In this document: positions 1-64,000 of the stretch, piece after piece
Layout: every line of letters begins with the position of its first letter
Position numbering within the stretch: position 1 is the first letter of the stretch
Assembly (NCBI GenBank): GCA_020055655.1
Contig: JAIPUR010000001.1
Coordinates: forward strand, 1 to 64,000
Length of the DNA stretch: 64,000 nucleotides
Reading direction: 5' to 3'
Source of the DNA: Methanosarcinaceae archaeon
GTDB taxonomy: Archaea; Halobacteriota; Methanosarcinia; Methanosarcinales; Methanosarcinaceae
Translations under genes and position numbers: made by a program
Notes under the pieces: generated by a model
Databases searched by the model: none
Told to the model about the DNA's origin: nothing
The model's input: only the letters and a program-made list of their open reading frames with translations

Positions 1-897
1 CTGTTGGAAGTTCTCTTCAGATTTCATTTCTGCAAGTGGTCGGGGTTTTAGTAGAGCCCGGACTTTGGTTTGTATAGGCTCTCCAAGACTGCCTATTACA
101 ACGGTATCGCCTTTTTTGATCGTTCCGTCATATAGGATAACATCTAAGGTAGTCCCAAGTCCTTTTTCTTCTTTCACTTCAAGTACTGTGCCGATTCCAG
201 GTCCGTCTGCAGTGTAATGTAAGTTACTTTCAAGGAACTTTTGTGCAAGTCCAAGGAGTATCATAAGTACATCTGGAATTCCTTCCCCTGTGATGGCGCT
301 AATAGGTATGATTCCGATATTTCGCTGGAAATCATCAACCCTGTCATATCTTTCAGAGTTGAATCCTATGTCGTATAACTCACCGACAACGTTGTACAGC
401 TTGTTGTCAAGATCTGTCTTGACACGCTCGCTCTGCTTGTTGTATGATGCGATAAACGGACTGTTTTGCTGTGGGTTCCAGCCATGTATCCTGTCAATCT
501 TGTTAGCAACAACCACAAAAGGAGTTTTGAATCTTTTTAGTATTTGAAGACTTTCAATAGTTTGAGGCTTGAAACCTTCGTTTATGTCCACAATAACTAT
601 TGCAAGATCTGCCAATGAACCGCCTCTGCTTCTAAGTGAAGTGAAAGCATGGTGTCCTGGGGTGTCGATAAAAAGAAGTCCTGGTACCATAAACCGATTT
701 TTTAATGAAGGGTCGCCACATTTGTTTACGATGACGTCGATTGGAACTTCAGTTGCTCCTATGTGCTGAGTGATAGCTCCTGCTTCTCCATCAGCTACAG
801 TGCTACCTCGGATCTTGTCAAGTAAAGAGGTCTTTCCATGATCTACATGTCCCATCACAGAAACGATTGGTGTACGTAAACTATCATCACCGGTCAT
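1..897 (-). CDS. infB: Translation initiation factor aIF5B (IF-2), C-terminal part outside window
   Basis: Ribosome-dependent GTPase that promotes initiator tRNA placement and subunit joining. The ATG at 897-895 starts MTGDDSLRTPIVSVMGHVDHGKT. The G1 P-loop GHVDHGKTS, G3 DTPGHHAF and G4 NKID are all visible. The archaeal/eukaryotic insertion after NKID (HGWNPQQ...) and the start of domain II follow. The 299 residues present are about half of the usual ~590; the rest lies beyond base 1. GAAGGG sits about 6 nt before the ATG. It is the last visible gene of the L7Ae-S28e-L24e-Ndk-IF2 cluster, a common archaeal arrangement, 118 nt after ndk. Confidence 0.95.
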   Translation of the reverse strand, partial: MTGDDSLRTPIVSVMGHVDHGKTSLLDKIRGSTVADGEAGAITQHIGATEVPIDVIVNKCGDPSLKNRFMVPGLLFIDTPGHHAFTSLRSRGGSLADLAIVIVDINEGFKPQTIESLQILKRFKTPFVVVANKIDRIHGWNPQQNSPFIASYNKQSERVKTDLDNKLYNVVGELYDIGFNSERYDRVDDFQRNIGIIPISAITGEGIPDVLMILLGLAQKFLESNLHYTADGPGIGTVLEVKEEKGLGTTLDVILYDGTIKKGDTVVIGSLGEPIQTKVRALLKPRPLAEMKSEENFQQ

Positions 898-1015
898 ATA
901 AAACCCTTCAAGTTTGATCAATTAAATATAAAGCCCAATGTTGGCTAAAGACATTACAGGATCTTTGTCGTAGCTTTTTATAGGCTGCAACAATTCTCCC
1001 GGAGAGTCTTCCTCA

Positions 1016-1465
1016 TTACTCGTAGAGGCAGACCTCGTCAACCTTTGAATAGCTTGTTACTTCTGATTCTTTGAAGTGAATTGCTATCTCGCGCTGAGCT
1101 GATTCTGGTGAATCAGATGCGTGGACAACATTCCTTCCGGTCTCTACTGCAAAGTCTCCACGGATTGTTCCGGGAAGTGCTTCAACAGGGTTGGTTGCAC
1201 CGTTTACAGCACGCATAATTACGACTGCATTCTTCCCTTCGATCACCATGGAAACTGAAGGTCCTGAAGTAACGTACTCAATGAGTGATCCAAAGAATGG
1301 TCTTTCGACATGCTCTTTGTAGTGTTCCTTTGCACTCTCTTCGCTCATCACATTCATACGCATTGCTGCGACCTTCAAGCCACGGTTCTCGATTCTGGAT
1401 ACGACCTCACCGATGAGTCCACGCTGGACTCCATCAGGCTTGATCATAATGTATGTCTGTTCCAT
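1016..1465 (-). CDS. ndk: Nucleoside diphosphate kinase
   Basis: Transfers the gamma phosphate between nucleoside triphosphates and diphosphates through a phosphohistidine. The 149 residues match the family's usual size. The N-terminal MIKPDGVQRGLIGE, the nucleotide-site R-GxxxP stretch (GTIRGDFA) and the catalytic His in NVVHASDS are present. I chose ATG 1465 over an in-frame GTG three codons upstream (1474). The product then begins MEQTYIMIKPDG as in relatives, and GGGTGTC sits at the right distance. It lies 12 nt downstream of rpl24e in the same operon. Confidence 0.95.
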   Translation of the reverse strand: MEQTYIMIKPDGVQRGLIGEVVSRIENRGLKVAAMRMNVMSEESAKEHYKEHVERPFFGSLIEYVTSGPSVSMVIEGKNAVVIMRAVNGATNPVEALPGTIRGDFAVETGRNVVHASDSPESAQREIAIHFKESEVTSYSKVDEVCLYE

Positions 1466-1477
1466 TTCTGACACCCA

Positions 1478-1666
1478 TTATGCTTTTTTAAGATAGACTC
1501 TACCCTGCTCGGTCCAGACGGTACGTCTTGGTAATCTTCCAAGTTCAAAGTTGCTTTCGCATTTTGAAGAACAGAAATAATATAATGATCCGTCCTTCTT
1601 TATAAGGAGCTTGCCAGTTCCTGGCTCAAGAATTACTCCACAGAATGAACATTTTCTCTGTTCCAT
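1478..1666 (-). CDS. rpl24e: 50S ribosomal protein L24e
   Basis: Small zinc-binding large-subunit ribosomal protein of archaea and eukaryotes. It has 62 residues and begins [10 protein letters not shown]. Cys pairs are CSFC near residues 6-9 and CSSKC near 32-36, followed by a basic RRTVWT segment. A GTG three codons upstream overlaps the rps28e stop. The ATG at 1666 is preferred because AGGTGATC, a perfect match to the archaeal anti-Shine-Dalgarno, lies just before it and the conserved N-terminus starts there. Confidence 0.95.
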
Positions 1667-1671
1667 TATGA

Positions 1672-1887
1672 TCACCTGGTAGTCAATTTCTTTGCTTCTC
1701 TTGATGTCTCGATCAACATCATGACATCGCCAATTCTTATTGGTCCAACACAGTTACGGGTGATTATACGCCCCTTGTCACGTCCTTCAAGCACGCGACA
1801 CTGTATTTGGCTAGCTTCGCCATGCATACCGGTGTTACCGATAATGTCAATGACTTCAGCTGCAAAGCCGTTATATTCATCTGCCAT
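1672..1887 (-). CDS. rps28e: 30S ribosomal protein S28e
   Basis: Small-subunit ribosomal protein with an OB fold, specific to archaea and eukaryotes. The 71 residues contain the typical [20 protein letters not shown] and the [14 protein letters not shown] core followed by ETSREAKKL. It lies 22 nt after rpl7ae and is nearly contiguous with rpl24e, so the genes are presumably co-transcribed. Confidence 0.96.
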
Positions 1888-1909
1888 TTCGATACCTCAC
1901 GTATTCGAA

Positions 1910-2266
1910 TTATTTGAGTGCACTGATCTTCTGTGCAATGTCTTCAACAAGTTCGCTGCCTTTTCCTGCATCTACAATAGCAACAGCTGAACATGCAACA
2001 CCGATTCCACAGGCTGCACCAAGTTCTTTCTGCTCTTGTACATAGATGTAAGCTGCGTTCTTTTCTTCACAAAGAGGTGCGATGTGTGCAATAACCTCTG
2101 CAGGACTGACATCTTCTGCAATGATCGCAAGCTTTGTAATTCCGCGTTCAATTGACTTTGTTACTTCATTGATGCCTTTCTTCAATTTTCCTGTGTCCCT
2201 TGCAAGTTCTACACTCTCAAGTGCCTTGTTCGCTAATTCTTCTGGAACGTCAAATTTTGCTGCCAT
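1910..2266 (-). CDS. rpl7ae: 50S ribosomal protein L7Ae
   Basis: Kink-turn-binding protein of the large ribosomal subunit. In archaea it is also a core protein of box C/D and H/ACA RNPs and of RNase P. It has 118 residues. The L7Ae motif runs from [13 protein letters not shown] through [12 protein letters not shown], and the C-terminal ACGIGVACS segment is present. ATG 2266 is chosen over a GTG-type start 12 codons upstream because GGAGATAAT precedes it and relatives begin here. It is the first gene of the ribosomal/IF2 operon. Confidence 0.95.
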
Positions 2267-2545
2267 TTTATTATCTCCTTCGAAATCATGTTCATTCAAC
2301 ATGATTTTTCATTATTCATCGCTAATCAGACCAATGTCCTGAAACTAATGTGGACAGTTAGGATTGTAATGAATTAGTATAATTTTCTGTCATAATTCCA
2401 TATGCCAGAGTAATGCTGTGAATCGCTACGTTTAGATATATATCTTTCGCCAAATCACGATCGCTGTGCTAGAATAGTTTATGCGTGTATAAAGCTTATG
2501 GCAGAAAAATAATCATAAAAAAGAAAAGGAAGTGAGATAAATCTC
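2267..2545 (-). promoter_or_regulatory. Leader/promoter region of the rpl7ae operon
   Basis: A 279-nt gap upstream of rpl7ae. On the minus strand two TATA-like cores are visible, one at 2435-2444 (GATATATATC after a CGAAA stretch) and one at 2377-2386 (AATTATACTA type). They predict leaders of roughly 150 or 90 nt. I cannot decide between them. L7Ae operons in archaea can be autoregulated through a kink-turn in the leader, but I did not identify a convincing kink-turn here. Confidence 0.35.
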
Positions 2546-3406
2546 TCACTCAAATCGTTCCATTGCCAGATTGTAGAAATTAGTCTCATTAGCTGTAATT
2601 TCAACAACTGCCACATCTTCCTCCTCATAAACTGTGAAGTCGTATGCAAGTCCTCTTTCTGCACTGCTTGCCTGAAGTGTTTCAATGTTTTCAAGCACGC
2701 TGTCAGCAGGCTCAAGGAATATTTCTGTTCTTCCATACATGCCATCCTCAAGGTTTCTGAATTCAAGATAATGTTGTTCTGCTAGAACATCATCAGAGCT
2801 AAGCATCTGGTACTGTGCACCAGACTCTGTATATGATAATATCTTATCAAAGTCATCAGAACTTGCAGCGTTTCCTGAACTTACATCTATAACCTGTTTC
2901 AATGAGTCTTTTCCACCAAGGAGCATCGGAGTTCCTACAACATTATAGAATTGCTCATTGCGTGTTAGTAAATAGTATCCATTGTATGGCTGTTCTGTTG
3001 TTGCATACTGGAAATTGATAACTTCAGGATTGATCTTATGTCCTTCAAATGCAAAATTACCACTCATATTATATGCTGAATAGCGTACTGTTATCATAGA
3101 TCCATATGTTGAATAGAGCTCTGTAATATTTGGCGCAAGTATCTGGAGTGGTGTTCCATAAACTTCTCTGTAGTTTATATATGATACAGTATTCACACCA
3201 TCTGGCGTAATTTTCAATCCATCCTCAATGGAGTTCAGGTCAGCATTCATATGTGCTCCTGAAATTGAATCAAAACCAGGTGCTTCAATTGCATCTGTAT
3301 TTTGTTCTCCATTACTATCGTCGCTTAAAATACTGCTAAGGAAAAAGGAAAAGACTGACATTAACATAATGGCAGCCAAAAATAATGCTATATGCTTTTG
3401 ATTCAT
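2546..3406 (-). CDS. Membrane-anchored extracellular protein, unknown function
   Basis: A 286-residue protein that I do not recognise as a named family. Residues ~6-28 form one hydrophobic segment (signal anchor or signal peptide). An acidic, Ser/Thr/Asn-rich exported domain follows with several NxS/T sequons. The body is mixed alpha/beta and rich in Tyr, with an acidic EEEDVAVVEI strand near the C-terminus. There is no lipobox and no second membrane segment. It starts at ATG 3406, just downstream of sufB on the same strand (22 nt), so it may be read from the suf transcript, though a link to Fe-S assembly is not evident. Confidence 0.75.
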   Translation of the reverse strand: MNQKHIALFLAAIMLMSVFSFFLSSILSDDSNGEQNTDAIEAPGFDSISGAHMNADLNSIEDGLKITPDGVNTVSYINYREVYGTPLQILAPNITELYSTYGSMITVRYSAYNMSGNFAFEGHKINPEVINFQYATTEQPYNGYYLLTRNEQFYNVVGTPMLLGGKDSLKQVIDVSSGNAASSDDFDKILSYTESGAQYQMLSSDDVLAEQHYLEFRNLEDGMYGRTEIFLEPADSVLENIETLQASSAERGLAYDFTVYEEEDVAVVEITANETNFYNLAMERFE

Positions 3407-3428
3407 TTGAATGTCCTCTGATTATGTT

Positions 3429-4655
3429 TCAGATGGTGGATTCACCGATTTTTTCAATTGTTTCATCTATATCTGTTTTTAGCTCGTCAGGAATTCCCTG
3501 AATACCTACATCCAGGAATCCTCTTACTATCATTCCCACAGCTTCCTCTTCTGTAAGTCCACGTGCCATCAGGTATTCGACCTGGTCTCTTGCAATCCTT
3601 CCAACAGCAGCTTCGTGAGATAGTTCAATATCCTGTACATTTGCTTCCAGAATAGGTATTGCTCTTTGTGTCCCATCATCACTTAGCACAAGTCCATGGC
3701 ACTCAAGGTGACCTTTTGCACCATTGGCATTTCCTATCATCTCACCTCTGGCGATAACTGTACCACCAGTTGTGATGGTTCTTGATATCAGCTCTGCACC
3801 TGTCTTTTCTGCATTGAATATGACCTTACTTCCAAGATCAAGTTCAGAATCAGGGTGTGCAACTGCAATAGTGTTCAATCTTGTGAAAGCCCCTTCTCCT
3901 TCAAGTATAACAGTAGGGTATGTCTGGATAGACTTGACCGGCTTCAGGCATATGTAGTTACTAATATAGCGTCCGCCTTCTTCCACATGTATTATAGTTC
4001 TTGGTCTGACACCTACTTGTTCAGCCCAGTTGTGTATCATGGTAAAGTTGAGGGTTGCACCCTTTTTGACATACATTTCTGAAATACCAAGGTGAAGTCC
4101 TGAATCTACACCATGCTTGGTCGAGCATCCTGTAATAACATCGAGTTCTGCTCCTTCTTCCACAATGATTATATTGTGTACTGTCTGGGAAACTTCTTCA
4201 GAACCGATAAGAAGACATGTCTGCACTGGCATTTTTGCCTTCTTTCCTGCAGGAGCTCTGATAAAGTATCCATTTGCATCCTGAAGGTAACTCATTGCAG
4301 TGTACTTGTCTGCATCAGGTTTTACCAGCTTCCATGAATAATCCTTTACCCATTCATGTTTCTTTGAAGCATCATGAAGTGACATCAGTTCAACAGCATC
4401 TTCGTCAAGTAGGGATGTGTGCGAAACTGCATTGTCAAGCATTATCAGACTGCCTGAACGGTTCTCTTCATTAGGAGTAAAACCAACATTCAGAAGGGTT
4501 CTTTGATCCTCTTCGTTTAACTCCTCAAGATCTTCAGTGTATTCTACATCTTTTGATGCGATACCATAATCATTTAGGTTAAAGTCTTCCCCGAAAGCGG
4601 CAGTCTTTTTAAGAGCATCTTGTGCTTTCTTTCTCACATTTTCATCAGCTTGCAT
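3429..4655 (-). CDS. sufB: SufB/SufD-type Fe-S cluster assembly scaffold
   Basis: Scaffold component of the SUF iron-sulfur assembly machine, partner of the SufC ATPase next door. The 408 residues are shorter than bacterial SufB, as is usual for the archaeal SufBC minimal system. The beta-helix core is visible, with ITGCSTKHGVDSGLH around the middle, AKGHLECHGLVL, and the C-terminal LSHEAAVGRI motif. ATG 4655 is preferred over a GTG at 4664 because GAGGAG lies 8 nt before it. The start overlaps the end of sufC by 22 nt, implying translational coupling. No SufS or SufU gene is nearby. Confidence 0.9.
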   Translation of the reverse strand: MQADENVRKKAQDALKKTAAFGEDFNLNDYGIASKDVEYTEDLEELNEEDQRTLLNVGFTPNEENRSGSLIMLDNAVSHTSLLDEDAVELMSLHDASKKHEWVKDYSWKLVKPDADKYTAMSYLQDANGYFIRAPAGKKAKMPVQTCLLIGSEEVSQTVHNIIIVEEGAELDVITGCSTKHGVDSGLHLGISEMYVKKGATLNFTMIHNWAEQVGVRPRTIIHVEEGGRYISNYICLKPVKSIQTYPTVILEGEGAFTRLNTIAVAHPDSELDLGSKVIFNAEKTGAELISRTITTGGTVIARGEMIGNANGAKGHLECHGLVLSDDGTQRAIPILEANVQDIELSHEAAVGRIARDQVEYLMARGLTEEEAVGMIVRGFLDVGIQGIPDELKTDIDETIEKIGESTI

Positions 4656-5380
4656 TTGATACACTCCTCGTATCCCTGTTCCTTGATCTCAGAAAGAATT
4701 TCACGTGGGTTTCCTGTGCACATGACAGTACCATTGCAAAGTATGTATCCGCGATCAGCTTCCACATAATCCATGACCTGTCCGGTATGTGTGATCATAA
4801 GGGCTGATTTACCACGTTTAAATTTTTCTCCTGCGCATTTTGTATCCATTTTCAGGAGTTTTTTGATAGTAGTTCCCAGAAGTTCTATGCTTGCCAGGTC
4901 CACACCGGATTCGGGTTCATCAAGAAGAATGAAATCCGGATTCTGGGCAGACAATTGCAGGAGCTCTGACCTTTTGATCTCTCCACCTGAGAATCCTACA
5001 TTAAGGTCTCTTTCATAGAAGCGAACCATATCTATAGCTTCGGCAAGCTCTTCTGTGCCACTAAGATCCTTTGAAATAATTTTAAGCAGGTCATGAACTT
5101 TCACGCCGCTAAGGTTTGGAGGTCTCTGGGTCATGATACCCATACCCATCTGTGCTCTTTCGTACACAGACATGTTGGTGATATCTTCGCCTTTGAATAT
5201 GATCTCCCCTTCGGTGACATTGTATCCACTAAATCCCATTAGTGTCATCAGAAGCACGGATTTACCTGCTCCATTAGGCCCGAAAAGGACATTTGTATAA
5301 CCCGTCTCAACTTCCAGGTCAACTCCTTTGAGTATCCTTCGGCCGGCAACTTCAACTGTTAGATTATTAACCTCCAGCAT
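4634..5380 (-). CDS. sufC: SufC Fe-S assembly ABC-type ATPase
   Basis: Cytosolic ABC ATPase that energises cluster assembly on SufB. It has 248 residues with Walker A GPNGAGKS near residue 34, signature FSGGEIKR, Walker B FILLDEPESGVD and H-loop MITHTGQ. GGGAG precedes the ATG at 5380. The protein ends YEECIKCKLMKM, an unusual Cys-x-x-Cys at the extreme C-terminus that could bind metal (inference). It is the first gene of a sufC-sufB pair. A TATA-like ATGATATACATC lies about 40 nt upstream on the minus strand. Confidence 0.93.
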   Translation of the reverse strand: MLEVNNLTVEVAGRRILKGVDLEVETGYTNVLFGPNGAGKSVLLMTLMGFSGYNVTEGEIIFKGEDITNMSVYERAQMGMGIMTQRPPNLSGVKVHDLLKIISKDLSGTEELAEAIDMVRFYERDLNVGFSGGEIKRSELLQLSAQNPDFILLDEPESGVDLASIELLGTTIKKLLKMDTKCAGEKFKRGKSALMITHTGQVMDYVEADRGYILCNGTVMCTGNPREILSEIKEQGYEECIKCKLMKM

Positions 5381-5590
5381 TGTTATGTTCTCCCTTTTGT
5401 TTATTTATAAAAATGTGATGTATATCATGAAAATATTAGTCATAACAAATAAGGGTTATGGGTTAAAAATGTATTGAGGCTCATGAATCGATTTTTTTAA
5501 AAAAAGACATCATTAATATTGATACCTACTAACAGACATAAAGTAAGCTCGAAATAGAATAAAAGCTGAGTATTAGCAACTTAGAGTATG

Positions 5591-5821
5591 TCATCTTTTA
5601 AGTTCTAATTCTTTCACTAGTTCTTGAAATTGTTTGCCTTTTTCAGTTGTCACATATATATTATCTCTCTTTTCAATCAATTCCTTATCCTGTAATAGTG
5701 TAAGATACTTATTGATAACCTCAAAATTCAAGTTTGCGTGATAAACAATATGTGTTTTTTTTGCCCCCTCCAGTGCTGCTTTCAATATTTCCACACTGAT
5801 AGCAGTTCTACTTCTCCTAAT
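5591..5821 (-). CDS. Small winged-helix regulator, apparently started at ATT
   Basis: A 76-residue single-domain winged-helix protein of the archaeal small-regulator type (COG3432-like). It reads xRRSRTAISVEILKAALEGA, then KKTHIVYHANLNF and a wing ending in VTTEKGKQF. A paralogue lies at 10289-10513. No ATG, GTG or TTG exists in frame between the upstream stop (5890-5888) and a GTG at 5794, which would lose 9 conserved residues. Over those residues and the next few codons the two copies differ only at synonymous sites apart from the first codon, so this part is evidently translated. GGGGGG sits 8 nt before ATT 5821, aligned with the paralogue's ATG. Role: probable DNA-binding regulator; target unknown. 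Confidence 0.6.
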   Translation of the reverse strand: MRRSRTAISVEILKAALEGAKKTHIVYHANLNFEVINKYLTLLQDKELIEKRDNIYVTTEKGKQFQELVKELELKR

Positions 5822-5846
5822 GATTTCGTCCCCCCAAATTCCGATT

Positions 5847-5862
5847 ATGCATATGAATGCAT
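5847..5862. promoter_or_regulatory. Symmetric repeat upstream of the winged-helix gene
   Basis: ATGCAT-ATGA-ATGCAT lies 25 nt upstream of the winged-helix start. Because ATGCAT is self-complementary this is both a direct and an inverted repeat. Part of it (TATGAATGC) recurs at 9074-9082, upstream of the DUF116-like gene that starts at 9014. It is a candidate operator for the winged-helix protein. That role is inference only. Confidence 0.3.
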
Positions 5863-5939
5863 GTTTAACCGTTTTGCTGGATAATCTCTAATCCATATCA
5901 AATGTTTAGTATCCAAAACTGCATTTATGCAGTTCAGAT

Positions 5940-6545
5940 TCAATAAACCTGCTTTTCAAACACTTTGCTCTTTACAATTTTTTCTATCCACATTAACATC
6001 GCAAAAACGATCAAAAATATGAATGTCACCTGCCACAAGTAATAATGTGCATAACTGAAAAGTGCGGGATACATCATTCCCACAAATGAAAGGAACATCA
6101 GCCTGAACATATTAATGATAAGTATCGCAGGTATGCCCAGAATTATCCCTGCTACTTTATTTTTTATTGTAGTAGGGTAGGCAAGCACACAGCCAGTATA
6201 AACAAGTAATTCATACATACCTGTGCATTCATCAATAACTCTTACTGAAAAATCATTCATATAAACTGATTGTCCGTATGCTGAACTTTCCACTCCGAAT
6301 GTGGACATTATAACTGATAAAGCACTTGCTGTAGCTGTACTAAGAAAAATGAATCTTTCCTGGAAGACTACATAGATCCCGGTGAAAAGAGCTATGTAAA
6401 ATAAGTATGGTCCAATAAATCTGATTATTTGCACATTCTTTTTGCTTAATTTTGGTAGCTCTATTTTTTTAGGAAATATAGATCTGCTGCGCTGATCATG
6501 TATTCTTGAACCCTTTATTTTCTTGTCATTCTTAGATCTAGACAT
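5940..6545 (-). CDS. artB: Archaeosortase (exosortase-family transpeptidase), probably the VPXXXP type (ArtB)
   Basis: Integral membrane Cys protease/transpeptidase predicted to cleave and anchor surface proteins at a C-terminal tail. It has 201 residues. About 50 basic N-terminal residues precede five or so membrane segments. The catalytic triad of the family is visible: Cys in DECTGMYE, Arg in NMFRLMFLS and His in AHYYLWQ. ATG 6545 is chosen over 6569 because GGAGGAATT precedes it. The upstream neighbour, 41 nt away, ends in a VPxxxP tail, so this is most likely its dedicated enzyme; the exact subfamily (B) is inferred from that pairing. Confidence 0.85.
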   Translation of the reverse strand: MSRSKNDKKIKGSRIHDQRSRSIFPKKIELPKLSKKNVQIIRFIGPYLFYIALFTGIYVVFQERFIFLSTATASALSVIMSTFGVESSAYGQSVYMNDFSVRVIDECTGMYELLVYTGCVLAYPTTIKNKVAGIILGIPAILIINMFRLMFLSFVGMMYPALFSYAHYYLWQVTFIFLIVFAMLMWIEKIVKSKVFEKQVY

Positions 6546-6586
6546 AATTCCTCCAGGAGAGATTTTCATCTCAAAAAGGAATGGAA

Positions 6587-8173
6587 TTAGTTGCGACGTC
6601 TTATCGTAACTATTCCCATAAATCCAAGGGCACTTATCAAAGCTAGTATACCTACTGGAGTCAGTATCGGAACTACAGGCTGGCAGTGGTAGTGACTGGG
6701 GTCATCATCAGTGACAACATTGCCAGTTTCGTCCTCACCGGTCACAGTTGCAATGTTCTTGTACAATGGTGTACATTCTTCCAGTGTATCTGTGACAACA
6801 TAGGTCCATGTTTCTCCTACGTCCAGAATATCATCATTGTTCATACTCTTTGAAACAATACTGGAATTCGGTATTATGCCAATCTGATCATCAACAAGAA
6901 CAATGTTCATCAGCGATACATCTCCTCTGTTTGTGACGAAGTATTCCCATGTTATGGTTTCTCCAACTTCGATCTGTGGTCCCTGTGGGAAGTCAGCATC
7001 AAATCCATTTGTATGCTTCTCAATATCAATAACAGGTGCACATCTTACGATATAGTGACTTGGGTCTTCGTCAGTAACTGGAATTTGTCCGTAGAAACCC
7101 ACAACATCTGCAATATTTGCATATTGACCACAGAAATCGAAATCTACTGTGGCTTCTACCTCATATATCCAAGTCTCATTAAGATCAAGGATATCATCAT
7201 CATTTGTATCTCCACTCTGGAAGACAGGAATAACTCCCTGATCATCTGTTACAACAACATTTTCCAGTGGTACATCTCCTTCATTTGTTACCTCATAAGT
7301 CCATGTTACGTCATCTCCATGATTAAGTTCCGGACCTGTAGGATTATCAGCATCCTCTCCATTGGTTGCTTTTTCGATGTTGATAACAGGGTTTGGAACT
7401 GTTATGAATATCTCTGCAATATCCTCTCCAACAAGACCTCCCCCTGGACCCTGATCATCCTGTGCGCCGGATGTGACTCTTACGGTCATTAATTCTTCGG
7501 TGGTTAGGTTGAAACTATCTCTAAGATTACGAATTTCTATCTCGTAGACACAATTTGTGCATTCTGGACCACCGACAAAACTGTTTGCAGCAGTTACATC
7601 TGCATCTGTCAGGTTGGTAGCTGTGGATCCCACATCTACAACATTCCAGTCATTGTTCTGGACACTGATTCTTGCATTCTTGGTGCCCTGTACCAATCTT
7701 ATGTTAAAGAATTCCTCTGGACCGATACCATTCACGCCATTTGTAGTGTTTGCACCTAGTGAATCCGACTGTTCAGGATCAAAACCAGGATCCCCATCTC
7801 CGTCAAGGTCACCAGGCAATCCATACACAGTAGCCATACCATATAGTGTATCAGTTACAGGATCATATCGTGCATATATTGCTTTTAGATCATAACCACT
7901 TAGGTAAGGGCCAACTGTTGAGAGGTTATCGGTAAAAGTTTCTCCTGCATCAACAGCAGGATCCTCATCGTACCAGCTTCCACCCTGAAAAACAACCATC
8001 TTATCTCCGAAGGGACCGTTGGAATCATAGCCAGTACCATTGACCTGGCCAAAACTCCAGTTTTCGTCCCATTCTCCTATGCTTTTAACTCCATCTGTAC
8101 TAATAGCTGCTGATGTTCCTGATAGTGCAAGTGCTATCAGGAACACAACAAAAAGTACTCTACATTTAGTCAT
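6587..8173 (-). CDS. Surface protein with two DUF11-like repeats and a VPXXXP-CTERM sorting tail
   Basis: A 528-residue exported protein. It has a signal peptide (to about residue 23, LALSGTSAA), an N-terminal unique domain containing an Asp-rich LDGDGDPGFDP loop (possible Ca2+ site), and two ~125-residue repeats. Each repeat begins I(D/N)IEK-TNG and includes GDVxLxNxVxxDDQ and DPSHY, which are DUF11-like/Ig-like stalk modules. The tail is VPILTP, then a hydrophobic helix and IRRRN, matching the VPXXXP-CTERM archaeosortase signal. ATG 8173 follows GGTGGGAT. It lies directly upstream of the archaeosortase and is presumably its substrate. Paired Cys residues in the repeats suggest disulfides. 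Confidence 0.85.
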   Translation of the reverse strand: MTKCRVLFVVFLIALALSGTSAAISTDGVKSIGEWDENWSFGQVNGTGYDSNGPFGDKMVVFQGGSWYDEDPAVDAGETFTDNLSTVGPYLSGYDLKAIYARYDPVTDTLYGMATVYGLPGDLDGDGDPGFDPEQSDSLGANTTNGVNGIGPEEFFNIRLVQGTKNARISVQNNDWNVVDVGSTATNLTDADVTAANSFVGGPECTNCVYEIEIRNLRDSFNLTTEELMTVRVTSGAQDDQGPGGGLVGEDIAEIFITVPNPVINIEKATNGEDADNPTGPELNHGDDVTWTYEVTNEGDVPLENVVVTDDQGVIPVFQSGDTNDDDILDLNETWIYEVEATVDFDFCGQYANIADVVGFYGQIPVTDEDPSHYIVRCAPVIDIEKHTNGFDADFPQGPQIEVGETITWEYFVTNRGDVSLMNIVLVDDQIGIIPNSSIVSKSMNNDDILDVGETWTYVVTDTLEECTPLYKNIATVTGEDETGNVVTDDDPSHYHCQPVVPILTPVGILALISALGFMGIVTIRRRN

Positions 8174-8354
8174 GTTTATCCCACCCATTATTTCCAAAAG
8201 AGATATTTCTAATAAGAAATAATTTGTACAGAGCAGTATTTATCATGGCAGCAAACATAAATCAGTAGATAAATTCTTTATTGTGGTGCAGTAGGATAAT
8301 TTCTAAGTATTGATGTGTAAAAAAATTGAATAAAAAATGATATGTCTTCTCATT

Positions 8355-9014
8355 TTATTTTAGGTCAAGTTCTCCAGATAGTATTTTCTCAATAATTCTG
8401 ATGGATTCCTCATTTATTATTGTTCTTTTTCCCTTGTCTGTCTTCTCCATTCTGTTATAATCAAAAATACTTTTACATACTCCATGTTTACTGTCCAGTG
8501 GGTCATAATCCTGCAGGAATACAATGCAACCTTCCATTCCAATTTCTTCCTGGATGTATTTTAGTGCATAACCGACTCCATAGTGGCATCCAATACCAGG
8601 AAGAAAATATTTGTAGCCCTCAGCTTTTTTTTTCTTGAGCCAGGGGAAGAGCTCAGAATCACTATCAATTATAAAAATCCTGTCTTTAGTGAAGTTATAT
8701 TTTCTAAGAACATCTATCATCTCCCCTAGTGAACAAGGTACATTGCACTGTTTATCATCAAGTTTTAAGCATTTTCTATTCTTTCGTGATGCTTCATTAC
8801 TGGATACCGGACAAACAAAATTTCCGTAAGGCTTTGCACAGTATGGTATAAATGCTATACATCTATCCAGCTCATCAAGAATTATCTTTTGAATATCTAG
8901 GTCTGGTGAAGAAATAGCTAATTTATGATTGCGCAACTCTTTGTTTTCCTGGATGGAACTCAGCCTGCTTTCAATCAATCTTTTATTCAAAGAATATGGA
9001 ATAAACGAGTACAA
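8355..9014 (-). CDS. Cys-rich DUF116-like protein, copy 1
   Basis: A 219-residue probably cytosolic protein with many conserved cysteines: FIPYCAKP, FVCP, NRKCLK, QCNVPC, GIGCHYG and GVCKS. The pattern resembles the DUF116 family, proposed metal or Fe-S binders of unknown role; I am moderately sure of the family. A paralogue with the same cysteines lies immediately upstream (9256-9981). The start is uncertain. TTG 9014 is the only canonical-type start matching the paralogue's MYALIPY region, but no strong ribosome binding site precedes it. Confidence 0.7.
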   Translation of the reverse strand: MYSFIPYSLNKRLIESRLSSIQENKELRNHKLAISSPDLDIQKIILDELDRCIAFIPYCAKPYGNFVCPVSSNEASRKNRKCLKLDDKQCNVPCSLGEMIDVLRKYNFTKDRIFIIDSDSELFPWLKKKKAEGYKYFLPGIGCHYGVGYALKYIQEEIGMEGCIVFLQDYDPLDSKHGVCKSIFDYNRMEKTDKGKRTIINEESIRIIEKILSGELDLK

Positions 9015-9255
9015 TCTCTCTAGTATTGATATTTTCGTTGCTTACCCCTTACCTTTCAAATGCTACATCCACGTATGAATGCGCAAATATATACCATTAA
9101 TTGTAATTAGATTCTTGTTCTAATAGCTTAGCATTGTAACAAAATCAATTATAGAATATGTTATTTTGGGATAATTCAAAAATATACAAAAAAGCAGAGT
9201 AAAATCCATAACATTTTATGGATAAATACCTTTTAGTTTTTTCCAGTTGCAGGAA

Positions 9256-9981
9256 TTATGTATTGGCAGGACATTCAATTGTATTAGTTGATTTATGTAT
9301 TAGTTCTTCAGAATTGGAATATTTACCAGAGAGGATCTCGTCCATCATGATAATCGTTCCTTCATGAACCTTTGTCATTTTTCCTTTATCCAGACCTTCC
9401 ATGCCCATATAGTCACTCATGCATTTGCATACACCATTTTTAGTGTCAGTTGGGCAATAGTCATCTACAAAGGCAATACATCCTTTGTATCCCAGTTTTT
9501 TACCAACAAGATCGATTGCATAAGAAACGCCATATTTGCATCCTACGCCTGGCATGAAATATTCATAACCTTCTTTTCTTTTTTGAACTAGCCATGGGAA
9601 AAGGTTTGCATCACGATCTATTATGAATATCTGGTTTTTTGTAAACCCATGTTTTTTGAGAACATCGACCATATCTCCCAGTGAGCATGGAACATCACAT
9701 TTCCCGCCTGAAACTTTTACGCAGTTCTGATTTTTTCGTTTGTGAGTTTTATCAGATGCAGGGCATGTGTTCTCTCCCATAGGTTTTGCGCAATATGGTA
9801 AAAAACTAATACATTTATCAATGTCTTCTTTGATGACTTTATTTATGTCAATCGAATGGGGATAAAGTGCAAGATGGTTATCGACTAATTGTTTGTCTTG
9901 TTTGCTGAGTTTGCATTTCAACCCAACTATTTTTTTGTGGATTGTATAGGGTATCAGTGCGTACATTAGATCTCGAAACAA
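9256..9981 (-). CDS. Cys-rich DUF116-like protein, copy 2
   Basis: A 241-residue paralogue of the 8355-9014 product. Shared motifs are FLPYCAKPMG, NTCPAS, CVKVSGGKCDVPCSLGDMVDVL, GVGCKYGVSYA and NGVCKCM. The TTG at 9981 follows GAGGGGATA at good spacing; an ATG five codons in (9966) is the alternative. It extends about 20 residues past copy 1 at the C-terminus, ending ECPANT. It has no signal peptide or membrane segment. Each copy sits near a small winged-helix gene, which suggests duplication of a regulator/DUF116 pair. Confidence 0.72.
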   Translation of the reverse strand: MFRDLMYALIPYTIHKKIVGLKCKLSKQDKQLVDNHLALYPHSIDINKVIKEDIDKCISFLPYCAKPMGENTCPASDKTHKRKNQNCVKVSGGKCDVPCSLGDMVDVLKKHGFTKNQIFIIDRDANLFPWLVQKRKEGYEYFMPGVGCKYGVSYAIDLVGKKLGYKGCIAFVDDYCPTDTKNGVCKCMSDYMGMEGLDKGKMTKVHEGTIIMMDEILSGKYSNSEELIHKSTNTIECPANT

Positions 9982-10288
9982 TATATCCCCTCTATCAAGC
10001 GTTTTTAGACCAATTTTGTATTAATTTCATATATTTATCTATATTCAAATCTTACAAATCATTATTAGTTTGATCATTTGTATAAATGTCATGACAGTAT
10101 ATGCTACATCTGTGTACACAGAATGTATATACACTCTAATATCCATGTACATATAAATAATCATCTCTGCAGATAAATAATTGTGTATGTATATTATTTT
10201 CGAAAGATATGCGTTAAAAAGAGCAATTTATGAATTTTAAAATCAATATTTAATAATTTCAAAATAAATATAAAAGAAAATATTTAGT
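9982..10288. promoter_or_regulatory. 307-nt AT-rich gap containing a 14-bp perfect palindrome
   Basis: No gene is visible. On the minus strand, which would serve the DUF116-like gene at 9981, TATA-like stretches occur near 10035-10045 (GATAAATATATG). The palindrome TCTGTGTACACAGA at 10109-10122 is perfect over 14 bp and is surrounded by further TGTA/TACA words. It is a plausible dimer-protein operator for the gene that starts at 9981. No experimental support can be drawn from sequence alone. Confidence 0.35.
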
Positions 10289-10513
10289 TTAGAGCCCCAA
10301 CTCTTTTGCAATAACTCGGAATTCTTTTCCCTTTGTGGTAGTGATATACATGTTCCCTTTATGCTCGATCAGCCCTTTGTCTTCTAGCATAACAAGATAT
10401 CTGTTGGCCATATCAAAATTCAAATTTGCATTGTAAACTATATGTGTTTTTCTAGCGCCTTCCATTGCAGCTTTCAATATTTCTACACTAATGGCAGTTC
10501 TACTCCTTCTCAT
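10289..10513 (-). CDS. Small winged-helix regulator, paralogue of the 5591 gene
   Basis: A 74-residue winged-helix DNA-binding protein starting MRRSRTAISVEILKAA, then GARKTHIVYNANLNF and a wing YITTTKGKEF. It is very close to the 5591-5821 product over the whole length. ATG 10513 is chosen because the alignable N-terminus starts here; further in-frame starts upstream would add up to seven residues. It has no effector domain, so it may act as a simple dimeric repressor (inference). It is separated from the DUF116-like gene by the palindrome-containing gap. Confidence 0.8.
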   Translation of the reverse strand: MRRSRTAISVEILKAAMEGARKTHIVYNANLNFDMANRYLVMLEDKGLIEHKGNMYITTTKGKEFRVIAKELGL

Positions 10514-10652
10514 GATAACCATACCCACTAGCAACTAGTTTCCTGTGCAATGTGATATTCTTATATTCACAATATTGATTTTTGTATCTACTGTACTTTG
10601 GTAAAAATGAATATGTATGGAATGTTTCCTTACATTCCATCCAATTCTAATA

Positions 10653-11309
10653 TTATTTTTTACCCATGTACATGTAAATTCCAACTCCAGCACTTACAAG
10701 TACAATTCCAAATAGGACAAGAGCACTGCTAGTTTGTGATGTGTTTAGAGGTTCAGATTCTCCTTCTACTGGAATCTCATCTGATGTACTTGGAAGTACA
10801 GTTTCTTCTTCAATCTCTTCAGCAGGAACTTCTTCTTCAATATCTTTAGCAGGAGTTTCCTCTTCGACATTAGCACTGCTAAATCCTACACCGCCACCAG
10901 TGCTTGCACTTGTAGCTTTTTCATCATTGCTTTCATCATTAGTTGCAGGCGAATTTGCTGTAATATCCATGGATACGATATCTTCAGTTTCATATTCATT
11001 AAGATCTAATGTCTGTGTTTTTACTCCATTCACATATACTGTAACTACTTCGTAGCTTGAGTGTATTCCAAGTCTGTTACTACGTTCATCGCCAAAAACC
11101 CCTTCTTTTGTAACAGTCGTTTCAGCTATAGTATTTCCTTCAGATACTATTGCAACTTTAGTTCCTATGGCTGCTGGATCTCCATCAACTAATAATTCAC
11201 CTTCTATCACCACAGGAGGTTCATTTGCTGACGCAGGCACAACTAAAAATGCCAGTAGAATAATTGATACTTGTAATAGTAAAATGCCATATTTTTTCTT
11301 ATTTATCAT
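10653..11309 (-). CDS. Membrane-anchored surface protein with acidic stalk
   Basis: A 218-residue exported protein. It has a signal peptide (residues ~1-29, ending VVPASA) and a small beta-rich domain (VIEGELLVDGDPAAIGT to ETEDIVSMDI) resembling a carboxypeptidase-like/Ig-like fold. A Ser/Thr/Glu/Pro stalk contains EEEVPAEEIEEE-type repeats. A C-terminal membrane helix (ALVLFGIVLVSAGVGIYMYM) ends in Gly-Lys-Lys. The tail lacks a PGF, PEF or VPXXXP motif, so it looks like a plain anchor. ATG 11309 follows AGGTGGGAC. It is the last gene of the dockerin-cohesin operon, 74 nt after the cohesin gene. Confidence 0.8.
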   Translation of the reverse strand: MINKKKYGILLLQVSIILLAFLVVPASANEPPVVIEGELLVDGDPAAIGTKVAIVSEGNTIAETTVTKEGVFGDERSNRLGIHSSYEVVTVYVNGVKTQTLDLNEYETEDIVSMDITANSPATNDESNDEKATSASTGGGVGFSSANVEEETPAKDIEEEVPAEEIEEETVLPSTSDEIPVEGESEPLNTSQTSSALVLFGIVLVSAGVGIYMYMGKK

Positions 11310-11383
11310 ACGTCCCACCTTTGATAAATTAAAAAAGCAGTGGATTACTCCACTGCAAAATTCCTTTGTTTCATGTCCCTCTT

Positions 11384-13735
11384 TTAGGCAAGTATGCACT
11401 CCTCATCCACAAAGACATAGAATCCTTCATACGTATTCATGGTAAAGATATCTGTACCCACATGGTTTCCGTTGATGATACCTTCTGCTCCATTGTATCC
11501 AATGAATTCGTATTCATTTGTAGAGGACATCCATGGTCCTTTTACTTTTGAATAGCAGTCATCTATGGATGCAAGGCCCATCTCAGCGGACAGCTCTACA
11601 CTTGTGGTGTGTCCAACAGCATTCCATCCTGGATAAAGCATCAGGGATGGTGGTCTTGATGGCACCTTTGGTGTGAGGTATTCTTCATTTATGACAACAT
11701 CTTCTGTCAGGTTATTGTGTATCCAATAGGCTTTGAGTGGTTCAAAGTCAGTTGGAATTGTCATATTACCTGTAGATGCATCGTCATAGAATACACTGTC
11801 TATCACAGTTGAGTCAAAGTCCTGAAGCACGTTTGCCATTGATGGATCATCGAGTGTTTCTGGGAATGATATCAGATTCCAGCCAGGCATCAGCACTATA
11901 CCCTCGATAACAGGTACTATGCTTACCGTTACTGTGCCATCGCTCACAGTTACACCTGGAATTCCTACAGAGTCCTGATCCTTCATTATTACATTATCAA
12001 GATCAAGGTTGTAGGTTCCATCAGTTGCTCCTGCCTTCACTTCGAACTCAATGGTTAACATAGTGCCATCTACCGGAGTGATTGGTGCGCTTGCACTGGT
12101 TTCTGCAAGACCATAGCTAATGGTACCTGCACCATCGTCACCACTTCCAGGGGCTACAAGAGCTCCTGCACCAAGCAGATCTTCATCGGTGATGTTGTTC
12201 ACCATCAGAGTTGATGCATCATAGTTCAGCTTCAGGTTAACTGCACGTAGGTTTTCCATATCGGAATTTACATCCACAGTTACCTGGAATGTTTCACCGA
12301 CATCTACAGGACCACTTGATACAGGAGATATCAGTACTTCAGGTTCACTTGGTTCTGGTGGAATTACATTAATTCCTACAGTACCATCGGTTACTAGCAC
12401 TCCTGGGATCGCTACAGAGTCCTGATCCTTGAGTTCTACACCGTCAAGATCAAGGTCGTATGTTCCATCAGTTGCTCCTGCCTTCACTTCGAACTCAATG
12501 GTTAACATAGTGCCATCTACCGAAGTGATTGGTGCGCTTGCGCTGGTTTCTGCAAGACCATAGCTAATGGTACCTGCACCATCGTCACCGCTTCCAGGGG
12601 CTACAAGAGCTCCTGCACCAAGCAGATCTTCATCGGTGATGTTGTTCACCATCAGAGTTGATGCATCATAGTTCAGCTGCAGGTTAACTGCACGTAGGTT
12701 CTCGATATCGGAGTTTACATCCACAGTCACCTGGAATGTATCACCTACTCCAACAGGACCGCTTGATACCGGGTTGATTACAACTTCAGGACCTACAGAT
12801 CCCTCTGGTGGAATCAGTACTGCATCGATTACATGCACAACACCATTCTCAGCTTCAAGATCAGCTACAGTAACCATAGCATCGTTGATGAATACATCAT
12901 CTCCGACTATTGTGACCGTAATGTCCTCACCAAGCAATGTAGTGGCAGTCATACCATCAGTAAGGTCTGTTGACATGACCTTACCATCCAGTACATGATA
13001 GAGCAGTACATCGGTCAGGTTACCAGTTGGATCAGCAACCAAGTCCGCAAGCAAACCATCAGGGAGCGCGTCAAAAGCTGCATCTGTTGGTGCGAACACT
13101 GTAAATGCCCCATCACCTGACAGAGCACCTACTAATCCAGCTTCACCTACTGCGAACTCAAGAGTTTCATGGTCAGGACTATTGACGATTATATCTACCA
13201 CGGTATCTGGCAGATCCCCTATTTTTACAGTACCATCTGTTGCTGTAACTCCTACGATAGCTGTATAGGTCTCATCCATTATCTCCACAGTGTTCAGGTC
13301 AAGGTCATAAGTGCCGTTTGCCGCACCTGTCTTCACTTCGAACTCAATGGTTAACATAGTGCCATCTACCGGAGTGATTGGTGCGCTTGCGCTGGTTTCT
13401 GCAAGAGCATAACTAATGGTACCTGCACCATCGTCACCACTTCCAGGGGCTACAAGAGCTCCTGCACCAAGCAGATCCTCATCTGTGACGCTGTTCACCA
13501 TAAGAGTTGATGCATCATAGTTCAGCTGCAGATTGACTGCACGTAGGTTCTCTGTATCTGAATTAACATCCACAGTTACCTGGAACGTATCACCTGCATC
13601 ATACTCATTCGTTTGTGGATTTACTAACACCGAAGGTGCAGCCGCTGCAAGACCTACGCCTACCATGAAACATGCACAAAAAATTAAAAGGATGGCAGCG
13701 GATGCTGTCAAACCTTTACTTGTTACTTTTGTCAT
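11384..13735 (-). CDS. Secreted scaffold protein: cohesin - fasciclin - cohesin - cohesin
   Basis: A 783-residue exported protein. Residues 1-33 are the signal peptide, ~34-173 cohesin 1, ~174-310 a fasciclin domain (FTVFAPTDAAFDALP; LLYHVLDGK; NGVVHVIDAVLIPP), ~316-455 cohesin 2 and ~466-606 cohesin 3. The C-terminal 170 residues contain two MPGWNLISF/YPGWNAVGH-type elements. Each cohesin has GDTFQVTVDVNSD, LRAVNL-LNYDASTL and SGDDGAGTISY. It has no membrane anchor or sortase tail. The start lies 23 nt after the stop of a dockerin-bearing gene, so receptor and ligand modules are co-transcribed. It probably holds dockerin partners at the cell surface; which dockerins it binds is inference. 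Confidence 0.88.
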   Translation of the reverse strand: MTKVTSKGLTASAAILLIFCACFMVGVGLAAAAPSVLVNPQTNEYDAGDTFQVTVDVNSDTENLRAVNLQLNYDASTLMVNSVTDEDLLGAGALVAPGSGDDGAGTISYALAETSASAPITPVDGTMLTIEFEVKTGAANGTYDLDLNTVEIMDETYTAIVGVTATDGTVKIGDLPDTVVDIIVNSPDHETLEFAVGEAGLVGALSGDGAFTVFAPTDAAFDALPDGLLADLVADPTGNLTDVLLYHVLDGKVMSTDLTDGMTATTLLGEDITVTIVGDDVFINDAMVTVADLEAENGVVHVIDAVLIPPEGSVGPEVVINPVSSGPVGVGDTFQVTVDVNSDIENLRAVNLQLNYDASTLMVNNITDEDLLGAGALVAPGSGDDGAGTISYGLAETSASAPITSVDGTMLTIEFEVKAGATDGTYDLDLDGVELKDQDSVAIPGVLVTDGTVGINVIPPEPSEPEVLISPVSSGPVDVGETFQVTVDVNSDMENLRAVNLKLNYDASTLMVNNITDEDLLGAGALVAPGSGDDGAGTISYGLAETSASAPITPVDGTMLTIEFEVKAGATDGTYNLDLDNVIMKDQDSVGIPGVTVSDGTVTVSIVPVIEGIVLMPGWNLISFPETLDDPSMANVLQDFDSTVIDSVFYDDASTGNMTIPTDFEPLKAYWIHNNLTEDVVINEEYLTPKVPSRPPSLMLYPGWNAVGHTTSVELSAEMGLASIDDCYSKVKGPWMSSTNEYEFIGYNGAEGIINGNHVGTDIFTMNTYEGFYVFVDEECILA
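11999..12298 (-). repeat. Cohesin repeat, copy 3 (DNA-level repeat)
   Basis: About 300 bp encoding residues 480-579 of the cohesin/fasciclin protein. Long runs are identical at DNA level to 12446-12745 and 13295-13594, for example the stretch around 12035-12075 that recurs near 12485 and 13330. This suggests recent duplication or gene conversion. Confidence 0.85.
12446..12745 (-). repeat. Cohesin repeat, copy 2 (DNA-level repeat)
   Basis: About 300 bp encoding residues 331-430. It is nearly identical in sequence to copy 3, and both carry an ITDEDLLGAGAL segment where copy 1 has a variant. Copies 2 and 3 are closer to each other than to copy 1. Confidence 0.85.
13295..13594 (-). repeat. Cohesin repeat, copy 1 (DNA-level repeat)
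   Basis: About 300 bp encoding residues 48-147. It has the same block as copies 2 and 3 with a few replacements (SVTDEDL for NITDEDL, SYALAETS for SYGLAETS). It is separated from copies 2 and 3 by the fasciclin domain. Confidence 0.82.
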
Positions 13736-13758
13736 GATTTCACCTCATTAAATCAGGC

Positions 13759-16700
13759 TCAGGATTGATATACTCCTGCGAACTCTACGAAGTCTATGAA
13801 GTCTACGTTTCCGTTATCGTCAAAATCAAAGATCGCATCGTAGTTTGCATCACCCTCAACTGAGTCGTATGCTGCTGCAAACTCTACGAAATCAATGAAA
13901 TCAACAATTTCGTCACCGTTTGCATCACCTTTCATTTCACTAGTTGGTGGTGCTACTGGTACAGCTCCTCCATTCATGTAGATTCCAGTTCCATCGGTTG
14001 GATCGAAGGTGAACATCATCCTCTGGTACTCAGTTGACAGTTCAATGTCACCACAGACATCAGAGTTTGGTGCTGTGAATGAACTGGTCAAGAGGTAGTC
14101 ACCGCTTCCACCTGCATTTGGTACATCTGGGTAGACAAACTCCTTGTAGAAGTCTGGCATTGTCATGATGTGTAGCCACTTCCAGGTTTCAGTAGATTTT
14201 ACTGTATCAGCTGATGTAATGGCGTTGCATCCTTCTCTGAGTATTTCCAGTAGGTTGGTGTGGAACCTTGGTTCATAGTCCTTACCAGTGAAGTATATCT
14301 CAGTTGCAGGTACATCCATGAACATACGTTCTGCTACTGTGTCGTAGGCACCGTTGATGTACATGTCATGATACCAGAGCAGATCATCAGTTGCACCGTT
14401 ATCATACCATTGTCCGTTGTAGCATGTCATACCTTCTGCTGGTGTTGCATGTGGTACGTCGATGTCATCTATCATGATGTGGTCACCATTAAATGGTGGA
14501 AGCACTGGGATGATATCTCCATCGTATACTCCTCTCTTGACAATTGAAAGGTCATTGAGTGCAATATCCTTGTGTTCTGGCAATGGGTTTCTGATAGTGA
14601 TGTACTTGACATTGTTGTCTTCTGGACCATAGATCATTGCAACATCGTACTCAGCACCATCCACGAAGAAAGTCTCCATGGTGTGGAGCAGACGTCCGAC
14701 ACGGATCAATACCTTCTCGTTCTCTGGGCTGGTACCAAGAATTTGCATTGCCCATGGGTCATAGAAGTCCGGTTCGTCCATTACAACTGTGTGACGTCCA
14801 GCACTAAGGATTCCCTGCTCGACATTGATGACTTGCAGTCCTCCAATTTGTTCTGGTACTTCATTACCGTTGTAGTATATCTTTACAGCAACTCTGTCAA
14901 TTTGGCCTTCACCATCGTAATAGATACCTTCAACCTCTACAATGTGGTCGAGGAACTGTATCATATCTCCAACAGCAATAGCAAATGTTTCTGAACCGAT
15001 TGCAATATCCTTTCTTCCATCACCGTTGAAATCAGTTGCTCCAAGCAGGTAGGTCATATCGTCATTACCATCATAGTTCATATCCATGCTGTCAAGACCA
15101 ATGTGTGTGTCGTCCATGTCAGATACTGGGAACCAGAAGTGTGTCCAAAGACCATTTTCCTGATTCATAAAGTCTCCGAAGTTTTCAGGGTTACCCTCAA
15201 CAGTCGCCATTCCTGCAGTTGGCTGGAAGTGCTTGTCGATGAACATGTAGGTGTACTCATTGATCACATCTTCCCAGACGTATTCATTGTGGTTTGGTAC
15301 CCATCCATTGTATACTTCATCAAGCCATACCATACCAGTTGGTTCAGTGTATTCAGGTACGAACCACTGTCTGAAGAATACCTTCTCATGTGAGTCCTTG
15401 TTGTCAACAACAATTCCTGCCTTTATCTTAGCTGGATTGAGTGTTACAAAGTCCTTTTCAGGTGCTTCAGGGCTTAGCGGATCAAATGGTGCTTCAGGGT
15501 CAGTGTATGGGAATGCTGCATCTTTGTCGCCTTCACCATAGACTCTAAGTCCATTTGTTTCAGTGTCTATTTCATTAACATAGATATCATCTGCTCCTGT
15601 TTCCTGGTCATAGGTGAACATTAATCTCTGTGGCCAGACAATATTTTCAGGGTTGCATACGAAATCTTCTGTGTAATCACAGATCTCTGAATTCTCTGCT
15701 CTGAATGAACTTGTGAACAGGAAGTCACCTGTGCCATCATCTGCATCAGGCAGTTCAGGGTACACGAATGTCTTGTAGAAATCAGGCATTGTGCGGATGT
15801 GTAGCCATTTCCATGCTTCAGTACCTTCTATATTACTAAGGATTGGATCCTCATCAAGCATTTCAAGAAGATCAGTGTGGAACCTTGGCTCATAGTCCTT
15901 ACCAGTGAAGTAGATAAGCAATGGATCAACATCATATATCTTACGTTCTTCCACTGTGTCGTAAGCAGTGTTTATGCAGTCGTCCATGTACCATTCTCCA
16001 TCAGGAGCATTCATGTTGAGACTTGAACCTACATATCCTGTGTATTCACAGCAGACATCACTGTGTGGAATGTTGATGTCATCAACCATTGTGTGTACCT
16101 TGTTGAAAGGTGGCATCAATGGAATGTATTCATCATTGTCAACCATTTCTTTGACAATTGAAAGGTCATTGATTTCTACATCCTTGTGTTCAGGAACTGG
16201 GTTTCTGATGGTGATATACTTGACAGAATCATATTCAGGACCAAAGATCCTTGCAACGTCGTATTCTGAACCATCTACGAAGAATGATTCTCTTTCATAG
16301 AGTTGGCGTCCTACTTTAAGCAGAACCTTTTCAGAACTTGAGGCAGTAGCTTCAATTTCAAGGAACCATGGTTCATAGAACTGTGGTATGTCCATTGTTA
16401 CTGTGTGACGACCTGCACTGAGGTAATTGTTCTCAACATTTACAGAATAGAGTCCACCGATCTGCTCAGGTTCATCGTTACCAGTGTAGAATATTTTTAC
16501 AGCAACTCTATCGAGTTCTCCCTGTCCATTATAGTAAACACCTTCAATTTCTACTATATGGTCGAGGAACTGAACACTGTCACCAACATCAACAGCCATT
16601 AGTTCAGAGCTGATCTGAATATCCTTGTATCCATCGTAGTTGAAGTCTCCTACTTTCTCAAGGACTACCATATCGTCTACGCCATCATAGTTTATGTCAT

Positions 16701-17313
16701 AGCCATCGAGACCGATCTGTGCATCATCATTGTCTGCAACAGGGAACCAGAAAGTTGACCAATATGCACTTGTTGGACTCTTTGCGGTTGCAGCTCTTGG
16801 CTGGTAATGCTTGTCGAGGAACATGTAGGTGTATTCTGTTACTACATCTTCCCAGACATACTCATTACGGTTAGGTATCCACTCACATTCTACGTCGACT
16901 GGTAGTTCTGTAAATGCTTCTCTTGCATTAGCTTCATCAATGATCTCTACAGAATCATTAATTTCACATCTGAAATCATCGAGCCATACCATTCCGGTAG
17001 GTTCGGTGTATTCAGGTACGAACCACTGTCTGGCAAATACCTTCTGTTTAGAATCGATATTGTTGACAACTACTGCATCTTCCATTAATGCTGGATTGAA
17101 TGTCACAAAATCTTTCATTGGCGATTCATTGTTCATTGGATCGAAAGGTGCTTCTGGATCAGTATAAGGGAATGCGGCACTGTATCCTTCTTCACCGTAG
17201 ATCCGCAATGTATTAACTTCATGAGCATCAGCGCTTGCTGTAGATGCTATCATAAAAAGCGCAATTAGCGCAATAGCGATCACTAATATCTCATGATGGA
17301 TCTTTCTTGTCAT
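13759..17313 (-). CDS. Large duplicated exported protein with C-terminal dockerin
   Basis: A 1184-residue secreted protein. It has a signal peptide (~1-29) and two homologous halves (~33-585 and ~586-1110). Each half begins with LR(I/V)YGE and contains AAFPYTDPEAPFDP, ARQWFVPEYTEPTGMVWLD (or FRQWF...) and LHI-TMPDFYK-FVYP. A short linker (GGAVPVAPP) leads to a dockerin at ~1128-1184 with two Ca2+-loop repeats, DANGDEIVDFIDF and DFDDNGNVDFIDF. I do not recognise the duplicated domain; it is acidic and Tyr/Asp-rich with Asp-rich DYNGDG-like loops. No membrane anchor is seen, so attachment is presumably through the dockerin to cohesins such as the product of the next gene, 23 nt downstream. The first half carries an insertion of about 25 residues absent from the second. 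Confidence 0.85.
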   Translation of the reverse strand: MTRKIHHEILVIAIALIALFMIASTASADAHEVNTLRIYGEEGYSAAFPYTDPEAPFDPMNNESPMKDFVTFNPALMEDAVVVNNIDSKQKVFARQWFVPEYTEPTGMVWLDDFRCEINDSVEIIDEANAREAFTELPVDVECEWIPNRNEYVWEDVVTEYTYMFLDKHYQPRAATAKSPTSAYWSTFWFPVADNDDAQIGLDGYDINYDGVDDMVVLEKVGDFNYDGYKDIQISSELMAVDVGDSVQFLDHIVEIEGVYYNGQGELDRVAVKIFYTGNDEPEQIGGLYSVNVENNYLSAGRHTVTMDIPQFYEPWFLEIEATASSSEKVLLKVGRQLYERESFFVDGSEYDVARIFGPEYDSVKYITIRNPVPEHKDVEINDLSIVKEMVDNDEYIPLMPPFNKVHTMVDDINIPHSDVCCEYTGYVGSSLNMNAPDGEWYMDDCINTAYDTVEERKIYDVDPLLIYFTGKDYEPRFHTDLLEMLDEDPILSNIEGTEAWKWLHIRTMPDFYKTFVYPELPDADDGTGDFLFTSSFRAENSEICDYTEDFVCNPENIVWPQRLMFTYDQETGADDIYVNEIDTETNGLRVYGEGDKDAAFPYTDPEAPFDPLSPEAPEKDFVTLNPAKIKAGIVVDNKDSHEKVFFRQWFVPEYTEPTGMVWLDEVYNGWVPNHNEYVWEDVINEYTYMFIDKHFQPTAGMATVEGNPENFGDFMNQENGLWTHFWFPVSDMDDTHIGLDSMDMNYDGNDDMTYLLGATDFNGDGRKDIAIGSETFAIAVGDMIQFLDHIVEVEGIYYDGEGQIDRVAVKIYYNGNEVPEQIGGLQVINVEQGILSAGRHTVVMDEPDFYDPWAMQILGTSPENEKVLIRVGRLLHTMETFFVDGAEYDVAMIYGPEDNNVKYITIRNPLPEHKDIALNDLSIVKRGVYDGDIIPVLPPFNGDHIMIDDIDVPHATPAEGMTCYNGQWYDNGATDDLLWYHDMYINGAYDTVAERMFMDVPATEIYFTGKDYEPRFHTNLLEILREGCNAITSADTVKSTETWKWLHIMTMPDFYKEFVYPDVPNAGGSGDYLLTSSFTAPNSDVCGDIELSTEYQRMMFTFDPTDGTGIYMNGGAVPVAPPTSEMKGDANGDEIVDFIDFVEFAAAYDSVEGDANYDAIFDFDDNGNVDFIDFVEFAGVYQS

Positions 17314-17501
17314 TATTCTCCTCCTTTTTTAGCCATACCGATTTTAGATATCATTGAACACGACTACGTCTCCACTCATTCAATGTTATCCAGGTAAAGT
17401 TATCCAGGGTATGCCCACTGACAACCCCAAGTAAAGATTGTGTTTTAGAAGTTATAAACCGATAAGAAATAAAGTTCGCAACAATTGCTTAAAAACAAAT
17501 G

Positions 17502-17566
17502 TTACAAACAATATTTACAAACAATATTTAGAATTAATATTTAGAATTAATATTCAGAAACAATGT
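17502..17566. repeat. Five imperfect 13-bp tandem repeats
   Basis: Units start at 17502, 17515, 17528, 17541 and 17554: TTACAAACAATAT twice, TTAGAATTAATAT twice, then TCAGAAACAATGT. They lie in the 267-nt gap upstream of the dockerin gene. A direct repeat of GTTATCCAGG lies at about 17385-17410 in the same gap. They could be a regulator-binding array or simple slippage; undecided. Confidence 0.7.
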
Positions 17567-17580
17567 TCTGAAAAATTAAT

Positions 17581-18000
17581 CTACTCTTTTTTCCTTGATT
17601 CAATTGTCAATTTTGAATCGAATATCATTTCATGTGTAAATGTGAGCCATAGTAGGAATGGAAACGCGATCCTTCCTATTGCATAGATATACAGTAGTTG
17701 TTCTTGATATGCAAGGAACACTATTTGCAAGTATATGGTAATTAGGTTAAATACTACTGTTAACCCTAATCCTATCATCAGGATTCGAATTGTTTTTCTT
17801 TTTTCCAATGCTGATGCAAGAATGAGGGACATGAAAGGAATGAAGTTCAAAGGTAGGTAAAATAGAATGAAATTCTCAAGATCTACAATAACCACAGAAG
17901 AAGCAAAATACTTGCCACCAAATGGTATCCATACAATGAATAATACAGTGAGGTAAATTATGAATCGCTTCAAAAAAGGCATTATTTGAATTCTTTCCAT
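17581..18000 (-). CDS. Four-helix membrane protein, unknown function
   Basis: A 139-residue protein with about four hydrophobic segments (residues ~9-27, 38-62, 70-93 and 97-118). The N-terminus is basic and the C-terminus charged (ESRKKE). GGATAGAGA precedes ATG 18000. Its size and layout recall accessory membrane proteins encoded near some exosortases, but I see no diagnostic motif and treat this as a weak resemblance. It lies between the PGF-CTERM cohesin gene and the dockerin gene, on the same strand. Confidence 0.65.
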   Translation of the reverse strand: MERIQIMPFLKRFIIYLTVLFIVWIPFGGKYFASSVVIVDLENFILFYLPLNFIPFMSLILASALEKRKTIRILMIGLGLTVVFNLITIYLQIVFLAYQEQLLYIYAIGRIAFPFLLWLTFTHEMIFDSKLTIESRKKE

Positions 18001-18194
18001 ATTCTCTATCCTGCGGCAATTTATTTTTCCTTTAATTTTGTATCAATTTTTGTCCGTTTTTTGATTATATGGATTCTAGAAATTGGAATGAATTGGCATG
18101 ATTGCTAAAAATAATATATGCAACCAGTTCCAAATTATCAAACAAGCTCTGAATTGTACTTTTGGAAATGGATAGCATACGAGATAATTTTTTT

Positions 18195-19691
18195 TTACTT
18201 TTGTTGAGTCGATTTATCTTTCTGGTAATATGCTATTGCTATTGCAACTATTCCTGCGATCAGACCGAAACCAGGAGTATCTCTTGCCTCACTCAAAGGC
18301 ATCTCCTCATCTTCCGCATTATCTTCCATCGGTGATTCCAGATTTTCTTTATCACTAGGAGCACTTAGTCTGAAGATCACTGGAACTTCGCCGATGCCAT
18401 TCTTTTCTCCTTCCTCATCAATAGTTTGATATATATCATCGATGAACGATTCTCTGTCCGCATCTATTTCTTCGTTCATTCTGACCTCGAAATAGCCATT
18501 TGGAGAGACACCGATACTCAAAATCATTCCATTTTGGATATAAGGTTCGAGTTTAATTCCCGAATCCTGTGAAATTCTGTAACTATCCTGGAAGAACCAT
18601 TGCCAGCATTCTTTTTCAGTTTCTATTTTTGGAAGTTTACCTAGTATTTTTATCACAGAAGGTTCGTACACCGAACTATTTTCATCTGTAAGTGCTGAAA
18701 GAGACAGTTCATTCATTGCTTTCAAATTACCCATGAGGTCCTGCAAAGCATCAGTAATTTGGGAATCAGTGCCAGATCCAAATTCAACTGGAACATTATC
18801 AAAACCCATTTTTCTTGCTTCAATTTCTATAATGGAATAAATATCATTAGTGTCAGCTTGTTCTATCAAGGGTTTGTAGAAAACAACAACTAAGTAGTTG
18901 GCTGAATTTGTTCCCAAGGACATTATCTTTCCATGAGGATAAAATTGTTTATTTTCAAATTGTGCTTTAAGTTTCTTTTCAAGAGCAATCACACTTTCAT
19001 TGCTACTTTCTGCTATTCCACGCTTGTCCGTGACTTTGTAATCATTTGGGTGTGATCCAAAAATATAATCATATTCAATCTTTGACTGGGAAGGTGATGC
19101 CATTGATTCTGTCATTGATGTAGTGGCAGTAGATTTTACTTCATGTTCGGTATTTATTATCTCTGGGTCCGCATCATCTTCATCCCAGGTATCTCCAATA
19201 AATATTACAGAACCAGTTGCTTTACCAGAAATTTCATTAGAGTTTTTATCAATTAATTTGATATCTTTGAAATTCAAGTAAGATATTCCATTTTCTGCAT
19301 TGTCTTTAACCTGAAATTCAAATGTTAAGAATTTACTGTTGGCAACCTGATAACTAGACTTGGTGGATGCAAGTCCGTATTTTATTGTTCCATGACCATC
19401 ATCTCCGATTCCGGGCAAAATCAAGACGTCTGTGCCAAAAATAGCTTCTTCTGTAATTTTTATTACTTTTAATGTATTTGCGTCGTAATTCAATATTGTA
19501 TCTATACCTTTTAGATATTCTTCCTGTGAATCTACATTCATTGTTAATGTAAAAGTATCTCCTGTAGATAATCCGGTGGTCTTCTGAGGTATTATGTAAA
19601 CAGATCCTATTGCAGATACATTTCCAATTGCTATTGTTGCAAATATCAAAGCTATAATAGAGTACTTCAGTACCCGTGTTCTAAATTCCAT
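18195..19691 (-). CDS. Cohesin-domain surface protein with PGF-CTERM archaeosortase tail
   Basis: A 498-residue exported protein. Residues 1-28 are the signal peptide and ~29-165 a cohesin-like domain (GDTFTLTMNVDSQEEYLKGIDTILNYDANTL; GIGDDGHGTIKYGLAST). A spacer precedes a ~270-residue domain with two related halves (YPHGKIMSLGTNS-YLVV and IQNGMILSIGVSPNGYFEV), and then an acidic stalk. The C-terminus is DTPGFGLIAG, a hydrophobic helix and a polar/basic tail, matching PGF-CTERM, the ArtA signal. ATG 19691 follows GGGGGTTAC. It probably displays its cohesin covalently on the surface and is a candidate anchor for the dockerin system to its left. Confidence 0.82.
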   Translation of the reverse strand: MEFRTRVLKYSIIALIFATIAIGNVSAIGSVYIIPQKTTGLSTGDTFTLTMNVDSQEEYLKGIDTILNYDANTLKVIKITEEAIFGTDVLILPGIGDDGHGTIKYGLASTKSSYQVANSKFLTFEFQVKDNAENGISYLNFKDIKLIDKNSNEISGKATGSVIFIGDTWDEDDADPEIINTEHEVKSTATTSMTESMASPSQSKIEYDYIFGSHPNDYKVTDKRGIAESSNESVIALEKKLKAQFENKQFYPHGKIMSLGTNSANYLVVVFYKPLIEQADTNDIYSIIEIEARKMGFDNVPVEFGSGTDSQITDALQDLMGNLKAMNELSLSALTDENSSVYEPSVIKILGKLPKIETEKECWQWFFQDSYRISQDSGIKLEPYIQNGMILSIGVSPNGYFEVRMNEEIDADRESFIDDIYQTIDEEGEKNGIGEVPVIFRLSAPSDKENLESPMEDNAEDEEMPLSEARDTPGFGLIAGIVAIAIAYYQKDKSTQQK

Positions 19692-20094
19692 TTTACATGT
19701 AACCCCCGTTACTGATGTTCGATAGATTCTCAAATATGCTAAGTAAGATATTTAAGATTTGAATTATGCTGATAAAAATCTTCCCATACAACTTTATAAA
19801 AACAACAGTAATATATTAAATTCGAAGTTAATATTCTGGATATCTAAAAAAGTAGAGAAATGGATGACTGCCAATCATTCATTTCTCTGGTTTGCTTTCC
19901 GGTGGTACGTTGGTGGTATTTTGGCTAAAAGTAAGAAGTGAACCATTAACCTTCACTCCAGATTCGAGTTTATGGAACAGATCATGACCACCTATTATAC
20001 ATCTTATCTCACAGATTATAAAACAGGAAGAAACAATTCTTTGTAGGATTGTTAAGTATCTACCAATTTACTGGAAATGTGTAAAAATAATTCA
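19692..20094. other. 403-nt gap with no convincing gene
   Basis: AT-rich upstream region of the PGF-CTERM gene. A 60-codon plus-strand frame (19759-19941, TTG start, no ribosome binding site) ends in a Trp/Tyr/Lys-rich stretch that could be a degraded coding fragment. I cannot assign it to a family. TATA-like sequences for the minus-strand gene occur around 19740-19760. Confidence 0.4.
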
Positions 20095-20322
20095 TTATTG
20101 TTTTAACTTTTTTCTTGTTGTGATATTTGAATATGTTGTATATCCGAAGATGATTATTCCAAGCCAGAGAATCGGCTCACCTATCATCTCTTCTCCAATA
20201 TATGAAAGTGCAAGGCCTATACTTAATATCAGTACATTTACTCTTAATATTTGCTTATTTCTATGAAGGGTAGCTATGCATTTTTGCTTTTCATAAAGTT
20301 CTTGCTTTTTATCCTGATTCAT
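20095..20322 (-). CDS. Small membrane protein, two helices
   Basis: A 75-residue protein with a charged N-terminal ~28 residues (MNQDKKQELYEKQK), two hydrophobic segments (~29-44 and ~50-62) and a basic end (TTRKKLKQ). No family is recognised. It lies 9 nt downstream of the Sua5 gene and is likely co-transcribed with it. Confidence 0.6.
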   Translation of the reverse strand: MNQDKKQELYEKQKCIATLHRNKQILRVNVLILSIGLALSYIGEEMIGEPILWLGIIIFGYTTYSNITTRKKLKQ

Positions 20323-20331
20323 GGTATCACA

Positions 20332-21387
20332 TTAAACTTCTATTATTGACCTGGCTGCTTTTCTAATTCGATCTCCAACTGCTGCACCGACCCCAATACG
20401 ACTAAAAGAACCATCTACAATAATAAGATCAACTTTGTTCTCATCCATATGTCGCAGACCAAAAAAGATTCTGGCTGCAGCTTTCTCCGGTCTGTCTTTT
20501 TCTCCCAGGGAAAAGATTTTACTGCTTTTAAAGAATTCTATGCTCTCTTCAGTTAAAATCAAGCCAACTTTTTCATCATTCTTCCCGTGATCAAGAAGCA
20601 TCTGGGATATTTTAGCAATGACATCTTCATTCTTTCCTTCAACAAGGATGACGTTAACATCGGGTGAGTAATGGGTGTATTTCATTCCCGGGGAGCGAAC
20701 AATTTTGTCTCCATGATGTACTTTATCGTCATAAGCAACATTAACAGGTCCAATTTCGCCTTCTATATCCTGCTGACTGATTTTTCCTGGCCTCAATATA
20801 GCAGGAGGTTCTGTGGTCATATCTATAACAGTGGATTCAACACCTAACTCTACAGGTCCTCCATCTATGATTGCATCAATTCTTCCGCTAAGATCAGTGA
20901 TCACATGTCCTGCAATTGTGGGACTTGGTTTTCCAGAAAGATTTGCACTTGGAGCAGCAATTGCTTTGCCGGAGAGTTCTATAAGCTTAGTGGCAATTTT
21001 GCTGTCTGGCATCCGTAATGCTACAGTATCAAGGCCCCCGGTGGTAATATCAGGTACTATCTCTTTACGTTGCATTATCACTGTAAGAGGGCCTGGCCAG
21101 AATTTATCCATCAGAATAGAAGCTTTTTTCGGAATTATTTCAACAAGCTCATTACACTGTTCTTTTGAAAAAACATGCACTATTAGGGGATTATCTGCTG
21201 GCCTGCCCTTTGCCTGAAAAATTGATCTGACTGCACTGGAATTCAATGCATCGGCTCCAAGTCCATAGACGGTTTCAGTGGGAAAAGCAACAGTGCCACC
21301 ATTTTTAATGACACTGGCAGCTTCCTTTAGTATTTTTTCAAAATTATGCTTTCTAATATGGAATATTTGGGTTTTGTATGTAGTCAT
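20332..21387 (-). CDS. sua5: Threonylcarbamoyl-AMP synthase (Sua5/YrdC)
   Basis: Makes threonylcarbamoyl-adenylate from Thr, bicarbonate and ATP for the t6A37 tRNA modification. It has 351 residues. The YrdC domain (~1-210) has GGTVAFPTETVYGLGADA, KGRPADNPL, FWPGPLT and SANLSGKPSPT. After the linker YTHYSPD comes the Sua5 C-terminal domain (~235-351), ending AVGDRIRKAARS. Sua5 with this domain is the long form found in many archaea. Starts at ATG 21387. Confidence 0.95.
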   Translation of the reverse strand: MTTYKTQIFHIRKHNFEKILKEAASVIKNGGTVAFPTETVYGLGADALNSSAVRSIFQAKGRPADNPLIVHVFSKEQCNELVEIIPKKASILMDKFWPGPLTVIMQRKEIVPDITTGGLDTVALRMPDSKIATKLIELSGKAIAAPSANLSGKPSPTIAGHVITDLSGRIDAIIDGGPVELGVESTVIDMTTEPPAILRPGKISQQDIEGEIGPVNVAYDDKVHHGDKIVRSPGMKYTHYSPDVNVILVEGKNEDVIAKISQMLLDHGKNDEKVGLILTEESIEFFKSSKIFSLGEKDRPEKAAARIFFGLRHMDENKVDLIIVDGSFSRIGVGAAVGDRIRKAARSIIEV

Positions 21388-21597
21388 TTCTTTAACCAGA
21401 ACTTGTTACATTTATAACAATTATAATTTCTAAGAATTTGGTGAGATAATGAGTGCTAAATACTTATTATTTACTTTCATTCTATAATTCCTGCTTTTTG
21501 TATATTTCAATAAAAATCAATAAAGTGGTGTTTACAGTGTCAAATACTTTTGGAAACGGTGCTCTTCATTCGTGATTTTGAATCAATTTGTGTAAGA

Positions 21598-21614
21598 ACC
21601 CTTATATAATATTA
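21598..21614 (+). promoter_or_regulatory. Archaeal BRE/TATA promoter upstream of hairpin RNA
   Basis: The ACC-rich lead followed by TTATATAA (core 21602-21609) and ATATTA is a good archaeal BRE/TATA match. With the usual ~25-nt spacing, transcription would start at about 21628-21632, at the foot of the hairpin described in the next entry. No protein-coding frame follows on the plus strand. Confidence 0.6.
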
Positions 21615-21629
21615 AAACCTGTATGAAAT

Positions 21630-21700
21630 CAGTGAGCGGGCCTATTTTTTAACCCCACTCCCACACTAACCCCCACTCCCCAGCCCGCTCACAAAGATTA
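21630..21700 (+). ncRNA. Candidate small RNA: 10-bp stem with C-rich loop
   Basis: GTGAGCGGGC (21632-21641) pairs perfectly with GCCCGCTCAC (21683-21692). The 41-nt loop holds two exact copies of CCCCACTCCC (21653-21662 and 21671-21680). The element sits immediately after a TATA box and between sua5 (minus) and the end of mnhG (minus), with no coding frame. Exposed C-rich loops in regulatory RNAs often pair with G-rich ribosome binding sites, so a trans-acting sRNA is the leading idea. On the other strand the loop reads as four G-runs of 4, 5, 3 and 4 with spacers of 3, 7 and 3, a canonical G-quadruplex pattern. The 3' end is a guess; no clear U-tract follows at once. Confidence 0.5.
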
Positions 21701-21794
21701 TATGTGTGGATTCTCAGCAATTAATGTGTATATACAACATAGTGATTTCTATTCTAATTCTCTGCATTAATGTTGTGGTAATGCTGCTCTTGAT

Positions 21795-22157
21795 CTATTC
21801 TTTTTCCTGATCTTTGTAATAGCTTTGCCCATACTCATCAACGATGGATTCCTTGCAAAGGCCTACTCCATGTCTGTGTGCGGCACGGCTCATCATGTGT
21901 GCAGCCATTGGTGCAGTTAGCATCAGGAACATTCCTACTGTAATGGCTTTAATTCCCATTGAATTAAAACCTACTTTCATGACAATTCCAAGCATAACTC
22001 CAAAAGCTCCAAGTATCCCTATCTTTGTTGTTGCATGAAGGCGGTTATACACATCAGGTAATCTTAAAAGGCCAAGCATTCCAAGGAACAAAAATATCAT
22101 CCCTCCGGCAAAGAATGAAAAGCTGAGTATATTGCGTATCATTTCATAATCGGTCAA
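21795..22157 (-). CDS. mnhG: Na+/H+ antiporter subunit MnhG (MrpG)
   Basis: Small membrane subunit of the Mrp multisubunit cation/proton antiporter. It has 120 residues and about three helices, with the family motif GLLRLPDVYNRLHATTK-GILG followed by TAPMAAHMMSRAAHRHG. The TTG at 22157 overlaps the mnhF stop (TTGA) and follows GAGGGGGTGGTC; an ATG at 22142 is an alternative. It is the last gene of mnhABCDEFG. Confidence 0.92.
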   Translation of the reverse strand: MTDYEMIRNILSFSFFAGGMIFLFLGMLGLLRLPDVYNRLHATTKIGILGAFGVMLGIVMKVGFNSMGIKAITVGMFLMLTAPMAAHMMSRAAHRHGVGLCKESIVDEYGQSYYKDQEKE

Positions 22158-22420
22158 AAGACCACCCCCTCATCGAGATATTTTGAGATCGCAACCGTTC
22201 CGAGAAACGATATTATCGAAAGTACAAGGGCTACGTCTAAAAAGAAAACTGATTCGTGCACAAACGAGTACACACCAAGCATTACAACCATTACAGTTGT
22301 CATGGCATCTAATCCTACTACACGATCAAGTATCGTGGGTCCTACGAGTATGCGGTACATGCATGGAATCATTGCCAATGCCATGAAAACCATTGCAACC
22401 TGAAGTATGCCAATATTCAT
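22154..22420 (-). CDS. mnhF: Na+/H+ antiporter subunit MnhF (MrpF)
   Basis: An 88-residue subunit with three membrane helices. The conserved core is RILVGPTILDRVVGLDAMTTV, with Asp in the second helix, then DVALVLSIISFLGTVAISKYL. ATGA-type overlaps with mnhE upstream and TTGA with mnhG downstream indicate tight translational coupling. Confidence 0.92.
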   Translation of the reverse strand: MNIGILQVAMVFMALAMIPCMYRILVGPTILDRVVGLDAMTTVMVVMLGVYSFVHESVFFLDVALVLSIISFLGTVAISKYLDEGVVF

Positions 22421-22911
22421 TCGAATGCCTCCAGTACATAATCTTCAAGTTCCTCTCTTATGGATTCGCGTATCTCATCTGCATCATCGATGTCAATACA
22501 GTGAACGTAGAGTATGGACCTATCATCTGAAACATCAACTGTCAGAGTTCCTGGTGTAAGGGTAATTGTATTTGAAAGCGTTGTGATACCAAGATCTGTT
22601 TTAGCTCTTATCGGGACTGATATAATTCCTGGTTTTATATTGATAGTAGGTTGAATAATTATTTTTGCCACAGCGATGCTTGCTTTCAATATTTCAATTG
22701 CCAGCTTCATGAAATATCTCATTAAACTTGGTATTTTTAGTATCAGAACCTCAAGGGAGTCATCAGTTATATTGTCATATAGTGCTCTTAATGGCCTAAG
22801 AAGGAGATAACTTATTATTGCGCCAAAAAGGAAATTTATGATGCTAATATTTCCACTAACAAAACACCAGACGATTCCAAGGTCTATTGAGTATACAAAT
22901 AACTTTTTCAT
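22417..22911 (-). CDS. mnhE: Na+/H+ antiporter subunit MnhE (MrpE)
   Basis: A 164-residue subunit with two or three N-terminal hydrophobic segments and a soluble C-terminal domain. The family pattern [36 protein letters not shown] is clear, followed by [10 protein letters not shown]. The 4-nt ATGA overlap with mnhD places it in the Mrp operon. Confidence 0.92.
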   Translation of the reverse strand: [164 protein letters not shown]

Positions 22912-24449
22912 CTGACCTGACCTCCCAGTACTGCGTCAATATATGGTTGTGGATCAAATAGCTGGGCTGTTATTTCACTTGCCAGTGCAAAAAGTGGCTC
23001 CGGATAAACTCCGAAGAATATTACCGCAACAGCAAGTAGGGCCAATGCCACTTTTATTTGTGGGGTTGGGCTGCGAGCTATGAAATCGGATTCATTTTCC
23101 GGTTCTTTCAATTCTCCCCAAAAGATAGTCATCCATGTTCTAAACAGATAGAATAGTGTAAATATAGCAAATAGCAATGCTATTGCAACTGGTGCATAGA
23201 ATCCTGCTTCAAGACCTGAATCAAAGACTACGAATTTTGCAATGAATCCACCCATAGGCGGCAATCCTGCAATTGACATAGATCCCATTAAAAATATTGT
23301 TGCAAGGAATGGTGATGTTCTAATAAATCCACCCATTTTGCGTATATCCTTTGTACCTGCATGATAAAGTGTTTCACCAGTTGCCAGGAAAAGCATTGAT
23401 TTTGCCATTGCGTGATTGACAAGATACATCAATGCGGCTGTTGTGGTATATACAGAACCCATTCCAACTCCGAGCAAAACATATCCTATCTGGCTGACAC
23501 TTGAATATGCCAGCATTCTTTTCAGGTCATATTGTCCAATGGCAGAAGCTGCTCCAACTCCTATTGTCACCAATGACAGGATCAGTATGATAGGTCTTGT
23601 CAGGAACAATACATCCGGGAATATGAGATAGTGTATTCTTAAAATACCGTAAATCCCTACCTTTATGACCATACCACTAAGCATTGCATGAATTGGTGCT
23701 GGTGCTGAGGGGTGCACATCTGCAAGCCAGAAGTGCAGAGGGAACATTGCTGCTTTATATCCAAATACAACAATGAACATCAGAGCTATCATATAGACAT
23801 GCCAGGGCATTGTACCGGCAGCGCTGAGTTGTGCCAATTTCACTGAGATATCCGCCATGTTCAATGTGCCTACTGTGGCATACAATGATGCTATGGCAGT
23901 TAACATGACAATTATGGAAAACATATTTAGTACAAGATACTTGAAAATAGCTTCTATCTTGTACAGCATTGGGGTATGATCTCCTCTTCCTGTTAGAACA
24001 ATAAGTCCGCAGGAAGCCATGACCAATACTTCAAAGAAGACAAATAAATTGAATAGATCTCCTGTAAGGAATATTCCATTAAGCCCTGCAACCATTATGT
24101 TGAACAGTGGGAAGAATGTGGTGTCAAGAGCTGTTTCTTTATCCATGTAGTCCTGTCCGTATATCATTGCCATCATGGAAATGAATGAGCTCAGAACTAC
24201 CATACCCGAACCTAAAAGATCAGCTACAAGTATTATGCCGTATTTGCCCCATTCTCCGACTTCGTATACGACGATCCCGTTTTCCCAGACATGTAGCAAA
24301 AGCGCAAGACTCATGATAAAAAGTCCTGCAAATACGGTTGTATTGAGTGCTTTTTGTAGCTTGAACCTTGATCTCAGAAATACTGTGATAGCAGCAAAGA
24401 ATATTGGTACGGCAACTAGAAGTATCGGGATATTGTGGTACATGTCCAT
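22908..24449 (-). CDS. mnhD: Na+/H+ antiporter subunit MnhD (MrpD), NuoN-like
   Basis: A 513-residue polytopic protein (~14 helices) homologous to the proton-pumping subunits of complex I. It contains FFEVLVMASCGLI with the conserved Glu, the Lys-bearing FGYKAAMFPLHFWLADVHPSAPAPIHAMLSG, and MLAYSSVSQIGY. It works with MnhA as a proton/sodium pathway. The start overlaps the mnhC stop by 1 nt; the stop overlaps mnhE. Confidence 0.94.
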   Translation of the reverse strand: MDMYHNIPILLVAVPIFFAAITVFLRSRFKLQKALNTTVFAGLFIMSLALLLHVWENGIVVYEVGEWGKYGIILVADLLGSGMVVLSSFISMMAMIYGQDYMDKETALDTTFFPLFNIMVAGLNGIFLTGDLFNLFVFFEVLVMASCGLIVLTGRGDHTPMLYKIEAIFKYLVLNMFSIIVMLTAIASLYATVGTLNMADISVKLAQLSAAGTMPWHVYMIALMFIVVFGYKAAMFPLHFWLADVHPSAPAPIHAMLSGMVIKVGIYGILRIHYLIFPDVLFLTRPIILILSLVTIGVGAASAIGQYDLKRMLAYSSVSQIGYVLLGVGMGSVYTTTAALMYLVNHAMAKSMLFLATGETLYHAGTKDIRKMGGFIRTSPFLATIFLMGSMSIAGLPPMGGFIAKFVVFDSGLEAGFYAPVAIALLFAIFTLFYLFRTWMTIFWGELKEPENESDFIARSPTPQIKVALALLAVAVIFFGVYPEPLFALASEITAQLFDPQPYIDAVLGGQVR

Positions 24450-24868
24450 TAACCTCTCAGCCTCCTGACTTTGCTTACATCCGTAGTGTTATGTTCCTTA
24501 TACACCCGATATGAAAGTATGAGGAGGAAAGATGTTGTTGCAAGGCTGATAACTATAGCCGTAAGTGTAAGTGCCTGTACCATGGGGTCAACAAATAACA
24601 TTTCTGTGCCTTCGGGTACTATCGGTGCAAGTATTCCGTTAACAAGGTCATCAGTAAATATTATTCCTGTTGTGTGCTGAGCTATTTCTTCGGTGATAAT
24701 GGGGACAGTTTTACCACCTGTAATACCTGATGAAAAAATAAGCAAATTTGCTGAATGGGAAAGTATGGTCATACCAAGGACAATTTTTATGATATCTTTT
24801 CGCAGTATCATGAATGTGCCTATTCCAAAAAGGAGTGCTATTGTGATGGATAGTAATGTGTTGTTCAT
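24449..24868 (-). CDS. mnhC: Na+/H+ antiporter subunit MnhC (MrpC), NuoK-like
   Basis: A 139-residue, three-helix subunit related to NuoK. It has [17 protein letters not shown] in helix 2 and [21 protein letters not shown] in helix 3, and a longer loop than NuoK ([12 protein letters not shown]). ATG 24868 overlaps the mnhB stop by 4 nt. Confidence 0.93.
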
Positions 24869-25281
24869 TCATCATCACCTGTGCTTTTAAATATATACAA
24901 AATACTTCCAAAGACTACGAAGTAAACTCCTATGTCGAAAATCCCGGCTGAAACCAGTTCTATTTCTCCGATAAGTGGAATATGCAATTCCATAAATGTG
25001 CTTCTCAGGAAATTATGCCCGAAAAGGATTGCTCCAAAACCCGTTGAAGCTGATATGATCAAACCAAGGGCGAAGAACTTTTCCCATTTACAGTTGCAGA
25101 TGGACATTATATAATCCAATCCGAAAACAACGTACACAAGGGATATGGCTGAAGCAAACATTACTCCACCAATAAATCCCCCGCCTGGATTATTATGCCC
25201 TGCTAACAAGAGAGAGATTGAGAACAATATGGCAATGGGTACACATGCCTTTGTTACGGTTTTTGCAATAAGTGTTGTCAT
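24865..25281 (-). CDS. mnhB: Na+/H+ antiporter subunit MnhB (MrpB)
   Basis: A 138-residue, four-helix subunit. The characteristic [22 protein letters not shown] motif is present, followed by the [12 protein letters not shown] region and a C-terminal [24 protein letters not shown] helix. It is a separate gene, in contrast to fusions with MnhA in some bacteria. Overlaps of 4 nt on both sides. Confidence 0.93.
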
Positions 25282-27647
25282 TTTCTCTCAACTCCACTCT
25301 TTATAAGATTGCTAACTCCAAATGCTGCCAGACAGAGTACTACTATCTCTCCCAGAGTATCGTATGCTCTGAAATCTACCAATATTACATTCACAATATT
25401 ATGGCCAGCTGCAAGTGATACACTGTTCTCTATGAAATAATATGATAATGATTCAAATGGAGCTACGATTCCCTGATTTACGTTAAGTGATAATACCAAT
25501 ACTGTTAATGCCACTGCAGCTGAGATAGTCAGGTCTTTGATCATAACAGGTGTTGAAATTGTTTCTTTGAATGTTTGCGGTATTTTCACAATAACTAGTA
25601 CAAAAATTATGGTAAAGAGTGTTTCGACCAATATCTGGGTAATTGCAAGATCAGGTGCCTGTAGATATATGTATATGAGACTTACAAGATAACCTAGCGC
25701 TGAAACTGCTATGACAGCCTGCAGGTATTTTCTTAACACTGCTGTGGCAATTGCACTTATTATTACCAGTCCAAGGATTATTCCTTCGTACAAGGGAATA
25801 TTAAAGTTCAGGTTAGCAGGTATCAGTGTAGCTGTAACAAAGAATGTTGGTATCGCTCCCAGAACTATGAACAGAACTATCAATGAGACCAAATATGGCT
25901 TTACAGGTCCAGGTTGCATGAATGCTGCAAATACTGAACTTTTATTTTTTGCACCATCAACTATCATATCATAGAAATAATTGATACTCAGCCATGGATA
26001 GCGTACGTTCATTTTATCCTGCCGTTCTCCAATATCATCATATTTTGTGTATACAAGGATACCAAGGATCAGGGTAATGATAGTCATTATCAAAGGTGTT
26101 GTGAACCCATGCCATAGTTTCACATGAAGGTCTACATTTTCAAGCAATATTCCTTCGGTTGCCGGTTCTATCAGATAGTGAACTGCAACGGATGGGAACA
26201 GGCCTATCAGAACGACAAGGCCGGCAAGCAGACCAGCTGGTGCCAGCATATTGAAAGATGGATCATGTATATGCTCAGGAAGATGTTCTTTTTTTCGCTC
26301 TCCCAGGAATATTCCATCAATGAATTTTACTGAGTATGCAAAGGTGAATACGCCGCCAAGTAGCGCTGCTGCTGGTATAAGGTAGGTGAAAACTCCGCCC
26401 AGTAGATGCCCCATTTCCAGTGAGGTCTCGTAGAACATTTCCTTGCTCAGGAATCCATTAAGAGGAGGTATCCCTATCATGGAAAGAGCTGCGATGGTGG
26501 CTATGATGAATGTAATTGGCATTTCCTTTCGCAACCCACCAAGTTTTCGTATATCGCGAGTCGCAGCTTCGTGCGCAACAATACCTGCAACAAGGAAAAG
26601 GCACGCCTTGAATGTTGCATGGTTCAGGAGATGAAATGTTGCTGCTGCAACTCCTATGCCCGGTTCATGGTATGTTGTATATCCGTACATGGTGAACATG
26701 TAGGCAAGCTGGCTGATGGTGGAATAAGCAAGTATGGCTTTTATGTCAGTTTGTCGGAATGCCAAAAAACCGGCAAGCAACATAGTAAATATTCCCAGAC
26801 CACTTACAATGATAAACCATGCTTCAGTTCCGGAGAACAATGGATGTATTCTGGCTAATAGGTATATACCAGCTTTCACCATCGTTGCAGAATGTAAGAA
26901 TCCACTTACTGGTGTCGGTGCTTCCATTGCATTTGGAAGCCATATATAGAATGGACCTTGTGCTGATTTTGCTGCAGCACCTATTATAATCAATATAAGT
27001 GTGGTAAGAAATAGTGGATCCGTTTTTAGAGATGCTATCGCGGCAGGGTCATGTAACAAAGTTGCCAGTTCGAAAGAACCTGTAATTGAGCGTAGCAGGA
27101 TAAAACCTGCAAGCATGAACAGTCCTCCACCGGCTGTAAGCAATAAAGATTTTGTTGCTCCGTATATAGAAGCTGGTTTATTTCTCCAGTATCCGATAAG
27201 CATGAATGATGTTATGCTTGTAAGTTCCCAGAATATGAATAGTTGCAGAGTGTTGGCTGAAAATACCATTCCCAGCATGGCTCCCATGAAGAAAAGCAAT
27301 TGCTGGTAATACCGTGGCAAATCCTCTTTTTTAGACATATAGCCATTAGAATACCACAATATCATCATTCCAATGCCTGACACTATGAGGCCAAACATTG
27401 TACTGAGTCCATCTGCATAGAATGACAGGTCAATGCTCAGTGACGGCAGCCATCTTATTGAGCCCTGGATCGTATCTCCATCGCTTATCACAGGTAAAAC
27501 CCATGCTATCAGTCCGAAACTCAATAAAGCAACAGAGAATGCATACCATCCAATGTAGCCTTTCAGGAGTTTCTCAACTAGCGGCAATACAAATGCTAGG
27601 GCAAATGGTAGAAAAACTGCAAGAGCAATTGCTGTAAAATTATCCAT
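25278..27647 (-). CDS. mnhA: Na+/H+ antiporter subunit MnhA (MrpA), NuoL-like
   Basis: The largest Mrp subunit (789 residues from ATG 27647). The N-terminal ~500 residues are NuoL-like with [66 protein letters not shown] and [12 protein letters not shown]. The C-terminal part contains the MrpA-specific [15 protein letters not shown] helix. An upstream in-frame start at 27731 is rejected. The TATA box at 27669-27678 lies between it and 27647 and predicts transcription starting at about 27648, so the mRNA may be leaderless. First gene of the Mrp operon. Confidence 0.93.
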
Positions 27648-27668
27648 GTAGTCTAAGATTCTGCTCCC

Positions 27669-27678
27669 GATATAAATG
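27669..27678 (-). promoter_or_regulatory. TATA box of the Mrp operon (predicted leaderless)
   Basis: The minus-strand CATTTATATC lies about 25 nt from the mnhA ATG at 27647, so the start site would fall at or within a few bases of the start codon. The 97-nt divergent gap to the plus-strand gene at 27745 holds both promoters. Confidence 0.5.
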
Positions 27679-27744
27679 ATTAATGTGAAACAATGAACAA
27701 TAAAGTAAAATACTAAGATGATATTGTGCAATTTGGCTTAATTT

Positions 27745-28737
27745 ATGGTAAAAAAGGATGCACAATTGATGCAAAAAGAAAATATCTTTAAAAATAGTAA
27801 TTATTACAGATTATTAGTAATAGTTCTTGCAGTTACTTTTTTATTGTTAAGTATTAATTCTGCATCTGGATTTTATGAGAATACTAATACTAGTGTATTG
27901 CAAAATTCTTCTCTAGTTCCAGCAACCCGCTCCAGTCATTTGATCGAGGTTGATCTAAGTCATGAAAATGCAATATTTGTGCAGGAGTCAATAGTATTTT
28001 CTGTAAGTTTAAATGTAAGTGAGATTCCTGATAATCTGGCGATAAATGTTCCCGGGTCTGCAGAAATAGATTCATTCCAGCGGGTTGAAATGATGGGTAC
28101 TGGCTCAGAACCAATCAATTACACTCGGGATGGCGACATTCTATATTTTGATGACTCTAAACGTCTACAGGAATCTTCCCTTCCTGCAATTTATGAGATC
28201 AGATATGTAATAAAAGATAATGCTGCAATTTCTTACCGCTCATTTTCAAAGGTTTTGCATAGCTCTGAACAGGTTTTCTATCCTATAGGCAGACTTACAG
28301 TTGCTGTTAGTCATCCTGAGGGAGTACATGTACATTTAACAAACGAAATAGGCAATGCAATAAAAGCGGATACAGTTGAGACTAATGTTAATATTGTAAC
28401 ATTTGCATGGAACAACCCTGATATTGCTGCATTAACTGTTAATACTCACAGTCCGGTTGAGCAAAGTTCCGATGTCAATGTCCCAGTTGCATTTTTATTT
28501 TTACTTGCATTCGGAGCAGTTGTAGTTGTAGTTTACATGCTTTATTCAAAAAGAAAAGGAAATGCTGGTATTCGTGAGCTTGAAGATCAGTATGAATCTC
28601 TGTTGACTGTGATCCTTCAGATCGAGGATGATCATAAGAGTAAGATCCTTTCCGATAAAGAATTCCTTTCATTGCATAAAAAATACAAATCTCAGGCAAT
28701 GGATATTAAAAAGAAAATAGATAGTTTGCAAAAATAA
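27745..28737 (+). CDS. Exported protein with C-terminal membrane helix and coiled tail, unknown
   Basis: A 330-residue protein. The N-terminal signal anchor spans ~22-42. A beta-rich exported region (43-245) has several NxS/T sequons. One membrane helix (~248-267, VAFLFLLAFGAVVVVVYML) leads to a basic stop-transfer and a ~60-residue cytosolic, charged, probably coiled tail (ELEDQYESLLTVILQIEDDHKSK...KKKIDSLQK). The family is not recognised. It is divergently transcribed from mnhA. The start may be 27745 or the ATG at 27769; neither has a strong ribosome binding site. Confidence 0.7.
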   Translation: MVKKDAQLMQKENIFKNSNYYRLLVIVLAVTFLLLSINSASGFYENTNTSVLQNSSLVPATRSSHLIEVDLSHENAIFVQESIVFSVSLNVSEIPDNLAINVPGSAEIDSFQRVEMMGTGSEPINYTRDGDILYFDDSKRLQESSLPAIYEIRYVIKDNAAISYRSFSKVLHSSEQVFYPIGRLTVAVSHPEGVHVHLTNEIGNAIKADTVETNVNIVTFAWNNPDIAALTVNTHSPVEQSSDVNVPVAFLFLLAFGAVVVVVYMLYSKRKGNAGIRELEDQYESLLTVILQIEDDHKSKILSDKEFLSLHKKYKSQAMDIKKKIDSLQK

Positions 28738-28775
28738 TAACTGCCTTAAATATAGTTTATGAGGAATTTTTTCCC

Positions 28776-28982
28776 TCATTCCCTGTAGGTTTCTCCTTCT
28801 GCAGGCGGGTTGTTTATGTCAGATACCCCCCATCCAATATCATAACTTTGTCCACAGCTTGGACATATCAATCCAATTTTTGCTTTTCCTTCTACTATGT
28901 TCTTGAAGAATACATGAAATCCTCTTTCATATCCACATTTTCTGCATATTCGAATTTCCTGTTCCTTTGCATTTTCAGACAT
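28776..28982 (-). CDS. Small zinc-ribbon protein
   Basis: A 68-residue soluble protein with CRKC near residue 13 and CPSC near residue 40, spaced as a zinc ribbon, and ending DIGWGVSDINNPPAEG. Function unknown; such proteins are often nucleic-acid or protein-binding adaptors. It lies 30 nt downstream of the CobW-like gene on the same strand and convergent with the gene at 27745. Confidence 0.72.
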   Translation of the reverse strand: MSENAKEQEIRICRKCGYERGFHVFFKNIVEGKAKIGLICPSCGQSYDIGWGVSDINNPPAEGETYRE

Positions 28983-29022
28983 AATATAGAATAATTCATG
29001 TTCCTTAAAAAATGTATTTCTT

Positions 29023-29613
29023 TCAGTTAATGATCATGTCAACAAGATCACTGATTCTGTGTCCATCTGAATCAGCCTCAAACCTGAATATAGTTGCATC
29101 AGGATTCAGTTCTTCAAAAGTCCTGTTCAATGCTGATATTTTTTCATGGTCAGTAGCATCAACTTGTGTAAATATAATTTCAGATTCTGTGATCTGCTTG
29201 CTGACTATTTTTGGGATCATCTTTGCATCATTTTCCGGATTCATCTTTGCATCGAATAGATAGATAATAGGTGCAAAGACCAGATCCTTAAAATCAAGGT
29301 CTGAAAGATATTCCTTTACTTTACCAGGAGCTAAACTAAATGGAACTTCTACCAGCAGATAGTCAGAATTTGCCAGTCCATTGATCTTAGGAAGTTCCAC
29401 CATTAGATCCGTTATGAAAGTACATGGAATATCTTTTTTTTCTATGATCATAATGGCTGAATTTGGATCAGTAGAAACACCTTCATTACCTGCTGCATCT
29501 TCAATATTGATAATAGCTACTTTATTTCCTCGTGCAACTAATTCATTTCCTGCTGAAAATAGAGCAGTTTTCTTTTTTGTGCATGCAAAACCACCTATCA
29601 GAACAATTTGCAT
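29023..29613 (-). CDS. CobW/HypB-like (G3E-type) protein with degenerate P-loop
   Basis: A 196-residue protein with the layout of G3E metallochaperone GTPases: a beta strand followed by GGFACTKKKTAL where the P-loop should be, NIEDAAGNEGV in the place of the NEFG-x-x-GID switch, LLVEVPFSLAPG in the place of E-T/S-G-L-A-P, and IIFTQVDATDHE in the place of TKxD. The P-loop lacks the second Gly of GxxxxGK(S/T), so nucleotide binding may be altered or lost. ATG 29613 follows GGAGGAATTTG. The family call is by layout, moderate certainty. Confidence 0.6.
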   Translation of the reverse strand: MQIVLIGGFACTKKKTALFSAGNELVARGNKVAIINIEDAAGNEGVSTDPNSAIMIIEKKDIPCTFITDLMVELPKINGLANSDYLLVEVPFSLAPGKVKEYLSDLDFKDLVFAPIIYLFDAKMNPENDAKMIPKIVSKQITESEIIFTQVDATDHEKISALNRTFEELNPDATIFRFEADSDGHRISDLVDMIIN

Positions 29614-29909
29614 CAAATTCCTCCGTCATTAGATTATAATGGATTAGATTAAGTAGATATTGTTTCTATTGATGTCTTATTTTTCAATTTACAAACCAAA
29701 ATACTTATTATGGAACTAAATGTAGTATTTACAGAGATTCTTTGTTTATAGTCTCATATCTCAAAATAAATCTGAATCTATAGGTTATATGGAAGAAGCA
29801 GTGTGATTCCGGTAATCTATTCAATGTTTCATTGTGTACGTGAATCATAGCTTTTTATTATCACAACTTAATTTCTTTTGGAAGCGAATATCAGGAGTTA
29901 AAAATTCAT

Positions 29910-31541
29910 ATGGACCAGTATCAATCAAATACTTCTATGAAAAAAAGAGTCACAGATCTGATCAATGTCTGTTCAGATGGCTTGTATGAAAGAGAGGAGA
30001 TCATTGCAATTTCGCTTCTTTCAGCTATTTCTGGTCAATCGATTTTCCTATATGGTTTGCCTGGTACTGCAAAAAGTTTGATTGCCCGTCGCTTGTCACA
30101 TGTATTCAGAGATACAACACATTTTGAGTACCTGATGCAGAATTTCAGTACACCTGAGGATGTTTTCGGACCAGTCAGTATTCAGGAATTAAAAAAGGAC
30201 AATTACATTCGCAAAACAGATGGCTATTTGCCGACTGCAGATTTTGCTTTTCTTGATGAGATATGGAAAAGCAGCCCAGCTATTTTGAACACGTTATTGA
30301 CCATCATCAACGAAAGGATTTTCCGAAATGGTGGAAAAGATGCAAAGGTTCCTCTAAAAGCATTGATTGCTGCAAGTAATGAAACACCACCGCCAGGTCA
30401 GGGATTGGAAGCTCTCTATGATCGTTTTGTAATGCGTATAGTAGTAGATCCCATGAAAGAGAGGGAGAATTTTGAAAAACTGCTTGATGGAGGATTTGTC
30501 TCTGCCGACATAGAAGTTCCGGAAATGCTACAGTTCTCTAATGATGAATGGGAGCAATTCCCTAATGATATCTACAGGATAACAATTTCCAAAGAAGTAT
30601 TTGCTATCATAAATTCGATAAGATCCTCAATTGATCAATTTAATAAAGATAACCCTGAGGTCGAAGTTTATGTCTCTGATCGTAGGTGGCAGAAGATCGC
30701 ATTTATTTTAAAGGCTTCAGCATTTTTATGCGACCGAACTGAGGTAATACCCGTTGATACACTTATCTTGCGACATTGTCTCTGGACACTTGAAGGTAAC
30801 AGGGAAGGAATCGATGATATCGTTGTAAGGAGTGTAAAACAATTTAGCTGCACTAATTATGAGGAATCAAATAATTGGTTACTAGATCACAAAGATATTG
30901 AAAATAGAGTATCTGAAACATTTTTCTATTCTGAGGATGTTTTTGATACGAAAGAAATCGATGGTAATGAGTATTTTTCCATAAGCTCACCAGAAATTAA
31001 AACAGATTCCAATAGTCTGCAAGCTAGTAAAATAGAAATTCGTTTTTATGTTCCAATAGAAAGTATTGGTACCTTTGACACCTTTGTACCCATTGATATA
31101 AACGGAAATCCTCAACCTCGTGTAGAATGTAATTTCAATGGAAGCAATTTATGTGAGGTGAAAATACAAGATAAATTACTAAAAAATGGCTGGGAATACC
31201 CATTAAGCAGTACTTCATATGTTGAATGGTTTGAAGCAAAACCAGATATAAAATATGAGAAAACCACTCAAAAATCGGTATGTCCGAAAGTCAAGGATTC
31301 TTTGATAAATGAGTGCGAGAATTCCTTATCCTTAATTGAGAAACTTATTAATGACACAATCCCTTATGTTGATGCTCAAAGAAAGTTGAACGAAGTACCA
31401 TTCGTACCAATAGATAAGAGAAAAATCGTGCTGGATGCATTCGAAGCTTTCCTCAATGATCTGGAAAACCATAAATTGAATGCTGAACATTTGTTGGAAA
31501 AGGTGCAATCTTATGCAGTCTCTGAGTCAGGAAATTGCTAA
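29910..31541 (+). CDS. MoxR/RavA-type AAA+ ATPase
   Basis: A 543-residue AAA+ chaperone of the MoxR superfamily. It has Walker A GLPGTAKS near residue 50, Walker B FAFLDEIWKS near 115, sensor-1 ALIAASNE and Arg finger region LYDRFVMRI. The C-terminal ~250 residues contain a beta-rich insert and helical tail, similar in plan to RavA with its extension. The start codon of its VWA partner lies inside its 3' end, so the two act together, probably as a remodelling machine for a metal-cofactor or membrane-complex client (inference). Confidence 0.88.
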   Translation: MDQYQSNTSMKKRVTDLINVCSDGLYEREEIIAISLLSAISGQSIFLYGLPGTAKSLIARRLSHVFRDTTHFEYLMQNFSTPEDVFGPVSIQELKKDNYIRKTDGYLPTADFAFLDEIWKSSPAILNTLLTIINERIFRNGGKDAKVPLKALIAASNETPPPGQGLEALYDRFVMRIVVDPMKERENFEKLLDGGFVSADIEVPEMLQFSNDEWEQFPNDIYRITISKEVFAIINSIRSSIDQFNKDNPEVEVYVSDRRWQKIAFILKASAFLCDRTEVIPVDTLILRHCLWTLEGNREGIDDIVVRSVKQFSCTNYEESNNWLLDHKDIENRVSETFFYSEDVFDTKEIDGNEYFSISSPEIKTDSNSLQASKIEIRFYVPIESIGTFDTFVPIDINGNPQPRVECNFNGSNLCEVKIQDKLLKNGWEYPLSSTSYVEWFEAKPDIKYEKTTQKSVCPKVKDSLINECENSLSLIEKLINDTIPYVDAQRKLNEVPFVPIDKRKIVLDAFEAFLNDLENHKLNAEHLLEKVQSYAVSESGNC

Positions 31542-32976
31542 AGCAAAAGAACTTGCCAATGCTCTTCAGTCTAAAAATTATCCTGGTCTGACAGATGAAA
31601 AGTTTAAAACAGTGTTAAACAGGAAAATAAGCAACTGGGAAACTTCAACTTATACAAATTTAAAAAAAGCTGATCCTTTACAAAAATGTGAATCCCAGTT
31701 AAATCATGCAGAGTGGGAACTTAAGGTAAATAAAACTTCCATAAAATCAATATTGTGTGATTTGAATTGTTATAGTTCACTCCAGCCATCTGCAAATATT
31801 TTATTCTGGAAACGAAAACTACTTGCCATAAATAGAAAAACAGATGTAAAAAATAGTAAGTCTTTTGCAGAAACTCTCAATATTATTCGCAGAAATGAAA
31901 TAGAGTCGTGGAAAAAGGAGTACAAAAAGCAATTACTTGAATGGCAAGTTGCAGAAGTTCAAAAATATCGTGCACAATTATTGAAAGATCTGAAAGAATG
32001 GTTTGAAACGATACAGAAAATGAAAAATGCTTTTGATGAGCTTGATATTGAACCAGGGCTTTTATGGGATCTAAGTGCTGATGAACTGACCGAGCAAGAT
32101 ATTTCATTTCTTAAAAAGTGGGCTGAATACTTAAATAAAGCTAAAAATCTTCGCAAATTATGTGAACTAATGGGAAGATTGCGAAAGGAAGAGAAATCGG
32201 GCCGTACAGAAATTGTTAATTCAACTATCAGGTACTGTGTCAGAGAGCCGGACCCAACTTCGAACGAAATGGTTGTTGGCATTGAGCTTGGCAGTGATCT
32301 GGAAAATGTAATACCACAGGAATTAGCTTTGTTGAGTGATCCTGATATTGCATTGCTTTTTGATCTGAAGTATGTTGAAAAGAGATTTATGTGTTTTTCC
32401 AAACAGGGATTTAAAAGTGAGATCATCGAAGAAACAATTCAAAAAGAAGTAACGGTCGTTGATGAAGAGAAAATGGGTCCCATCATTATTTGCCTTGATA
32501 CAAGTGATTCAATGGCAGGACCGGCAGAATATGTAGCTAAAGCATTAACTCTTAGTATAGTGAGCAGAGCAGTTTCACAAAAAAGAAATTGTTATTTGAT
32601 CAATTTTGGCACTTCAATAGAGACTCTTGATATTACTCCTCCAAAAGGTATTCGGGATCTGATAGATTTTCTCAAAATGAGTTTTCATGGTGGTACTGAT
32701 GTTTTACCAGCGTTGTATGAGGGAGTCAGGATGATGCAAAATGAAAATTATGAAAAAGCCGATCTTTTGGTTATGTCTGACTTTGTGTTTCCTAGATTAT
32801 CCTCTGAGATTACCACCTTGTGCCAAAAGCAAAAACTAAATGAGAATCGCTTTTTTGCACTATCGATCAGTCCATTTGATACAAACCATATTGATGATGG
32901 TGTTTTTGATCAAATATGGAAATATAACTCAAGGCGTGGAGGCCTTTTAGATATAACTAATTCCTGTACTTTGTAG
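31513..32976 (+). CDS. VWA-domain partner of MoxR ATPase (ViaA-like)
   Basis: A 487-residue protein. The helical N-terminal ~300 residues are charged and Lys/Glu-rich. The VWA domain (~300-487) has a complete MIDAS: DTSDSM near residue 340, HGGTD for the conserved Thr and VMSDF for the distal Asp. ATG 31513 follows AGGTG and overlaps the ATPase gene by 29 nt; the longer frame from 31480 lacks a ribosome binding site. The pair corresponds to RavA-ViaA/CoxDE-type modules. Confidence 0.87.
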   Translation: MQSLSQEIAKAKELANALQSKNYPGLTDEKFKTVLNRKISNWETSTYTNLKKADPLQKCESQLNHAEWELKVNKTSIKSILCDLNCYSSLQPSANILFWKRKLLAINRKTDVKNSKSFAETLNIIRRNEIESWKKEYKKQLLEWQVAEVQKYRAQLLKDLKEWFETIQKMKNAFDELDIEPGLLWDLSADELTEQDISFLKKWAEYLNKAKNLRKLCELMGRLRKEEKSGRTEIVNSTIRYCVREPDPTSNEMVVGIELGSDLENVIPQELALLSDPDIALLFDLKYVEKRFMCFSKQGFKSEIIEETIQKEVTVVDEEKMGPIIICLDTSDSMAGPAEYVAKALTLSIVSRAVSQKRNCYLINFGTSIETLDITPPKGIRDLIDFLKMSFHGGTDVLPALYEGVRMMQNENYEKADLLVMSDFVFPRLSSEITTLCQKQKLNENRFFALSISPFDTNHIDDGVFDQIWKYNSRRGGLLDITNSCTL

Positions 32977-33029
32977 TTCATGACACTTGTATCCACTATG
33001 CTTAATTGAAATGAACGTGTTTTTAATGC

Positions 33030-33680
33030 ATGAAAAAAGGAATTATTTTTGATGTGGATGGTGTACTTGTCGATTCCATGCCTTATCATGCTTCTGCATG
33101 GGTGCATGCATTTGCCACTGTGGGAATCGAAGTGAAAGAAAGTGAGATATATGAAATAGAAGGGTCAAATCATGTTGGTGTGATAGATCTCATATTCAAA
33201 AAAGCCGGTAAGGTTCCTGACCCTGAACTTTACGGGGATTTGCTTTTAGAGAAGCGTAGCCATTTTATGGAACACAATGTTTCACAGCCGTTCGATCATA
33301 TGCAGGAATGTCTTGTAGATCTTAAAAGTAAGTATAAACTGGCAGTAGCATCAGGTGCTGACAGAACTATTGTGACAAGTATTATGGGTAAATTCTACCC
33401 CAATATCTTTGATGCTATTGTTTCAGGTCAGGATGTAAAGAAAGGAAAACCAGATCCGGAACCATATCTTAAGGCTGCAGGTATGCTTGGACTTGATGCC
33501 AGAGATTGCATTGTTATTGAGAATGCTCCACTAGGTGTTCTTTCTGCAAAGAATGCAGGTATGTACTGTGTAGCAGTGCCAACTTATCTTCCCTCTGAAA
33601 AATTAAAGGATGCGGATCTTTTACTTGCTGACCATGCAGGTCTTGTAGAGTATCTGAACAAGCTTGCAGCTAATGGATAA
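33030..33680 (+). CDS. HAD-superfamily phosphatase, beta-phosphoglucomutase/phosphoglycolate type
   Basis: A 216-residue cytosolic hydrolase. Motif I is DVDGVLVDSMPYH near residue 8, motif II Ser is in AVASGADR, motif III Lys in KKGKPDPEPY, and motif IV in CIVIENAPLGVLSAKNAGM. An alpha-helical cap lies between motifs I and II. The substrate cannot be read from sequence; candidates are phosphoglycolate or sugar phosphates. It stands alone, following the VWA gene by 53 nt. Confidence 0.9.
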   Translation: MKKGIIFDVDGVLVDSMPYHASAWVHAFATVGIEVKESEIYEIEGSNHVGVIDLIFKKAGKVPDPELYGDLLLEKRSHFMEHNVSQPFDHMQECLVDLKSKYKLAVASGADRTIVTSIMGKFYPNIFDAIVSGQDVKKGKPDPEPYLKAAGMLGLDARDCIVIENAPLGVLSAKNAGMYCVAVPTYLPSEKLKDADLLLADHAGLVEYLNKLAANG

Positions 33681-33751
33681 TTCTCTAAATAGTACATTGA
33701 ATAAAATTTAAGTGAACTAAAAAACAAAATGAAAAAAGAATAATGGTACGG

Positions 33752-35662
33752 TTAAACTAACCGTACTGTTTCCAGATTTGTTAAAGCCCTTGTTTCCATC
33801 TTGTTCTTCTTGTGAATAGAACTTGCAAGATCGATACAGGACCTTTCATCACCATGCTCTGTAAAGACCCTTTCTGGTCTTGGTTTCATTCTCTTGATGT
33901 AGTCCATCAATTGTCTTCTATCAGAGTGACCTGAGAAACCATCAACAACTTCTACGTTCATGTTCATGCTAACAACATGTGTTCCTTCTCTTGTTGAAAT
34001 AGGTATCTCTTTCCATCCTTTCTGAATTCTTCTTCCAAGAGTTCCATCTGCCTGATATCCAACAAAAACAAGTGTGTTTCTGTTATCTTCAGCAAATCTC
34101 TTGAAGTATTCAATTACAGGACCTGCATTCATCATACCTGAGGTTGCAAGAATTACACATGGCTCAGTTTCTGTCAGTATTTTCTGACGAAGCTCGTTAG
34201 AATCCACTGGCTTGAAACATTCTGCAAGGAATGGGTTCTCTCCTTTCTGGAAAATAAGTCTACGCAAATCGTTGTTCAAATATTCAGGGTAAGTTGCATG
34301 AATCGCAGTTGCTTCCCATATCATTCCGTCAAGATAGACAGGAACATTTGGTATTTCACCTTTACGTATTGCATCTTCAAGAACTATCATTACTTCCTGA
34401 CTTCTTCCCACTGCAAAAGCCGGAATAAGCACCACACCATCCTGGCTGAGTGTTTCGTTTACTACCTGTTTTAAGTGGTTTTCAGCATCCTGAAGGGATG
34501 GCTGTGTAGCATTGGAACCTCCATATGTTGATTCCATAATGACACTTTCAACACGTGGGAATTTGTTTACCGCAGGGTCGAATAGCCTTGTTTTTTCATA
34601 TTTGAAATCACCAGTGATAACAACATTATGAAGTCCGTCGCCAATATGGAAATGGGATACAGATGAACCGATAATATGTCCTGCATTATGGAATGTCAGT
34701 TTAATATCCGGTGCTATATCAGTTACTTCCTCAAAATCAAGAGTTATGGTGTGCTTCAGGACTTCCCTTACATCTGTTGAAGCATAAGGGGGTCTTTTTC
34801 CTTCCTTTGCTGCCACATCAATATAGTCGAGTTGCAAAAGTGCCATAAGATCTCTTGTTGGTGGTGTGCAGTATACCGGTCCTTCAAATCCATACTTGTA
34901 AAGTAGAGGAACAAGTCCCTGGTGGTCAAGGTGAGCATGTGTGAGTACTACAGCATCAATTTGATTGATAGGGAATGCTTCAGGTACGTAGAGGTATGGG
35001 GTCATATTGTCATCAGATGCGACATTAACTCCACAATCTATCATTATTCTTGATTCCGGTGTGGAAATTATAAAGCAGCTTCTACCTACTTCTTTTGCAC
35101 CGCCAAGGCTTGTGACCCTTACCCATGCATCCTTAGAAGTACATCCTCTGTGTATTTTTCTACCAACAGATTTGAGGATCTCTTTTCTTTCTTTGTGGTT
35201 AGTACGCATGAATTCACGGATATTCTTTACTGTCCGTGACTTGATCGGTGGGGTTCTCACAACTTTTGGTGTCCATCCAATCTTTTTAGTTATTTCTCTT
35301 AATGTCTCGCCATGTTTACCGATAACAAGCCCCGGCTTTTCAGCCTCTATTATGACTTCTCCTGCATCTATGTCAAAATGATAATTAGAAACGATTGATT
35401 CTGTGGGGACAGTTTGTTCTATCTTTTTGATAGACTCTTCAGGTGGCGTTAGCACCTTTGGGTCAGGGCGTACAACAATACGTGTTCTCAGAGCTTTTGC
35501 AAGACCTCTGACTATATTGCCATTGTCTGCAAATTTTTTTGGTTCTTCGGTGTAAACAACAAGCTGTGGACCTTCAAAATCAACATTAGAAATAGTGGTG
35601 CCAGCAGGCAATTTGTCTTCGATCTTCTTCTTAAGGTCAGATAGTACTTCTTCTACCGTCAT
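33752..35662 (-). CDS. fttA: aCPSF1/FttA, archaeal transcription termination ribonuclease
   Basis: A 636-residue metallo-beta-lactamase/beta-CASP RNase that cleaves nascent RNA at U-rich sites and terminates transcription in archaea. The N-terminal KH domains (~1-145) include [12 protein letters not shown]. The MBL motif 2 is THAHLDHQG near residue 241, with TGDFKYE and AGHIIGSS. The beta-CASP motifs include [20 protein letters not shown] and a final HSDR/EHGDERS. Length and order match the family. Very few Rho-independent hairpins are apparent in the window, consistent with factor-mediated termination. Confidence 0.95.
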
Positions 35663-35765
35663 TAAAACAGCCTTCCTGTAAAAAAGTAAAAAATATATAG
35701 GTTGCTAATAAGAATAAACTTTTTTAAAATGATTTTTGGTATTAAATTAGAAAAAGGTTGAACTA

Positions 35766-36395
35766 TTATAGCTCTTCCCTCATCTTTTTAACATCATCCA
35801 TATCAAGTCTCTTGTAAGAATCCTTCTTAATGACAACTGCATCAATTCCCTCACCAGATGCGGAATCTCTCTTCATTGCATTGTGAAGTGCTCTTACTGC
35901 AAGTTCAACACCCTCATCGGTGTTCATATCTTCTGAGTATCTGTCTTCAAGTACACCATATGCCATAGGTGAACCAGATCCTGTTGCAACAGCCTTTGTT
36001 TCTTCAATGGTTCCGCCCATTGCATCAAGTGAATAGATGGCTGGTCCATTCTTGTCATAACCACCAATAAGAAGCTGAACCATTAGTGGGTAATATCTCT
36101 GCCCACTCAACACATTAGATAGTAAAGTTGTAAGTCCTTTGATAGTGACAGATTCTTTTCGTCTCATCTTGTAAAGTTTTGACTCAACGCTGATCATACG
36201 TACAATCTGTTGTGCATCGCCAACAGAACCTGCAGTGGTCATTGCTACAAGTTCATCTACCTGGTAAATCTTTTTCGCAGTCTTGCTAGCAATAAAATTT
36301 CCCATTGTTGCACGCTGTTCAGTTGCTAGAACAACTCCGTCATTACACACTATCCCTACAGTCGTTGTACCTTTTAAATACTTATCATCAGTCAC
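35766..36395 (-). CDS. psmB: Proteasome subunit beta
   Basis: Catalytic beta subunit of the archaeal 20S proteasome, 209 residues. A short propeptide (MTDDKYLKG) precedes the active-site Thr of TTTVGIV. Catalytic Asp/Lys positions lie in [18 protein letters not shown], and the GSG element is [11 protein letters not shown]. It is upstream of fttA in the same direction, 103 nt apart. Confidence 0.96.
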
Positions 36396-36508
36396 AGTTA
36401 TACCTCATAACTAGAAAATGAGAAAATCATTATGATAAAAATCTGCATGCATATATTGGCACACAGGTACCCATTAGTGATTTTTATATATATATTTATC
36501 CCTTCTAC

Positions 36509-37015
36509 TCAATATCTCTCAAGCTCATCTGCAAGTTCCTTTAGCATTTCTATAGCTCTGCTATGGACTTTACTTTTTTGCATCAGTGATATTTTTTCTT
36601 CAAGGGATATTCTTCTTGTACCTTTTACAAGATTATCTGCATGTGCAACAATTTTTTCTTCAATTGTTTGTGGAATGTAATTGTCTTCAGGAAGTCCCAG
36701 TTTTTGTGCTTCATCAACTGTTATTCCTGCACCAATATGTTTTTTGATTATCTCTACCACTGAATTCTCAAGCCCAATTTCCTTTGCAATGGAAGCACCT
36801 TCAATTGCATGCCTAATCCCATGTGTTTTTGTCCTTCCGAGATCATGCAGCAATCCCCCGATCTTAATTAATTGAAGATCAAGTTCTTTTCCATTATCTA
36901 CAAGTTTTTTTCCGATCTCAGTGGCAAATTCTGAAACAGCAATGCAATGCTCTACAACAGACCTGCTACATCCTGCGTCTTCAAGTATTTGCAATGCTTG
37001 TTCCGGACTTATCAT
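36509..37015 (-). CDS. HD-domain phosphohydrolase (TIGR00295-type)
   Basis: A 168-residue protein with the HD signature: His in VEHCIAVSEFA, the HD pair in GGLLHDLGRTKTHGIRHAIEGA, and Asp in VAHADNLVKGTR. It belongs to the archaeal HD family often found beside TFE. Its substrate is unknown, probably a nucleotide or phosphomonoester. ATG 37015 is 2 nt beyond the tfe stop; an in-frame start at 37042 would overlap tfe and is less likely. Confidence 0.88.
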   Translation of the reverse strand: MISPEQALQILEDAGCSRSVVEHCIAVSEFATEIGKKLVDNGKELDLQLIKIGGLLHDLGRTKTHGIRHAIEGASIAKEIGLENSVVEIIKKHIGAGITVDEAQKLGLPEDNYIPQTIEEKIVAHADNLVKGTRRISLEEKISLMQKSKVHSRAIEMLKELADELERY

Positions 37016-37019
37016 AATA

Positions 37020-37514
37020 TTATTCTTTCTCGAGGTCATCAATACGCTGTACTACCTTATTGATAAGTTCAGCGTTGTCATCAAACATCATGTCCTCTCC
37101 GCAGAGCGGGCACAAGAATTCGCACTCAGTTGCTTCTTTAAAGTCCATTCTAACACAGCCTTCCGGGCAAGCGTAAAAAACACTGTCCTGTTCGAATTCA
37201 AGTCGTGTCTTGAGGTTTTTGATAAGCCTCTTCTTTTCTTTCACTAATTGCGGACCTACATCTGTCATGTCAAGAGTCCAGAGGTATGTTAACCATCCGC
37301 TACTTGAATCACGCTCTCTTCTACAAATTGCAAGTTTGTTCTCATTGAGGATGAAAAGAGTTCTTCGCACTATATTAAGGAGTATCCCGGTGGCTTCAGC
37401 TATCTCTTCATCAGTAACCTCGCCTTCAGGCATATTCTTAATCATTTCCACTCCTTCTTCACCCACAAGTCGGATAAGATAACCATCGACTACTGGTTCA
37501 TTTAAATCTATCAA
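37020..37514 (-). CDS. tfe: Transcription initiation factor TFE (alpha)
   Basis: A 164-residue archaeal TFIIE-alpha homologue that stabilises open complexes with RNA polymerase. The N-terminal winged helix (~1-90) includes GEVTDEEIAEATGI and ILNENKLAICRRERD. The C-terminal zinc ribbon has CPEGC and CPLCG. The TTG at 37514 follows GAGGTGAGG, a strong ribosome binding site. Co-transcribed with the HD gene. Confidence 0.95.
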   Translation of the reverse strand: MIDLNEPVVDGYLIRLVGEEGVEMIKNMPEGEVTDEEIAEATGILLNIVRRTLFILNENKLAICRRERDSSSGWLTYLWTLDMTDVGPQLVKEKKRLIKNLKTRLEFEQDSVFYACPEGCVRMDFKEATECEFLCPLCGEDMMFDDNAELINKVVQRIDDLEKE

Positions 37515-37639
37515 AACCTCACCTCATGAAATGTATATTGATGTAATATATTGAAATATCGATCTTTGAAATGCAATAAGTAACAATTAATTGCTGATAA
37601 TTTAGATTGCTCATATTATTTTCAAGGCTTATTTACATC

Positions 37640-38788
37640 TTATGATTCACGTATAAACATAACGCTGTTTTTCAGTTGACTTAGAACCTCATCCTTTGTA
37701 TGTCCGCTTGCAAGTATGGAAGTTATCGGTTCATCAGCATGAATTATGTGACCTGAATTAGGAATATCAGCAGTTTCCATATCAGCTATAGTTTTTTGTA
37801 ATTTATCAGTGACCTTAAAGTCTTTATCAGCATAAATAATCACTCTGCCTGCATATTTGTTAGCAGTTTGTTTGCATGAATATTCATGTCCTTGAAAAGC
37901 TTTCATGTGTGCATCGAAAACGTTGATTCCAGTTGCCATCTCTACAGTATCCAGACTTCCCTGAAAGCGAGCATTAAGTTCTATAATAACCGGCCCATTT
38001 TCAGTAAGCAAAAAATCAACGCCATTAGAGCCTATTAGTCCCATTTCCATAATCAATTTCTCAGCAATGTCTTTCATTTGTTCACTATATTGGCTTTCGA
38101 AAGGTGTAATATTACCACAAAATGCAAATGGCATATCTGTTAACCACTCTGTACCTATAAGTTGCTCATTCACAGCAATTGAATTTGCCTTGTTTTTAGT
38201 AGAAATTACAGAAATGCTTGTAGGTAAACCTCTTATGAATTCCTGAATAATCATATCACTTTTTGATAGTCCATATTCCGAATTTTCGATATGGTCCATA
38301 TAGGCTTCCATTTCACTTTCATTTTTTACCATCTGATTGAATATGCCTCCTCCACCAGATGCAGGCTTAATCATTACAGGATATTCAATATCCTCTTTTT
38401 TATAATAAGAGAATACACGGGGATGTGGTAATCCCATTTTTTCAAGGATACCTGCAAAAAGAGATTTATCACTTACTTTTTGAATTGTAGAAATATCATT
38501 GCGCAGAATGGGGTACTTGCAGCCTGGAAAATCCATAGTTTCAAAACCGGATCCGGGGATGATGGCATCAAATTCCACTCCGAAACTATCAATAAGTTCC
38601 AGTATCTTTTCTGCTTTTATACTTTTGACATTGAATCCATCTTCGATATCAAATTGAATAGCAGCATTGGCGCATTTTTTCAGATCATGGTCGCAGAATG
38701 AATCCAGAGCATACATGTTGTAGCCTGCTCGTCTTCCCGAGCATACTACATTGCGTGTACTGAATCCTATTACAAGTATGTCCTTCAT
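37640..38788 (-). CDS. ATP-grasp superfamily ligase, unknown substrate
   Basis: A 382-residue protein with an N-terminal pre-ATP-grasp Rossmann-like domain (ILVIGFSTRNVVCSGRRAGY). Its ATP-grasp core has YPVMIKPASGGGGIFNQ for the phosphate-binding loop, IIQEFIRGLPTSIS, and FLLTENGPVIIELNARFQGS with the metal-binding Glu/Asn. It resembles COG2232-type archaeal ATP-grasp proteins. It is presumably a carboxylate-amine ligase, but substrates cannot be inferred. It lies 15 nt downstream of the NMD3 gene, same operon. Confidence 0.85.
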   Translation of the reverse strand: MKDILVIGFSTRNVVCSGRRAGYNMYALDSFCDHDLKKCANAAIQFDIEDGFNVKSIKAEKILELIDSFGVEFDAIIPGSGFETMDFPGCKYPILRNDISTIQKVSDKSLFAGILEKMGLPHPRVFSYYKKEDIEYPVMIKPASGGGGIFNQMVKNESEMEAYMDHIENSEYGLSKSDMIIQEFIRGLPTSISVISTKNKANSIAVNEQLIGTEWLTDMPFAFCGNITPFESQYSEQMKDIAEKLIMEMGLIGSNGVDFLLTENGPVIIELNARFQGSLDTVEMATGINVFDAHMKAFQGHEYSCKQTANKYAGRVIIYADKDFKVTDKLQKTIADMETADIPNSGHIIHADEPITSILASGHTKDEVLSQLKNSVMFIRES

Positions 38789-38803
38789 GATATCTGGAAA
38801 AGT

Positions 38804-39871
38804 TCACTGGAAATTCTTTCGACTCAATTCATCTGATAGTGCAATAAGTCCTTGTGATGTATGTACAACAGGTATTTCATCTCCAGCTTCTGCACTTAAT
38901 AAAAACGGTTTTTTGATAGTCACGGTTTCAAATGTCTTGGGATCAAGGACCATAAGTTCATCATTTTCAATTGCTACCAAGACTGCTTTTGAAGCTGTGC
39001 TTCTTTTTGCAATTAACTTTGCCCCCTTAACTTCATCAGGTGTTGCTAAAAAGCGTGATCCGTTATTAAGGTCAATGCCAGTTACATTTTTTCCAAATTT
39101 CCGAACTTCTATCACTCTATTTCTCAATTCAATAATGTCTCCAGATGAGAATTCAGGCAAACGCATGGAAAATGTGACTCTGTATACATCTTTCCCCTCC
39201 TTTCTACCAAAAAGTGTAGGTGATTCGGTGGAACTTCCTCCAAGTTGGGATTCGATCTCTCTGCAAATGTGCCGGCTGGTATTTGCAGACCCTAAATAAA
39301 GGTCAACTCCATCTTTGTCTTCTGCAGAATTTGAAATAAAAGCAAATCTATCTCCCTTTTTCTGCATTCGCTCGATCACTTCATTTGTGATCTGCATACA
39401 CTTTTGCAATTCCTCAGTACTAGGCTGACGATTGCTTGCTCGTATCTGAATAATTCCTTCAAAATATCCGCCGGATATTCGGCTGCATGTATCACATGCT
39501 TCTCTTGTAATACGAACTTCGGTTTTAACTTCCTGGTGAAGTGGCTCATCCATTATAGTTGCTCTGACATCAATTTTAGCGCGATACATATGTGGTGTTA
39601 GTTGCCTGAGTTCATGGTATACTTCTATGTTTTCCACATCATTATGAATGAGCAAGGCATCTTCAACTGTATTCATTACTATATCTTCAAGATTACCTAT
39701 GTTGGTCCACTTATTTTTGTTAAAACGTGCACCGCAGGTTGCACATATCTTTGAATGCAGAACAAGGGGCAATTCGGCAAGCTCAAAGTTCTCGAAAAAA
39801 CAACTTTTGCAACGTCCATCAAAGAGCTTTTCTACTTCATTTCCACATTTTGGACAAATTATATTGTTCAT
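38804..39871 (-). CDS. NMD3-related zinc-ribbon protein
   Basis: A 355-residue archaeal homologue of the ribosome-export adaptor NMD3. The N-terminal zinc-binding region has CPKC, CKSC and CATCGARF, followed by EVRITREACDTCSRISGGYFEGIIQIR, the NMD3 hallmark. The C-terminal half is OB-like (SSGDIIELRNRVIEVRKFGKNVTG). It probably acts in large-subunit maturation or quality control; archaeal function is not firmly established. Confidence 0.92.
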   Translation of the reverse strand: MNNIICPKCGNEVEKLFDGRCKSCFFENFELAELPLVLHSKICATCGARFNKNKWTNIGNLEDIVMNTVEDALLIHNDVENIEVYHELRQLTPHMYRAKIDVRATIMDEPLHQEVKTEVRITREACDTCSRISGGYFEGIIQIRASNRQPSTEELQKCMQITNEVIERMQKKGDRFAFISNSAEDKDGVDLYLGSANTSRHICREIESQLGGSSTESPTLFGRKEGKDVYRVTFSMRLPEFSSGDIIELRNRVIEVRKFGKNVTGIDLNNGSRFLATPDEVKGAKLIAKRSTASKAVLVAIENDELMVLDPKTFETVTIKKPFLLSAEAGDEIPVVHTSQGLIALSDELSRKNFQ

Positions 39872-39954
39872 TGTTCTTTTTTCCTGAATTGGTAATCATA
39901 ATTAATATAGCTATACGGGCAGAGTATTATGCAATTATATCTGTTCCTTACGAT

Positions 39955-41010
39955 CTAAAGCAGAGTATAATCAAGATACCCCATGTTTATTTTAGCTGCG
40001 TGTTTAACATGTATCACAGGATCTATTCCCCACACATCGTCAATACATTTCTTGTTGTCAGCATGCATCTTCTTGTTAATAAGGTCAATACTTGCCTTGT
40101 CTATCGCAACCGGGTCATTTGATGCCAGAATACCAACATCTTTACTAAATGCAGGTGCAGAAAAATTAAAACAATCGCATCCTGGTGTCAGGTCAAATAT
40201 CCAGTTAATATACCCAATTTTTGAATCAAGTGCTTTGACAGGTCCCATGGCGCCTTCAGCGAGCATTTCCTGCAACGGGATAAAATAGTCTTCCGGAGAT
40301 TCAATAGCACCATATTTACATGCGCTCATACATGCTGTTTCTCCTTTGCATTTTTTCTGATCAATTTTTGCCTTTCCATCTACAAGACTGATAACATTCC
40401 ATGGACAACAGTCTATACAGTCTCCGCAACCAACACATTTTTCGGAATCCACTTCCGGAATTCCCGGGGCATGTATTTTTGCTTTTCCAACTTTATCCAC
40501 ACATCCCATTCCAAGATTTTTAATGGCACCACCAAAGCCGGATGCAGGATGGCCCTTACAGTGTGATATCATTATCATGGAATCCGCATTTGCAATAGCA
40601 GAAGCAACATTTATATTTTGAATTCTTTCGCCCTCTACATTTATAGAAATGCTGTCAGTTCCATGTATCCCATCTGCACAAATTATCGGAGCTCCCATGC
40701 TGGCATGTGTAAATCCATTTGCAGCGGCAGTTTCAAGTGCTTCCACAGCATTGAACCTTTTACTAGGATACAGTACTGTTGTGTCTGTTACAAAAGGTAT
40801 GCCTCCTGCAGTTTTTACAAGATCAACTATGGTTTTTACAAGTACTGGGCGAATATAAGTTGTATTTCCGTATTCTCCGGGGTGTATTTTGATGGCAACA
40901 ATATCTCCTTTTTTGACAGGTGATATTTTAGGAAAAAGCCTGATGATCTGGTCGACCTGTGTGCTGTTCAGTCCAATCTTCTTTGCATCTTCGAAATAAA
41001 CTTCAGTCAT
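39955..41010 (-). CDS. DUF362 iron-sulfur protein
   Basis: A 351-residue protein. DUF362 parts flank two ferredoxin-type motifs: CVGCGDCIDCCPWNVI near residue 192 and a variant CKGETACMSACKYGAI. N-terminal DUF362 features are KIHPGEYGNTTYIRP and SHCKGHPASGFGGAIKNLGMG. It can hold two [4Fe-4S] clusters and is probably a cytosolic electron carrier or oxidoreductase component; partner unknown. Starts at ATG 41010. It is separated from NMD3 by 83 nt. Confidence 0.9.
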   Translation of the reverse strand: MTEVYFEDAKKIGLNSTQVDQIIRLFPKISPVKKGDIVAIKIHPGEYGNTTYIRPVLVKTIVDLVKTAGGIPFVTDTTVLYPSKRFNAVEALETAAANGFTHASMGAPIICADGIHGTDSISINVEGERIQNINVASAIANADSMIMISHCKGHPASGFGGAIKNLGMGCVDKVGKAKIHAPGIPEVDSEKCVGCGDCIDCCPWNVISLVDGKAKIDQKKCKGETACMSACKYGAIESPEDYFIPLQEMLAEGAMGPVKALDSKIGYINWIFDLTPGCDCFNFSAPAFSKDVGILASNDPVAIDKASIDLINKKMHADNKKCIDDVWGIDPVIHVKHAAKINMGYLDYTLL

Positions 41011-41162
41011 GTTATTTTAATTCCTGGTCATAATTACAGACCTGTGATTATCTATATATTCATATTATGGCTGAAAAAACCATCTGTTGAAATTTATGAC
41101 AATAAAGGTGAACTTGCCAAATGGTTTGATATATCTTATGACTATGTTTCATCTCTTACATC

Positions 41163-41187
41163 AAAAGAAAAGAAAAGAAAAGAAAAG
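41163..41187. repeat. (AAAAG)5 simple repeat
   Basis: Five tandem AAAAG units in the non-coding stretch 41011-41655. A 66-codon plus-strand frame spans it (41044-41244), but the Lys/Arg-rich composition comes from the repeat and I do not call a gene there. Confidence 0.8.
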
Positions 41188-41262
41188 AGAAATCTAAATG
41201 AATCAAAATATCGATTTAAGCAAAAAAGATCATTTCTATCATGAGCTGAATTGTGCTGCTTT

Positions 41263-41457
41263 TTAGCCATAGGTACTTTCATCAAGATTTAATGGGATAT
41301 AGAAATCAAATGTCATTTTCCCTTCATTTTCCCTTTTCAATTCCATGTGACCTTTATGCAGATAGATGAATTTTCTTGCGAGCAATTTGATGCTCATTGG
41401 TTTTTGAACATAGGAATTTTTGGATAATTTCTTCTGATCTATAATATTCAGCTGTTC
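41263..41457 (-). pseudogene. Fragment of a histidine-kinase ATPase domain
   Basis: A minus-strand frame of 64 codons bounded by stops at 41458-41460 and 41263-41265 reads QLNIIDQKKL, then PMSIKLLARKFIYLHKGHM, then GKMTFDFYIPLNLDE. This is the end of a HATPase_c domain (G2 region and final strand) of an archaeal-type PAS/histidine kinase. The upstream H-box, N-box and G1 box are absent and there is no usable start codon. It is a remnant of a deleted sensor kinase gene. Confidence 0.65.
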
Positions 41458-41597
41458 TTATATTAATGACACGAATGTATGTGTCATTTGCGTAAAAGTT
41501 ATGCACATATTATCTGGTTTTATCAATAATGATTTACAAAAACATCTAATAATTAGCTTTCTATATATTTAATGGACTTATATTGTTATTATTTAGC

Positions 41598-41612
41598 TTA
41601 AATATATATGAT
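41598..41612 (+). promoter_or_regulatory. TATA box of the small-gene cluster
   Basis: CTTAAATATATATG is a clear archaeal TATA element. A start site about 25 nt downstream (near 41629) would give a ~27-nt leader carrying AAGGAG before the ATG at 41656. Confidence 0.55.
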
Positions 41613-41655
41613 TTCTACTCACTATTGCAATTGTACAGTGATAAAGGAGTAAATA

Positions 41656-41805
41656 ATGCGAAACAGTCAAAAGTGTATGGATGCATATAATAGTAAAGTG
41701 GAAAGTGATCTTAGGATTATTATCAATGGTCGTTATGAAAAATCACAGTGTCAGGACGATATTGATATAATTAGATTTATGATCGGTGGAATTGATGCCA
41801 AGTAG
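41656..41805 (+). CDS. 49-residue small protein, first of a mini-cluster
   Basis: Starts at ATG 41656 after AAGGAGTAAATA, an excellent ribosome binding site, and stops at TAG 41803. It begins MRNSQKCMDAYNSKVESDLR; the middle is NGRYEKSQCQDDIDIIRFM and the end GGIDAK. It has two Cys and mixed charge. No family is recognised. The good initiation signal, the TATA box upstream and the closely following second gene make it a credible gene despite its size. Confidence 0.6.
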   Translation: MRNSQKCMDAYNSKVESDLRIIINGRYEKSQCQDDIDIIRFMIGGIDAK

Positions 41806-41835
41806 GGGCTTGGTCCAAAATTAGGAGAGGTTAGT

Positions 41836-42003
41836 GTGAATACAGTAAATGGAATATCTTGTGAATATTGTGGTACTGATCTAAAAAGACAGTTAATTGG
41901 TTCAAATGTCTTTTATTATTGTCATCTCTGTGGCAGGATAACTTCTGCAAAAGATATGTTATCCATAAAGTTCAACGATGATAGGATGGAAACATGTGTA
42001 TAA
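41836..42003 (+). CDS. 55-residue zinc-ribbon small protein
   Basis: GTG 41836 follows TAGGAGAGG. The product has CEYCG near residue 9 and CHLCG near residue 29, the spacing of a zinc ribbon, and ends MLSIKFNDDRMETCV. Stop TAA 42001. It is 30 nt after the first small gene and overlaps the third by 10 nt. It is probably a metal-binding adaptor; function unknown. Confidence 0.62.
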   Translation: MNTVNGISCEYCGTDLKRQLIGSNVFYYCHLCGRITSAKDMLSIKFNDDRMETCV

Positions 42004-42173
42004 TAGAGTTAATAGGATACTCTGAAAAGAATAAAGATACTTATTGTACTGAATGTATTATATACAAAAGAACTGGTAAGTGCGAGTATCTTAAGTATCT
42101 GGAGTCAACTGTTTCCGTAGATCTGGGTTCAGATCACGTTCAGGAAATATCCATAGATGAATGTGGTTTTTAA
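41994..42173 (+). CDS. 59-residue Cys-rich small protein
   Basis: ATG 41994 lies inside the end of the zinc-ribbon gene. The product reads MCIIELIGYSEKNKD, then YCTECIIYKRTGKCEYLKYLES, and ends EISIDECGF, with five Cys including CTEC. It resembles no family I can name. The 10-nt overlap indicates translational coupling with the preceding gene. A perfect hairpin follows 25 nt after the stop. Confidence 0.58.
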   Translation: MCIIELIGYSEKNKDTYCTECIIYKRTGKCEYLKYLESTVSVDLGSDHVQEISIDECGF

Positions 42174-42197
42174 ATTTTAAGCAAAAAATAAAAGCAT

Positions 42198-42219
42198 TTC
42201 CGTGTCGTGAGACACGGAA
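42198..42219. terminator. Perfect 9-bp hairpin with GTGA tetraloop between convergent genes
   Basis: TTCCGTGTC-GTGA-GACACGGAA forms nine perfect pairs closed by a GNRA tetraloop. It lies 24 nt after the small-gene cluster and 20 nt after the cdhE stop on the other strand, with T-rich sequence on its right side. A bidirectional terminator or 3'-end-protecting hairpin is likely. Confidence 0.65.
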
Positions 42220-42239
42220 GAAAGAATTATTTATTCTGT

Positions 42240-43649
42240 TTATTTATTCTCAGGTGGCCAGTTCTTTTCCATCCAGCCGGGTATTCTACCTGAGTCAGCA
42301 GGACCTACAAGAACATTTGCACCAGTTTCATCTTCCACATCACCCTGCAGACGTGCTGCAAGTCCAGGAAGTACTATGGTGTTGTGTGTGGTATCCTTTT
42401 TCATGTCAAACCCGGAATCTTCGATAGCTTTCTTGACCATTGAACCGGTCAGTTGTCCACCTGCAACAGCAGCTTCTACTCCAAGTCCATCAGTGTCTAT
42501 CGCCCACAGGAAACAGTCAATCTTGTTGGAATCCAGGTCACTCTCTACTGTGTAGTAGGTAAGAGCGAAATTGGTTGTAACAAGCACTGGTGAATCTGAA
42601 GTTGGATCCCCTACCTTGTACATAGCAGGGTCTACTGCAACAGGCTTTCTTGGATCAGTGTAGATTGTGTCACGAATGTGGAGTTCCGGAAGCATTGCAT
42701 ATGGCTCAGTGCTGTGGAGGATCATTATATCTCCGTATCTGATCGTGAGCACTGAAGTTACAACGGTTTCCCAGTATGATGCATCTACAGGGTCATCATG
42801 TGCCATCCATGCTGTAAGTGGAACTGCCATGATCGGATATGCGATATCACGGTCACCGTCAATACCTGCTCTGCGTATCTTAATGAAGTTGTTGAATGTT
42901 TCCTTAAGCTGCTTTCCGGTTGGGTATGTTCCAGGGTCGAGTATTATCTTTTCTGTACCCATTTCGGCAAAAGTAACTGCCATTGACTTGAGGGTATCGA
43001 GGTCATTTGGTGAGAAAAGCGTTACAGGAACATCATATTTCAGTACAAGATCAGCTACCTGCTGCCAGTTATCCTTATTTGCTGCGTAGATAAGTGGGTT
43101 TCTGTCCTTTGTAACTTCAAGACCTGCCTTGAGTACTTCAGGGTTGAATGAACAGAGTATCAATGGAAGATCTGTAGTTTCTGCAACTTTCTTGACAGCT
43201 GCTGCAAATTTAGCAGGGTCGTCTGATGTTGATCTTACAGCTATCATATCTACCTGGAGGAACTCTCCAATGTAGAATTTTCTGAAGTCCTGGATCTTGT
43301 TGACTCTTTCAACAAGGTCTGCTTCTTCCATTGTGTCCCATACATCGTATGCGAATGCAGTCTGGTCGAAGAATGTGAGCTTGTGACGGTAAAGTACATC
43401 GTCTCCACCTACTCTTGCGATCTTGTCTCCAACACCGATCTCAACTTCTCTGATCTCTGGTGCGAGAAGTCCGGTAAGTTCATCATACTTTTTCTTGAAC
43501 TTTTCGTCGAGTATTGGTTTACAGTCTTCTAGTTTCAATGATCTGTCAATAAGGTGAGCTGCGAAAGCCATACATGTCTGCTCGCCACATTCTCCACAGT
43601 TTGTAGCTGGTAAGTATTTGTAAGCTTCAAGAGGGCTGTTAATTTTCAT
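42240..43649 (-). CDS. cdhE: ACDS gamma subunit, corrinoid Fe-S protein large subunit
   Basis: Methyl carrier of the acetyl-CoA decarbonylase/synthase complex. It moves the methyl group between tetrahydrosarcinapterin and the A-cluster. It has 469 residues. The N-terminal cluster motif is PATNCGECGEQTCMAFA, with a fourth Cys in LEDCKP; a TIM-barrel and the C-terminal corrinoid-binding domain (IVLPGLAARLQGDVE) follow. GGAGGTGTGATAA precedes ATG 43649, 3 nt after cdhD. Last gene of the operon. Confidence 0.95.
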   Translation of the reverse strand: MKINSPLEAYKYLPATNCGECGEQTCMAFAAHLIDRSLKLEDCKPILDEKFKKKYDELTGLLAPEIREVEIGVGDKIARVGGDDVLYRHKLTFFDQTAFAYDVWDTMEEADLVERVNKIQDFRKFYIGEFLQVDMIAVRSTSDDPAKFAAAVKKVAETTDLPLILCSFNPEVLKAGLEVTKDRNPLIYAANKDNWQQVADLVLKYDVPVTLFSPNDLDTLKSMAVTFAEMGTEKIILDPGTYPTGKQLKETFNNFIKIRRAGIDGDRDIAYPIMAVPLTAWMAHDDPVDASYWETVVTSVLTIRYGDIMILHSTEPYAMLPELHIRDTIYTDPRKPVAVDPAMYKVGDPTSDSPVLVTTNFALTYYTVESDLDSNKIDCFLWAIDTDGLGVEAAVAGGQLTGSMVKKAIEDSGFDMKKDTTHNTIVLPGLAARLQGDVEDETGANVLVGPADSGRIPGWMEKNWPPENK

Positions 43650-43652
43650 TTA

Positions 43653-44972
43653 TCACACCTCCGCTCCAATCCAGTTTTGAATGTCTATCTCATCAGCCTC
43701 AATAGAACCGTAGAGCGTTCCTGTAATTTCTTTCATAACCTGAACGGATGTTGGGTGCATCATCATGAACATATCGTTACCTGCAAGTGAGAGTGAAAGA
43801 CCTGTGATAATTTCCCATATAGGTCCACGGTACTCTCTTGGTCCCCAGTCAGAATCCTGGTTAAGAGGTGATTTGACCATCCATGCTTCACGAGCTCCCC
43901 ATGCATTGGTTGTACCGGATGACATTGGGAATGTAAGCTCATCATCGCCCATAAGACCTGCAAGTCTGATACGCTCCATGTTGGTGTATGCGTAGTCAAG
44001 ACCATATCCCAGGGCTGCGGTTGTTGGGTCCATGACAATACTGTCTCTTGGGACACCACATTGCTTCATGAGCTTTCTGTTAAGTTCCTTCTGTGCGTTG
44101 ATCTCAAGTTGTGTCCATGAAAGTACAACGTGACCATAGTCAATAGCTGCCTTTGCAATTCTTTCATAGTCAAGGTTCAAGCTGGCAGATGCAAGCAATA
44201 CACGCTCACCTTCAGATACTTCAGCAGCCTTTTCAAGAACTTCAGGGTCCTTCTCAGGGTTACCTGATCCACCAATTACGATTGGTACATCTACTGCCTG
44301 AAGAACATCTTCTACAACATTTGCAGCTTCTCTTGCTGATGTGTCGTGAATTAGGGGGTCAGTGGAAATAAGGTGAACAGTTACCATATCTGCATTGAAT
44401 TCGCGGACAACTTTCTTAGCCCATTCTGCAGGGTCATTAATAACATCTTCATAGTTACCTTTAACTGCCTTTGCCATTCCGATAGGCATATCGAAAACAT
44501 CCATTGTATAGTGGTTCTTATGTGGCATTTCAGCATCAAAGTAGTATGGAAGTGCATTCTCTCCGCCAATTGTGACAGTGCTCTTTCTGGAACCACCATC
44601 TGCTGCTGTTGCACCAATGGTTACTTCCTGAATCTTGTTCCTCCAGTTCTCTATCTTTGATACATCGAACTTTGAAGACATTAATTCAGTTGGCCGTGCA
44701 AGAGCAGGATCCATTTCCGGCATTTCTCCCATTCCAAAAGCAGATGCTAATAACTGCTCAGCTGGGAATCCGAGTATTCTTCCTATATTTGCCATGTGCA
44801 GAGACATGTGTGATATCTCATTGCCAATAGCATACGCAAGTTCTGGGTTTAATCCTCCACCGCCACTGATGTCCAGTTCAATATCACCTTCTATCGTAAC
44901 ACCTTCAAGTGCCTCGACGTTAAGGTCCTGCAACATATCAGTAAGTTGCGCTAACTTCATTTTCTTTGTCAT
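43653..44972 (-). CDS. cdhD: ACDS delta subunit, corrinoid Fe-S protein small subunit
   Basis: Partner of CdhE in the corrinoid protein of ACDS. It has 439 residues from ATG 44972 (preferred over 44978 because of spacing to GGTGGA). It has the TIM-barrel features [32 protein letters not shown] and [14 protein letters not shown], and the end [13 protein letters not shown]. Near the N-terminus is [13 protein letters not shown]. Confidence 0.95.
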
Positions 44973-45000
44973 GTGCATTCCACCTGTATAATACTATGAA

Positions 45001-45753
45001 TTACAAACCTAATTTTTCTGCAATTTTCTTAATTTCCTGAACAGCAACAGATTCTTCAGGAAGGTCAAATAATGGTTCGCCTGCAAGATCCCTCTCCGAG
45101 ATCATTTCGTCTGCAGGTATCATTCCAATGAGCTCCAAACCAAGTTCTTTTGCTGTTTCAGCAATTACTAAACGGTTTGCGTCTGTGACTTTATTGGCAA
45201 TAACGGAAATACTTGATACATCTGTTTCAAGTTCCCCTACCAGATCTCTTATTCTCTCAGCAGTCCGCAATCCTCTGCGTGATCCATCGGTAACAACTAC
45301 CAGATCGTCGACATTGCGGAATATCTTTCTGCTAAAATGTTCCAGGCCAGCTTCCGTATCAATAATAAGGACATCGTAGTTGTTTACTAACTTATCCATT
45401 ATTCCACGAAGTAGATTGTTTATGTAACAATAACATCCAGATCCCTCAGGTCTTCCCATAACAACAAGGTCATAGCCGGGCATCTCCTCAAGTATCTCAT
45501 ATAGCTTTGACTTGAGTATAGTTTCCTTGTTACTGTCAGGGGGGAGCTTGTCCCTCTCTTCCTGCATAAATTCCTTTATGTCCCCGACACTACGGTTGGT
45601 TTCACAACCAAGTGTTTCCGGAAGATTTGTGTCCGGATCAGCATCTACTGCCAGAACTATCTTGCTACCTCTGGTAAGGTGGCGAATGAGAAGAGTCGTT
45701 ATTGCGGTCTTCCCTGTTCCGCCTTTTCCTGTTACTGCAATGATCTTAGCCAC
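45001..45753 (-). CDS. cooC: CooC/AcsF-type nickel-insertion ATPase
   Basis: A 250-residue SIMIBI-class ATPase thought to load nickel into CODH or the acetyl-CoA synthase A-cluster. It has deviant Walker A GKGGTGKTAI at residue 9, switch I DADPDTNLPE, the metal-binding CYC in GSGCYCYINN and the Walker B-like DVLIIDTEAG. The GTG at 45753 follows AGAGG. Its place between cdhC and cdhD, as in other ACDS operons, supports an ACDS maturation role. Confidence 0.93.
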   Translation of the reverse strand: MAKIIAVTGKGGTGKTAITTLLIRHLTRGSKIVLAVDADPDTNLPETLGCETNRSVGDIKEFMQEERDKLPPDSNKETILKSKLYEILEEMPGYDLVVMGRPEGSGCYCYINNLLRGIMDKLVNNYDVLIIDTEAGLEHFSRKIFRNVDDLVVVTDGSRRGLRTAERIRDLVGELETDVSSISVIANKVTDANRLVIAETAKELGLELIGMIPADEMISERDLAGEPLFDLPEESVAVQEIKKIAEKLGL

Positions 45754-45764
45754 AAAAAGCCTCT

Positions 45765-47189
45765 TTAATCGAGTTTCTTGATAATTATTCTGTCAACACT
45801 CATCTTTGCGTTCTTGAGAATAACTTTTACACCGCCGTTTCCACCGCCGCCACCAACCATTGGTGCTGATGGAGCAAAGTTTGTTGGCATTTGCATCTGT
45901 GAAGCTGTAAACCCTGCCTGTGGTGCTGTAAACTCTGCCTGTGGTGCTGCTGATGCTTCTTTCTCAACTTCTTCCTCTTCTTCCCATCTTTCAAGTATTG
46001 GGTGGTCCTTATCTTTAAGGAAGTTTCTGAGTGATTCTACATCTGTAACATCTTCTTCAGTTGCGATCTTGTCACGGATATAGTCAGGAATATCTTCTGA
46101 TACCTTGTCCTTGAGCATCTTTGGCATCCATACAACTCTATCCCAGCCACCATCAGCCTGGATGAATTTAGGTGAACGGAAATACTGGACGCCTATTCCG
46201 AGGAAACCGACAACCTGTTTTCCACCGCCGGTCTGACCTGCCATTGTTGAGAACTGAAGACCATTTGGTGCTGTTCCTGTAAAGTCTCTGTCTACCCAAC
46301 CGATACCATCTACTTCAGGGATATAGTATCCTACTACTTCAAAGCAACCACATGATGTGTGTGGGTATTCTAAGAAAGAGTGAAGCCTGATACGATCATA
46401 TTCGCCGCTTGAAAGCTTTTCTGCAACTTCGTTTACACCGGTGTATTCGCCGGATTCAGCATCAATAACATCGCCTTTTGGAATTGCAAACTGTGGTCCT
46501 TCAGGATCTACCTTTGCTGCAGCTCGTCCATCGAACCAGTTGATAGCACCACAAAGTGCTATTCTGTCAGGTGTGATCACACAGACACTGGTAGGAGCAA
46601 ATGATGCACAAAGTGAGCATCCGTAGAATGTATCTACATCTTCATCATGAAGGTTGCGTGTTCTCTCGTCCCTTCCAGTATATATGTCCCTGATAGATTC
46701 GATCTCTTTGTTGATCTCAGCTTCATCTGTATAATAAACAGCTTCTACTTTTTCTATGAATGGAAGTTCGTTCTTAAAGAGCATCATAATAGCTTTTGCA
46801 ACCTGTTCAAAAGATGTAAGGCCCTTTTCAATAGCATCCTTTCCGATCCTGACCCAGATATCATCTCTCTGGTTCAGGTGCATCATGCCCTGTATGTAGT
46901 TCTGGAATTCGTGGTTCCTTCTTTCTACAATGGACTCCAGGTCAGCTTCTACAAGCTCTCCTGCTATCTTGTAGGTCATTGCGAAAGGATATCTGGCTCC
47001 TTCTTCCATTTCAGATATGTCCGGTCCGATGAGTGTGAACTTCCCATCTTCAACCTCGTCCATATCTGTTGCACTTACAAGTTCAAAACCAACTGCTTTT
47101 GGACCTGCAAGTTCAACAAACATACCATCTTTTCTTATTCTCTCTCCTTCAAACATAGGAGATATTTCAAAAGGGAATTCTTCTGCCAT
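45765..47189 (-). CDS. cdhC: ACDS beta subunit, acetyl-CoA synthase
   Basis: Carries the A-cluster (Ni-Ni-[4Fe-4S]) that makes or cleaves acetyl-CoA. It has 474 residues; the archaeal form lacks the bacterial N-terminal domain. A-cluster Cys residues lie in YGCSLCASFAPTSVC and PHTSCGCFEVV. The C-terminus has a low-complexity Ala/Pro/Gln stretch, then GGGGGNGG and a final KVILKNAKMSVDRIIIKKL. ATG 47189 follows GGAG; an upstream frame to 47225 would overlap cdhB. Confidence 0.95.
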   Translation of the reverse strand: MAEEFPFEISPMFEGERIRKDGMFVELAGPKAVGFELVSATDMDEVEDGKFTLIGPDISEMEEGARYPFAMTYKIAGELVEADLESIVERRNHEFQNYIQGMMHLNQRDDIWVRIGKDAIEKGLTSFEQVAKAIMMLFKNELPFIEKVEAVYYTDEAEINKEIESIRDIYTGRDERTRNLHDEDVDTFYGCSLCASFAPTSVCVITPDRIALCGAINWFDGRAAAKVDPEGPQFAIPKGDVIDAESGEYTGVNEVAEKLSSGEYDRIRLHSFLEYPHTSCGCFEVVGYYIPEVDGIGWVDRDFTGTAPNGLQFSTMAGQTGGGKQVVGFLGIGVQYFRSPKFIQADGGWDRVVWMPKMLKDKVSEDIPDYIRDKIATEEDVTDVESLRNFLKDKDHPILERWEEEEEVEKEASAAPQAEFTAPQAGFTASQMQMPTNFAPSAPMVGGGGGNGGVKVILKNAKMSVDRIIIKKLD

Positions 47190-47211
47190 GATTGTTTCTC
47201 CAACATCAATG

Positions 47212-47724
47212 TTATAAATTCTCAATTAATTCATCAAGTGCTTCAACGTGTAGATCAGGCTTAAGGTTTCCGAAAGAAAAGCTTGCATTCTGCATAAAGT
47301 GCCTTTCTATCGCTATGGTCTTCAGGTCGGTGAAATTCTTGAATCCTGAAAGAACCTGATTAAGGTAGTATTTCTTGTGACCAAAGAAAAGTATCAGGTC
47401 ATATCCACCCTTGCCATCCAATCCTGTCCAGTTCTTGTCCCCCAGGAAATGTGCAAGTGAATGGATATTGTTGTACTTTGCTTCCACACCTTTGTCAAGG
47501 AACCCTTTGATGGAGTGGCCGGTAGCTGCAACTGGAATACCCTTACTGGCGATTGCCACAGCTTTTTCAAGCATTACTTCATCTTTCATAAGCTCAGAGC
47601 CTGCTACAAGAAGAGGCCTCTTTGCTTTGGATACTAGTTTGCTAATTGTGATGGGGTTGACCGGCTTTGCGCTCTTTGGGCCCCATGTTGTGTAAACCAA
47701 TGTATTCTTTGTAGTGTCCACCAT
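47212..47724 (-). CDS. cdhB: ACDS epsilon subunit
   Basis: A 170-residue subunit tightly bound to CdhA in the CODH component, of the DHS-like/FAD-binding fold but of uncertain catalytic role. It has VNPITISKLVSKAKRPLLVAGSE, AATGHSIKGFLDKGV and LHVEALDELIENL. It is directly contiguous with cdhA (ends 47725) and 22 nt before cdhC. Confidence 0.94.
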   Translation of the reverse strand: MVDTTKNTLVYTTWGPKSAKPVNPITISKLVSKAKRPLLVAGSELMKDEVMLEKAVAIASKGIPVAATGHSIKGFLDKGVEAKYNNIHSLAHFLGDKNWTGLDGKGGYDLILFFGHKKYYLNQVLSGFKNFTDLKTIAIERHFMQNASFSFGNLKPDLHVEALDELIENL

Positions 47725-50133
47725 TTAGCACTCCCCCTTGCAGAGTCTTTTAAGGTTAGTAGGCTGTGCCGTCACATCCAGTTTTGTGGTTGGTCCGGAA
47801 AGGATCTTCTTTCTCTTCCAGTCAATTTCCCATCCCTGGTCCTTCTCAAGTATTTTGAGTAGTTCCTCACGCTTTGCAAGTGGCAGATCGGTTTCTGATC
47901 TGACGAACTTGTACCAGTCCTCTGGCATGTGGCCGAGATACTTCTGACTCAGTTCCATGTAGTGGGTGAGTTTGATCATCCTACCCATGTTGTTGTCAGA
48001 TGGGCGTATACAGTTCTTTGCAAGCATTGGCATTAGCTCTTCTACGGTTTCAACGGTTGTCAGGAGGAATTCAGGAGAGGCAGAGATTGGCATTTCTTCT
48101 CCGTTCCTTGCATCGAATACCTTCCAGTCTTCTTCTACGTATGGCTTGCCTATAAGTGCTCTTCTGTATTTTGAACCATGTGGCCCTACTACTACGGGTA
48201 TTCCGTACCTGTTGCAACCAGTTCCGATAGATGCTGCCTTTTGGGAGTATGCTCCCCATGCTACACCAACTGCACCGATACGGTTCATGATGTAGTCTGC
48301 AGTTTCTTCGAAATTACCTGTGATGTTACGTTGTGCAAATATCGCTGCTACTTTAATAGCAGTTCCGGTAATGTGTGAGTTTGAAACACATGAACCAACA
48401 TTGATCAGGTTTCCACCAAGGAACTTTGAAGGGTATTTCTCATAGAGTGTTTCTCCATTTTCGTCCTTGTACATTCCAAGGTCCATTGCTGAACATCCTG
48501 ACGTTAGGACAATGTAGTTTCTCCTGAGCATCTCATCTGCCATCTTGTAGAGGTCTTTAGTACCATCCGGATAGTTGGAGCATCCTACAAGTGCGATAAT
48601 TCCAGGTGTTGTTCCCATAACAAGATTCACGCCCTCTGCGCGGATATCAGGATCACTGATCTGTCCTCTTCCGGAACGTATGTGTCCCTTTTCCTCCATG
48701 ATAGCTTTTTGTGAAGCTTTCTCAATAACATCAAGGACTGGAATTTCCTTTGGACATGCTTGGTCACATCTTCCACAACCAGCACACTGGTCGTGTACGA
48801 ATTCAAATTTAGTAAAGTCGCCATCTGCACCTATTTCCATTGCCTTCATAATTGGCAGATTGTTTGGGCAGACAAGTTCACAAGCATTACACTGTACACA
48901 TTTGTCTATAAGTACCTTAAGCTCTTCTTCATTTGGAAGTGCTTTTATGCCCTTTTCTTTACGAATAGGTGACATTTCCAGTGTAAGTCTTGGTGCAAGT
49001 TCTCCAAGAAGGTCGAGGTCAAGAACAAGTGCTCCCTTTTCCTTTCCACTTGTGAGGTCTTCTATAATATCATCAACGTTGTCATTGGATCTGTTTGGAA
49101 GTCCATACATGATCTTGTCATTGGTTGTGATGACTGGTATGGAGAGTCTGCTTGCTTCCTGAAGTACATCTGCTCTGACACACTGCTCGTCAACTACGAT
49201 AACATCTGGAATTCCAGAGCGTATCATTTTAAGTTCTTTTGCAAGGGTTCCGACAACCTTTGCGTGAGGTACTCCGCCCTGATCCATCTGATAACGGGTC
49301 ATATCAATAGCAGTACAGCAAAGTCCACCAAGTTCTACCTGGTCTGCAATGCCTTTCTCTTCCATGTAATCAATTATGTTTGCAACACCTGCAACATTGT
49401 GACCGATAGCAAGAAGCATTGGCTTTGTTGCATCAATGCATCCCATTCCAATTTCTGCAAGAGGTGCTTCAGGATCAGACTTTGGCATTCCAAGACATGA
49501 TATTTGTGCAAGGTCGGATATTTCCATACCTACGTGATCAAGCATACCACCATGAAGTGCCTTTGATTCAAAATCAATTGCAGCTCCTTCCTGGCCCATG
49601 TGAACTGTTGCGAGCAACTGTGTTAGCTGTTCTTCAACATATTCGATTGCAGGTTCAAGGTCACCAAGTGTTTTTGGCTCAATACCTGTTACTGTCTGGA
49701 TATTAGGTGCAAGAAGGTTGGATGGTCCTACATCTATTGGGTGATCTTTTCCATATTTGTCAGTTAGGTAGTGGAGAATATGCCTTCCATGTCCGGAGTG
49801 GGCAGCTGCTCCTGTTATAACTCTGAGTAGGAATTCACGTGCCTGATGTCCTTCCATATTGATTCCACATGCACCCTCTTTGTTTCCTGTGAGGTCACAT
49901 TTACCAAATGTACAGTAGCAACACTGGTCGCACATAGGTGTATAGACTGGCTGGTAGCGTGAAAGAAGGCTGTGATCCCAATCTCTCAGGGCAGATACTC
50001 CTGGCTTGGGCGTCATACCACCTGCTTCAGTTTTTTCATATTTTTCTTCAATGGCACCAACTATTTTGCCAATTGTGATATGGACATTTTCCAGTTCTTC
50101 GATGGATATTTGTCCTTTTGGTACGTTACTCAT
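47725..50133 (-). CDS. cdhA: ACDS alpha subunit, Ni-Fe CO dehydrogenase
   Basis: Carbon monoxide dehydrogenase of the ACDS complex, 802 residues. The N-terminal cluster-binding [14 protein letters not shown]...ACGI is present, then HSGHGRHIL. Two archaeal ferredoxin inserts ([14 protein letters not shown] and [14 protein letters not shown]) follow, and the C-cluster region has [11 protein letters not shown] and [11 protein letters not shown] 50133 follows GGAGGACAAG; a start seven codons upstream lacks spacing. First gene of the cdhABC-cooC-cdhDE operon. Confidence 0.96.
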
Positions 50134-50410
50134 GTATACTTGTCCTCCTCGCAATCTATATTATTAAATAATCAAATCATGCGAATACGTGGTATGTCTT
50201 TACAAGTTTATAATAAAACAAAACTGTAATTTGGGGATTTCTAATATTACTTCCATATATAAAAAAGTATCTAATATATGTCACGATTAATCATGACGAA
50301 TGGCATAGTTCCACTTAAAAACTCAAATAAAAATAACCTACAAAGTTAATAGGCATTGTTTTTAAGGGAAATACATTATTTTCCCTTATAAGTTTTACTA
50401 TATAATTTTG
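50134..50410 (-). promoter_or_regulatory. cdh operon promoter and ~240-nt leader
   Basis: A minus-strand TATA box (core 50399-50406, ATTATATA) predicts a start near 50377 and a leader of about 244 nt before the cdhA ATG. A perfect 9-bp inverted repeat, TAAGGGAAA-N8-TTTCCCTTA (50363-50388), straddles the predicted start. Long cdh leaders with a regulatory role are known in Methanosarcina; whether this one acts similarly is inference. Other TATA-like words occur near 50258-50275. Confidence 0.55.
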
Positions 50411-50522
50411 CTTGTATTAGCAAAATCGGAGAAACTATTTATTAATGATTTATTTTTCATTAGAAATGGTTTTATCTGATGTAAATACTATTGCACAGGT
50501 AACGTAATAATGGTGAATTATT

Positions 50523-51386
50523 TTGGACAATAAATGCTGGATATGCGGTAAAGAAGAGCACATTCCATTCAAATGTCGCTTTTGTGGAAAATCATTTTGT
50601 TTAGATCACAGACTTCCTGAACAACATGCTTGTACGGAACTCGAAAATTACAAGCAGAACGGTCAATATGGTTCTGGCAGCGGAGCATATAATAGGACAG
50701 GAACTGATGACATCCTCAAAACTGTGCTAAAGGACAGTGCAAAATATGCTGCAAAAAGCGCCGCTACCGGAATGAAGGACAGGATCATCCACTCCATGAA
50801 AAGCAGTCCTGCAATGGCTATATTGTATACATGTATTTTTATCTTCATAATATCTTTGATGAATTATGGATTTGTACTGAGTAATTTTGCATTATTCCCG
50901 GCTACAATATTCACCAGACCCTGGACCATAATTACACACTTGTTCCTGCATGCAAGTTTCTTTCACCTCTTTTTCAATATGCTGGTACTTTTCTTCTTCG
51001 GGCCTGAACTGGAAAGGCGTACAAGTAAGCAAATATTCCTTAATATCTATTTTGCAGCGGGAATCGTAGCTGCAGTAGGTTTTTCCATTACAAGCAGCAC
51101 TAATGTTCCAGTTGTAGGAGCCAGCGGTGCAATCATGGGTATTTTTGCCGCTCTTGCAATAATCGCACCGGACATCAGAGTATATGTATACTTCGTTCCA
51201 ATGAAGATCATGCACGCACTGGTATTGTTCGCAGCACTTGATTTTGCTCTACTTGGTGCAAATGATATGGTTGCGCACACGGCTCACCTCAGCGGACTAG
51301 CAGTGGGAGTTGTCATGGGCCTGAGAATAAAAAGAGCGAAAGCAATGTATTATTCATATGGGCAGAGTGGATCTTACAGAAGGTGA
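50523..51386 (+). CDS. Rhomboid-family intramembrane protease with AN1-type zinc finger
   Basis: A 287-residue membrane protein. The N-terminal zinc finger (~1-40) has CWIC, CRFCGKSFC and HRLPEQHAC. A Gly/Ser linker precedes six predicted helices. Rhomboid catalytic residues are the Ser in VGASGAIMG and the His in HTAHLSGLAVG, with HLFLHASFFHLFFNM in helix 2. The TTG at 50523 follows GGTGA. The zinc finger may recruit ubiquitin-like or other substrates (inference). Overlaps the next gene by 4 nt. Confidence 0.9.
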   Translation: MDNKCWICGKEEHIPFKCRFCGKSFCLDHRLPEQHACTELENYKQNGQYGSGSGAYNRTGTDDILKTVLKDSAKYAAKSAATGMKDRIIHSMKSSPAMAILYTCIFIFIISLMNYGFVLSNFALFPATIFTRPWTIITHLFLHASFFHLFFNMLVLFFFGPELERRTSKQIFLNIYFAAGIVAAVGFSITSSTNVPVVGASGAIMGIFAALAIIAPDIRVYVYFVPMKIMHALVLFAALDFALLGANDMVAHTAHLSGLAVGVVMGLRIKRAKAMYYSYGQSGSYRR

Positions 51387-51802
51387 TTCCACTGGAAAAT
51401 GACAGAAGTCATCTAACCAGGCTTTTTCCAAGACCGAATGAAAACGAGGAAATTCTTATTCAATTCATTGATATACAGGAAAAATTTGCAGGATGGTCAC
51501 CTGTCCTTAAACGTTCTGTTTATGTAGATGAATATAACGAGACGGATGGTCTGAAAAGAGTAAGGGAAGTCAGCTTGCTTAAAGTGTATAACTGGTTACT
51601 TGATGGTGAAAGTTATGTCGAGTTATCTTGTATGGAAAGGCAGCAATTCGAGAATGTTATGGATCAGTTTCTCAAGTATGGGGGAGAGATCCACTATACC
51701 AGAAGGAAATTTGCCGGAAGAATGATCAATTATTTCAAATTAGAACGACATAATGGTATCAATGTCGATGTTTCCGAGAAATTGCTTCTGGATAAACTCT
51801 GA
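51383..51802 (+). CDS. Conserved-looking small cytosolic protein, unknown
   Basis: A 139-residue soluble protein beginning MIPLENDRSHLTRLFPRPNE, rich in charged residues, with no membrane segment, cysteine motif or known domain visible apart from one Cys (LSCMERQQF). The GTG start overlaps the rhomboid stop by 4 nt, so it is translationally coupled and may modulate or serve the protease. Function unknown. Confidence 0.7.
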   Translation: MIPLENDRSHLTRLFPRPNENEEILIQFIDIQEKFAGWSPVLKRSVYVDEYNETDGLKRVREVSLLKVYNWLLDGESYVELSCMERQQFENVMDQFLKYGGEIHYTRRKFAGRMINYFKLERHNGINVDVSEKLLLDKL

Positions 51803-52027
51803 TGCGATCATTTTCTACCTTATTGTCAGGTTTTAACAACACTATTATATGCTATTATTACAGACAACTAATATCTTTGTGAGAGTTATCTCCGCTTTAC
51901 ACTAATATCCTGTTCTTTGGTCAATGATCACTAACAGGAATTATCTGCTAATTATTTGGACTGTAGTTGTTGAAATAGTTAGTTTATATCTATAACAAAT
52001 AATCAATTATTTATTATGTGAGGAAAT

Positions 52028-52603
52028 ATGGCAACTGCAACGGTGAAAACCGGATTGAATTCTATAGTTAAATACCTTAGTACAAAAAAGGAAACTGGAA
52101 GGCTTAGTATTGGTCTTCTTGTTGATGGTCCAAACATTCTCAGAAAAGAGTTTAATGTCAATCTTGAGGAGATCAGGGACGTTTTAAAAGAATACGGTAA
52201 TGTAAAGATTGGTCGTGTTTTTTTAAACCAGTATGCATCTGATAAACTTGTTGAGGCAATAGAGAGCAATGGATTTGAGCCTATTATCTGTTCAAGTGAT
52301 GTAGATGTAAGACTTGCAGTTGAGGGTATGGAGCTTGTGTATAATCCAACCATAGATACCCTTGCTTTAGTAACAAGAGATGCAGATTTCAAACCTCTTT
52401 TGAACAAGGCCAATGAGCATGGCAAGGAAACTATAATATTTGGTGTTGAACCAGGTTTTTCCAAAGCTTTGAGAAATTCAGCAGATTATGTCATTGTTCT
52501 TGAAAATGACGGGATGAACTATTATGAAGATAATCCTGTGGAAGATGATGCTTCTGATATGAAGCCTGTTGTGGATGAATATGAAAAAAAGGAAACAATT
52601 TAA
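52028..52603 (+). CDS. NYN/PIN-like domain protein (TIGR00288 family)
   Basis: A 191-residue protein with the NYN nuclease fold. The acidic residues sit in GLLVDGPNI near residue 29, VDVRLAVEGME and LALVTRDADFKPLLNKA. This archaeal conserved family is predicted to be an RNase or RNA-binding protein, not characterised. GTGAGGAAAT precedes the ATG. The C-terminal ~25 residues are acidic and variable. Its stop overlaps the convergent homocitrate synthase gene by 4 nt. Confidence 0.85.
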   Translation: MATATVKTGLNSIVKYLSTKKETGRLSIGLLVDGPNILRKEFNVNLEEIRDVLKEYGNVKIGRVFLNQYASDKLVEAIESNGFEPIICSSDVDVRLAVEGMELVYNPTIDTLALVTRDADFKPLLNKANEHGKETIIFGVEPGFSKALRNSADYVIVLENDGMNYYEDNPVEDDASDMKPVVDEYEKKETI

Positions 52604-53772
52604 AGTTCAATTGTTTCTTTAACCATTTCTTCAAGACGTGCAGGACTTATTCCTTTTTTAGCCTCGGTACAGTTCTTGATTCTGTTAAGAAGTGTGACCA
52701 TTTTATCTTTTTCAAGATCATATCCCATATCGCCTACAATTCCGCAGAGAGCTTTCATGCCGGTATGTTTTCCAACGATCAAATTACGTTTTCCACCTAC
52801 CATTTCCGGGCTGTATAATTCGTATGTCCTTGGTTCTTCGAGAATTGCACAGACATGTATTCCTGATTCATGTGAAAATGCATGTTTACCAACGATTGCT
52901 TTTGTAACTGAAGGCTTCAGGCCTGAAAATTCATTGACCATTGATGAAAGGTTCAACAATTTAGTGGTGTCGTATCTTTCAATTCCATATTGGACACGAA
53001 GTGAAACGAGTAATTCTTCGAGTGAAGCGTTTCCTGCCCTTTCACCAATTCCATTAACGGTTGTATGAAGTTGTTTTGCACCAGCTTCTGCAGCAGCTAA
53101 TGTATTTGCAGTTGCCATACCAAGATCGTTGTGGCAGTGTATACAAACAGGAGTTTTGACTGCCTTTTTAATTTCGCTTACTAGATAATGTGTAGTACTT
53201 GGGTTAAGTATTCCAATTGTATCGGCTATGCTTACATAGTCAACCTTGTACTCTTCAGCAGCCTTAAATGCATTTTTAAGGACTTCAACATCTGTCCTTG
53301 TGCCATCTTCAGCTGCAAATCTGACGCCTACTCCATGGTCTTTTGCATATTCCACAGCTTTCATTGCACAGGAGAACATTTCATCACAGCTCTTATGGTA
53401 CTTGTACTTCAGGTGCAGATCAGACATTGCAATAAAAATGCTAATAAAATCAACATCACAGTCTATAGCTGTTTCAACGTCACTAACAATTGAGCGTGCG
53501 AGACAGCATGTTCTGGCATTTAATCCCATGTTAGCAATTTCTTTAACAACAGCTCTTTCAGAAGCTGAAACTACCGGAAAACCGGATTCAATTATGTCAA
53601 CCCCAACAGCATCCAGTTCATTTGCAAGTGCTATTTTTTCTTCTCTTGTAAAAACAACACCTGGAGTTTGTTCCCCATCGCGTAGGGTCACATCGCATAT
53701 TTCGATATCAAGGGGTGATAAGTTAAGATGATCGATCAGCTTGTTCTTTGAATATTCTTCAATTTCTGACAT
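52600..53772 (-). CDS. aksA: Homocitrate synthase (AksA-type)
   Basis: A 390-residue DRE-TIM metallolyase condensing acetyl-CoA with 2-oxoglutarate. In methanogens it starts the chain extension to 2-oxosuberate for coenzyme B. Motifs are DVTLRDGEQTPGV near residue 28, HCHNDLGMATAN (metal-binding His), NGIGERAGN and HESGIHV. The C-terminus is short, without the leucine-regulatory domain, fitting homocitrate rather than isopropylmalate synthase. NifV- or citramalate-synthase-like alternatives cannot be fully excluded. Confidence 0.88.
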   Translation of the reverse strand: MSEIEEYSKNKLIDHLNLSPLDIEICDVTLRDGEQTPGVVFTREEKIALANELDAVGVDIIESGFPVVSASERAVVKEIANMGLNARTCCLARSIVSDVETAIDCDVDFISIFIAMSDLHLKYKYHKSCDEMFSCAMKAVEYAKDHGVGVRFAAEDGTRTDVEVLKNAFKAAEEYKVDYVSIADTIGILNPSTTHYLVSEIKKAVKTPVCIHCHNDLGMATANTLAAAEAGAKQLHTTVNGIGERAGNASLEELLVSLRVQYGIERYDTTKLLNLSSMVNEFSGLKPSVTKAIVGKHAFSHESGIHVCAILEEPRTYELYSPEMVGGKRNLIVGKHTGMKALCGIVGDMGYDLEKDKMVTLLNRIKNCTEAKKGISPARLEEMVKETIEL

Positions 53773-53963
53773 AATCTTAATTCCTGTGATGACACAAAAA
53801 ACCCAATAGAGTATATAACTTTTGGCTTTATTAATTATTTATCATAGAAAATACCAACTGTAAATAGCAAGATTTATAACATACTACAAGGCAGCACACT
53901 TCACGGTTCTACTGATGTGATGTATGCTATAGTGATTATGCTGACTTGCGCAGTTAGTTTGGC

Positions 53964-54797
53964 TTATGCAAGCTTGCTTTGTACTTTTTCGTAAAATCCA
54001 TTGATTGAGCTGCTTACAAATCTTGCAGGATTCTTTGCATTTGTAAGTGTGACAACATCGTGTTCTTTGATGTCATATGAGTGCTGGCCATCAATGACTA
54101 TGACTGCTTCCTTCTCTGGAATTATCATTTCTATTGTGATCTTACTGTCTGCAGGGATCACCCATGGTCTTGCAGATAGCTTGAATGGTGCAAGAGGTAC
54201 TATCAGTGATGCTTTCACCCTTGGATCAATGATCGGTCCGCCAGCACTCATTGCATATGCTGTGGATCCTGTAGGTGTGGCAAAAACAACTCCGTCAGCA
54301 CGTAGTTCTTCGATCTGTGAATCATCAACAGATATTTTAAAAGTAAGTATTTTTGCAGGCCTTGCAGTAATTAATACAACTTCGTTAGTTGCTGGTGGAA
54401 GTGTTTTGTCATTGAATGAAACACTAATACGTGCCTTTTCATCATAAATGAACCCTTCAAGTACATCTTCAATAGCTTCAATAGCATTTTCCGGTGCAAC
54501 ATCTACCAGAAATCCCAGATTGCCCATGTTTATTCCAAGTATGGGTAATGGGTCTTCCATTTTGGATATGTTGCGCAGTACTGTCCCATCTCCACCAATG
54601 GAAATTATAAGCTCTACACCGGCATTTCTCATTTTTTCGACAGGCATCGCATGGTCATCAGCACCGATCAAACCTGCAGTTTTAGGGGACATTACAATAT
54701 CAACCTTATCTTTAAATGTATTGAATATGCTTCGGACCATTTCCAGTGCATCTTCATTATCATATCGTGAAACAATCCCCAGTTTACTTACACTCAT
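53964..54797 (-). CDS. nadK: NAD kinase
   Basis: Phosphorylates NAD (or NADH) to NADP. It has 277 residues with the GGDGTVLR motif near residue 70, NMGNLGFLVDV, the Asp in LRADGVVFATPTGSTAYAMSAGG, and VIDGQHSYDI. The first 14 nt overlap the end of the phosphatase gene, so the two are co-translated. In Methanocaldococcus the equivalent domains are fused in one NADP phosphatase/NAD kinase protein in the same order. Confidence 0.94.
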   Translation of the reverse strand: MSVSKLGIVSRYDNEDALEMVRSIFNTFKDKVDIVMSPKTAGLIGADDHAMPVEKMRNAGVELIISIGGDGTVLRNISKMEDPLPILGINMGNLGFLVDVAPENAIEAIEDVLEGFIYDEKARISVSFNDKTLPPATNEVVLITARPAKILTFKISVDDSQIEELRADGVVFATPTGSTAYAMSAGGPIIDPRVKASLIVPLAPFKLSARPWVIPADSKITIEMIIPEKEAVIVIDGQHSYDIKEHDVVTLTNAKNPARFVSSSINGFYEKVQSKLA

Positions 54798-55602
54798 GTT
54801 CTCTCCCTTTTAGAAGTTCCAGTAGATCAGAGTGGGCACATCCATTTGATGCGACCATATAAACTTTATTAACAATAGTATATATAAGCTTAAGACTTTC
54901 ACCATTGCCATCTGTGACAATGCCTCCCGATTCTTCTATTATTAATTTGCCGGCAGCTATGTCCGTTAAACGTAGGGATCCTCTGACATCAATAAATGTG
55001 TCAAGTTTTCCTGCTGCCACATAGCATAATTCCAGAGCCACGCTTCCGAGTATCCTGATGCGCCTTACCTTTCTGCATAATGTTGTTGTTTCCTCAACAT
55101 GAGGTCGGTAACCATACACACTGATGCAGTATTTGTTAATATCTGACTTATCAGAAGGTTTCAGACTTTTTCCATTAAGGAATGCTCCTTTGCCTTTTTG
55201 TGCAAAGAACGTATCTCCACTTGCAAGGTTTTTCACATATCCAAAGCATGCATCATTTACATTTTCCCGAATAAATGCAATTGATATGCTATAAAATGGG
55301 ATTCCGGATGCAGCATTGTATGTTCCGTCTAGTGGATCGATTATCAAAGTGTATTCGGGAGATTTCCCAATTATTCTTTCTCCGCACTCTTCACTCAATA
55401 TTCGAAATGAAAGGCCTTCTTTTTCGAGCTGATCAAAAATAGCCTTCTCGGAAATATCATCTATAAGCTTTGTGGGAGTTCCATCTGCTCCCGTATAAAG
55501 TGTATTATTAGCGTCAAATGTACCAACTACATTTCGAATTGCATCGTTGGCTGCATCAGCTATTCTGTCGCAAAGTGCAAGAAAGTCTTCTTCGTTGGGC
55601 AT
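54784..55602 (-). CDS. Inositol-monophosphatase-family phosphatase (FBPase/IMPase or NADP phosphatase)
   Basis: A 272-residue Mg2+-dependent phosphatase. Metal-site motifs are ILSEECGE near residue 69, IIDPLDGTYNAASGIPFYS and RLTDIAAGKLIIEESGG (variant of the usual WDxAAG). Archaeal members hydrolyse fructose-1,6-bisphosphate and inositol-1-phosphate. The overlap with nadK suggests NADP dephosphorylation as an additional or alternative role (inference from the known fusion). GAPDH follows on its upstream side, which would equally suit gluconeogenesis. Confidence 0.9.
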   Translation of the reverse strand: MPNEEDFLALCDRIADAANDAIRNVVGTFDANNTLYTGADGTPTKLIDDISEKAIFDQLEKEGLSFRILSEECGERIIGKSPEYTLIIDPLDGTYNAASGIPFYSISIAFIRENVNDACFGYVKNLASGDTFFAQKGKGAFLNGKSLKPSDKSDINKYCISVYGYRPHVEETTTLCRKVRRIRILGSVALELCYVAAGKLDTFIDVRGSLRLTDIAAGKLIIEESGGIVTDGNGESLKLIYTIVNKVYMVASNGCAHSDLLELLKGREHECK

Positions 55603-55621
55603 AAAAATATAGTAATGGGTA

Positions 55622-56629
55622 TTAGATACCCATTGCCTTATTCGTCTTAGCTATGGATCTTGCACCATCGGTCTCAATTTCTGTGATGGCACGTATTGCA
55701 TCCACATTTTCAGGGATTACATCGGATTCCTGGTGAATTGCCTGGAAGAAGTAAAGTTCTTCTTCATGCATGGTGACGGATTCATCCCATACACAGTTCT
55801 CCCACATGTCGCCTCTTGGACGTCCCATATCCTTGGCAAGCTCCATTATTTCAGCAGTTGATGTGATACCCTGGCCTACAAATCTTATACGTGGCTGTTT
55901 TGCGAACAGTTCCTTTACATCATCAGCTGTACATTCCTTCTCAAGCTCGATATTGAGCGTGTGCAGGTGCATAAGTGTTGTTGGCAGTTTCACTGCAGTT
56001 GATGAGATGTTGATGTGTGGTATCACGCTCTTGACATCAGGTCCATGGTGTGATGGAAGTGTGACCGGGTTTGGCACAATAGCATTTATTGGTCCAGTTT
56101 TGATGTCATTTGGATCAGCAGATCTTCTCATAAGTGTAACTCTTACCTTTTTGACTCCATATTCCTGGTCGAGTGGGTAGATTGCTCTGCAAAGTCCAGT
56201 CGTGTTACATGAAACAACACGCACAAAGTCTTTTCCAAGTGCTTCTTCATAGTTTGCACCGGAGTTGAATGAGCAACCTGTTAGGTCGTGCTTTTCCCCA
56301 CCCTGCCACATAGCTTTTACACCGGCTTTTTCGTAGAGTTCCTTGTTTTTGGCACCAATACCTCCTGGTGTACAGTCAACAACAACATCTGCTTCTGCTA
56401 TCATATCGTCAATGGTTCCGGCAGCAGGTATTCCTGCGTCCTTCATTGCAGCAACCCTGTCTGCAAGGGTATAAACTGCATACCCCTTCTCATTTGCGAC
56501 TGATGCTTCGTAGTTCGGTCTTGTCTTTGAGACACCGATCATTTCCATATCTTCCTGCAGACTTACCGCATCTGCTACCCTTTTACCAATAGTTCCGTAA
56601 CCATTGATAGCCACTTTTACTTTTGACAT
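55622..56629 (-). CDS. gap: Type II glyceraldehyde-3-phosphate dehydrogenase
   Basis: A 335-residue archaeal phosphorylating GAPDH. The Rossmann motif is INGYGTIGKRVADAV, catalytic Cys is in VSCNTTGLCRA near residue 140, and MRRSADP and PSHHGPDV are typical of type II enzymes. It serves gluconeogenesis/glycolysis. It is 19 nt upstream of the FBPase-like gene, giving a gap-phosphatase-nadK transcription unit. Confidence 0.96.
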   Translation of the reverse strand: MSKVKVAINGYGTIGKRVADAVSLQEDMEMIGVSKTRPNYEASVANEKGYAVYTLADRVAAMKDAGIPAAGTIDDMIAEADVVVDCTPGGIGAKNKELYEKAGVKAMWQGGEKHDLTGCSFNSGANYEEALGKDFVRVVSCNTTGLCRAIYPLDQEYGVKKVRVTLMRRSADPNDIKTGPINAIVPNPVTLPSHHGPDVKSVIPHINISSTAVKLPTTLMHLHTLNIELEKECTADDVKELFAKQPRIRFVGQGITSTAEIMELAKDMGRPRGDMWENCVWDESVTMHEEELYFFQAIHQESDVIPENVDAIRAITEIETDGARSIAKTNKAMGI

Positions 56630-56734
56630 CTAATGTACCTCTTATTCAATTCATCATAAGATGTTTTGATTATCCAAACACTTTTATTTAAACACGAAAG
56701 TTTTAGCTCTCGAAATGAAAATTAATTCATATAT

Positions 56735-56923
56735 TTATTTTGCAAGTATTATAGTTTCCCCTTTTGTCAGATTCACTTCTTGTATAGTGCCACTGACAAT
56801 TTCACTGTCACCAAGGATGCCGTAGAGTTCAATGGAGTCTCCATCAACTACGATCCTGGTAACTGATTCCATAATGCTTTTCCGCTCATCTCCATTTATA
56901 AGTATTGCATTGAGTTCACACAT
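56735..56923 (-). CDS. cooT: CooT-family nickel-binding protein
   Basis: A 62-residue protein starting MCELNAIL, with Cys2 as the expected nickel ligand, a single small beta-barrel (VTRIVVDGDSIELYGILGD) and the final ETIILAK. In bacteria CooT is a nickel chaperone for CO dehydrogenase. The ACDS operon with its own CooC lies 6.6 kb away, so a role in ACDS nickel supply is plausible. GAGGTTAAAAT precedes the ATG. It follows the DUF89 gene by 9 nt. Confidence 0.85.
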   Translation of the reverse strand: MCELNAILINGDERKSIMESVTRIVVDGDSIELYGILGDSEIVSGTIQEVNLTKGETIILAK

Positions 56924-56932
56924 ATTTTAACC

Positions 56933-57808
56933 TCATTCAAGTAGAAGTGCAACCGAACTGTCTTTGGGTGCACCTATGTCCTCTCCCACAGGGTCACATT
57001 TGATCTTTAATAAATAGGATATAGGTCTATAACTTTCTTCTGACAAGGTTTCGTAGTTAGCCATGCCTTTACTGATAACGAGGGATGCATTCTCAAGAAC
57101 TTCCTTTAATTGATCAGGTGCGTCTTCAAAGCAAACTCCGATAGCTCTTGATCCAGTAGTTAATATGCGGTCAACCATTTTATCAATACCTGTGTCTGCT
57201 ATGTCTTCCATGGTTACATCATTAAGTATTGGCTCTCCACGAACTACAAGCGTAATCTTGCCACCTAGATTTCTAATGGCTTCAAACACTAATGCATCAA
57301 TAAGTATCTCTCCGCAATTGTCCGCCAGATATACAACATTTTCTAATTTGTCCAGCATCTTGTCAGTATCATCAATATGCAGCCCAAGATCGAAATGCTC
57401 CATGAATTTCTGGTCAAATTCTTCAATAGGTACTTTCAGTCCCATTACACCGTAATCAAAATAGTTTCCTATTACTGCTGCCAATACTGCGCGCTTGAAT
57501 GCAGCAACGTCATCTCCATCTCCCTTAAATACATGTGACCTTATGGCTGGTAATATCTTTTCAGCAGCTTTTGTGCTTAGATCCTTCTTTTCCTTGTAAG
57601 GATCATCATCATCGAGTATCTCGTAGGCTTTTCTGTGCATCGGTGTTGATAATGCAGCAGCCGGCATTCCTGGAGTGTATAGTTCGTTGAGAGTTTCCAG
57701 ACCTCCCTTAACGGCTTTCTGTATGAGTTCCTCGTCATCGGTTGACAGCTCAGCTTCGGCGTGGACTCGCGACAGTAAACAGTACGTGCATCTTGGATGT
57801 ACTTTCAT
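56933..57808 (-). CDS. DUF89/ARMT1-like damage-control phosphatase
   Basis: A 291-residue metal-dependent phosphatase family protein of the archaeal subfamily with an N-terminal CTYCLL motif. Key motifs are YLADNCGEILIDALVFEAI near residue 155 (Asp-Asn metal site), VVRGEPILNDVTMEDI and ISKGMANYETLSEE. Such enzymes remove damaged or excess phosphometabolites; the substrate here is unknown. Co-transcribed with cooT. Confidence 0.9.
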   Translation of the reverse strand: MKVHPRCTYCLLSRVHAEAELSTDDEELIQKAVKGGLETLNELYTPGMPAAALSTPMHRKAYEILDDDDPYKEKKDLSTKAAEKILPAIRSHVFKGDGDDVAAFKRAVLAAVIGNYFDYGVMGLKVPIEEFDQKFMEHFDLGLHIDDTDKMLDKLENVVYLADNCGEILIDALVFEAIRNLGGKITLVVRGEPILNDVTMEDIADTGIDKMVDRILTTGSRAIGVCFEDAPDQLKEVLENASLVISKGMANYETLSEESYRPISYLLKIKCDPVGEDIGAPKDSSVALLLE

Positions 57809-57999
57809 GGTTTCATTCCTCTAAGGTTTGGGATCCTTTATTGTTTTATGTGAAATAAGGTTACTCTTATGAAGATGGTTTTAATTCGGGATGGAAGGTA
57901 ATATCAATTCAATTGAAATAATTTTACTTGTTTTATAATTGTCTTGTTTGGTAAATTTTATAAGTCATTGTGTTTTTGTAATAAATGGTGGTAATTGAT

Positions 58000-58644
58000 A
58001 TGAAAAAAAGATTTATTTTAATCACATCCTTATTGATCTTCGGTCTCTTGGTAAATAGTGCAACTGCAACTGCAACGTATGATGGAGTTAATTTCCCGGA
58101 TGGTGCCGCTTCATTCGCAGATGAGGTGGTATCCTATAATCTGGTAGGCGGCGCATCAGGTGGAAATCCAAACAATGCATTAGGTGCTCCAGACAGGAGC
58201 TATGTAAGTCTTGGAACTAAAGGATATATTGTTTTAAAATTTATTGATAACGCACTAACTACATCAGGAGATTCAAACCCTGACCTCTACGTTAAAGAGG
58301 GCGGAACCTCCTCTGCTGAGCTTGCTGAGGTTTTCATCAGCGTTGATGGAACAAACTGGATCAAGGTTGGCAATGCTAACAGAAAAGAATTATTTGATAT
58401 TGATTCTGTAGCCGGAGTTGTGCAGGGAGCAAAATATCCTTACGTTAAGCTTGTTGACCTGAACGGCACACCCACTACTGCAAGCTGGGAAGGTGCTGAT
58501 GTTGATTCAGTAGGTGCAATATCCTCTTCCAATCCTGTTGTCGAGGAAGATAACAGCTCATCAGAGATCCCTGAATTCCCAACAATTGCAATTCCTATGG
58601 TCGCAATACTTGGACTTGCATTCTTCTTTGGAAGAAAGAACTGA
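58000..58644 (+). CDS. PEF-CTERM surface protein
   Basis: A 214-residue exported protein. It has a signal peptide (~1-24, ending NSATATA), a beta-sandwich domain (~25-175) with GNPNNALGAPD and VFISVDGTNWIKVG, typical of discoidin-like cell-surface domains, an acidic linker, and the tail IPEFPTIAIPMVAILGLAFFFGRKN-type. The last is the PEF-CTERM signal recognised by archaeosortase C, whose gene is not in this window. ATG 58000 follows GGTGGTAATT. A strong terminator follows. Confidence 0.87.
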   Translation: MKKRFILITSLLIFGLLVNSATATATYDGVNFPDGAASFADEVVSYNLVGGASGGNPNNALGAPDRSYVSLGTKGYIVLKFIDNALTTSGDSNPDLYVKEGGTSSAELAEVFISVDGTNWIKVGNANRKELFDIDSVAGVVQGAKYPYVKLVDLNGTPTTASWEGADVDSVGAISSSNPVVEEDNSSSEIPEFPTIAIPMVAILGLAFFFGRKN

Positions 58645-58662
58645 TATTTAGAACAACGATCG

Positions 58663-58700
58663 AAATAGACTCTGTAGTCCATAGAGTCTATTTCTTTTTT
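58663..58700 (+). terminator. Hairpin-plus-T-tract terminator
   Basis: AAATAGACTCT (58663-58673) pairs perfectly with AGAGTCTATTT (58683-58693) around a 9-nt loop, followed by TTTCTTTTTT. It lies 19 nt after the PEF-CTERM gene. Confidence 0.8.
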
Positions 58701-58772
58701 ATTCTTTTCTTGCTCTTAGAACATCAAATGAGCCTTTATCTTTAAATCCCATGGACAACTATAGGCAGTTCA

Positions 58773-59717
58773 ATGATAGTAACCATTTTATTGTTCATTC
58801 TAAGTCTTGCGATGATTACAAAGGGTGCTGATTGGTTTATCGAATCAGCGGTAGTTATCTCCAAGAAAAGTGGGATTCCTAAAATTATCATTGGAGCTAC
58901 TATTGTTAGTTTCGCTACCACTGCTCCTGAATTTGCTGTATCTGCAACGGCAGCTTATATTGGTCATGTGGAAATGACTGTGGGAAATGCTGTTGGTTCT
59001 GCACTATGTAATACAGGCATTGCTCTTGGAGCGATCATAACTATAAAAGCAATACCATTGGATCTACACAGTTTTACACGTAAAAGTGGTTTCATGTTCA
59101 TATCAGCGCTGGCTCTTGTGGGAATGACGCTTGATGGTGTACTATCATCTTTTGAAGGCATGCTCCTTTTAGTGATATTCGTTGCTTTCCTGTACTATAA
59201 TTACAGGCTTCAGCGTGCTATATTTGATGAAGATGAAGAGCTCGTTGAGCGTTCTTCTCCTCTGGAAATGAAAAAAGAGATCGCAGTTTTTATTCTGGGT
59301 GCTCTGACTGTAGTTGCAGGTAGTCGTATACTGGTTAATAGTGGTATCACAATTGCTGAATGGCTTGGAGTTCCTGAAATGCTTATTGCTCTCACGCTGG
59401 TGGCATTGGGTACTTCCCTTCCAGAGATAATAACAGCGGTATCTGCAACCATTAAAGGTCATCAGGATATTTCTTTAGGTAATATTCTCGGTGCTAACAC
59501 AATGGATATAGCCATGATACTGGGCATATCCTCACAGATCACACCTCTAACAATTCTTCCTCAATCTGTGAAATATGATTTCCCGGCAATGCTTTTAATA
59601 ATGGGGCTTCTGATTATTTTCGGAATCACAAAAAGAAGGCTTGAGCGCTGGGAAGGCGCAACTATTCTGGTTGTATATTTGCTTTACATTGCGGGACTTT
59701 TCGTATTGTATCTTTGA
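58773..59717 (+). CDS. Ca2+/Na+ exchanger of the CaCA family (YrbG-like)
   Basis: A 314-residue membrane antiporter with about ten helices in two inverted halves. The alpha-1 repeat is VSFATTAPEFAVSATAAYIG-VGNAVGSALCN and the alpha-2 repeat VALGTSLPEIITAVSATIKG-LGNILGANTMD, each with the ion-binding acidic residue. The acidic loop (FDEDEELVERSS) lies between the halves. The ion could be Ca2+ or another cation. Confidence 0.92.
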   Translation: MIVTILLFILSLAMITKGADWFIESAVVISKKSGIPKIIIGATIVSFATTAPEFAVSATAAYIGHVEMTVGNAVGSALCNTGIALGAIITIKAIPLDLHSFTRKSGFMFISALALVGMTLDGVLSSFEGMLLLVIFVAFLYYNYRLQRAIFDEDEELVERSSPLEMKKEIAVFILGALTVVAGSRILVNSGITIAEWLGVPEMLIALTLVALGTSLPEIITAVSATIKGHQDISLGNILGANTMDIAMILGISSQITPLTILPQSVKYDFPAMLLIMGLLIIFGITKRRLERWEGATILVVYLLYIAGLFVLYL

Positions 59718-59764
59718 GGGTGTTCAAGTAGGCATTCTTAAATACCTTTATCTAAAAACTTTAT

Positions 59765-60277
59765 ATGATTGTTATGCAAAGAAAATGGATTTTCATGGTA
59801 CTTACGTTAGCCCTTGTAATGATGGCATCAGGCTGCGGTGAAAAAGATGGGTCAACTATGACCTATGAGGAAAATGGTGTTACAGTTGAAAATAATATTC
59901 CAGAAGGTTCAAAAGACCAATGGTGTCCGGTAGGCAGTTCATTGACTGTCAGTGACCCGAATACCGGTGAAGCTTACTCTATGGAAATTATTGGTACTGA
60001 AATGGTTGATGGCATGAGGATGTGTCATGCTGTTTATGAGGCTAATGAGCCGCAAGAAGACATTTCAAGTGTTGAGTACTTCTGGTCTGAAAATGAAGAG
60101 AATTTTATAATGATATTCTATGACTCAAGTGAAAATATCGTTTTAGAAATGAAGATCCTGGATGGTACAACAACAATAACTTCAGAAGATGGTTCTGTTA
60201 ATGTTATGTCTGAAGATGGCACAATCACAAGCACTGATAAAGATGGTGTTGTTACAAAGTTAAATACCGGACAGTAA
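59765..60277 (+). CDS. Lipoprotein, unknown function
   Basis: A 170-residue exported lipoprotein. The hydrophobic signal ends in a MASGCG lipobox near residue 23. A beta-rich domain contains two further Cys (QWCPVG and MRMCHAVYE) that may pair, and the C-terminus is a run of repeats (ITSEDGSVNVMSEDGTITSTDKDG). The ATG at 59774 is an alternative start. No family is recognised. It follows the exchanger by 47 nt. Confidence 0.78.
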   Translation: MIVMQRKWIFMVLTLALVMMASGCGEKDGSTMTYEENGVTVENNIPEGSKDQWCPVGSSLTVSDPNTGEAYSMEIIGTEMVDGMRMCHAVYEANEPQEDISSVEYFWSENEENFIMIFYDSSENIVLEMKILDGTTTITSEDGSVNVMSEDGTITSTDKDGVVTKLNTGQ

Positions 60278-60283
60278 GGCTGA

Positions 60284-60345
60284 AATATCTTTTTTCTTTT
60301 CACTTTTTTAGAATCTGCTTTTTTTTTAGAATCTGCTTTTTAGTA
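60284..60345 (+). terminator. T-rich 3' region with a direct repeat
   Basis: T-tracts follow the lipoprotein stop, and the sequence TTTTAGAATCTGCTTTTT occurs twice back to back (about 60306-60342). U-rich stretches are the expected signal for FttA-dependent termination. No hairpin is evident. Confidence 0.45.
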
Positions 60346-60408
60346 TTCCTGTAAAGTAATCAATAAGATGCTATTCCTTAAATAGAATAATTACCATCAG
60401 TAATATTC

Positions 60409-60966
60409 ATGCAAGTTCCAACATTTGAGGATTTAAAGCGTAAGAGAATGGAATTAGGACTTACACAAAGTGATCTTGCTAAAAGTGCAGGCGTAAGTCA
60501 GCCTCTGATAGCCAGGATAGAATCTGGTGATGTTGATCCCAGACTTTCAACTTTAAGAAAGATTATAGAGGTTTTTGAAGATGTTGAAAAGGAAGGTATT
60601 TCTGTCAGAGATATAATGAATTCCAGTGTTATTTCTGTGTCTCCTGAGGAACACATTGATGCCGCAGTTCAGATCATGGAAGAGCATGGTATTTCCCAGA
60701 TTCCGGTAATTTCAAAAGGTGTATCTTTTGGCAGTATATCAGAGGAAATGATTGTAAGATCCCTTTCTGGTAATAAGAAATCTCTTGTGTCCCACATGCA
60801 GATCAAGGAGATCATGGGTGACTCTTTTCCTACAGTTTCTCCAAATGCTGACATCAAGCTGGTATCACATATACTTGAGACAAATCCTGCGGTTATTGTT
60901 ATTGAAAATGGTCGATCTATCGGTGTTGTTACCAAGCATGATCTTATGAAATTACTAAGTTCATAA
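60409..60966 (+). CDS. Xre-type HTH regulator with paired CBS domains
   Basis: A 185-residue predicted regulator. The Xre helix-turn-helix (~7-58) has GLTQSDLAKSAGVSQPLIARIESG. Two CBS domains (~65-120 and ~128-185) have VRDIMNSSVISVSPEEHIDAAVQIM and ENGRSIGVVTKHDLMKLL. CBS pairs bind adenosyl ligands such as AMP, ATP or SAM, so DNA binding may respond to energy state. Starts at ATG 60409, possibly leaderless. It stands alone. Confidence 0.9.
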   Translation: MQVPTFEDLKRKRMELGLTQSDLAKSAGVSQPLIARIESGDVDPRLSTLRKIIEVFEDVEKEGISVRDIMNSSVISVSPEEHIDAAVQIMEEHGISQIPVISKGVSFGSISEEMIVRSLSGNKKSLVSHMQIKEIMGDSFPTVSPNADIKLVSHILETNPAVIVIENGRSIGVVTKHDLMKLLSS

Positions 60967-61130
60967 AAATAGAAGCTTGGCTAAAGTTAAATAATAGGTT
61001 TGCATAAACAGGCACAATTATATCGCTTTATCTTATTCAGGATAGAAATGATCACTAAATTCCATAAAACAATTCACAAAAACTATCATTAATAGAATTA
61101 TTCACAATTTTGAGTATTCAGGAGATTTAT

Positions 61131-62282
61131 ATGGATATAGAAGATACACTTCTTATGATGCCAGGACCAGTTCCCGTTGCATCCCGCGCTCTCAGGGCAA
61201 TGTCAAAGCCGATGATCAATCACAGAGGAGCTGATTTCTCAGCAATGTATGATGACTGCTGTGAAATTCTGGCTGAAGTTTTCCAGACACAAAATGATAT
61301 ATTCGTACTTAGCGGTTCAGGTACTGCTGCCATGGAAGCTGCTATTGGATGTACTGTAAGCAGTGACGATGTTGTTGTCACGCTTGAAAATGGTAAATTC
61401 GGTGAAAGATTCAAGGATATCGCAGCAAGATATGGAAAAGCAAATCCTCTAGAGATCGAGTGGGGACATTCATTCGACCTTGCTGAAGTTGAGAAAAAGC
61501 TCGAAGAGGGAGCAAAAGCGATAACTCTCGTTCATAACGAAACATCAGTGGGAATACAGAACCCTGCTGAGCAGATCGGTAAACTTGCAAAGAAGCATGA
61601 TGCTCTTTTCATATTGGATGGAGTAACAACTCTTGGTGGCAGCCTTGTGGAAACCGACAAATGGGGCGTTGATATTGCAGTTGTAGGCTCACAAAAATGC
61701 CTTGCAGCTCCACCTGGCCTTTCTATGTTATCCGTAAGCAAGCGTGCTTTTGAGGCTATGGATGATAAGGGCAATTTACCATATTATCTTGACCTTAAAG
61801 CTTACAAGAAGAGTGGTGATAAATCACAGACCCCTTACACTCCAGCAGTTCCTCTGTTCTTTGGGCTTCAGGAAGCTCTTCATATAGTAAAGGAAGAAGG
61901 AATGCCATCAAGGATCAACCGCCATGCAACCGGTGCTGCAGCTATTCGTGCAGCAGCTGATGAACTGGGTCTTGAATTGTTCCCACAGCTTCATGACGAT
62001 AATAGCTCATATTCGAATACCGTTACAGCCATGAAAGCTCCAGAGGATGTTTCAGGAAATGACATAAAGAAGGATATGATGGCAAGAGGAATTACAATTG
62101 CCGGTGGTCAGTCTCACCTTAGTGGCAAGATATTCAGAATTGGTAGCATGGGTAATTTTCAGCCAAAGGATCTTCTTCTTACAATACAGGAACTGGAAAT
62201 CGTACTCAAGAACAGAGGAGTTATTTCAGAAATTGGTAAGGGTGTCGAGGCTGCAAATAATGTACTTGATAGATTATTTTAA
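61131..62282 (+). CDS. Class V PLP aminotransferase (alanine-glyoxylate/serine-pyruvate type)
   Basis: A 383-residue PLP enzyme. It begins MDIEDTLLMMPGPVPVA; the GSGTAAMEAA loop binds PLP phosphate, FILDGVTTLGG holds the cofactor Asp and VGSQKCLAAPPG has the Schiff-base Lys. The substrate is probably alanine/serine with glyoxylate, pyruvate or a related oxo-acid. ATG 61131 follows CAGGAG; a TTG seven codons upstream is rejected. The two riboflavin genes follow closely, perhaps in one transcript. Confidence 0.9.
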   Translation: MDIEDTLLMMPGPVPVASRALRAMSKPMINHRGADFSAMYDDCCEILAEVFQTQNDIFVLSGSGTAAMEAAIGCTVSSDDVVVTLENGKFGERFKDIAARYGKANPLEIEWGHSFDLAEVEKKLEEGAKAITLVHNETSVGIQNPAEQIGKLAKKHDALFILDGVTTLGGSLVETDKWGVDIAVVGSQKCLAAPPGLSMLSVSKRAFEAMDDKGNLPYYLDLKAYKKSGDKSQTPYTPAVPLFFGLQEALHIVKEEGMPSRINRHATGAAAIRAAADELGLELFPQLHDDNSSYSNTVTAMKAPEDVSGNDIKKDMMARGITIAGGQSHLSGKIFRIGSMGNFQPKDLLLTIQELEIVLKNRGVISEIGKGVEAANNVLDRLF

Positions 62283-62288
62283 TTATAG

Positions 62289-62777
<489 letters not shown>

Positions 62778-62857
62778 CGATATTCTTTGATAGGGCTACA
62801 ATTTATTATGATATTTATAGTATACTACGAAATCAACTACGTGGAGTAGGAATCAAA

Positions 62858-63265
62858 ATGACTATCAAATTGGGATTTGTAATAGCAGAATTTAACAGAG
62901 ATCTGACGTACCAGATGGAATTACTCGGAGAAGAGCATGCTAAATTCCTTGGCGCTGAAGTTGTAGAAAAGATTCTGGTGCCAGGTGTGTATGATATGCC
63001 TATTGCTATCAAGAAACTTTGTGAGGATGATGGGGTGGATGCAGTGGTCACTATGGGCATAGTAATTGAAGGGGCTACAGAGCACGACGAGGTTGTAGTT
63101 CAGAACGCAGCAAGAAAGATCACAGACCTTTCGCTGGAATACAATAAACCTGTATCTCTTGGTATTGCTGGTCCTGGAATGACAAGGATGGAAGCACACC
63201 AGCGTGTTGATTATGGAAAGAAATCTGTAGAAGCTGCAGTAAAGCTTGTTCAGCGTCTGCAATGA
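62858..63265 (+). CDS. ribH: 6,7-dimethyl-8-ribityllumazine synthase
   Basis: Condenses the ribitylamino-uracil with dihydroxybutanone phosphate, directly before the RibC step. It has 135 residues with FVIAEFNRDLTYQM, VPGVYDMPIAIKKL, VTMGIVIEGATEHDEVV (catalytic His) and SLGIAGPGMTRMEAHQR. The ribC-ribH pair supplies flavins, including precursors of F420-related deazaflavin metabolism. Confidence 0.94.
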   Translation: MTIKLGFVIAEFNRDLTYQMELLGEEHAKFLGAEVVEKILVPGVYDMPIAIKKLCEDDGVDAVVTMGIVIEGATEHDEVVVQNAARKITDLSLEYNKPVSLGIAGPGMTRMEAHQRVDYGKKSVEAAVKLVQRLQ

Positions 63266-63312
63266 ATAATTGAGACATTTGTATTTAGAATTTAATTAAT
63301 GGAAAGATCAGC

Positions 63313-64000
63313 ATGGCTTCATCAAGGCTAGAGCGTGTAGAAGAATCAGCAACCATCAAAGCTGCTAACCTGGCTAATAAGTTAAGACAAGAAGGTAATG
63401 ATGTCATTAGCTTCAGCTTAGGGGAGCCTGACTTTGATACTCCTAAACATATATGTGATGCAGCTGCGGATGCTATGTACAGTGGACATACCCACTATGC
63501 CCCATCTGCAGGTATTCCTGAATTAAGGGAAGCGATCGCAGAAAAACTTCGAGTGGAAAATTCTCTCGATGTCACATCATCTGGTATCCTGGTTACACCT
63601 GGTGCTAAACAGGCAATCTTTGAAATAATGATGTCAGTTCTTGACGATGGTGATGAAGCACTGTTATTTGATCCTGCATGGGTATCATATGACCCTGGAA
63701 TTAAATTTGCAGGTGCTAATACTGTATGGGTACCTACCGATCCACAGGATGGTTTTAAACCATCTAACATGGAAGAGTATGTGACCGAGAAAACAAAACT
63801 TATTGTGGTCAACAGTCCTGGAAATCCAACAGGTGCGGTTTACGATAGAGCAGTTCTGAAAAACATTGCTGATATTGCAATAGATAATGATATTCTCGTA
63901 CTTTCCGACGAAATATATGAGAAGATCATTTATGATAAAGAGCACATCAGTATTGGTTCATTTAACGGTATGCATGACAGGACAATTACTGTTAATGGCT
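63313..64000 (+). CDS. Class I/II PLP aminotransferase (aspartate/aromatic type), 5' part
   Basis: Starts MASSRLERVEESATIKAANL at ATG 63313 after GGAAAGATC and runs off the window at 229 codons of an expected ~380. It shows SFSLGEPDFDTP, HTHYAPSAGIPELREAIAEKL, TPGAKQAIFEIMMSVL, VVNSPGNPTGAVY and SDEIYEKIIYD, the Asp/Tyr pair of PLP fold type I. The Schiff-base Lys lies beyond the edge. It is probably an AspC-like aspartate or broad-range aminotransferase. Confidence 0.92.
   Translation, partial: MASSRLERVEESATIKAANLANKLRQEGNDVISFSLGEPDFDTPKHICDAAADAMYSGHTHYAPSAGIPELREAIAEKLRVENSLDVTSSGILVTPGAKQAIFEIMMSVLDDGDEALLFDPAWVSYDPGIKFAGANTVWVPTDPQDGFKPSNMEEYVTEKTKLIVVNSPGNPTGAVYDRAVLKNIADIAIDNDILVLSDEIYEKIIYDKEHISIGSFNGMHDRTITVNG

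Follow-up and report, generated by a model that had tools for sequence, protein, structure and literature searches.

The intergenic region between the sua5 and mnhG genes of a Methanolobus genome holds a short GC-rich hairpin with a C-rich loop, which raises the questions of whether it is a genuine RNA, how widely it is shared and what its loop would recognize. In this study, we analyzed the window around it, a 64-kb stretch of DNA, together with the corresponding loci and genomes of related archaea. An earlier note, made from the letters of the window alone, had described the element as a non-coding hairpin behind a strong BRE/TATA signal and suggested that it might be a trans-acting small RNA.

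The hairpin and its locus

The hairpin occupies positions 21632-21692 of the plus strand (61 nt), where covariance model R1 matched 21630-21694 with a score of 67.7 bits. Its stem is a perfect 10 bp, in which the 5' arm GTGAGCGGGC (21632-21641, plus strand) pairs with the 3' arm GCCCGCTCAC (21683-21692, plus strand), both arms being supported by sequence, fold and covariation, and it encloses a 41-nt loop at 21642-21682. The 5' side of the loop carries a U-run (21645-21650, plus strand), which is present in nearly all members of the family described below at varying length, and CCCCACTCCC occurs twice further on, at 21653-21662 and 21671-21680. The first of these plus-strand motifs, CCCCACUCCC (21653-21662), was found in 27/27 Methanolobus orthologues of the locus, and the second, CCCCCACUCCCC (21670-21681), adjoins the 3' stem arm and is nearly invariant family-wide. 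Upstream, the putative TATA box of the RNA's own promoter, TTATATAA (21602-21609, plus strand), ends 22 nt before the stem, and transcription is predicted to start at or beside the first base of the 5' arm. A sequence check of the window recovered every element of the earlier note base for base, and its positions for hairpin, loop and motifs were exact.

Both neighbours, identified by gene calls and conserved at orthologous loci, lie on the minus strand: a sua5/TsaC-like gene at 20332-21387 and mnhG, which closes the mnh operon at its 3' end, at 21795-22157. As the element lies on the plus strand, it is neither leader nor terminator of either gene. Its intergenic location would suit a terminator or another cis-acting 3' or 5' end structure of a neighbouring gene, yet such a role is hardly conceivable given this orientation, the element's own TATA box and the fact that paralogues adjoin unrelated genes (rfcL and top6B; hppA).

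The predicted fold has an energy of -23.2 kcal/mol, compared with -14.9 +/- 2.8 kcal/mol in dinucleotide shuffles (z = -2.95), and 1/200 shuffles folded as well. Conservation gives much stronger support than this single-sequence test. A DNA search identified orthologues of the hairpin in 26/26 other Methanolobus genomes, and nearly all of these loci have sua5, mnhG or both beside it; at two of them mnhG is not visible because the contig ends too close, and at one (L025) neither gene lies within 1.5 kb around the hairpin. Over 23 of the orthologues, the hairpin itself reached a mean pairwise identity of 96%, compared with 67% in the 40 nt upstream (the promoter stretch) and 38% in the 100 nt preceding those, and identity fell to 41% in the first 20 nt after the hairpin and to 25% in the next 100 nt, while the flanking proteins are ~55-70% identical between the orthologous loci. 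The earlier note had named an unconserved hairpin between conserved genes as an outcome that would tell against it; the reverse was observed, with stem and loop kept in relatives and the stem covarying. Since conservation stops at the hairpin edges, the pattern suggests that the RNA would be little more than the hairpin itself. A gene for a peptide or small protein was rejected, because insertions and deletions in the U-run and the C-runs shift all reading frames between orthologues.

A multi-copy family across Methanosarcinia

The hairpin of the window is a single copy from a multi-copy family that spans the class, a finding beyond what the earlier note had described. Its own genome (G000) contains three full members by model R1 search, on contigs C11, C46 and C21. 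By inspection of translations, the second (G000:C46:61937-61994) lies between rfcL and the gene before top6B, and the third (G000:C21:28752-28830) beside hppA, the H+-pyrophosphatase gene. In addition, a decayed copy at C2:67014 (L166:1500-1540) has kept the loop and the 3' arm and lost the 5' arm.

The distribution was surveyed with model R1 in 295 genomes spread over the phylum and in 238 genomes of the class Methanosarcinia. Among the former, 54 matched, and all matches listed fell within Methanosarcinia; among the latter, 225 were positive, including 150/151 good genomes. Positive groups comprise Methanosarcina, Methanolobus, ANME-2, Methanoperedens and others, with 1-15 copies per positive genome and the most in a genus that is putatively Methanoperedens. 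Within the class, model R1 was negative in genera g9 and g10, in the distant family f37 and in a few incomplete genomes; g9 and g10, from which the C-rich RNA is absent, are small-genome genera (1.3-1.8 Mb) of the same family. Exact-pattern matches in Paenarthrobacter, Nocardia and one viral contig were dismissed as chance, as they cover just 13-15 model positions, the two bacterial ones have no stem and the viral one lies inside an apparent coding region. At two loci (L061 and L056), copies with promoters are duplicated in tandem, 176-209 nt apart.

Homologues across the order share a common anatomy, namely a TATA box, a GC-rich stem beginning at once with the predicted transcript, a U-run, and UAACCCCCACUCCCC(A) beside the 3' arm. 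The motif CCCACUCCC(C) is nearly invariant in the loops and occurs in 1-3 copies: many members have only one, a second, upstream copy is frequent, and a third is found only in the Methanolobus orthologue L030, where it arose through an in-register 18-nt duplication. ACUCCC is present in every loop and CCCACTCCCC is invariant in an alignment of 38/38 diverse members, though the search itself accounts for some of this constancy, the members having been gathered by similarity to this hairpin. The stem behaves differently, and its sequence varies while its pairing is kept (GTGAGCGGG, TGCGCGGG, TGCGGGGGA, ACGAGCGGGT, GTGGGCAGGT, GAGGCATGTGG, TTGCACGGGTGG). In the 38 diverse members, 8/13 pairs had changed on both sides, and double-changed cells numbered 44, compared with 15.6 +/- 2.8 after shuffling and 2-9 in slid controls, counts that do not represent independent events because the sequences are related by descent.

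The promoter signal follows the stem as well. Among 88 distinct hairpins, likewise related by descent and so not independent, the distance from the best upstream TATA match to the stem has its peak at 27 nt and lies within 24-32 nt in 71, and the downstream control was flat. This spacing places the predicted transcription start at the first stem base. The TATA half of the BRE/TATA signal claimed earlier is conserved at a fixed distance in most members, and its BRE half proved unremarkable. With a covarying stem, a regular TATA spacing in the 88 hairpins and no reading frame kept, the proposal of a non-coding hairpin with its own promoter stands. The product would be a short non-coding RNA of ~60-75 nt, made of one GC-rich hairpin and probably transcribed from that TATA promoter.

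The same regularities bear on a role at the DNA level. A two-motif loop fits the pattern of a four-tract G-quadruplex on the minus strand (GGGG-AGT-GGGGG-TTAGTGT-GGG-AGT-GGGG), which could form together with a plus-strand i-motif, or the hairpin could act as a cruciform. We consider either very improbable, given that single-motif members have two tracts only, that the ACU between the C-tracts is invariant, and that strand relation and spacing to the TATA box are fixed.

No Rfam family was detected at the gathering threshold anywhere in the 64-kb window, and a loose cut-off around the locus returned chance matches only, nothing near threshold, in agreement with the earlier impression that this is not a named RNA family. 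The literature searched also contained no description of a family with such C-rich loops, and several members may sit unnamed in published transcript lists of M. mazei and M. psychrophilus. Taken together, we are highly confident that the hairpin represents a genuine small-RNA family, unnamed so far and class-wide.

The C-rich loop and its candidate partners

C-rich loops are an established regulatory device. In the LhrC RNAs of Listeria, C-rich UCCC loops pair with Shine-Dalgarno regions (PMC4132741), and the C-rich loop of staphylococcal RsaA and RsaE has been proposed or shown to do the same (PMC3961350, PMC4132741). The present family resembles LhrC in having several copies per genome (here 1-15) and redundant C-rich UCCC motifs, placed in loops and unpaired stretches, that recur within the RNA. 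However, LhrC is bacterial, 111-114 nt long, built of two stem-loops and present in five near-identical copies (PMC4132741), whereas the archaeal RNAs are ~61 nt long with one hairpin, their paralogues share the loop and not the stem, they have no Rfam match and their targets are candidates. Membership in LhrC was rejected on the grounds of the single 61-nt hairpin, the conservation that ends at its edges and the missing Rfam match. Similarly, RsaA and RsaE show no sequence relation to the family, and differ from it in host, size and architecture. The best reading is that the family would be mechanistically like LhrC and the staphylococcal Rsa RNAs and unrelated to them by descent.

Closer to the host, masking of ribosome binding sites has been demonstrated or proposed for three intergenic small RNAs of Methanosarcina: sRNA162 of M. 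mazei, with 191 nt and three stem-loops and found only in Methanosarcina (PMC3510493), and sRNA154 and sRNA41 of the same species (PMC5867862). Identity with sRNA162 is excluded by size and structure, the C-rich RNA being a 61-nt single hairpin of class-wide distribution. sRNA154 differs in its two loops and in its peptide, a leaderless one of 20 aa (PMC11456600). sRNA41 may be identical with a Methanosarcina member of the present family.

Known C-rich-loop devices and ribosome-binding-site masking in Methanosarcina together lead us to rank pairing in trans first. Because the stem changes its sequence with compensation, it would serve as a scaffold, and because the loop stays constant while the stem changes, the open C-rich loop with its 1-3 copies of (CC)CCCACUCCC(C) would be the working part. 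In this model the RNA would act in trans, its loop pairing with single-stranded RNA rich in G (GGGAGUGGGG-like), and the most probable outcomes would be that ribosome-binding regions are masked or that other small RNAs are engaged. As several paralogues combine this loop with different stems and promoters, one recognition sequence could be put to use under different conditions. We infer transcription itself, action in trans, pairing and an effect on translation, and find a short trans-acting sRNA of this kind somewhat favoured. The broader statement that the family works by loop pairing with RNA, RNA-RNA partners included, is at least as probable and perhaps rather more so.

For mRNA targets, the own genome was scanned by pattern searches and duplex energies were ranked over the 111 leaders of the window. 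Shine-Dalgarno positions are expected to be G-rich anyway. mnhG, which the earlier note had offered as a possible target, did not survive: its leader ranked 8th of the 111 by duplex energy, and the G-run GGGGGTGG is part of the mnhF coding end, is constrained by coding there and changes in relatives to GGAGTGG, GGGGGCG or GAGGGGGAG. The best of the 111 leaders for loop pairing was GGGGGAGTG at 47724, before the ACDS gene cdhB (47212-47724, minus strand), which is of interest since sRNA41 represses ACDS. It was rejected in turn, as its G-run is supplied by the coding end of cdhA and is not constant in relatives; in Methanosarcina, inspection of leaders revealed weak loop complementarity to cdh ribosome binding sites.

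In the own genome, sites similar to the loop complement numbered 60, compared with 49 in a backwards control, which is no clear excess. Seven of the 60 are the exact complement GGGAGTGGGG: 5 are in the sRNA genes, 1 is in the decayed copy, and the seventh precedes an ACR3-like permease gene (L172), 5 nt away from its start codon, where the predicted duplex reaches -27.4 kcal/mol, a value attained by 21/31,766 background windows. GGGAGTGGGG also forms the leader of a RibD/DHFR-like gene in two other species, and leaders of a related G-rich kind (GAGTGGG or TGGGG types) occur in most close orthologues of this gene. It lies likewise in the leader of one pirin-like gene, at the start codon. The pattern GGGRGTGGN{1,14}ATG was not enriched in most genomes searched, and its excess in some comes partly from the family 2 ncRNA described below. 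Neither the pattern searches nor the window leader scan yielded a class-wide conserved mRNA target. The loop does fit the device suggested earlier, pairing with ribosome binding sites, but a conserved mRNA partner did not emerge.

Structured or repeated non-coding elements in some relatives match the loop better, reaching 17 contiguous pairs and -38 kcal/mol, with duplex energies beyond all 31,766 background windows; they are selected, lineage-specific examples found by searching for the loop complement, and they are leads rather than proof. No such structured G-rich partner was found in the own genome. First, the Methanolobus genome G026 carries five hairpin-like elements (L305, L306, L307, L313 and L314) with a GGTGTGTG/CACACACC-type stem, clear in four, and a loop UUGGGAGUGGGGGUUGG or close variant, and it is one of these elements that forms the 17 contiguous pairs noted above. 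Promoters at these hairpins showed no consistent position.

Second, family 2 (model R2; L227-L236, L240-L269) is a multi-copy, often tandem structured ncRNA of ~120 nt with a TATA box upstream, absent from Rfam at the cut-off used. Its G-rich linker contains in some members a 19-nt exact complement, GGTTGGGGAGTGGGGTTTA. A study of M. psychrophilus reported nine conserved cold-induced sRNAs (PMC5378194), and, as a guess, family 2 might correspond to them. Third, the family 3 ncRNA (L318, L339-L344) has GGGAGTGGGGG in six relatives, and stretches from GGGAGUGG to GGUUGGGGAGUGGGGUUUA occur both in this family and in family 2 (L227-L236, L248, L268). At L318:440-560, L339-L344, L353 and L302, this conserved Methanolobus ncRNA combines its G-rich stretch with GAGTATGAG repeats and a stem of the GGAAATGCTG/CAGCATTTCC type.

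These G-rich loops and stretches, the 17-pair hairpin included, could mean that other small RNAs, rather than mRNAs, are the main pairing partners of the C-rich hairpins, which would act as sponges or antagonists. This seems quite improbable as the main role, because family 2 was found by its narrow model in just 11/27 Methanolobus genomes, the own genome not among them, and is conserved best in its 3' half, not at the G-rich site, and because the promoters of the G026 hairpins are unclear.

The main rival to loop pairing with RNA is a protein-binding role, in which the C-rich motif would be the site of a conserved Methanosarcinia RNA-binding protein that is sequestered or scaffolded. CsrB and RsmZ are sponge RNAs of this type, with a GGA motif repeated in single-stranded loops and several paralogues per genome. 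The present family shares the short repeated loop motif and the paralogues, but its motif is C-rich rather than GGA, comes in 1-3 copies and has no known cognate protein. Several observations agree with such a role: the motif shows much greater constancy, between families as well as paralogues, than pairing with drifting mRNA sites would call for, its copy number varies in register, including the duplication in L030, and no shared mRNA target was found. Against these stand the single-motif members, which are many and would make poor sponges, the structured G-rich complements in several relatives, and the lack of a candidate protein. We therefore regard protein binding as possible but doubtful, and continue to place pairing of the loop with G-rich RNA ahead of it.

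Meaning for the Methanosarcinia

A wider extension of the pairing model would be a class-wide post-transcriptional network, in which one 10-nt C-rich loop code is read by G-rich mRNA sites and, in some lineages, reciprocal G-rich-loop hairpins act as kissing antagonists, giving a two-sided sRNA-anti-sRNA system. We offer this as a speculative and rather unlikely scenario.

To our knowledge, few archaeal trans-acting sRNAs have been characterized, and these are mostly confined to one genus. The family described here occurs in nearly all the Methanosarcinia sampled, methanogens and anaerobic methane oxidisers alike. With a nearly constant C-rich loop that looks suited to binding G-rich RNA, it is a strong candidate for a gene regulator shared widely among archaea. 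If the loop is indeed the working part, one mutation in CCCACUCCC in a tractable Methanosarcina would test archaeal seed-pairing regulation for the whole class.
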